From the NCBI GenBank assembly GCA_016935565.1, contig JAFGQS010000006.1, positions 1 to 32,559 on the forward strand: 32,559 nt of DNA, in the 5' to 3' direction. The position numbers were made by a program, and so were the translations under genes. Positions 1 to 32,559 of the stretch are shown here, piece by piece (position 1 is the first letter of the stretch; every line of letters starts with the position of its first letter). This DNA comes from Deltaproteobacteria bacterium (GTDB lineage Bacteria > Desulfobacterota > Syntrophia > Syntrophales > UBA6807). The notes beneath the pieces were generated by a model. The model saw only the letters and a list, made by a program, of their open reading frames with translations, had not been told where the DNA came from and ran no database searches.

Positions 1-1077
1 ATAACGCTCTTTCAAACCCCTCAAAATTGCCACCGTATCTTCAACGGTCGGTTCCTTTACATATATCGGTTGGAATCTCCGTTCAAGAGCCGCATCCTTT
101 TCAACATATTTTCTATATTCATTCAACGTCGTCGCACCGATGCAGCGCAATTTACCCCGTGCAAGAGCAGGTTTGAGCATATTGGAAGCATCCACGGCAC
201 CTTCAGCTGCTCCTGCCCCAACAACCGTATGCAATTCATCGATGAACAGAATGATTTCACCGCTCGCGTCTTCCACCTCTTTGAGGACAGCCTTCAGCCG
301 ATCTTCAAATTCACCCCTGTATTTTGCACCGGCAACCAGAGAGCCCATGTCGAGGCCGACAACTCGCTTGTCCTTTAAGCTCTCCGGCACATCACCATTG
401 ACAATTCGCTGTGCAAGGCCTTCGGCTATTGCCGTCTTGCCCACACCGGGATCGCCGATAAGGACGGGATTATTTTTTGTTCTTCGCGACAAAACCTGCA
501 TGATTCGTCGTATTTCTTCATCTCTCCCGATAACGGGATCAAATGTGTCTTTCAAGGCAAGTTCGTTGAAATCCTTCGCAAATCGTTTTAATGCCTGATA
601 TTTATCTTCCGGGTTCTGATCAGTAATACGCCGGTCACCCCTGATATCAACAAGAATCTTAAAGATGTTATCTTTTGTAACACCTGCCCGTCGAAGTATC
701 TGAGCCGCTTCACCATCTTTTTCTGCTGAAACAGCAATGAGAACATGTTCAACACTGACATATTCATCCTTCAAACGTTCCGCTTCGGCAAAGGCACTAT
801 CCATAACATTCTTTAACCGCGGTGAAATGTATCGTTGTGATGCTCCGCCACCTGATACCTTCGGAAGACCATTGAGAAAACGTTCCAGTTCGCCTCGAAT
901 CTTCCCCGGGTCAGCACCGAGTTTCTTGAGGATCTCAGATACTATACCCTCAGGCTGTCTTATTAAAGACAGCAATACATGCTCTACTTCAATAGCCTGG
1001 TGCCCGTACTGTCCCGCCAGGGTTTCAGCATCTTGAAACGCTTCCTGAAGTTTTAATGTTAATTTATCGAATCTCAT
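1..1077 (-). CDS. clpB: ATP-dependent chaperone ClpB, N-terminal part (partial)
   Basis: ClpB is a Hsp100 disaggregase that works with DnaK to pull apart aggregated proteins in the cytoplasm. The visible 359 residues begin [14 protein letters not shown] and hold the duplicated Clp N-domain (about 1-150) followed by the first AAA+ module. That module has a Walker A GDPGVGKT at residues 208-215 and a Walker B ILFIDE at 276-281. The middle coiled-coil domain and second AAA+ module lie beyond the left edge, so completeness cannot be judged. The ATG is preceded by AAGGAGA at a good distance. The gene follows the diadenylate cyclase gene in the same direction after 108 bp, so they may be cotranscribed. 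I saw no sigma-32-type promoter in that gap, although rpoH is nearby. Confidence 0.95.
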
Positions 1078-1108
1078 CGTATCTCCTTATAATCTGTCCG
1101 AAATCAGT

Positions 1109-1153
1109 TGTCAGCTCTCAGAAAAAACAATACCAGTAAAACCGGAGCTGACA
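1109..1153. repeat. 9-bp inverted repeat between the DAC gene and clpB
   Basis: TGTCAGCTC at 1109-1117 and GAGCTGACA at 1145-1153 are perfect inverted copies around a 27-nt loop. The loop contains a run of six A. The T-run on the minus strand falls in the loop and not after the stem, so this is not a normal intrinsic terminator. The surrounding text (cagttgtcagctc, gatgaccgaatactgatta) resembles short degenerate intergenic repeats. It could be a processing or mRNA-stability hairpin in a DAC-clpB transcript. Confidence 0.45.
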
Positions 1154-1185
1154 GCCGATGACCGAATACTGATTACTCATGCTTT

Positions 1186-2055
1186 CTACTCCACTGCTTT
1201 CTCTATATCGACGAATATCTTTCCGTTTTTGAAGATTCTGACGGTACCTGAAGACTCGGACACAACAATGGCAATAGCGTTTGTCACACTGGTAATACCC
1301 GCCGCGGAGATGTGCCTGCTTCCGAGGCCTTTTGGAAAGTCCTTTCCTTCGAAAGCGGCACTCAGGTGCCTTCCCGCCGTTACGAGGACACCGTCACTTC
1401 TTACAATAAACGCTCCATCCAGAGCCGAATATTCTTTAATCGTCTCCCTGAGAGTGTGATCAAGAATGTTACGTTCATCTTCTTCGTATCCCATAAAGGG
1501 GTTCATGATCATCTGTCTTGAAAGTTGTAGTACCTTTTCACTGTCTCCAAGAATAAAAATTGTTCCGACCGAACGACCCTCTCGCCCCTGAGCTGCCAGT
1601 TCCACGGCTATATTCAAAACGGTCTCAAAAACTTCCGGATTAACCCCTTCAAAAATATCGGCAACTTCACCTGACGTCAAAATCTCAAATTCCTTGCCGA
1701 CATCAATAATAAAAATACTGTCGACGTATCCAAATTTGGGAATACCGGTGAGACAGACCAGTTTGTCGTCTTTATCAAAATAACCTGCTGAGATACCTTT
1801 GGTTATGGCAATTTTTATCTGACTTAAACGGGTAAAACTCACGCGAGGAATATGTATTACTTTTTTCAGATGCTTAATATTCTTAGGTACGTCATCATCT
1901 CCCCGGGCAATTAAAATTACATTACAGTATTGATTATTGTCTTTTTCCCACGGAATATCCTGCGCAACTTCACTATACAGAAGAATAGCCTTTGCATTGA
2001 TTTCCTGCGCAAACTTGCAGGCAAACTCCATGATCAGTTGATTAATAGAACTCAT
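1186..2055 (-). CDS. Diadenylate cyclase (DAC/DisA_N domain), CdaZ-like architecture
   Basis: The enzyme is predicted to condense two ATP into the second messenger c-di-AMP. The C-terminal half carries the DAC catalytic signature: DGA at residues 213-215 and GLGSRH at 243-248 running into RHISAAGIT (247-255). There is no transmembrane segment (unlike CdaA) and no DisA-type C-terminal DNA-binding domain. The first 130 or so residues look like a pyruvate-kinase C-terminal-type alpha/beta domain (AKAILLYSE near residue 21), which would match the CdaZ layout known mainly from archaea; that assignment is inference. The start ATG follows AAGGAG with 6-nt spacing, and a near-consensus promoter lies about 110 bp upstream. 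It is divergent from rpoH and upstream of clpB, a context that hints at a stress or osmotic role. Confidence 0.85.
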   Translation of the reverse strand: MSSINQLIMEFACKFAQEINAKAILLYSEVAQDIPWEKDNNQYCNVILIARGDDDVPKNIKHLKKVIHIPRVSFTRLSQIKIAITKGISAGYFDKDDKLVCLTGIPKFGYVDSIFIIDVGKEFEILTSGEVADIFEGVNPEVFETVLNIAVELAAQGREGRSVGTIFILGDSEKVLQLSRQMIMNPFMGYEEDERNILDHTLRETIKEYSALDGAFIVRSDGVLVTAGRHLSAAFEGKDFPKGLGSRHISAAGITSVTNAIAIVVSESSGTVRIFKNGKIFVDIEKAVE

Positions 2056-2161
2056 GTAACACTCCTTTTTTCGTGGGCCTGCAATTCTTTTTGCCCGGTT
2101 ATATTTCTACCGTTAACTGAAAACTCTTAGATATTCCCTGTATCTATCATCTTCCACCATA

Positions 2162-2190
2162 AATGTAAGCATACGAAAGAGTAATGTCAA
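2162..2190 (-). promoter_or_regulatory. Sigma-70-type promoter for the DAC gene
   Basis: On the minus strand TTGACA (2185-2190) and TACATT (2162-2167) are separated by exactly 17 bp. Transcription would start near 2155, giving a leader of about 100 nt before the diadenylate cyclase ATG at 2055. Confidence 0.65.
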
Positions 2191-2255
2191 GATATCAGGA
2201 TATTAAGAAATCTTTTCTGAAGATTATCAGGGAACATAAATTTGTTTGGCAGGTC

Positions 2256-2283
2256 TTGACTATCGAAAAACAAGAGGTATATT
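2256..2283 (+). promoter_or_regulatory. Sigma-70-type promoter for rpoH
   Basis: TTGACT (2256-2261) and TATATT (2278-2283) are 16 bp apart; an alternative -10, TATTAA (2280-2285), gives 18 bp. The start would be near 2290, with a leader of about 40 nt ending in an AGGA ribosome binding site. The 2056-2331 gap therefore holds two divergent promoters. Confidence 0.6.
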
Positions 2284-2331
2284 AATGAGCGGGAATATGG
2301 TATAAAGACAAAAAAAGTACAGGAAAATTCA

Positions 2332-3192
2332 ATGAATCTGCCTGTCATAACTGACACGTTAGACCTTTACATTGCTGATATAAACCGCTTCTCAATATTA
2401 TCCGCCGAAGAAGAATTCAAATTAGCCGTGCGATTGGCGAAATATAACGATATGGAAGCGGCTGAGAAATTGATTACATCAAACTTGAGATTTGTCGTCA
2501 AGATTGCATACGAGTATAAAAACTATGGTGTTAAACTGATCGATCTCATTCAAGAAGGAAATATCGGCCTGATGCATGCCGTCAAGAAATTTGATCCCTA
2601 CAAAGGATACCGACTGATATCGTATGCTGTATGGTGGATCAGGGCATACATGCAGAACTTTGTTATCAAATCATGGAGCCTCGTCAAGATTGGAACTACC
2701 CAGGCCCAAAGAAAATTGTTCTTTAAGCTCAATCAGATGAAAAAAAAGCTTCAGGGACTTTCAGAAAAAAATCCTGAATTTAAGGATATCGCTGAAATGC
2801 TTAACGTAAAAGAAAGTGAAATCGAAGAAATGGACCTGCGACTGTCTCACCGGGATGTGTCGCTCGATGCCTCAATTAATGATGAAGGTGATTCCATGTA
2901 CATCGATCAACTGGTCCACGAGGGTGAAAGCCAGGAAGAATCTCTGATCAAGAATCAGGAAAAATCACTCGTAAAAAAACATATAGCGGGGGCACTTGCC
3001 CAACTGAATGAAAGAGAAAGCTATATTATCAGGCGCCGGATCATGGCTGATAAACCTGAAACCCTGCAAGAAATCGGAGACAAATTCAACGTGACCAGGG
3101 AGAGGACCAGACAGATTGAAAAAGAGGCCCTGAAAAAACTCAGGGCCATGATTCCATACTGGGGTACAGAAACAAAGCTATTGGAAAATTAA
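2332..3192 (+). CDS. rpoH: RNA polymerase heat-shock sigma factor RpoH (sigma-32)
   Basis: RpoH directs RNA polymerase to heat-shock promoters. The 286 residues match the family length. Region 2 is recognisable in NLRFVVKIAYEY (about 51-62), DLIQEGNIGLMHAVKKFDP and SYAVWWIRAYMQNF. The RpoH-specific box appears as QRKLFFKL at residues 126-133, which separates it from housekeeping and other group-3 sigma factors. Region 4 ends the protein with TLQEIGDKFNVTRERTRQIE. The gene is monocistronic with its own promoter. Its TAA (3190-3192) overlaps the stop codon of the convergent dnaB gene, so no terminator separates them. The plausible target clpB lies 1.3 kb away. Confidence 0.93.
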   Translation: MNLPVITDTLDLYIADINRFSILSAEEEFKLAVRLAKYNDMEAAEKLITSNLRFVVKIAYEYKNYGVKLIDLIQEGNIGLMHAVKKFDPYKGYRLISYAVWWIRAYMQNFVIKSWSLVKIGTTQAQRKLFFKLNQMKKKLQGLSEKNPEFKDIAEMLNVKESEIEEMDLRLSHRDVSLDASINDEGDSMYIDQLVHEGESQEESLIKNQEKSLVKKHIAGALAQLNERESYIIRRRIMADKPETLQEIGDKFNVTRERTRQIEKEALKKLRAMIPYWGTETKLLEN

Positions 3193-4544
3193 TAATAGTC
3201 CCTCACCACGGCGCGATTTTCGAAGCGTGTGTAATCATTAAGGAACGTAAGCTTTACCTTTCCCGTCGGGCCGTTTCTTTGCTTTCCTATAATAATCTCG
3301 GCAAGACCTTTTTCAGGATTATCCTCCGACTTATTGTAGACCTCATCCCGGTAAATAAACAGGATGACATCGGCATCCTGTTCAATAGCCCCTGACTCTC
3401 GCAAATCTGCCATTTGAGGACGTTTATCGGTTCTTGTCTCCACCTGCCTGTTGAGCTGTGACAGAGCAACGACGGGAACGTTCAGTTCCTTGGCAAGAGC
3501 CTTCAGTGAACGGCTTATTTCTGATATTTCCTGTTCTCTCGGTAATGAAGAATCTCTTCCCCGCATCAGCTGGAGATAATCGAGGACAACGAGACCGAGA
3601 CCAGTTTCAGCCTTTAATCGCCGTGACTTGGCCTTCATCTCTAAAACGGAAATTGCCGGCGAATCATCAATGAAGATCGGTGCGTCAGAGAGCTTTCCCG
3701 CAGCAGTCGTCAGTTTTGGCCAATCCGTTTCACCGAGAAATCCTTTCCTTAGGCGTTGAGAATCAACTCTTGCTTCAGATGAAAGCATTCGTACCGCAAG
3801 CTGTTCCTTGGACATCTCCAGTGAAAAAATTGCCACGGGAACACCCATTTCTATAGCCGCATTCTGTGCTACGTTAATTGCAAAGGCGGTTTTTCCCATA
3901 CTTGGTCGACCTGCAACAATGATAAGCTCCGAGTTCTGAAGTCCCGACGTAAGCTTATCCACATCGTCAAACCCTGTGGGAACTCCCGTAACGAGTTCCT
4001 TTCTTTCATAAAGCTTTTCAATTGTCTTAAAACTGTCTTTGATCAATTCCTTAAGCGGGAAGAAGGAAGGCCTGATCTTGTTCTGAGATATTTCAAAGAT
4101 AGCATGCTCCGCATCGTCGAGGACATTTTCCACATCGGATGTTGACGTGTAACTTTTATCGAGTATTGCTGTCGAGGCTCCTATTAATTTACGTAAGATC
4201 GATTTTTCTTTAACGATCTTTGAGTAGTACGAAATATTAGCAGCAGAAGGCACATTATCGACCAGCGAAGCAAGATATGCCACGCCACCGATATCATCGA
4301 TCTGATTCTTATCCCGTAATTGATTGCTCAGCGTAATCAGATCGCTCGGTTCGCTCTTTTCCCCAAGGTCAATGATGGCGGAGAAGATCTTTCTATGTGC
4401 CTCACTGTAAAAATCATTTATTTCAAGTATTTCCATGACACTATTGATTGCGTGGTTGTCTAACAGTATTCCCCCGAGGATCGACTGTTCCGCCTCAATA
4501 TTCTGGGGTGGAATTTTATGCAACGAATAATCTATATCTTTCAT
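3189..4544 (-). CDS. dnaB: Replicative DNA helicase DnaB
   Basis: DnaB is the hexameric 5'-3' helicase that unwinds DNA at the replication fork. The N-terminal primase-interacting domain starts at PPQNIEAEQSILGGILLDN. The RecA-like C-terminal domain has Walker A GRPSMGKT (residues about 212-219) and the segment LVVLDYLQLM typical of Walker B. Length (451 aa) is normal and no intein is inserted. Two starts are possible: ATG at 4544 or GTG one codon upstream at 4547; GGAGG lies 10 or 7 nt upstream respectively. It is the last gene of the rpsF-rpsR-DUF2232-rplI-dnaB operon, 75 nt after rplI, an order common in several phyla. Confidence 0.96.
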   Translation of the reverse strand: MKDIDYSLHKIPPQNIEAEQSILGGILLDNHAINSVMEILEINDFYSEAHRKIFSAIIDLGEKSEPSDLITLSNQLRDKNQIDDIGGVAYLASLVDNVPSAANISYYSKIVKEKSILRKLIGASTAILDKSYTSTSDVENVLDDAEHAIFEISQNKIRPSFFPLKELIKDSFKTIEKLYERKELVTGVPTGFDDVDKLTSGLQNSELIIVAGRPSMGKTAFAINVAQNAAIEMGVPVAIFSLEMSKEQLAVRMLSSEARVDSQRLRKGFLGETDWPKLTTAAGKLSDAPIFIDDSPAISVLEMKAKSRRLKAETGLGLVVLDYLQLMRGRDSSLPREQEISEISRSLKALAKELNVPVVALSQLNRQVETRTDKRPQMADLRESGAIEQDADVILFIYRDEVYNKSEDNPEKGLAEIIIGKQRNGPTGKVKLTFLNDYTRFENRAVVRDYY

Positions 4545-4619
4545 CACATCGTATCCTCCATAGCAATATATCGCTCAACGTTTCATCGGACAGCGGCAGA
4601 TAAACATCATACGAAACCG

Positions 4620-5066
4620 TTATGTCTCGCTCACAACAACCACTTTTATCTCAGCATTTACTCCGGGATATATTTTGACGGTAATCTGAAATTCACCAAT
4701 ACTCTTTATCGGTACATCCATATTGATATTTTTTCTGTCAATCTTTATTCCCTGAGCGGATAGCTCCTGTTCAACATCCTTAGCAGTCACTGAACCAAAA
4801 AGCTTACCCTGTTCTCCCTCTTTTCGCGCAATCGTACATATGACATTCTCAAGTTTTCCTCGCAACTCTTCAGCATTTTTTTTCTCTTTTTCAGCTTTTT
4901 GTTCTATTGTTTTTCTTTCATGGGCCAAGACCTTGATATTTCTCTTGCTTGCCTCTATTGCCAACCCCTTAGGTATGAGGAAATTTCTCGCGTATCCATC
5001 GGATACCTTGACCATGTCTCCTGTTTTCCCAAGAGTTTCTACGTTCTCTTTCAATATGACTTTCAT
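4620..5066 (-). CDS. rplI: 50S ribosomal protein L9
   Basis: L9 binds 23S rRNA near the L1 stalk and helps maintain reading frame. The 148-residue protein starts MKVILKENVETLGKTGDMVK and shows the signature DGYARNFLIPKGLA (about residues 23-36). A long charged connecting helix (roughly 40-75) and a C-terminal domain ending in EIKVVVVSET follow. GAGGAGG precedes the ATG by 6 nt. It sits between the DUF2232 gene (283-bp gap containing an inverted-repeat element) and dnaB. Confidence 0.97.
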   Translation of the reverse strand: MKVILKENVETLGKTGDMVKVSDGYARNFLIPKGLAIEASKRNIKVLAHERKTIEQKAEKEKKNAEELRGKLENVICTIARKEGEQGKLFGSVTAKDVEQELSAQGIKIDRKNINMDVPIKSIGEFQITVKIYPGVNAEIKVVVVSET

Positions 5067-5097
5067 GAAAAGCCTCCTCTTTTGAATCCAATCTTAA

Positions 5098-5342
5098 AGT
5101 TTCGAGTTCGAAGTTTCAAGTTAAAAGGAACAACCATCAAATTTTTTATCGTGAATTGATACATCATGAATTACTACCACTCACACCTGCTAAAAATTAA
5201 ATCATATATCTCTCCTCATGGTATCGTTTTCAGATCAGACAAGAAATAAACCTCACAACCAATTCGGCAATGATCATTCCTTCACACAGTTCCGGTGTGT
5301 ATAGTAATAAAGAAAGGACCCTCAAGACCAAAACTCGAAACT
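5098..5342. repeat. 245-bp intergenic element bounded by 11-bp inverted repeats
   Basis: AGTTTCGAGTT (5098-5108) and AACTCGAAACT (5332-5342) are perfect inverted copies enclosing most of the gap between the DUF2232 gene and rplI. Inside are a further partial copy (gaagtttcaagtt, 5110-5122) and a small hairpin, CACAC/GTGTG, at 5283-5299. No ORF of convincing quality is present. It may be a small non-autonomous repeat inserted into the operon, or coincidental degenerate intergenic repeats; there is no evidence of transposase or target duplication. Confidence 0.4.
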
Positions 5343-5349
5343 GGTAATG

Positions 5350-6303
5350 TTAGTCAGCTTTTTCAAGTTTCCTGAAATCGGCCCATACATCAATGACTCC
5401 CAAACCAATGACAAGCAGGAGTAAAAACTGTTGAGCAAATATGAGGAAATAACCGATGATTCTAATGAACAGGGGAATGCCTTTTTTATTACAGTAAAAT
5501 TGTATTATGGACAAACCCTGAAACAGATAGAGAAACAGCAATAGAACGAGAACATTAATGCCAACTATTTTCAACGCTCCCAGGGGAAGCAAGACGAATA
5601 TGCCCGATATGATAAGGAGCCAGACAAATTTATCGTGAATTTTCCAGCGGGAAAGATCACCAAAGTCAGGATACCACATTCCGTTTTTCTGAAATAAAAT
5701 CCTCCCGGCCAGAATATTCAACCATACGAAAAAAGCGGTTCCGACTAAAACGATTGCAGGAAAAAGATTGGTAAAAAATCTCGTAATATGGTCAGCATGC
5801 TTTTTCAGCAGTTCTATCTGGTCGGAAGAACCCCCCAGCTGGGAGTAGATACGGATATTTTCTTGTACAACGCCGGCAATATATGACTGGACGAGATGGA
5901 GCGGCCCTTTCCCCTGCATTATGCTGAGATAAAGAAGTATCATTAGACCGAGGCCCAGGAAAATCATGACAGCAAAGAAAACAGTCGTTTCGACAGAATA
6001 ATTTCTTCTTAATACTTCGGAAAGAATAATGCCCAAAGAACCCAGCAAAAAAAGGTTGAGGAATGTGGCATGAGAATTCACATACTTCAGTACAATGATA
6101 ACGACAAGAAGCGATAGCACGAATATAAGAATACCACGTGCTCTTCCGAGTTTTGAATAATAGTAGAGTATCGGGAGCGGTGCTAACATTGCTCCGATAG
6201 AGCCAAAGATGCTCAGTGTGCCCGCAACAAGAAAAACGAAAGAGGATATAACAATGCCCGAAATAAAATCCCTATTGAATATACCGCCCCCTCTGTCCTT
6301 CAA
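5350..6303 (-). CDS. DUF2232 (YybS-like) polytopic membrane protein
   Basis: This is a 317-residue inner-membrane protein of unknown function. It has roughly eight hydrophobic segments, the first beginning near residue 14 (ISGIVISSFVFLVAG). The early LAPLPILYYYSKLGRARG stretch is typical of the DUF2232/YybS family, which is often encoded between rpsR and rplI. The predicted start is a TTG (6303) 42 nt after the rpsR stop; GAGGA lies about 13 nt upstream, which is long, and the first internal ATG is only at codon 34, past the first membrane segment. The start is therefore uncertain while the gene itself is not. Being inside the ribosomal operon suggests coexpression with growth genes. Confidence 0.8.
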   Translation of the reverse strand: MKDRGGGIFNRDFISGIVISSFVFLVAGTLSIFGSIGAMLAPLPILYYYSKLGRARGILIFVLSLLVVIIVLKYVNSHATFLNLFLLGSLGIILSEVLRRNYSVETTVFFAVMIFLGLGLMILLYLSIMQGKGPLHLVQSYIAGVVQENIRIYSQLGGSSDQIELLKKHADHITRFFTNLFPAIVLVGTAFFVWLNILAGRILFQKNGMWYPDFGDLSRWKIHDKFVWLLIISGIFVLLPLGALKIVGINVLVLLLFLYLFQGLSIIQFYCNKKGIPLFIRIIGYFLIFAQQFLLLLVIGLGVIDVWADFRKLEKAD

Positions 6304-6345
6304 GGTTTAGATCCAATCCTCAAACTTGATCTTTCGATAGTATGG

Positions 6346-6651
6346 TTAGTCTGAAACTACATACGGTAACAAAGCCAGGTTTCGTGCCCTCTTGATAGCT
6401 CTCGTCACCTCTCTCTGGTGTTTAGCACAATTACCTGAAATTCTTCTCGGCACGATCTTACCTCTCTCTGACAAATAGATTCTCAAGATATCCGGATTTT
6501 TGTAATTTATTTTCAGGTCAGAGTTAGCACAAAACCGGCATATCTTTTTCCGTGCAAAAAATCTTCTGCGTGGACGCTGCATCCCGGGTCGATTTGGTCT
6601 CTGACCCTGACTACTTCTCTGATTGTTTCTCTGATTACTCGTTGTAGTCAT
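6346..6651 (-). CDS. rpsR: 30S ribosomal protein S18
   Basis: S18 binds the central domain of 16S rRNA with its partner S6. The core is clear: [11 protein letters not shown] (about 31-41), [25 protein letters not shown] and [21 protein letters not shown]. The 101 residues include an Arg/Gln-rich N-terminal extension of about 30 residues. Cys38, Cys41, Cys75 and His78 form a CxxC...CxxH set that could bind zinc, as in the C+ paralogues of several ribosomal proteins. Only 3 nt separate it from rpsF, consistent with stoichiometric translation of the S6:S18 pair. Confidence 0.97.
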
Positions 6652-6654
6652 TGT

Positions 6655-7140
6655 CTATTCTTCCCCCCTTTTTTCATTGTCAGTTACAGCATCTTCTATT
6701 ACATCTGTCAGGGGTTTTTCCACTTGAAGAACATCATCTTCCTGTATGTCTTCTTTCGTTTCCTCCATCTCATGGTCTTCGGAAGAAACATCATCAACAA
6801 CCGCCTCTTTCTCTGCGTCGGCTATTTCACGCTCTATATCTTCCATATTAACGGTATCGCTGAGTTTAACAGACTGATATCTTAAAATGCTTTCATCATA
6901 CTTGAGATTTCTTTCGAACTCAGCTCGTACTGCGCTTTCACCGACAAAATCAATTAAAACGTAAATGCCATCGTGCCGTTTCTTAATCAAATAAGCAAGC
7001 TTTCGTTTTCCCCAAATATCAACTCTAACCACAACACCATTAAGAGACGTGATGATTGTCTTATACCGGTTAATAACTGTATCTAGTTCTTCGGGGGATA
7101 ACTCGGCAAGTGTAATGAATATTGTTTCGTATCTTCTCAC
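6655..7140 (-). CDS. rpsF: 30S ribosomal protein S6
   Basis: S6 pairs with S18 on the small subunit. I place the start at GTG 7140, because AGGAGG lies 7 nt upstream and the protein then begins with the classic (M)RRYETIFI; a longer frame to 7212 has no such support. The ferredoxin-like fold covers about residues 1-95, with DIWGKRKLAYLIKKRHDGIY at the usual place. It continues into an acidic tail of about 60 residues rich in Asp and Glu, longer than in E. coli. The gene ends with TAG, showing that amber is an ordinary stop here. It is the first gene of the operon, behind a promoter and a leader hairpin. Confidence 0.95.
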   Translation of the reverse strand: MRRYETIFITLAELSPEELDTVINRYKTIITSLNGVVVRVDIWGKRKLAYLIKKRHDGIYVLIDFVGESAVRAEFERNLKYDESILRYQSVKLSDTVNMEDIEREIADAEKEAVVDDVSSEDHEMEETKEDIQEDDVLQVEKPLTDVIEDAVTDNEKRGEE

Positions 7141-7166
7141 TATGGTACCTCCTCTCGGCTTTTTAT

Positions 7167-7185
7167 CCCGAATACGTAATTCGGG
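7167..7185 (-). promoter_or_regulatory. Hairpin in the rpsF leader (possible S6:S18 autoregulatory site)
   Basis: CCCGAAT (7167-7173) and ATTCGGG (7179-7185) form a 7-bp perfect stem with a 5-nt loop, about 25-45 nt upstream of the rpsF GTG and just before its ribosome binding site. Known rpsF leaders in many bacteria carry an S6:S18-binding hairpin with a conserved CCG. A CCG is present here in the stem base and again just downstream, but a match to the published motif is not demonstrated. Confidence 0.45.
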
Positions 7186-7221
7186 CAAGGGGTCTCTATA
7201 ATATTTTGGCAAGTGGAAAAT

Positions 7222-7250
7222 TCTTTATAATATACTTCTCAATAAATCAA
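7222..7250 (-). promoter_or_regulatory. Promoter of the rpsF-rpsR-DUF2232-rplI-dnaB operon
   Basis: On the minus strand TTGATT (7245-7250) is followed after 17 bp by TAAAGA (7222-7227), or after 15 bp by TATAAA (7224-7229). It lies between an upstream terminator (7293-7321) and the rpsF leader hairpin, so transcription of the operon should begin near 7215. Confidence 0.5.
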
Positions 7251-7292
7251 GACTTTTATCACACGTTTGCAGGAATATATAAAGAGGAATTG

Positions 7293-7321
7293 AAAAAAAA
7301 ACAAAAGGGCCCGCAGCCCTT
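7293..7321 (-). terminator. Intrinsic terminator upstream of the rpsF operon
   Basis: Read on the minus strand, AAGGGC-loop-GCCCTT (7305-7310 with 7316-7321) is followed by TTTTG and then eight or more T (to 7293). It would end transcription of the small zinc-ribbon gene at 7375-7662 and insulate the ribosomal operon. Confidence 0.75.
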
Positions 7322-7374
7322 ACGTACATCATGACAGATTAAGCTGAATGACTCCCTGCTGATCCTACTTACCA

Positions 7375-7662
7375 TCACAAGATAAAGAGTCCAACAATAA
7401 ATAACAGCACAAGGAGGAAAGTGATATATCCATTCCACCAGAGAGAAACCCACCATATGAAATGAGAGGATATTTTGGCTTTTTCTACGGATAGGGGATC
7501 GATATGAGGAGGAATCCATTTAATAATAATGAGACCAATGATGTCTATCGGATCTACCGCAAAATTTGAGCCGCATGAGGAACAACGAAGATAAAACTTA
7601 CCTTCCTCCCGGTTAGCCCCCTCAAATTTCATCTTCTCAGCTTGAGAAGACGGAGCATTCAT
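7375..7662 (-). CDS. Small zinc-ribbon-like membrane protein, unknown function
   Basis: This is a 95-residue protein I do not recognise. It has a CSSC pair (about residues 27-30) in a LRCSSCGSNFAVDP context resembling half of a zinc ribbon. One strongly hydrophobic C-terminal segment follows (about 74-95, YITFLLVLLFIVGLFIL), so it is probably a tail-anchored membrane protein. I prefer the ATG at 7662; a GTG three codons upstream (7671) is closer to the purine tract. Immediately upstream is a seven-G tract, beyond which another open frame continues for 37 codons. One more G would fuse the two (see 7668-7781). A strong terminator lies 54 bp downstream. Confidence 0.6.
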   Translation of the reverse strand: MNAPSSQAEKMKFEGANREEGKFYLRCSSCGSNFAVDPIDIIGLIIIKWIPPHIDPLSVEKAKISSHFIWWVSLWWNGYITFLLVLLFIVGLFIL

Positions 7663-7667
7663 TGCTC

Positions 7668-7781
7668 TCACCCCCCCTTATTGCTTGTTCGGTATCGTAC
7701 TTCTTCATGTGGCTGTTCAAACGCCGTCACATTTTCCGATGTTGCTTGCCCACTTCCCCCCGTATTTCCCTGTGTAGGTTT
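7668..7781 (-). pseudogene. Open frame abutting the zinc-ribbon gene across a G7 tract (possible frameshifted N-terminus)
   Basis: Upstream of the zinc-ribbon gene a different frame is open for 37 codons after a TAG at 7782-7784. It reads in part SENVTAFEQPHEEVRYRTSNKGG and closes with TGA at 7668-7670. It has no convincing start except an internal GTG. Adding one G to the seven-G tract (minus strand of 7671-7677) would run it straight into the zinc-ribbon frame. It may be the true N-terminus with a sequencing undercall, a phase-variable or slippage site, a decayed gene, or chance. Confidence 0.35.
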
Positions 7782-7854
7782 CTATCTATCGATGTTTTTT
7801 GGAAAACCTCCTCTCGATACAAGTCTCTCTTATTTTGAAATCATTTTACAGATA

Positions 7855-8097
7855 TTAACGGGGAGACGCTGCAAGCTCGCGCTCTGCCCTCTTAAATGCA
7901 GCTCCGGTCCGCATGTCATGTTTATAAATATATTCCCAGGCACGACCGATCAGAGATAGATCTCTTTCCGAAAACTCATTGAAATATAAAGAACGTCTCT
8001 TGATCTTCTTCGGATTTACGCATCCGGCTCTGACAGAATACGTAAGTCTGTCGCGGCTAAGACCTTCAATATTTTCAATAATTTCCCCTGCAGTCAT
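7855..8097 (-). CDS. Small MerR-like winged-helix protein
   Basis: This 80-residue protein resembles the DNA-binding domain of MerR-type regulators. A helix-turn-helix start (GLSRDRLTYSVRAGCVNPKKIKR) is followed by a wing and a YFNEFSERDLSLIGRAWEYI stretch like the MerR 'Y-F/S-DL-LI' segment. There is no effector or dimerisation domain, so it is likely a stand-alone DNA-binding protein. The ATG is preceded by AAGGA with 5-nt spacing. It lies upstream of, and in the same direction as, the zinc-ribbon membrane protein (about 190 bp gap). Its target is unknown; autoregulation or control of the divergent 8490 gene is a guess. Confidence 0.65.
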   Translation of the reverse strand: MTAGEIIENIEGLSRDRLTYSVRAGCVNPKKIKRRSLYFNEFSERDLSLIGRAWEYIYKHDMRTGAAFKRAERELAASPR

Positions 8098-8489
8098 AAG
8101 AATCCTTTGATGGATTTTCTATCGTAGTGAGTTTCTCGTTTATACATTGTACTTGTCTCATTATATAACGCATGGCACATTGAAAATGTAATGATTCTGA
8201 GAAGCTTAGCATCATAATACTATGGTGACTCGATGAAGGACCGCTCCGCAAATATTTTTTTTAAGTTTGACGTGACGAGATGTATAGTATCTTTGAGACG
8301 ATCCGTTAACTTGACATAACTATACAATAGAATAGGTTCCCTGTCACAAACCTCCTAATTTTCAATGGACGATATGTTGACTTTTTGATATCCTGAGACA
8401 AAGTTCAGACCTTTCAACGGAATGTAAATCGTTCTGTACCGATTTATATATACCATTAATTTCTTGTACTTTTTTCACAATAGCACAAA
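8098..8489. other. Divergent intergenic region with an inverted repeat; no gene seen
   Basis: This 392-bp gap separates the MerR-like gene (minus) from the QueG-like gene (plus). A perfect 7-bp inverted repeat, TAAATCG (8426-8432) and CGATTTA (8441-8447), lies about 45 bp before the 8490 start and could be an operator or an mRNA hairpin. A TATAAT on the minus strand (8160-8165) could be the -10 of the MerR-like gene but lacks a good -35. No convincing promoter was found for the 8490 gene. Confidence 0.35.
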
Positions 8490-9395
8490 ATGAATCAAGA
8501 GCTGAAAAAAGACATGTGTGCCTTCCTTTATGAACGGGGTGCGGATATTGTCGGCGTTGCATCAACGGAAACCTGGGCTCGGGAAGATATGGTACCCGAG
8601 GCCTATTGGCCTGATTCTCTGTGGACCCCTACGAAATCAGTCATCGTTATAGGACTGCAAATGCCGCTGCCTGTTGTTGAAACAACACCGTCAGTCCAGC
8701 ATAGAGATCTTTATAATGCATGCAACCATTCGCTTGATAGCCTCGCTTTTGACGTATCACGATGGTTGAACCGGCGCGGTTTTGCATCATTACCTCTCAG
8801 TCGCGACGGATATGCAAATATTCATATAGTAAAGAAGAAGCCGGGAGCGGCATTTCCTCATATATTTGCCGCTTATTATGCCGGTCTTGGCTTGATCGGC
8901 ATCAATAACACCATTCTGACACGAGAATACGGTCCTCGCGTTCGATTTGTTTCTGTTTTTACGGAAGCAAAACTTTCGCCGGATTACATGATGAAAGATA
9001 CTTTATGTATTCGTTGCGGTGCATGTTCAGAGCTCTGTCCGGCACATGCGCTGAAAATAAGCAAGCAGGAATTGCGGAACGAGAGTGTAAGCGTTGCCCG
9101 TTACGATAGACAGGCCTGTACTGAATGGGCTCGTTTACTGACACAAAGAGGGTGTTATCCATGCGGAATATGCATCAAGGTATGCCCCGTGGGACGGGAT
9201 CGCACGTTATACGGCCGTGAAAAAGCACTTCCTCACTACCGTAAGGAACTCACATCATTGGTTTTTGATGCAAAAGATCCGGTGCACCGGCAATGGAATC
9301 ATATTCGGAACCATGGCAGCTCACTGTTTGATGAAACGGTAACCCGTAAAGACACCCTGCAATCCGTCTTTAAAAAAATCAGAAACGGAAAATAA
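8490..9395 (+). CDS. QueG-like double [4Fe-4S] protein (epoxyqueuosine reductase-related)
   Basis: This is a soluble 301-residue iron-sulfur protein. Two complete ferredoxin motifs are visible, CIRCGACSELCP (C173/176/179/183) and CYPCGICIKVCP (C222/225/228/232). The central AGLGLIGINNTILTREYGPRVR (about 131-152) matches the conserved core of the QueG family, cobalamin enzymes related to reductive dehalogenases. It differs from true QueG: the region before AGLG lacks the VD-x-x-P-x-x-E segment that carries the catalytic Asp, and there is no C-terminal HEAT-like domain. An oxidoreductase of unknown substrate is more likely than tRNA queuosine synthesis. The ATG has only a weak ribosome binding site. 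The thiol-dioxygenase-like gene follows after 13 bp, probably in one operon. Confidence 0.75.
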   Translation: MNQELKKDMCAFLYERGADIVGVASTETWAREDMVPEAYWPDSLWTPTKSVIVIGLQMPLPVVETTPSVQHRDLYNACNHSLDSLAFDVSRWLNRRGFASLPLSRDGYANIHIVKKKPGAAFPHIFAAYYAGLGLIGINNTILTREYGPRVRFVSVFTEAKLSPDYMMKDTLCIRCGACSELCPAHALKISKQELRNESVSVARYDRQACTEWARLLTQRGCYPCGICIKVCPVGRDRTLYGREKALPHYRKELTSLVFDAKDPVHRQWNHIRNHGSSLFDETVTRKDTLQSVFKKIRNGK

Positions 9396-9408
9396 GGAGG
9401 AGGGTCCA

Positions 9409-10059
9409 ATGACATCCCGGATTCCATCAAAAATACTGTCGTTTTGTAAAGAATGCGCACACAGTCTCTCAAATCTGAGGGAAAACCAAGAGCGAATTGA
9501 ATACACGCAGGAATTGTTACCAAGACTCCTTCGTGATACACCTCTCTTCGGCACAATACTCCGCGATCTCATAGTAAAGAGAGAATATCCCGATCTCAAT
9601 TACCCCACCATGTTCGACAGTGAATTCATGTTATACACAGACCCGGATCGCCTCTTCTCTATGAGAATGTTTATCTGGGAGCCGGGAGCCTATGACCCCA
9701 TTCATGATCATAATTCATGGGGTGTCATCGGACCGGTCACAGGACAACTTGAAGTAATTACCTATCGAAGGGAAGATGACGGTTCCAGGGAAGGATACGC
9801 AGATTTAATCGAGACGGGCAGAAAGATTATCCTTCCCGGTGATACGTATTTCGTCCTTCCTCTCAATACCGGTATTCATAGAACGGGAAATCCGGGTAAC
9901 GAAACGATTATACAGGTCAGTATCTACGGAGAAGCACAAACAACAAGAAATCACATCAACGGATTTGACCTCGAATTGAAGAGCGTTTACCCGATTTATG
10001 CGCCGAAAACGAAAAAACGACTTCTCGCTCAGCAGGCATTAAATTATATTGAAATGTAA
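9409..10059 (+). CDS. Cysteine dioxygenase-like cupin (3-His thiol dioxygenase family)
   Basis: The protein (216 aa) belongs to the cysteine-dioxygenase-type cupins, which use Fe(II) held by three histidines to oxidise a thiol to a sulfinate with O2. The ligands are visible: H99 and H101 in PIHDHNSWGVIGPV, and H157 in TGIHRTGNP; the first cupin motif continues with TGQLEVITY. As in most bacterial members the position of the mammalian cross-linking Cys is a Gly. Substrate (cysteine, 3-mercaptopropionate or another thiol) cannot be told from sequence. A very strong GGAGGAGGG precedes the ATG. It follows the QueG-like gene by 13 bp. An O2-dependent enzyme is notable in a presumed anaerobe and may serve in oxygen defence or sulfur metabolism. 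Confidence 0.75.
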   Translation: MTSRIPSKILSFCKECAHSLSNLRENQERIEYTQELLPRLLRDTPLFGTILRDLIVKREYPDLNYPTMFDSEFMLYTDPDRLFSMRMFIWEPGAYDPIHDHNSWGVIGPVTGQLEVITYRREDDGSREGYADLIETGRKIILPGDTYFVLPLNTGIHRTGNPGNETIIQVSIYGEAQTTRNHINGFDLELKSVYPIYAPKTKKRLLAQQALNYIEM

Positions 10060-10161
10060 GTACAGTGTTATCAGATAAAGTGATTACGCCCTGGCATTGA
10101 AACCGAAACTAACCCTGTATAGCAAGCATCACTTCTAACTTTCATTGATCGTGATGAGACC

Positions 10162-10788
10162 ATGAATATATCAGAAATACGAAACCGCCTGATTGCCCAA
10201 TATTATGACATCCTTGAAAAATGTGTGAGACCGCTTGCACAGAGAGGAGTTTCTCCCAACGTAATCTCTTCGGTATCCCTTATACTGTCGTTTATTGCTG
10301 CTCTATTCTATGCTTTTGGTATGATTTTTATGGGAGGTATAACTCTCCTGCTGTCAGGATTCACGGATACCGTTGATGGATCAGTTGCACGAATAACGGG
10401 ACAATCTACGAACTATGGGGCATTGCTTGACTCAACGCTGGATCGCTATGCCGAATTTTTTATTTTTTTCGGTCTTATAATCTATTTCGGTAACGGATGG
10501 ATGGTAGCTGTCGTTCTTCTTGCATTGATGGGATCAATAATGGTCAGCTATATCAAGGCTCGTGCCGAGTCATTGGGACAAACACGACTTGTCGGTATGA
10601 TGCAGAGACCGGAACGATTAGTACTACTCAGCCTCGGGTCACTCCTGAACACACCCGTGGGAAGACGCTATCCCGAGTGTCCCGATTGTGTTCTTGCCGT
10701 TACACTGATTCTCCTTGCCGTTTTGTCAAATATAACGGCTCTTCAGCGACTCATTTCCGGGAAGAAAGACCTGAAACAGTCCGAATAA
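10162..10788 (+). CDS. CDP-alcohol phosphatidyltransferase family membrane enzyme
   Basis: The enzyme transfers a phosphatidyl group from CDP-diacylglycerol to an alcohol acceptor (or the reverse exchange) at the inner membrane. The family signature is complete: D69-x2-D72-G73-x2-A76-R77-x8-G86-x3-D90-x3-D94. About five or six membrane helices surround it in a 208-residue protein. The acceptor (glycerol-3-phosphate, inositol phosphate, serine or other) is not evident. The start ATG has a weak GATGAG upstream. It is about 100 bp behind the thiol-dioxygenase-like gene, same strand, and only 4 bp from the end of the convergent EamA transporter, with no terminator between. Confidence 0.85.
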   Translation: MNISEIRNRLIAQYYDILEKCVRPLAQRGVSPNVISSVSLILSFIAALFYAFGMIFMGGITLLLSGFTDTVDGSVARITGQSTNYGALLDSTLDRYAEFFIFFGLIIYFGNGWMVAVVLLALMGSIMVSYIKARAESLGQTRLVGMMQRPERLVLLSLGSLLNTPVGRRYPECPDCVLAVTLILLAVLSNITALQRLISGKKDLKQSE

Positions 10789-10792
10789 CCCA

Positions 10793-11656
10793 TCAGCCGA
10801 ACCACCCTATCAAGAAAACGCCGAGAATCATAATTACGGCACCGGTCAGTCTCTCACGTATCTTTTCTTCCTTAAACCACCAGGCACCATACAGAACACC
10901 GAACAGAAAACTGGTTCGTTTGAGAGATAACATATACGCTGCCTGAACTTGTGAGATTGCCAGCATGTGACTGAAGATCATTAATGATACTGTTGCTCCG
11001 AGGATCAGACCATGGAACGGCATTCTAATTAAATTGCTCGGATTCACTCCTGGTATGATCGGAAGAAAAGAAGCCATCAGAAACGTAAAAACGACAAAAT
11101 AAACAACGGCGAAAACATACGGATTGGAATGAATAATACCGAGCTTACCCACTGTTGCAGTTATCGAATAAATGAACGAAACCAGAAGCATGAGCCTGGA
11201 ACCTGGTTCTTTGAAAACAGCCTTAAACGGTTCTAATATCCCTGTCTGTATATGAGAGAAATTCAAAAAATATGATCCTGTAACAATTAAAACAATGCCT
11301 GAAAAGCCGGCAAAATTAATAGTCTCTCCCAGCAAAAGCCGACCGGCCACAATGACAAAGATAGGAGTAAAAGCGAGAAATGGAAGTGACACAGAAAGGG
11401 GAGACACCTTAATGGCCTTCATATAACAATAAAATGCCAGGGCCTCTAACGGTAATCCGCATGCAAGGCAGATATAAAAAACCATATCCGGTTTTGTCCA
11501 CGGAATACAAAACAGTGCCCCCAGAAGCCATGGCAAGGCGTAGGTGAGCCTGATAAGGCCCATTTCATAAACCGATAAATGACTGAAAAACTTTTTGGTC
11601 AAGGCATCTGACGTCGCCAGACTAACCGCCGCAAGCAATGAAAGAAGAAACCACAT
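10793..11656 (-). CDS. EamA/DMT-family transporter
   Basis: This is an inner-membrane permease of the drug/metabolite transporter superfamily, about 287 residues, with two EamA repeats of roughly five helices each. The first runs from MWFLLSLLAAVSLATSDALTKK to about residue 130 and the second begins near SRLMLLVSFIYSITATVGK. The end of repeat two (FLFGVLYGAWWFKEE...AVIMILGVFLIGWFG) is typical. I start it at ATG 11656, preceded by AAAGGGGA about 10 nt upstream, which places the first helix at the N-terminus; a longer frame to 11707 adds 17 unlikely residues. Substrate unknown. It is convergent with the phosphatidyltransferase gene and divergent from the spermidine-synthesis fusion gene. Confidence 0.85.
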   Translation of the reverse strand: MWFLLSLLAAVSLATSDALTKKFFSHLSVYEMGLIRLTYALPWLLGALFCIPWTKPDMVFYICLACGLPLEALAFYCYMKAIKVSPLSVSLPFLAFTPIFVIVAGRLLLGETINFAGFSGIVLIVTGSYFLNFSHIQTGILEPFKAVFKEPGSRLMLLVSFIYSITATVGKLGIIHSNPYVFAVVYFVVFTFLMASFLPIIPGVNPSNLIRMPFHGLILGATVSLMIFSHMLAISQVQAAYMLSLKRTSFLFGVLYGAWWFKEEKIRERLTGAVIMILGVFLIGWFG

Positions 11657-11763
11657 TATGAAATATTCCCCTTTCTGAACACTATATGACTCTTGAATCA
11701 CCGGCAATCTGTTTCGCTGGTATGAAAAAGTAGATATAATATCAATAAAATTCCGTATAACCC

Positions 11764-11792
11764 TTGACAGACGTCGATCTTTTTTCTATAAG
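11764..11792 (+). promoter_or_regulatory. Strong sigma-70-type promoter for the speD-speE fusion gene
   Basis: TTGACA (11764-11769), a 17-bp spacer and TATAAG (11787-11792) make a near-consensus promoter. Initiation near 11799 gives a leader of about 119 nt before the ATG at 11918. Confidence 0.75.
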
Positions 11793-11818
11793 ATCTATCT
11801 TTAGTATCGCAAGTGTAT

Positions 11819-11910
11819 GTACCAATTATTGCCTCCCGCTATAACGTAATATTGACAGCGGACATCTGGTACTATCCATCCTCATAAGCAAGAAATATCA
11901 AAGGAGGTGA
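11819..11910 (+). promoter_or_regulatory. Structured leader of the speD-speE gene with a possible SD-sequestering switch
   Basis: Two nested stems can form: GTACCA (11819-11824) with TGGTAC (11867-11872), and inside it CCGCT (11836-11840) with AGCGG (11857-11861). Alternatively TTGCCTCC (11829-11836) can pair over 8 positions, two of them G-U, with GGAGGTGA (11903-11910), which is the Shine-Dalgarno sequence. The two folds compete for C11836 and the stretch around it. This layout is what a translational riboswitch or protein-responsive leader would show; the ligand is unknown. Confidence 0.4.
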
Positions 11911-11917
11911 TTGTGCC

Positions 11918-12991
11918 ATGAAGCCAGTCGGAATGCAAATCGTAGCAGAGTTTCACAGTTGCACCAAAGATATTCTCAATGATTTACCGGCAATTGAAAA
12001 GATCCTCAAAGACGGAATTGACGAGTGCGGTTTTTCGCTGGTGGGTATAAACAGCCACCGATATGACCCGATCGGCGTTACATCCATTGCGGTTATCAGC
12101 GAATCTCATGTAGCCATCCACACATACCCCGAGGCACATCACGCCTCTATCGATATTTTTACCTGCTCTCAAGAAAGGGAATCAACGAATAATCTCCTTG
12201 AATACTTTAAGGAAAAACTCAATCCTACAACAACGAGAACCGCTGAAATTATACGGGGGAACCCCATCGAAATAACTGAAACAAACTGGATAACCGATGT
12301 TTCTGACACAATCGGTTTTGATATCCGTTACCATTTCAAGACGAAATTACTCAGCACCATGTCACAGTATCAACAGATTGATATTATTGACAATGAAATC
12401 TTCGGAAAGATGTTGTTTTTAAACAGTGATCTTCAGATAACAGAATATGATGCCCATCTGTACAACGAAAGTCTGGTATCACCGCTCACGAAAGTTCCGA
12501 CTTCCCTGAAACATATAGCCATTCTCGGTGGAGGAGATGGTGGCGTTCTGAACGAAATCCTGAAACACAATCCCGATTCGGTAGTACTCATAGATATTGA
12601 TAAAGACGTTATCGAAGCATCGAAAATGCACCTGCAATGCATTTGCCGGAATGCCTTCGACGATCACCGTGTTGAAATCATAAACGACGACGTCAACAAT
12701 TTTTTAAATACCGACCGCCGTTTCGATGCAGTCATTTATGATCTGACCATGCATCCTGAAACGTTTATCAATATGGACAGAGAAGAGTATTTGGAAGATC
12801 TCTTCTCGAAAATTAAGACCTGCCTCAATCCCGGAGGTATGGTAACGGCACAGTGCTGTTCCGAATACGATAAAGACACTCTTATAATGTCGGAAAGAAT
12901 ATTGAACAAATTCTTCCGGAACGTTAGATTTCAAACTACAAATATCCCTTCATTCTGTACATCGTGGATATTCGCTTCAGCTCAAAAGTGA
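11918..12991 (+). CDS. Fused S-adenosylmethionine decarboxylase-spermidine synthase (SpeD-SpeE)
   Basis: One 357-residue protein joins two consecutive steps of spermidine synthesis. Residues 1-115 are a class-1b AdoMet decarboxylase, which cleaves itself to form a pyruvoyl cofactor. Ser63 in SESHVAIHTYPE is the cleavage serine, with His68 and Cys83 at the same numbers as the catalytic residues of the Thermotoga enzyme. Residues about 130-357 are a spermidine synthase: SQYQQIDIID, the AdoMet-type site GGGDGG (204-209), D226/D228, and the family-like end IPSFCTSWIFAS. The usual DxxDP catalytic motif reads D275-LTMHP here, so the second Asp is absent. An almost perfect AAAGGAGGTGA precedes the ATG, behind a strong promoter and a foldable leader. 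Self-processing would release the decarboxylase beta chain and leave the alpha chain fused to the synthase. Confidence 0.88.
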   Translation: MKPVGMQIVAEFHSCTKDILNDLPAIEKILKDGIDECGFSLVGINSHRYDPIGVTSIAVISESHVAIHTYPEAHHASIDIFTCSQERESTNNLLEYFKEKLNPTTTRTAEIIRGNPIEITETNWITDVSDTIGFDIRYHFKTKLLSTMSQYQQIDIIDNEIFGKMLFLNSDLQITEYDAHLYNESLVSPLTKVPTSLKHIAILGGGDGGVLNEILKHNPDSVVLIDIDKDVIEASKMHLQCICRNAFDDHRVEIINDDVNNFLNTDRRFDAVIYDLTMHPETFINMDREEYLEDLFSKIKTCLNPGGMVTAQCCSEYDKDTLIMSERILNKFFRNVRFQTTNIPSFCTSWIFASAQK

Positions 12992-13077
12992 TCTTCCCCA
13001 CGTTGTTTCTGATAGAAAGGCATGCCGTAGTATGTGGTTGTCTGTGAAGTCCGCCCCTCTCCGTTACCAAATGGAAC

Positions 13078-13111
13078 AAAAAAGGCTGATAGTCAGAAAT
13101 TACTATCAGCC
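13078..13111 (-). terminator. Intrinsic terminator (probably bidirectional)
   Basis: A perfect 10-bp stem, GGCTGATAGT (13084-13093) and ACTATCAGCC (13102-13111), has an 8-nt loop. On the minus strand it is followed by six T (13083-13078), ending the 13176-13757 gene. On the plus strand a weaker T-rich stretch follows, so it may also end the speD-speE transcript. Confidence 0.85.
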
Positions 13112-13175
13112 ATCGTTTACCCCTTTTTAGCAGCTACCGACTGCACATACAGAGTTGCTTGTACCGGCCCTTCGT

Positions 13176-13757
13176 CTATTTCTTGTATTCCAGTTTTATA
13201 TCACCCAGTTCTACCAGTGCATTGTGCTCCACTTTTCCGTAATAATTGATAACAGCCTTTATGGGACCGGATATTCTTCCCTTGGCTTTGATTTCATATT
13301 CATGCAATGGAGCATACGCCTCAATGCCCTTGCCTTCCGGACGCACTGTTTCTTCAGGTTCATATCCCTGATTCATCTGCAACCCCTCGGGCAAATTTCC
13401 AAACAGTTCCTTCAACTGTTCTCCAAATTCTCGTGCAAATGCTTTATAAGTAAAATCGAAATGGGCATCGACAATTTCTTTTTCCGACACAAGCTTTATT
13501 TTGAGTTCATTACGTCGCCTGCTCACCGCATCCTTCAGCAAATTATGAATACCTGCACCCACAATTAAATGAACCTGGCTACCCTTAACACCTATCAATC
13601 TCATGAGCTGACCGAATTTACTCTCGTTTTCAACATGATGCTCCTCTTCGAATATTGCCTCACCTTGAATGCCGCTCCCCTCAAGATACCCCAGGACAAA
13701 ACCCTTGATGAGATCGAACGATCCCTCAACAATCACTTCATAATATAACTTCATCAT
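13176..13757 (-). CDS. Conserved-looking protein of unknown function
   Basis: This 193-residue soluble protein is one I cannot assign to a named domain. It begins MMKLYYEVIVEGSFDLIKGF, is mixed alpha/beta and rather acidic, has no signal peptide or membrane segment, and contains only hydrophobic/charged motifs such as GIEAYAPLHEYEIKAKGRISGP near the end. No cysteine or obvious catalytic motif is seen. The gene looks real: GGGGAG lies 8 nt before the first of two adjacent ATGs, codon use matches neighbours, and a strong terminator follows. It lies upstream of no close partner; the antiporter gene upstream ends 101 bp before it. Confidence 0.75.
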   Translation of the reverse strand: MMKLYYEVIVEGSFDLIKGFVLGYLEGSGIQGEAIFEEEHHVENESKFGQLMRLIGVKGSQVHLIVGAGIHNLLKDAVSRRRNELKIKLVSEKEIVDAHFDFTYKAFAREFGEQLKELFGNLPEGLQMNQGYEPEETVRPEGKGIEAYAPLHEYEIKAKGRISGPIKAVINYYGKVEHNALVELGDIKLEYKK

Positions 13758-13858
13758 ATCTCGAACTCCCCTTTTAACCGTTTTGTGTTCATTCTTGTTC
13801 TGTTAATACAAACATATCACATCTATTACATTACCCTGTATTGTTTTACATTATACCC

Positions 13859-15340
13859 TTAAAAGAACACAAAAGTTACAACAATAAATATGGGAATAAG
13901 AATCGGAATTGAGAATTTAAACATATAACCGAAGAAGCTCGGCATATTAATACCGGCTTCTTCTGCAATTGATTTCACCATGAAGTTCGGCGCGTTGCCG
14001 ATATACGTATTGGCACCCATGAAAACGGAGCCAGCAGAAATCGCCGTCAGATAACTGATAAAGACGGGATTGGCCGTAGCGGTTCCCGCCGCCAAGGCTG
14101 CCGGTACTCCAGCCTCAGACATCCCTAATTTCCCGAGAGCAAGATTAAAGAATGTCAGATATGTCGGAGCATTATCAAGAAAGGACGACAGCCCTCCGGC
14201 TACCCAGAAATAATGAAACGGCTCTTTGACGACCTCAATGAGCCCGGACATGGCACCATGCATTCCGGCCTTTAATATGGCAAGGCAGGGAATGATAGTC
14301 ATGAATATGCCGGCAAAAAGCTTGGCAACTTCCATGATAGGGAACCAGCTGAATTCATTTTCCTCGCGAAGCTTTTTCGGTGTCAAAAACAGCGAAAGTA
14401 CTCCCATGATGATGATTCCGATATCGCGAAATGTATTTTGCCATTCCATGTGAACACCAACGGCACTATAGTGTCCTGCCTTCAAGTAGCCACTCATAAG
14501 AACGAGACCTATGATACCACCAAGAAAAATAAAATTAAATATACCCTGGATCCTGATCGGTTCTTTCTCAAGCGGACCGATCTTCTTTAACTCATCCTTC
14601 TCTTTTCTGTAATAAAATGTATCGACAACAAAAAACAGGGAGAGGAGTATCACTGCCGTCAGCATCATGTGTGGCAATATACCCTTTGTAACCCAGAAGA
14701 AGGGAACATTGTGAAGAAATCCCAGAAAAAGTGGCGGGTCACCAAGGGGCGTGAGAGAACCACCTACGTTTGCAACCAGAAATATAAAAAAACAAATAAC
14801 GTGAACTTTTTTTATACGATTTTTGTTCGCCCGTAAGACCGGCCGAATCATGACCATTGCAGCTCCCGTTGTTCCCACCCACGACGCCAGAATCGTTCCG
14901 ATAAGAAGCATTATCGTGTTAACAATCGGCGTACCTTTTATTGAACCGCCAACGACGATTCCACCGGCTACGGTAAAGAGACCCCACAGAAGAATGATAA
15001 ACGGGATATAGTCGATTAAATATATGTGAAGGATCTCATATACTGCCGTACCATGGTACACATAAACGAATGGCACGGCAAATAGTACTGCCCAGAATGC
15101 CGATACCTTTCCGAAGTGATTGTGCCAGAAATGCGGAACGAGCAGAGGGCACAATGCTATTGATAATAAAATTCCTACAAAGGGGATTACCGTCCAGACG
15201 GGTAATACCCGTCCTATATCGACTCCGTGGTGTGCACCTGCCGTTTCTGTTGAACATATCGCTACATCAGGTATCAGTATAAGCACAGCCCACATTGCAC
15301 ATATGAAAATACTCGTCAAGAGTCCTTTCGATCGCACCAT
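13859..15340 (-). CDS. NhaD/ArsB-type (ion transporter superfamily) putative Na+/H+ antiporter
   Basis: This is a polytopic inner-membrane permease of 493 residues with about 12 hydrophobic segments. The segments NVGGSLTPLGDPPLFLGFL (about 191-209) and FLDNAPTYLTFFNLALG are the two hairpin-like motifs typical of the ArsB/NhaD superfamily. Sodium:proton exchange is the usual annotation for close relatives, but substrate is not provable from sequence. The N-terminus carries an extra hydrophobic segment that may be a signal or first helix. AGGAG lies 9 nt before the ATG. Only about 30 nt separate its start from the T-run of the atp operon terminator. It is therefore probably expressed by read-through from the ATP synthase operon or from a weak promoter overlapping that hairpin. 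Confidence 0.78.
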   Translation of the reverse strand: MVRSKGLLTSIFICAMWAVLILIPDVAICSTETAGAHHGVDIGRVLPVWTVIPFVGILLSIALCPLLVPHFWHNHFGKVSAFWAVLFAVPFVYVYHGTAVYEILHIYLIDYIPFIILLWGLFTVAGGIVVGGSIKGTPIVNTIMLLIGTILASWVGTTGAAMVMIRPVLRANKNRIKKVHVICFFIFLVANVGGSLTPLGDPPLFLGFLHNVPFFWVTKGILPHMMLTAVILLSLFFVVDTFYYRKEKDELKKIGPLEKEPIRIQGIFNFIFLGGIIGLVLMSGYLKAGHYSAVGVHMEWQNTFRDIGIIIMGVLSLFLTPKKLREENEFSWFPIMEVAKLFAGIFMTIIPCLAILKAGMHGAMSGLIEVVKEPFHYFWVAGGLSSFLDNAPTYLTFFNLALGKLGMSEAGVPAALAAGTATANPVFISYLTAISAGSVFMGANTYIGNAPNFMVKSIAEEAGINMPSFFGYMFKFSIPILIPIFIVVTFVFF

Positions 15341-15370
15341 GACTATATACTCCTACTTTTAAACATCTAT

Positions 15371-15407
15371 AAAAAACAAGCCAGGAAAGCTGAACCTCCC
15401 TGGCTTG
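15371..15407 (-). terminator. Intrinsic terminator after atpC
   Basis: CAAGCCAGG (15377-15385) and CCTGGCTTG (15399-15407) form a perfect 9-bp stem, followed on the minus strand by six T (15376-15371). A second small hairpin (TGATTT/AAATCA, 15415-15430) precedes it. It lies between atpC and the antiporter gene. Confidence 0.85.
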
Positions 15408-15457
15408 AATCCCTTGATTTTTTCAAATCAGAGCTTTTCTTTCCTGAGGATTATCTA

Positions 15458-15865
15458 CTATGCCTTTTCCGCAACTTTAAGCCGTAACTCTGCGAGATTC
15501 AACCGGTCACTTACCCTTTCATATCCTTCATCTTCCTTTGACATTTTTGACAGTTCCGCTTCAACCGCTGCTTTTTCCTGTCGTGCACTTTCCCTGTCAA
15601 TCAGATCAGCTCGTTCTGCACTATCAAGAAGGACAGTTACTTTGCGAAACAGAACCTCCGCATATCCCTGACCAACGGCATAGTATGTCTTTTTATTATC
15701 CTTCGTATAATTCAGTTCTCCTATTTTAACGGTACTTAACAGGGGCGCGTGGCCGATTAATGCACCAAACTCACCATCGCCACCTGGAATCGTTACCTCT
15801 TCTACATAATCACTGAAAATCATTTTTTCAGGTGTAACAATCTCCAGCATCATCTCTTCAGCCAT
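15458..15865 (-). CDS. atpC: ATP synthase F1 subunit epsilon
   Basis: Epsilon is part of the central rotor stalk and can inhibit ATP hydrolysis. The 135 residues show the N-terminal beta-sandwich (MLEIVTPEKMIFSDYVEEVTIPGGDGEFGALIGHAPLL split as usual) and the two-helix C-terminal domain rich in Glu, Ala and Arg from about residue 88. It starts 21 nt after atpD, ends with TAG and is the last gene before the operon terminator. Confidence 0.97.
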   Translation of the reverse strand: MAEEMMLEIVTPEKMIFSDYVEEVTIPGGDGEFGALIGHAPLLSTVKIGELNYTKDNKKTYYAVGQGYAEVLFRKVTVLLDSAERADLIDRESARQEKAAVEAELSKMSKEDEGYERVSDRLNLAELRLKVAEKA

Positions 15866-15886
15866 TGAACAATCCTCCGGATCTTA

Positions 15887-17386
<1,500 letters not shown>

Positions 17387-18262
17387 TTATCCTTTTGCCA
17401 GGGCCTCAGTACCGCCGACGATATCCATGAGTTCGGCGGTAATTGCCTGCTGCCTCGCCTTATTATATTTCAGGGTTAGATCCCCGATCATTTCTTCGCA
17501 GTTGCTGGTTGCGTTATCCATGGCGACCATCCGGGCACCGTTTTCACCGGCCGCTGTCTCCAGAAGCGACCGGTAGATCATCATCTTGATATATGCCGGA
17601 AGGATTTCTCCTATGATTATTTCTTCCGACGGTTCATAGATGTATTCTACCCGCCTTTCAGGCTCAAGCTCTTCTACAGAGTCAATCGATGGAATGGGAA
17701 GCAACCGTTCAATCTTCGTTCGCTGAACCGCTATATTCCGAAATTCATTATAGGCAATATACAGTTCATCGTATTCCTCATCCATAAAGGATGATATCAG
17801 CATATCCCCGATGCCTGCAGCCAGTCTGAAGTCAAATTGTTTGAAAACATCGGTGTACTTTCCGACAACGTTTTCTTTTCTCCTGAATAAATCATGTCCC
17901 TTTCGCCCGACCGTGACAAGTGAAACTTCTTTACCCTCTTTGACTCTTTCCCGGATGAATCCTTCCGTCGCTCTCATCACGTTTGAATTGAATGCGCCGC
18001 ACAGTCCCCTATCAGATGTCATGCAAATAATTCTCACCTTCTTCGGTTCTCTTACTGCGAGAAGAGGATGCATATCAGGATCGACCCGAACAGCAACACT
18101 ACCGAGGACTTCCATAAACTTTTCTGCATAGGGTCTGAAATTTTCCATTCTCAACTGAGCGCTTTTCAGCTTCGCTGCAGCCACCATATTCATCGCCCTG
18201 GTGATCTGCTTCGTTTTAACAACTCCTTGAATTTTCCGTTTTATATCCCTTAAAGAGGCCAT
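17387..18262 (-). CDS. atpG: ATP synthase F1 subunit gamma
   Basis: Gamma is the rotor shaft inside the alpha3beta3 ring. The 291 residues begin MASLRDIKRKIQGVVKTKQITRAMNMVAAAKL and end with the conserved C-terminal helix around MDNATSNCEEMIGDLTLKYNKARQ. SDRGLCGAFNSNV is present near residue 84. Length is normal. It lies 35 nt after atpA. Confidence 0.97.
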   Translation of the reverse strand: MASLRDIKRKIQGVVKTKQITRAMNMVAAAKLKSAQLRMENFRPYAEKFMEVLGSVAVRVDPDMHPLLAVREPKKVRIICMTSDRGLCGAFNSNVMRATEGFIRERVKEGKEVSLVTVGRKGHDLFRRKENVVGKYTDVFKQFDFRLAAGIGDMLISSFMDEEYDELYIAYNEFRNIAVQRTKIERLLPIPSIDSVEELEPERRVEYIYEPSEEIIIGEILPAYIKMMIYRSLLETAAGENGARMVAMDNATSNCEEMIGDLTLKYNKARQQAITAELMDIVGGTEALAKG

Positions 18263-18297
18263 TCAACCAACTCCCATATTCGTAAATATTCAGATTC

Positions 18298-19812
18298 TTA
18301 CTCGGCGGCAAACACAGTATCAAACTCAGTCAGAACACTCCGTATTTTTCCGTCAAGTTCGTCATTGATGATCTGTTTTTCGTCGATTTCTTTCAATACT
18401 TCAGGATATTTGCTTTTTACAAAGTTCAGGGCCTCAGCTTCATATCGCTTCAAAGCTTCTACCGGATATTTATCAACAAATCCCCTGACTCCCGCAAACA
18501 GGATCAACACCTCTTCTCCCAGAGACATCGGCTGATACTGAGGCTGTTTCAGTAACTCGACAAGTCGAGCGCCCCTGTCCAGTTGCGCCTGGGTTGCTTT
18601 ATCGAGGTCACTTCCGAACTGGGCGAACGCCGCCAGCTCTCTATACTGCGCCAGGTCGAGTTTCAGGGTTCCGGCCACCTGCTTCATAGCCTTCACCTGA
18701 GCGGCACCACCGACTCTCGAAACCGACAGGCCAACGTTGATTGCAGGTCTGATACCTGCGTAGAACAGATCAGGCTCAAGATATACCTGACCGTCGGTAA
18801 TGGAAATAACGTTCGTCGGAATATAGGCGGAAACGTCACCGGCTTGCGTTTCGATAATGGGCAACGCTGTCAGAGATCCGCTCCCCAGCTCTTCGCTTAC
18901 TCTCGCGGCTCGTTCGAGCAGCCGTGAGTGATTGTAGAAAATATCGCCGGGGAATGCCTCACGTCCCGGAGGTCTCCGCAGAAGCAGCGATATCTGTCTG
19001 TATGCAACGGCCTGTTTTGAAAGGTCGTCATAGAGTATCAGAGCATCCTGACCATTGTCACGGAAATATTCACCGATACTGCATCCCGCAAATGCCGCTA
19101 TGTACTGCAGCGTTGCCGGATCACTTGCAGTGGCCGATACGACACAGGTATAATCCATGGCATCGTATTTTCTCAGTGCCTCAACTACCTGGGCAACGGT
19201 CGACTTTTTCTGGCCGATGGCGACATAGATACATTTGACTCCTGTCTCTTTCTGCCTGATGATTGCATCAATACAGATCGCTGTTTTTCCGATCTGTCTG
19301 TCGCCGATGATCAGTTCTCGCTGACCTCGTCCGATCGGTGTCATCGCATCAATGGATTTCAATCCCGTATAGAGGGGCTGATTAACGGGCTGGCGTTGAA
19401 TAACACCGGGTGCAACCATTTCGATTCGCCGTGATAATTTCGTCTCAATGGGACCTTTGCCATCGATCGGAGCACCCGTACCGTCGATAACGCGACCAAG
19501 CACGCCTTCTCCGACGGGAACCTCTGCAATTCTTCCCGTTCTCTTGACTATGTCACCTTCCTTGATGTGCGTATCTTCACCAAGAATGGCAACACCGACA
19601 TTGTCCGTTTCAAGATTCAGCACCATTCCCAATATGCCGCCAGGGAACTCCACCAACTCCATGGCCATGACATTCTCCACACCATAGACTCTTGCGATAC
19701 CATCACCAACGGACAAAATTGTTCCGGTTTCGCTCACATCTAACTTTTTCTCATAATCCTTTATCTGCTTGGAAATTATCTGAGTTATTTCCTCTGCCCT
19801 GATTGCTTCCAT
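18298..19812 (-). CDS. atpA: ATP synthase F1 subunit alpha
   Basis: Alpha is the regulatory, non-catalytic partner of beta. The 504-residue protein has the P-loop GDRQIGKT at 170-177 and the signature-like [23 protein letters not shown] further on. The N-terminal beta-barrel opens with [22 protein letters not shown]-type purines lie just before the ATG and the gene starts 3 nt after the end of atpH. Confidence 0.98.
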
Positions 19813-19815
19813 TCT

Positions 19816-20361
19816 TTACATCTCCTCCCTTAAGAGTTCCCTAATATTGTTTAGCTGGGTTTTTACGCTACCATCATATAAGGTGTCTCCAACTTTCACA
19901 ACGACTCCACCTAATAACGATGTGTCGCGTTCAATTTCCATTTCGACTTTTTTACCGGTAATCTCTTCCATTCGTGCTTTAATCTTTTCAGAAAGCTCAT
20001 CCGATAACTTATAAGCAGATTTTACCTGTATCCTCACCGTATTCAACACTTCGTCCATATAGTACTGATAATAATTCTCGATTTCCTGAAGGACATTGAT
20101 CCTTCTTTTGTCTACTAAAAGCTTTACAAAACTTTCCGTTATCGGAGATACCTCAATCTTCTTCAGCACCTCCGTTACAACGGCTACCTTATCAGATTGA
20201 GCAAACATAGGATTGTTTAAGAAATCTTTAAGATTTGCATTTTGCTCAAGAAGAGAAGAAAAGCTTTTAAGTTCATTGTAGTATTCTTCGTACCTCAACT
20301 CTTCCTTGGCTATCGCAAAGAAAGCCCTGGAATAACGTTTCGCAATTTCGCTCCCTCTCAA
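19816..20361 (-). CDS. atpH: ATP synthase F1 subunit delta
   Basis: Delta links F1 to the b/b' peripheral stalk (OSCP homologue). The 181 residues show the helical N-domain starting SEIAKRYSRAFFAIAKEE and the C-terminal domain ending SLLGGVVVKVGDTLYDGSVKTQLNNIRE, both typical. Its ATG overlaps the atpF stop by 4 bp (ATGA), implying translational coupling. Confidence 0.96.
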   Translation of the reverse strand: MRGSEIAKRYSRAFFAIAKEELRYEEYYNELKSFSSLLEQNANLKDFLNNPMFAQSDKVAVVTEVLKKIEVSPITESFVKLLVDKRRINVLQEIENYYQYYMDEVLNTVRIQVKSAYKLSDELSEKIKARMEEITGKKVEMEIERDTSLLGGVVVKVGDTLYDGSVKTQLNNIRELLREEM

Positions 20362-20972
20362 TTTCGCTTCACCATCCTATCTATAAAGTCTGTAACCATA
20401 CTGTCATGATCATTTTTCTTAATATTCTTTTTTAAGATCGCTTCAGCCATCTGGACGGAAAGTTCAGTTGCTTCCGCCCGTAATTCATTTTTCATTTTTT
20501 TGAATTCCTGATCCATGCGCGATTTTGCATCTTCTTTCATTTTGTCTGCGGCTCGTCTGGCATCTTCGATGATTTTTTCTTTCTCTGCCAGGCCCTGTGC
20601 GTGAATCATCTGTGTAATATCCTCAATCTCTCCTCTCGCTTCTTCCAGTTTAGCGGAATACTCTTCAAATTTTTTCTGAGCAGCTTCTTTTTGTTCAATA
20701 GCCGTCTCTAATGATTCTTTAATTGTCTGGCGGCGTCCCACAAAAAAGCCCTTGATTCCCTTTGCAGTGAGCTTATACAAAATAGCAACAAGGATTATGA
20801 CATTTAAAGACTTCCAGCCAAAATCAATCAGTTTTTTCGTGCCATGGCCTTCCGCCTCTCCACCACCTGAAGCATACACAATGGCACCGGTCATCAATAA
20901 AAATAACACCGCCGGCAAAAAAGAATGTAACAAAAATCGTTTTGAGAGAATGTCCGTTAAAATTCTTTTCAT
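20358..20972 (-). CDS. atpF: ATP synthase F0 subunit b
   Basis: The b subunit forms one half of the peripheral stalk and anchors it in the membrane. The 204-residue protein has two hydrophobic stretches. The first (about 12-35, ending IVYASGG) looks like a cleavable signal or extra helix; the second (about 55-70, SLNVIILVAILYKL) is the stalk anchor. A long charged coiled coil runs from about 80 to the end. The N-terminal extension is common in this lineage's b subunits. It overlaps atpF' and atpH by 4 bp at each end. Confidence 0.93.
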   Translation of the reverse strand: MKRILTDILSKRFLLHSFLPAVLFLLMTGAIVYASGGGEAEGHGTKKLIDFGWKSLNVIILVAILYKLTAKGIKGFFVGRRQTIKESLETAIEQKEAAQKKFEEYSAKLEEARGEIEDITQMIHAQGLAEKEKIIEDARRAADKMKEDAKSRMDQEFKKMKNELRAEATELSVQMAEAILKKNIKKNDHDSMVTDFIDRMVKRN

Positions 20973-21397
20973 TGAATGCTCCTCCCTAAAACCTTTTCAG
21001 AAATCTCTCGAGATATTTTTTCTGATTGACTTTTCAAAATTTTTCTTGCATCCGTCAATTCTTTGTTGAGCTTTTTCTTGAAATCTTCGATAATTTCCGA
21101 AATCTCACTTCGTGCTTCTCCCATTATTGCTTTACCATCTTCGGCCGCTTTCTGCTGAACTTCATTTCTTTCGTTCATTGCTTCCTGCCTCGCCTGGCGA
21201 AGCTTATCCTCATAATCGGCCATTTTTTCATCAACCTCAGTTTCAAGAGATTTTACTTCTTCATCCAGATCTTCAAGTCGTTTTTTCCTTCCCTCAATGA
21301 CTCCCAAAATCGGTTTAAAAAGAACTACATTCAACACAAAAATCAGAATAAGGAAGTTTGCCATCTGAATCCAAACCGTCGAATTTATCTCAACCAT
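20969..21397 (-). CDS. ATP synthase F0 subunit b' (second b-type subunit)
   Basis: This second peripheral-stalk subunit has 142 residues. It has one N-terminal membrane anchor (about 9-29, WIQMANFLILIFVLNVVLFKP) and then an almost uninterrupted acidic/basic coiled coil to the C-terminus. A b'/b pair usually implies a heterodimeric stalk. It is the first gene of the operon. Genes for the a and c subunits are absent here, so F0 is completed from another locus. AGAGGT precedes the ATG. Just upstream lies a strong terminator hairpin (21419-21455) that every incoming transcript must cross. Confidence 0.92.
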   Translation of the reverse strand: MVEINSTVWIQMANFLILIFVLNVVLFKPILGVIEGRKKRLEDLDEEVKSLETEVDEKMADYEDKLRQARQEAMNERNEVQQKAAEDGKAIMGEARSEISEIIEDFKKKLNKELTDARKILKSQSEKISREISEKVLGRSIQ

Positions 21398-21418
21398 TAC
21401 CTCTCACCTCTACAAGAC

Positions 21419-21455
21419 AAAAAAAAACCGAGTTCCTATAAAAAACAACCCGGTT
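21419..21455 (-). terminator. Intrinsic terminator/attenuator directly before the ATP synthase operon
   Basis: On the minus strand AACCGGGTT (21455-21447) pairs with AACTCGGTT (21434-21426) over 9 positions with one G-U. A 12-nt loop separates them and at least seven T follow the stem. Only about 20 nt remain between the T-run and the atpF' start codon, too little for a promoter. It could end the mreB-bactofilin transcript, but it must also be crossed by RNA polymerase to reach the atp genes, so partial termination or attenuation is likely. Confidence 0.8.
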
Positions 21456-21456
21456 A

Positions 21457-21543
21457 TCAAGAATTGACTAACACTCCTACCACGGCAGATAGAGCCATTT
21501 GCTCAGTATCAATAACTACTTTATAATCCCTAACGTTCCTCAC
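21457..21543 (-). CDS. Possible 28-codon leader peptide upstream of the atp operon
   Basis: A short ORF starts at GTG 21543, with AAGGA 7 nt upstream, and ends with TGA at 21457-21459, only 2 nt before the 5' arm of the terminator hairpin. The peptide (begins MRNVRDYKVVIDTEQ, ends VGVLVNS) is valine-rich, with 8 of 28 codons. A ribosome finishing this ORF would cover the terminator's first arm and prevent folding. The frame stays open a further 11 codons upstream with TTG and CTG alternatives. I infer a transcription attenuator; chance or the remnant of an older gene are alternatives. Confidence 0.4.
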   Translation of the reverse strand: MRNVRDYKVVIDTEQMALSAVVGVLVNS

Positions 21544-21721
21544 CAACAGATCCTTCAATAATACTTCTCAAGAACGGGGACTACTAAGCATAACTCTCAA
21601 ATGTTGTCAAGTATTTTTTATCCATATCAACGATGATATTATCAAAAACCTCCCTGCATGAACTGGTGGTTAATCTTATTTTTTTCATACGGTTACGAGT
21701 CGTGAATTACCAATTACCATA
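21544..21721 (-). promoter_or_regulatory. Intergenic region between bactofilin and the atp leader; promoter candidates
   Basis: A consensus -35 box TTGACA lies on the minus strand at 21605-21610, but the sequence 16-18 bp further (CTTAGTAG) is a poor -10. A second candidate slightly upstream is TTGATA-17 bp-GATAAA. One of these probably starts the atp transcript about 50-100 nt before the leader ORF. No gene was found here. Confidence 0.35.
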
Positions 21722-22096
21722 TCACACTTCTTTTTCTTCAACAGGTTTTCGCTCCGGTTTTGTCCCCATCTGACAGTCTCCCTCAAAGATGGCTCCCTCC
21801 TGCACGATAAATGCCGGCGTTTTTAAATTACCAAACAATTTGCCGGTAGAACAAATTTCTACCCGTTCTTTGATCTCAAAATTACCCCTGACATCCCCGA
21901 ATATGAGTAAATTATCTACCGAAATGTCAGCTTCAACACGGGCACCTTCTCCGACAATCAGTGTCCCTTCTCCCGTTATTTCTCCCTTGAATACACCGTC
22001 GATCCTTATGGAACCCTTTATAATCAGTTTTCCGTCAAATTCCGTCCCCTGCCCCAGAAACGCGATAATATCAGCATCCGATTTTCTATCTGCCAT
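21722..22096 (-). CDS. Bactofilin family cytoskeletal protein
   Basis: Bactofilins form nucleotide-free polymers on the membrane that position cell-wall and division factors. The 124-residue protein has the expected flanks and a central right-handed beta-helix core (about 12-112). Repeating GxxxGEITGEGTLIVGEGARVEADI-like turns alternate hydrophobic residues and glycines, and the C-terminal tail is charged. It starts 31 nt after rodA, at the end of the mreB-mreC-mreD-mrdA-rodA series, so it likely shares that transcript and acts in shape control. Confidence 0.9.
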   Translation of the reverse strand: MADRKSDADIIAFLGQGTEFDGKLIIKGSIRIDGVFKGEITGEGTLIVGEGARVEADISVDNLLIFGDVRGNFEIKERVEICSTGKLFGNLKTPAFIVQEGAIFEGDCQMGTKPERKPVEEKEV

Positions 22097-22127
22097 GTAA
22101 AACCTCCTTCATAAAATCTTCTGTAAA

Positions 22128-23237
22128 CTATGGTTGCAACATAAACCTTCTCATACTTACATTCATGAGCAGACCCACTCCCGTCATTAAAACAACCATG
22201 GACGAACCACCATAGCTCAAAAAGGGAAGAGGAATTCCTACAACAGGAAGTGTACCGAGGATCATGCCCACATTGATAAAAACACCCCAAAAGATAAAGA
22301 CGGTTATACCAAAAGCGATTAATGTCCCTGCCAGATCTTTTGAATTTCGAGCAATTTTCAATCCCCACAAAATAAGGGCAAGGAACATGAACATCAATAT
22401 GATTGCGCCTAAAAACCCCCACTCTTCGGCAAATACAGAAAACACAAAATCCGTTTGCTGTTCGGGCAGAAATTTTAACTGACTTTGCGTACCCTTTAAA
22501 AACCCTTTTCCGAAAATACCCCCCGATCCTACTGCTATTATTGACTGAATGATATGATAACCGGACCCGAGAGGGTCTCTTTCAGGGTTTAGAAAGGTCA
22601 AAATTCTCTCCCGCTGATAATCTTTCAGAAAAAACCAGCAGAGCGGAGCCAATACAATACCACTCGTGGCAAACATTACAAGGGTCTTCCTGTTGACTCC
22701 GACAAAAAGAATCACAGAAAAAAACAGGATGGCTAAAAAAAGAGCCGTTCCAAGATCAGGTTGGATCGCAATGATCAAACAGGGAACCCCAGCAATAGCA
22801 AGCGGGATTGCAAGACTTTTTATATGATAACCCTCATTAATCTTATTCTCAGTAATGTATTTTGTTAACGCAATAATTGCGGTTAATTTCATCAGCTCAG
22901 ACGGTTGGAACGACAACCCCCAAAAGAACAACCATCGTTGCGAACCATGAGTTGCCGTTCCCTGGATGAAGACCGAAACAAGAAGTAAAAGTGAAATACA
23001 ATAAATAACATAACCATATCTCACGATGAAATGATAGTCTATACTGGCAGCAGCGAGCATCATTGCAAGGCCGATCAGCATCCAGTAAAATTGTTTGATG
23101 TACAGCGGCTTGCCGCTTATATGCGTAAGGGTGCAACTAATACTGTAAAGGTTCAAGAGGCCGATGCAACTGATTACTAAAACCAAAACGAGCAATATCC
23201 AATCAAAATTAACAAACAATCTCCGATCGATCTTCAT
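22128..23237 (-). CDS. rodA: Rod-shape peptidoglycan glycosyltransferase RodA (SEDS family)
   Basis: RodA polymerises lipid II glycan strands for lateral wall growth, with PBP2 as its transpeptidase partner. The 369-residue membrane protein has about ten helices. SEDS hallmarks are visible: HGSQRWLFFWGLSFQPSELMK (in two parts around residue 92-112), IQPDLGTALF, and the C-terminal PLPFLSYGGSSM. It lies 26 nt downstream of mrdA, the conserved SEDS/PBP pairing. Confidence 0.95.
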   Translation of the reverse strand: MKIDRRLFVNFDWILLVLVLVISCIGLLNLYSISCTLTHISGKPLYIKQFYWMLIGLAMMLAAASIDYHFIVRYGYVIYCISLLLLVSVFIQGTATHGSQRWLFFWGLSFQPSELMKLTAIIALTKYITENKINEGYHIKSLAIPLAIAGVPCLIIAIQPDLGTALFLAILFFSVILFVGVNRKTLVMFATSGIVLAPLCWFFLKDYQRERILTFLNPERDPLGSGYHIIQSIIAVGSGGIFGKGFLKGTQSQLKFLPEQQTDFVFSVFAEEWGFLGAIILMFMFLALILWGLKIARNSKDLAGTLIAFGITVFIFWGVFINVGMILGTLPVVGIPLPFLSYGGSSMVVLMTGVGLLMNVSMRRFMLQP

Positions 23238-23263
23238 TGTTTACCACCTGCTACCCGGAAATT

Positions 23264-25132
23264 TCATCTCCTCTTTTCTGCAACGTGCAGGATATTCCTT
23301 GTGCCCTTCAGGTCAAAATACCCATCTATTATCTTTCTCGCTATGGGAGCCGCTGCTGACCCTCCATGTCCACCATGCTCTACAATAACAACGACGGCAA
23401 CTTCAGGATTATCATGTGGCGCGAAACAGACAAAAAGTGCATGATCCCGGTATTTGTAAGGAACATTCTTCGTATTCTCATCTTCCTCGTCCTGAGCCAT
23501 TTCTATAACCTGTGCCGTACCCGTTTTTCCTGAAACATCACTTTCATTTCTTCTCAAAGCCCCTCCGGTACCGTGATCTTCGTTAACGGCTCCCCATAAT
23601 GCATGGGTTAATATCTCTAGATTCTTTTTACTAATCGGCAATAAAGACAGTTTTTCAGGATGAAACATCCTGACAATCTGTCCTTTTTCTGTGGTGACCT
23701 TTTTTAAAAGCCTCGGTCGATAGAGGACTCCGCCATTCGCCAGAGCACAGTAAGCTCTTATCAGTTGCAAAGGTGTCAGCATAACAAAACCTTGACCGAT
23801 AGATAAAGAAATAGTCTCACCGACCTGCCATGGTTCCTTAAATCTGTTCAGTTTCCATTTTTTTGTTGGCATCAGTCCCTCTTTTTCTCCGGGTATATCA
23901 ATACCCGTCTTCGATCCGAAACCGAATCTTTTCGCATATTCCGCCAGTGTATCAACACCAATCTGCGCTCCCAGGTTGTAGAAATAAACGTCACATGATT
24001 CTACAATGGCACGATACAGATCAACACCCCCATGACCATGCTTTTTCCAGCATCTGAACGTCCTGTCTCCCTTGGTAAAAGTACCATCACAATAGATCAG
24101 CGTATCCGGCGTTATCAACCCCTCTTCAAGTGCCGCAGCTGCAACGATCAATTTAAAAGTAGAACCGGGTGGATACTGTCCCGAAGTTGCCTTATTCTGC
24201 ATGGGACAAAGGGGATTACTGAGGAGTTTACTCCATTCACCGTCAGATATTCCCCGGTTAAACAAATTAGGATCAAATGAGGGTTTATTAACCATGGCCA
24301 GTATGGAACCATCCCGTGGATCCATTACAATCACAGACCCCGCCTTTTCCTGAAATGCATCCCAACAAATTTTCTGAAGATCGGCATCAATGGTAAGCAT
24401 AATATTATAGCCCGGAACGGATTCGACCTTACCGAGAACATCTAATTTTCTTCCGCTGACGTTTACCTCTATCTGCTCTCCACCGCTTTTCCCCATTAAA
24501 TATCTATTGATTGATTTTTCGATACCCAGTTTACCGACAACATCTCCACGCTTACGGTCACCGTTGGGATCCCTTTCCAATTCAAGGGTACTAATCTCAC
24601 CGACATAACCAAGAACGTGCGCCATTATTTCTCCATAAATGTATTTTCTTACCGGGACAATATCAACGATGACACCGGGCAAATCAAGCGTATTGGTCTC
24701 AACAACGGCTACTTTATCCCGCCCTATATTTCTTTCCAGTTTAATCGGAACAAAGGGTTTTCTTTTCTTTTCGAAAGTAACGGTATTGGTTAACTTCATA
24801 TCTCTTTCTATATACAAATGTTCCAATCTTTTGATAACACCTTTCACATCTTTCGCCGTTTCAGGAACGATTGAAATATCAAATGATGGCTGATTATCAA
24901 CAAGGATCCGGCCATTCGTGTCGAGAATTAGCCCTCGTAATGGCTTTATTTCTTGAAGGCGAATTCTGTTATTCATGGATCGCTGACTTAATTTCTCACC
25001 TTGAATGGCCTGCAGATACCACATTTTTGTACCGAGAAACGCAAACGCGCAGATCATCAGCCATATTAATACGTTAAACCTTCTCCTGAATTCACCAGGG
25101 TCATAGGTTATTAATTTACTTTTCTTCTCCAT
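23264..25132 (-). CDS. mrdA: Penicillin-binding protein 2, elongasome transpeptidase
   Basis: PBP2 cross-links new peptidoglycan in the elongasome from the periplasmic side of the inner membrane. One N-terminal membrane anchor (about 20-40) is followed by the dimerisation/pedestal domain (about 60-235) and the transpeptidase domain. Catalytic motifs are intact: S324-T-F-K327 (SxxK), S379-C-D381 (the SxD variant usual in PBP2), and K536-T-G538. Length 622 is typical. Its start overlaps the end of mreD by 17 bp and rodA follows, so the whole wall-elongation module is translationally packed. Confidence 0.96.
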   Translation of the reverse strand: MEKKSKLITYDPGEFRRRFNVLIWLMICAFAFLGTKMWYLQAIQGEKLSQRSMNNRIRLQEIKPLRGLILDTNGRILVDNQPSFDISIVPETAKDVKGVIKRLEHLYIERDMKLTNTVTFEKKRKPFVPIKLERNIGRDKVAVVETNTLDLPGVIVDIVPVRKYIYGEIMAHVLGYVGEISTLELERDPNGDRKRGDVVGKLGIEKSINRYLMGKSGGEQIEVNVSGRKLDVLGKVESVPGYNIMLTIDADLQKICWDAFQEKAGSVIVMDPRDGSILAMVNKPSFDPNLFNRGISDGEWSKLLSNPLCPMQNKATSGQYPPGSTFKLIVAAAALEEGLITPDTLIYCDGTFTKGDRTFRCWKKHGHGGVDLYRAIVESCDVYFYNLGAQIGVDTLAEYAKRFGFGSKTGIDIPGEKEGLMPTKKWKLNRFKEPWQVGETISLSIGQGFVMLTPLQLIRAYCALANGGVLYRPRLLKKVTTEKGQIVRMFHPEKLSLLPISKKNLEILTHALWGAVNEDHGTGGALRRNESDVSGKTGTAQVIEMAQDEEDENTKNVPYKYRDHALFVCFAPHDNPEVAVVVIVEHGGHGGSAAAPIARKIIDGYFDLKGTRNILHVAEKRR

Positions 25133-25613
25133 ATTGCATCAAAATATCAAGCCGATAAAATAAGGCAAAACAGGTTGGCCCAATCGCACTGAGAACCAGG
25201 GCTTGCGGTAAATAAGTATTAAAAATATCATACGATATATTGACATCAAACACGAATAAATAGATGAGAAACACCACAACCCCTTCAAGAAAGACACAGA
25301 GAAACGTAAAAATCACAATGAATAAAATTCCTTCCAGATACACCCTGGAAGAAATTTTCTTCGAGATAACAAATATCAGCATATAGAAAATGATGTGGAA
25401 ACCCGGAATGAGGCTGGTCATGCAGTCGAGAAGAGCGCCCAGAAGAAAAGACAGAACCCCTCCTTTGATGATATCCAGATGAAAACCTGCATAGATGACA
25501 ATTAAAAGAGAAATTTCCAGCTTAATTTTACCGAATGCAAAAAGATCGAGTACCGTTGTCTGAAACACGAGCAACAATAACGCAAAGACCGGCATCAACA
25601 AATAATATATCAT
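25116..25613 (-). CDS. mreD: Rod shape-determining protein MreD
   Basis: MreD is a small inner-membrane partner of MreC. The 165-residue protein has five or six hydrophobic segments and the family pattern GLLDCMTSLIPGFHIIFYML-like (here LLGALLDCMTSLIPGFHI, about 57-74). Sequence of MreD is poorly conserved, so the call leans on topology, size and its place between mreC (4-bp overlap) and mrdA (17-bp overlap). Confidence 0.88.
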   Translation of the reverse strand: MIYYLLMPVFALLLLVFQTTVLDLFAFGKIKLEISLLIVIYAGFHLDIIKGGVLSFLLGALLDCMTSLIPGFHIIFYMLIFVISKKISSRVYLEGILFIVIFTFLCVFLEGVVVFLIYLFVFDVNISYDIFNTYLPQALVLSAIGPTCFALFYRLDILMQYGEEK

Positions 25614-26437
25614 TTGTCTTTAACTTCCTTTTTTACAATCACCAATACCTCTTCAAGTTTTGACACATCGACCGATGGATCAACGCTAATCTTCTGAAAC
25701 AGATTCGTCTCCTCCTTGTCCACACTTATAACAGTTCCGAGAAGCAAACCTTTCGGAAAAACCCCGGCCAAACCGGATGACACGACTGCGTCACCGACAT
25801 TGACATTTTCCAATCGCTGAACGTATTTCAATACACATCCCTTGTTTCCTGAACCCTGTAAAATTCCCTGGACTCTGGAATTCTGAACAAGCGCGTCAAT
25901 ATTACTATTGTAATCAATAAAGAGCAGAACTTTCGATACATTCCAGGATACATCTATTATCCTACCGACAACACCTCCGACGGCAATAACCGGCAGACCG
26001 ACCTTCAGACCATCAGAGGTTCCCTTGTCAAGTAGTATTGTCTTGAATATAGATGACCGCTCTCTGCCTATCACCCTCGCAGCAATCGTTTGTGACTGGA
26101 AACTTTCCTGCAAGTTCAAAAGTTTCCTTAATCTCATACATTCCAGATGTGTTTCGCTATATGTACGAACTTCATTCGTTAAGGATGAAACCTTTTCTCT
26201 AAGCTTTTTGTTATCCTCCTCCAGACCAACCAAAAAGACATATCGGTCCCACCCCTTATGAATGCCTTCAAGAGCCGAGTTTACGACATTCTCTAACGGT
26301 ACGACTATTTCCAGTACGACCTTCCTGAAAAAACTTGTTTCATCTGAAGATTTCAATACTAATGAAAGGACTATAAAAATAATGACAACAAGAATTGAAG
26401 CTATAATAATCGATCGATACTTATTAGGAAATGGCAT
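25610..26437 (-). CDS. mreC: Rod shape-determining protein MreC
   Basis: MreC is the periplasmic scaffold that activates PBP2/RodA. The 275 residues have one N-terminal membrane helix (about 9-28), a coiled coil (about 70-105), and two small beta-barrels. Family landmarks are AARVIGRERSSIFKTILLDKG, GLPVIAVGGVVGRIIDVS, and VGDAVVSSGLAGVFPKGLLLG. It follows mreB after 120 bp of AT-rich sequence, in which I saw no clear terminator or promoter. Confidence 0.94.
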   Translation of the reverse strand: MPFPNKYRSIIIASILVVIIFIVLSLVLKSSDETSFFRKVVLEIVVPLENVVNSALEGIHKGWDRYVFLVGLEEDNKKLREKVSSLTNEVRTYSETHLECMRLRKLLNLQESFQSQTIAARVIGRERSSIFKTILLDKGTSDGLKVGLPVIAVGGVVGRIIDVSWNVSKVLLFIDYNSNIDALVQNSRVQGILQGSGNKGCVLKYVQRLENVNVGDAVVSSGLAGVFPKGLLLGTVISVDKEETNLFQKISVDPSVDVSKLEEVLVIVKKEVKDK

Positions 26438-26557
26438 CTTTTATCCAAAGGAAGAATATGGCAAAAACATTTTGTTCTCAGCAAAAAAGCTTTAAGCATA
26501 GAGGGAATAAAAGATCATATAAAAGATAATATTTCGGCAGAAGATTCCATATCCGGT

Positions 26558-27607
<1,050 letters not shown>

Positions 27608-27627
27608 CTATTTTTTCTGCAAGATAA

Positions 27628-27656
27628 CCTATACAGCATTTAAATAACCTAATCAA
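27628..27656 (-). promoter_or_regulatory. Promoter of the mreB shape operon
   Basis: On the minus strand TTGATT (27651-27656) and TATAGG (27628-27633) are 17 bp apart. Transcription would start near 27621, about 25 nt before the TTG start of mreB. Confidence 0.55.
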
Positions 27657-27770
27657 CGTCTTTCTAAAAAAATATTGCATTTTACAGGTGACTATACTAC
27701 TTATACACGGTGTGCTTCGTCAAGCGATTTGATTTCCGCTTTTTCACTATACATAAAGGATATATACCCT

Positions 27771-29372
27771 ATGCTTCGATTAATGAGAAAACATGCAAGA
27801 GCCTGGTTCATGCAGGTACTCCTGGGCATTATAATTATCGTATTCATCTTCTACTTCGGATCACTCAGGCGGCAACGGGAAGCGGAAGCGCTTGCGATCG
27901 TAAAGGACACGGCGATCAGTTACCTCGAGTTTAAGAAGGAATACCAGAACCTCTTAGACCATTATCGACAGCATTATAAAGGTACTTTAACGGATGAAAT
28001 GCTCGAATCACTTAACATCAAGCAACTGGCCCTTGATAATGTGATCAACCAGGCGGTTCTTCTCGCAAAGGCAGAAGAGTTCAACCTTGATGTGAGCGCT
28101 GATGAAGTCAGGTCCACCATTTTCTCATATCCTGCGTTCCAGCAAAACGGTGTTTTCGATATTAATCTTTATCATCGAATGCTTCGGTATAACCGCTTGA
28201 ATCCCGAAGATTTCGAAGATATGCAGAGAAAAGTTCTCATTATTGGCAAGCTCGAGAGACTCATCAAGGAAGCGACAAAAGTCTCGGATAAAGAAGTATA
28301 CGATATCTACAGAATCCAGAACGAAACAATCAGCGTCGATTTCATCACAATCTCAGCGGACACTTTTAAAACCCGGGGTAACCCCTCAGATACAGACCTT
28401 GGAAACTACCTCAAGGAACATGGCGAGGACTTCCGGATACCCTCGAAGGTTCAGGTCAAATACATGGCATTTTTCGGAAAAGATTTTGCCAAATCCGTCG
28501 AGATTTCCGAAGGCGAGATTTCCGACTATTATGATTATAACAAAAGCGACTTTTTGAAATCGAAAGATGAACCATACCCACTGACAGAGGTAAAGGACAA
28601 GATCCGTGCAAAAGTCAAGTTTATTAAAGGCATGGATAAGGCTGCGAAAGCAGCAAAAGAGGCGAACGACATTATCTATCAGGAAGAAAATTTCGAAGAG
28701 TATGGAAACCAAAACAAACTGACAATTAAGACAACTGCCTTTTTTTCGAAAGACACCTTGCCAGAGGAGCTCTCGCGGATTAAGGATTTCGACAAGCATG
28801 TCTTTGTCTTGAAGGAAAATGAGACGGCGTCACTCCTCTCTGACGATCAAGGTTTTTATATCGTTAAAATCAACAAAATTGAGCCTTCTCATATACCGGA
28901 TCTCAAAGAAGCCCGAAAGGAGATACAACGAAGCTATATAAATGAGGAACGTATGCGATTATGTAAGGAAACGGCTGAAGGCATCATTGATCGCCTGAAA
29001 AAGGGTGAGAATTTCGAAGAAATTGCCAGGCAGGAACGGTTGAAGGTAAAAAATACGGGACTCTTTCTGCCAAATCCGGATATACCCGGGATCGGATATT
29101 CTATGGACCTTGCCCAGGAACTCTTTCTGCTTTCCGAAAAAGAGCCTTACCCCGACAAACCTTTTTATATTAATGGAAGTTATGTGATCGTCAGATTTAA
29201 AGGACGAGGAACACTTGATTTAAAAGACCTGGAATCCCGGAAAGATATCTTGGGAAAAACACTGTTGAGAGTGAAAGGGGAAGAACAATTCAGATTGTGG
29301 CTGGATACAACGAAAGATTCCATGATTAAAGATGGAACGTTAAAGATAAAGGCGGACTTGAACACACTATGA
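27771..29372 (+). CDS. PpiD/SurA-like membrane-anchored peptidyl-prolyl isomerase family chaperone
   Basis: The protein probably helps fold exported proteins at the periplasmic face of the inner membrane. It has a short cytoplasmic N-terminus (MLRLMRKHARAWF) and one membrane helix (about 13-30). A SurA_N-type helical chaperone domain follows (about 45-190; ISYLEFKKEYQNLLDHYRQ). A degenerate parvulin-like region with FYIVKINKIEPSHIP and a long charged C-terminal helical part (to 533) complete it. I start it at ATG 27771 (AAAGGA 10 nt upstream); the longer frame to 27675 would bury the helix behind 32 unlikely residues. The parvulin core is poorly conserved, so chaperone rather than isomerase activity is likely. 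It is divergent from mreB. Confidence 0.8.
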   Translation: MLRLMRKHARAWFMQVLLGIIIIVFIFYFGSLRRQREAEALAIVKDTAISYLEFKKEYQNLLDHYRQHYKGTLTDEMLESLNIKQLALDNVINQAVLLAKAEEFNLDVSADEVRSTIFSYPAFQQNGVFDINLYHRMLRYNRLNPEDFEDMQRKVLIIGKLERLIKEATKVSDKEVYDIYRIQNETISVDFITISADTFKTRGNPSDTDLGNYLKEHGEDFRIPSKVQVKYMAFFGKDFAKSVEISEGEISDYYDYNKSDFLKSKDEPYPLTEVKDKIRAKVKFIKGMDKAAKAAKEANDIIYQEENFEEYGNQNKLTIKTTAFFSKDTLPEELSRIKDFDKHVFVLKENETASLLSDDQGFYIVKINKIEPSHIPDLKEARKEIQRSYINEERMRLCKETAEGIIDRLKKGENFEEIARQERLKVKNTGLFLPNPDIPGIGYSMDLAQELFLLSEKEPYPDKPFYINGSYVIVRFKGRGTLDLKDLESRKDILGKTLLRVKGEEQFRLWLDTTKDSMIKDGTLKIKADLNTL

Positions 29373-29401
29373 CGTAACACCCGTCTTTGACATGGTATCC
29401 G

Positions 29402-29713
29402 CTACAGTTTATTGAAAAATCCCTGAAGATTTTTGATGAAACCTGCCTTCGTATCCAGGGTGACATCATCTTCAAAAACAAATTCTAAAAGAAACATCAG
29501 CTTGTAGTCCACAGCCGATGTCTTATATTCCTGGATTGATGTAACTGTAACGTCCTTCAGCTTCTGGTAATGATCGCCCTCGAATAATTCGGTTTTTCTC
29601 AGGATAAGCTCGATTGCCTCTCTTGCATCATCCGAATCATCTAGAACCAGTTCGATTCCCTCTAACTTTTTTACCGCCAGGACAATTTTTTCTCTTTCTA
29701 CTTTTATTTTCAT
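29402..29713 (-). CDS. Small acidic protein of unknown function
   Basis: This is a predicted soluble 103-residue alpha/beta protein, not recognised. It begins MKIKVEREKIVLAVKKLEGIE and ends LDTKAGFIKNLQGFFNKL, with no cysteine or membrane segment. I choose ATG 29713, with AAAGG about 10 nt upstream; longer frames reach 29731 (ATG) and 29773 (GTG) without better ribosome binding sites. A near-consensus promoter at 29791-29819 points at it, leaving a leader of about 70 nt. It is convergent with the PpiD-like gene (29-bp gap, no terminator) and divergent from the DUF59 gene. Confidence 0.65.
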   Translation of the reverse strand: MKIKVEREKIVLAVKKLEGIELVLDDSDDAREAIELILRKTELFEGDHYQKLKDVTVTSIQEYKTSAVDYKLMFLLEFVFEDDVTLDTKAGFIKNLQGFFNKL

Positions 29714-29790
29714 TTTTACTGAACCTTTCATGATGGATGCAGCAAACGGAAGAGCCGTGGGTCGTGCACACACACCGTATTAATGTACTG

Positions 29791-29819
29791 AATATAGATA
29801 ATACCATATCATTGGTCAA
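29791..29819 (-). promoter_or_regulatory. Promoter of the 29402-29713 gene
   Basis: On the minus strand TTGACC (29814-29819), 17 bp, TATATT (29791-29796). It is back to back with the plus-strand promoter at 29903-29931. Confidence 0.65.
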
Positions 29820-29902
29820 GAGAAATACGGCCTGGCACCCGAACGAAAATGAATTTCGTAACAACCCGAACTATACCTGGTGAAGGCATAGTATTTATTT
29901 CA

Positions 29903-29931
29903 TTGAATAGGGGTGATACATACAGTACAAT
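29903..29931 (+). promoter_or_regulatory. Promoter of the DUF59 gene
   Basis: TTGAAT (29903-29908), 17 bp, TACAAT (29926-29931). The start near 29938 gives a leader of about 20 nt with an AAGGCGG ribosome binding site. Confidence 0.65.
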
Positions 29932-29958
29932 AACTAAAAAGTACAAGGCGGTTCCAAA

Positions 29959-30231
29959 ATGAAAGTTGACATGACACAAAAAATCGATTCGGTACTCGAC
30001 AGGGTCAAAGACCCGGAGAGTAATCTTTCTGTGGCCGAACTCGGACTTGTGAAAAAGGTTCGCTTCAGTGAGGAACAAAATTTACTCTACGTCTTTACCG
30101 ATTTTGTCAGCCGTCAGCCCGGGTGCGTCACGTGCGCCGGCATTGCCATGGCAGTATCGGCTACCATCTTAAGAAATCTCGACGCCGAATTTCAAAAAGA
30201 ATTCCCCGACCTGACCATCGAATTCGTCTGA
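29959..30231 (+). CDS. DUF59/MIP18-like small protein
   Basis: This 90-residue single-domain protein resembles the MIP18 (DUF59) family. Members help assemble or deliver iron-sulfur clusters (SufT and the N-domain of ApbC/Mrp-type proteins). Visible landmarks are V-K-D-P-E at 16-20, LSVAELGLVKKVRF (about 23-36), and a C-VT-C pair (Cys56, Cys59) where the family has its reactive cysteine. The glycine/proline pattern around RQPGC fits. AAGGCGG lies 7 nt before the ATG. The stop overlaps a downstream ATG (TGATG), but that frame does not look coding. A function in Fe-S maturation is an inference from the family. Confidence 0.72.
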   Translation: MKVDMTQKIDSVLDRVKDPESNLSVAELGLVKKVRFSEEQNLLYVFTDFVSRQPGCVTCAGIAMAVSATILRNLDAEFQKEFPDLTIEFV

Positions 30232-30294
30232 TGTCATATACGTACCGCACTCAGTTGTTTTCGTTAATCCGCTTAATTACCGGTAAACAGCGCT

Positions 30295-30576
30295 ATGATC
30301 TGGATAATCGACACCATCAAGACACACCTTTTCATTCAAGCGGAAGACTAGGAACTCGATGTTCCCATACAGGTAGAAATCGAATATCGGCTGAAGAATC
30401 AAGAGGTTTCTCTTTCATCCGTATCAAAAAAAGCCTATTACAACCGGCCGTTACTGATCAAGGAAGCCAGGAATCTCTCCGAGGAAGAAATCGATAACCT
30501 GATCAACCAATCGATCCAACAATCCATTGAGAATCATTTCAAGGCCAAAGGTTATACGCTTGATCGGAATATCTGA
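30295..30576 (+). pseudogene. ORF interrupted by an in-frame TAG at codon 19, unknown function
   Basis: A 93-codon frame runs from ATG 30295 to TGA 30574-30576, broken only by TAG at 30349-30351. Both sides look coding: MIWIIDTIKTHLFIQAED before it, and after it ELDVPIQVEIEYRL, KKAYYNRPLLIKEARNLSEE and a helical end QSIENHFKAKGYTLDRNI. No usable start codon follows the TAG, so the second part is not a separate gene. TAG ends rpsF and atpC normally, so general recoding is unlikely. A point mutation, a sequencing error or local read-through remain. It lies 63 bp behind the DUF59 gene and could share its transcript. I do not recognise the family. Confidence 0.5.
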
Positions 30577-31006
30577 TTGTGACGATCAAAACTTCTTCAC
30601 CGGATGCGGAAAGAAATTCTGGAACACGTTAGCATAACCAATTATAATCACAAACAGTGATAACAGAGGGGTAAGGTTCAAAGAATCGTCGGCAATTTTT
30701 CATTGGTCGAGTCGATGTAAACATAGTTGCGCATGAAGAATCATTTGATTTTCCTTGACCTTTTTATTTTCGCTGCTATAAATTTCAGAGAAGGATGGAA
30801 ACAAAAGGTTATAATTTACATCTTTTTATTTTCCCAACGGTGAAGATTTTATACAAGCTTGAATTTCTGCTTTCTGAAGTCAGTATGAAAGAACTTTTTT
30901 CCTTTAATTTTGTTGACTGTTGAAGTCTGAACCTTTTTCTTTGCTCTGCGAACAGAAAATTTTCAGAAATTGAAAAAACGTTTCCATCAAGGTACGGAGT
31001 CATGCC
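30577..31006. other. 430-bp gap with one promoter and a long leader; no gene seen
   Basis: The AT-rich gap contains no ORF of coding quality on either strand. It holds the promoter at 30755-30782 and then about 218 nt of untranslated leader before the transporter start. Within the leader, AATTTCTG (30863-30870) and CAGAAATT (30964-30971) are inverted copies, and the 12-mer CTTTTTATTTTC occurs twice (30760s and 30820s). No terminator was recognised for the upstream genes. Confidence 0.4.
30755..30782 (+). promoter_or_regulatory. Promoter for the SLC13-type transporter
   Basis: TTGACC (30755-30760), 16-bp spacer, TATAAA (30777-30782). Initiation would be near 30789. Confidence 0.55.
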
Positions 31007-32559
31007 ATGACATTTCAGATTGCTCTCGTACTGCTGATACTTGCCATAACGGTGTTTCTTTTTGTCAGCGAACTCCTGCGGGTTGATATTGTCGCCATTA
31101 TTGTGATGGTGTCCCTCCCCTGGCTGGGACTCATCAAACCGTCTGAGGCATTTTCAGGACTCGCCAGTAATGCCGTGGTTGCAATTATCGCTGTGATGAT
31201 ACTGGGCTATGGTGTCGACCGTTCCGGAGCAATGAACCGGATCATACAACTCATCGTTTCGGCGGCCAAATCAAATCAAAAGCGCTTGATCGGCCTGGTA
31301 TCGTTAACAGCCGGTCTGATTTCCGCATTCATGCAAAATATCGGGGCAGCTGCCCTTTTCCTGCCGGCCATGTTGAGAGTTGCCAAACGCACAGGAATGC
31401 CTGCATCACGGCTCCTGATGCCAATGGGTTTTGCAGTCATACTGGGTGGCAATCTGAGCATGGTCGGTTCGACCCCGCTCCTTATTCTGAATGATCTCTT
31501 ACGGCAGGGAGGACATCAGGCATTCGGTCTTTTCAGCGTCACGCCCGCTGGAATAGCCCTTCTTTCCGCCGGGCTGTTGTATTTCCTGCTTTTCGGTAAA
31601 TTTGTCCTTCCCGGGGCAAAAGGAAAGGAAGAAAAAACCATAAGCATCCAGCAACGCCTGATCGACAGATGGAGTCTTCCGACCACCATCTACCAGTGCA
31701 TCATTACCTCGAAAAGTCCGCTGGTGGGAAAAACGAGAGAGGAGGCAGAATTATGGACGAAACACAGGCTGAATCTTCTTGCTCTCGCTGATGGAGATGA
31801 TGTACTACACGCTCCGTGGCGACATACTCCATTTGCAGCGGGTCAGAAGCTGGCGCTTCTCGGTGATCAGACCGATCTTATACGCTTCGTTACCGAATAT
31901 GAATTGATGTTCAGAAAGGACATGAAACCCTTTGAACACCTTGAGACAGCAGGCCATGCCGGTTTTGCAGAATTAATAATTCCTGTCAGGTCATCCGTTA
32001 CAGGGAAAACGTTGCTAGAAATAGCGCTCCGCAAGACCTATGGCGTCGAACCGATCATGCTCCTCAGCGGTGAGGGCGAAAAGCGGGGAGATTTCTCTGA
32101 TCAGGTACTCCAACCAGGCAATGCCATAATTGTTCATGGTCGATGGGAACAGATCAAGGCAATGGCCGACAATATCAATTTCGTCCTTGTTACACCGGTT
32201 GAAGCAGCAGAGGCAACTGGAGAATCAAGACCGATCGCTGCCACTCTGTGCTTTGCAGGGGCCATCATGCTTGCTCTGACCGGCTTCCCGATCTCTCTCG
32301 GTCTTCTGACGGGGGCCCTGGCCATGATTCTTCTTAGAATTATACCGATTGATGAAGCATACAAGGCCGTCGACTGGAAAACGGTGTTTTTGCTGGCAGG
32401 ATTGATTCCTCTCGGCATCGCCATGGATCACACCGGTGCTGCCGCGTATATTGCTTCACAAATGCTGCATCTGCTCGAAGGAACGCATGCACTTGTTATC
32501 CTTTTTGCTGTCGGCCTTCTTGCCACAATGCTTTCTCTTTTCATGACGAATGTGGCAGC
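31007..32559 (+). CDS. SLC13/DASS-family permease with two RCK_C (TrkA-C) domains (partial)
   Basis: This is an inner-membrane transporter of the divalent anion:Na+ symporter class, open to the right edge (517 codons seen). The first half has about five hydrophobic segments, including IALVLLILAITVFLFVSELL at the N-terminus and the motif NLSMVGSTPLLILND (about 151-165) near the substrate hairpin. Between the two membrane halves (about 225-385) lie two RCK_C-like soluble domains, seen as KSPLVGKTREEAELW and RSSVTGKTLLEIALRKTYG, each followed by a 'GD/PGN...LLGD/IVHG' pattern. They suggest ligand gating. Substrate (sulfate, dicarboxylate or other) is not determinable. The start is ATG 31007, with GGAG 7 nt upstream; an ATG at 31002 is closed at once by TGA. 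Confidence 0.88.
   Translation, partial: MTFQIALVLLILAITVFLFVSELLRVDIVAIIVMVSLPWLGLIKPSEAFSGLASNAVVAIIAVMILGYGVDRSGAMNRIIQLIVSAAKSNQKRLIGLVSLTAGLISAFMQNIGAAALFLPAMLRVAKRTGMPASRLLMPMGFAVILGGNLSMVGSTPLLILNDLLRQGGHQAFGLFSVTPAGIALLSAGLLYFLLFGKFVLPGAKGKEEKTISIQQRLIDRWSLPTTIYQCIITSKSPLVGKTREEAELWTKHRLNLLALADGDDVLHAPWRHTPFAAGQKLALLGDQTDLIRFVTEYELMFRKDMKPFEHLETAGHAGFAELIIPVRSSVTGKTLLEIALRKTYGVEPIMLLSGEGEKRGDFSDQVLQPGNAIIVHGRWEQIKAMADNINFVLVTPVEAAEATGESRPIAATLCFAGAIMLALTGFPISLGLLTGALAMILLRIIPIDEAYKAVDWKTVFLLAGLIPLGIAMDHTGAAAYIASQMLHLLEGTHALVILFAVGLLATMLSLFMTNVA

Follow-up and report, generated by a model that had tools for sequence, protein, structure and literature searches.

A putative ribosome-occlusion attenuator in the leader of the F1 ATP synthase operon of Syntrophales

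The ampC attenuator of E. coli has a short leader, a minimal start-stop element, on which a ribosome relieves the terminator to a degree that scales with growth rate. In the pyrBI operon of E. coli an intrinsic terminator lies between the promoter and the first gene, and the ribosome suppresses this terminator directly, with no antiterminator. A pause site and a dependence on UTP are features of this system. The pyrBI terminator sits within the leader ORF (PMC4824070). When a stop codon was relocated in E. coli to a site 5 bp ahead of an intrinsic terminator, the efficiency of termination fell from ~90% to <10%; uncoupling translation abolished the effect (PMC4824070). Little repression was seen for a terminator placed 30 bp past the start codon, and the authors extend this argument to the first 100 bp of a coding sequence (PMC4824070). 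In amino-acid attenuators, >20 bp separate the leader ORF from the terminator (PMC4824070). In the mgtCBR leader of Salmonella a short leader ORF couples the ATP level to transcription attenuation (PMC3641672); this leader relies on alternative stem-loops and two ORFs, and its response to ATP needs adenines in mgtM.

Here we analyze the leader of the F1 ATP synthase (atp) operon in the order Syntrophales. Like that of pyrBI, it has a predicted intrinsic terminator that separates the promoter from the first gene, and a leader ORF that overlaps or abuts the terminator, and it serves a nucleotide-related pathway; direct suppression of the terminator by the ribosome, with no antiterminator, is what we propose for it. 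It differs from pyrBI in gene and phylum and in its ORFs, which are 19–51 codons long and mostly end just before or inside the hairpin; the pause site and UTP dependence are traits of pyrBI. A ribosome on a short leader relieving a terminator, as in ampC, is likewise part of our proposal, although the atp leader ORFs are much longer than the ampC element and the gene encodes a core energy enzyme. A short leader ORF and (putatively) attenuation are shared with mgtCBR, but alternative stem-loops, two ORFs or mgtM-type adenines were not seen in the atp leaders. With the trp and his attenuators the leader has an ORF and a terminator in common; it lacks their regulatory codon run and antiterminator, and its stop codon is much closer to the hairpin.

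Leader-ORF attenuation of the occlusion type is thus a known mode of control, and it is its apparent occurrence at an atp operon that would be new. Within the open-access literature (most subscription papers being outside the scope of the search) we found no attenuator of the leader-ORF type on an atp operon, in agreement with a preliminary description of this DNA. Few enzymes are as conserved or as heavily expressed as ATP synthase, and little is known of how its amount is controlled in energy-limited anaerobes (syntrophs). A conserved leader-ORF attenuator would tie the supply of the enzyme to the distance at which the ribosome follows RNA polymerase.

Anatomy of the leader in the window

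The window is the whole stretch of 32,559 nt that was analyzed, on a contig from a 3.06-Mb draft genome. Translations and gene order give the sequence mreB, mreC, mreD, mrdA, rodA and bactofilin on its minus strand, followed by the F1 operon atpF′-F-H-A-G-D-C. No genes for the a and c subunits were seen beside this operon in the ORF list of the window. The features of the leader are collected in Table 1.

Table 1. Features of the atp leader and operon in the window
Feature	Position	Strand	Description	Basis
atp promoter-like element	21582–21610	−	TTGACA 21610–21605, TATGC 21592–21588, TTAGTA 21587–21582	
Shine-Dalgarno (SD) sequence of leader ORF	21551–21555	−	AAGGA, 7 nt before GTG	sequence; SD-led ORFs in excess of shuffles
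Leader ORF	21457–21543	−	GTG 21543, 28 codons (VRNVRDYKVVIDTEQMALSAVVGVLVNS), TGA 21459–21457	sequence; counterparts, with variable peptide, in most terminator-bearing families
Intrinsic terminator (predicted)	21419–21455	−	stem AACCGGGTT (21455–21447) / AACTCGGTT (21434–21426), 9 bp including one G-U; 12-nt loop; T-run to 21419	sequence and relatives
atpF′ ribosome-binding region	21399–21410	−	GAGGTGAGAGGT	sequence
atpF′ (b′ subunit)	20969–21397	−	first gene of operon	ORF table; relatives via protein search
F1 operon	15458–21397	−	atpF′-F-H-A-G-D-C	

The preliminary description had named a 9-bp stem with a T-run ~20 nt before atpF′, a 28-codon ORF with an AAGGA motif and a stop near the hairpin, and a consensus −35 box further up. 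All of these are present. The ORF stops 1–2 nt before the stem, and the T-run is separated from the ATG of atpF′ (21397) by 21 nt. Two in-frame TTG codons (21558 and 21546) might serve as the start instead. The −10 box of the promoter-like element is atypical (extended −10-like), and from the sequence we estimate that transcription starts at ~21575, i.e., ~180 nt before atpF′. A further promoter overlapping the hairpin (TTGATA-14-TATAGG), also pointed out earlier, is not kept in genomes G001 and G002, where the hairpin has a different sequence at this place, and we do not retain it.

A consensus scanner for promoters and terminators listed neither the promoter nor the hairpin in the window. 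This scanner admits loops of ≤8 nt and demands a TATAAT-like −10; it misses the two elements because the loop has 12 nt and the −10 is not TATAAT-like. When the leader of the window was folded as a single sequence the result was not significant (z = −1.6). One genome is therefore a weak case, and conservation was tested. Given the comparative data, the predicted attenuator-like arrangement is well above chance.

Promoter and terminator across Syntrophales

The order of the genome was taken as Syntrophales, giving a comparison set of 155 genomes. A protein search found AtpF′ in 148 of these, and 146 regions upstream of atpF′ were assembled for comparison. Most Syntrophales genomes have a near-identical promoter element (about TTGACAAGnnnnnnnAGTTATGATTAGTA) 5′ of atpF′, usually at a distance of 200–230 nt. 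A regulator site may lie within its conserved AGTTATGATTAGTA part. Conservation of this atp promoter element is unusually high in the order, and two genomes scanned for its pattern showed it to be nearly unique; the window genome contains the atp copy and one looser match, and genome G096 the atp copy only.

In most members of families f16 and f5 the promoter lies 97–160 nt before atpF′, and the ORF and terminator are absent. This nearer position, without the ORF-terminator unit, marks the element as the atp promoter. The full arrangement has been lost in these two families and mostly in f12, and the order offers a comparative series that includes families that lost ORF and terminator but kept the promoter.

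A hairpin followed by a T-run is present in many of the leaders. Most end 25–50 nt before atpF′ and some up to ~90 nt; among the relatives the gap from terminator to atpF′ is only about 20–90 nt. The terminator sits between promoter and atpF′, with little room for a second promoter. Outside the CCG core the pairs of the stem vary between G-U, A-U and G-C. Promoter and hairpin were found together in 60 leaders, from which two (G083 and G084) were dropped since their "hairpin" amounted to only −1.2 kcal/mol. The remaining 58 leaders of the order thus have a promoter, then a predicted intrinsic terminator, then the first structural gene.

Could the terminator serve only to end transcription of the upstream cell-shape genes, lying near atpF′ by chance, with the ORF as noise? 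Bactofilin and rodA are indeed upstream on the same strand as the atp operon, and intergenic terminators are common. However, the conserved promoter lies downstream of the cell-shape genes and upstream of the terminator, and atp transcription from this promoter must therefore cross the terminator. Moreover, at three loci of family f21 (L096, L104 and L108) the promoter directly follows the end of the rodA-like gene, with no bactofilin between, and the ORF is enriched only where the terminator is present (see below). We consider this explanation very unlikely.

The leader ORF

An ORF was scored if it had an SD sequence of ≥4 bases, ≥18 codons and an end at −15 nt or later relative to the hairpin. 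Such an SD-led ORF reaching the hairpin occurs in 39 of the 58 leaders, where 8.5 are expected from dinucleotide shuffles. Allowing a 3-base SD gives 45 leaders (16.5 expected), and requiring no SD gives 51 (35 expected). When one genome was taken per family the mean was 10.7 of 17, compared with 2.6 expected (median p = 5 × 10−6, worst draw p = 0.0015), in statistics that ignore finer relatedness. Leaders of ≥150 nt that lack the terminator show no such excess, with an ORF in 5 of 41 and 3.5 expected. Among SD-led ORFs of ≥5 codons, 39 of 47 end at or past −15 nt of the hairpin. The conservation of ORF and hairpin that the preliminary description had proposed to look for in relatives is thus seen in the 58 leaders with promoter and terminator and the 39 with the ORF. 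A terminator with no clear ORF is found in G003, G004 and members of f12.

For descriptive purposes one ORF was picked by hand in each of 55 leaders (the entry for G021 begins at a non-start codon); the statistics rest on the shuffle tests. The start codon is GTG in 32, ATG in 13 and TTG in nine of these. Relative to the start of the hairpin, 26 stop codons fall at −12 to 0, 18 at +1 to +23 and 11 beyond, such that 44 of the 55 lie within −12 to +23 nt. The start codon precedes the hairpin by 71–99 nt, and in G024 and G118 this distance is still 88–90 nt despite a longer 5′ part of the transcript. In seven f15 leaders the stop is held at one site, with TAA, TAG and TGA interchanging.

Members of a family retain the reading frame but differ in residues, with pN/pS = 0.64–0.87. 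This constraint on the peptide is weak, and the case for translation therefore rests on frame, SD and position. A small conserved protein was rejected in view of the variable peptide and the pN/pS values.

Promoter, small ORF and terminator might nevertheless be a small gene or small RNA in their own right, and atp might be expressed from a different promoter or through a fixed level of partial readthrough. In favor of this, promoter and terminator both belong to the unit, and in several families the hand-listed peptides share a loose similarity near codons 8–9 (often R, then Y or F). Yet the peptide is otherwise hardly conserved between families, the same promoter directly precedes atpF′ in f16 and f5, and the gap between terminator and atpF′ is short. 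A separate gene or RNA is in our judgment unlikely.

Proposed mode of action

We propose that the leader is probably a transcription attenuator of the F1 operon that acts via ribosome occlusion. On our analysis the spacing between stop codon and hairpin is of the occluding kind, and the mode is most likely pyrBI-like occlusion, not amino-acid sensing. Transcription would begin ~180 nt before atpF′, and a ribosome would load on the mini-ORF, mostly at a GTG start, and trail RNA polymerase. Were the ribosome close behind as the polymerase passed the hairpin, it would cover the 5′ arm, or more of the hairpin where the ORF runs into or across it; the terminator would then stay unfolded and atp would be transcribed. 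With the ribosome lagging or not loaded, the hairpin would fold and transcription would halt just before atpF′. What the sequences establish is the anatomy, its conservation, the joint occurrence of ORF and terminator, and the spacing of stop codon and hairpin; translation of the ORF, termination at the hairpin and the sign of the effect are inferences. The signal would be the gap between ribosome and polymerase, set by translation capacity or by nucleotide-dependent polymerase speed. The arrangement suggests that ATP synthase output is tuned by how closely ribosomes trail RNA polymerase; a link to translational capacity and a dependence on polymerase speed are both possible.

The hairpin lies 71–99 nt past the start codon, within the 100-bp stretch for which little repression is argued (PMC4824070); this counts against the proposal, and a pausing device may therefore be needed. 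With such a need, the system would respond to how fast ribosome and polymerase move relative to each other. One could imagine an energy sensor, in which low NTPs would slow or pause the polymerase in the leader, the ribosome would catch up, the terminator would be disabled and more ATP synthase would be made. If true, what it costs to produce the mRNA of the ATP-making enzyme would control that enzyme, but we regard this extension as rather doubtful.

In classic amino-acid attenuation the ribosome would instead stall at regulatory codons and select an antiterminator. A leader ORF and a terminator are present, the ORF of the window is valine-rich, and a link to amino-acid supply formed part of the preliminary description. 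However, the richness in valine is confined to the window, and no codon run is shared among the 55 leader ORFs. Nor is there a conserved antiterminator; pairing of the 5′ arm of the hairpin with upstream RNA was 0.53, compared with 0.56 in shuffles. The stop codons, 1–2 nt from the hairpin or inside it, contrast with the spacing of >20 bp in amino-acid attenuators (PMC4824070). We find this mechanism extremely unlikely. The amino-acid part of the earlier proposal finds no support, while its core, attenuation through translation of the leader ahead of atp, is supported by the conservation in most families, by ORF enrichment confined to leaders with the terminator, and by the stop-to-hairpin spacing.

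Control of the terminator by a ligand- or protein-sensing RNA element, akin to a riboswitch, would be consistent with a conserved stem (GUUUUGAGUAU / AUAUUCAAAAC) in some f12 leaders. Against this, a search of the window against Rfam gave 0 matches at the gathering score, and outside f12 the leaders have no conserved alternative pairing and no structure in excess of shuffles (family mean z = −0.01). These null results argue against an antiterminator or riboswitch, and we take such an element to be highly improbable. With no antiterminator and no excess structure, simple occlusion fits.

Hairpins were also sought at 35 loci from an atpA scan; L056 lies within the order and the other 34 lie outside it. 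The atpF′ starts were misplaced in several, making this a partial survey. At the threshold used, 28 of the 34 outside loci had no hairpin. Of the six that did, L028 and L064 (hairpin >270 nt upstream), L074 (140 nt upstream), L057 (hairpin at 41 nt, with a weak T-run) and L019 (hairpin at 40 nt, with no similar promoter element) were no match by eye. At the sixth, L053, from the Desulfobacterota outside the order and with its atpF′ start misplaced, a hairpin and T-run lie ~110 nt after a TTGACA near atpF′. So far, on this partial survey, the arrangement is limited to this order.

Two families contain additional stems. In the f15 leaders (G092–G098) a 9-bp stem joins GGAGCAAA ahead of the start codon to UUUGCUCC within the ORF, and G096 has a paired change; this is a candidate pause or RBS hairpin. 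In the f12 leaders (G034–G057; loci L196, L223, L226 and others) the promoter is ~210 nt before atpF′ and the ORF is mostly missing. Many of them share the stem GUUUUGAGUAU / AUAUUCAAAAC near the 5′ end, a different conserved stem that is seen in members of genera g23–g24 and is possibly a different regulatory RNA.
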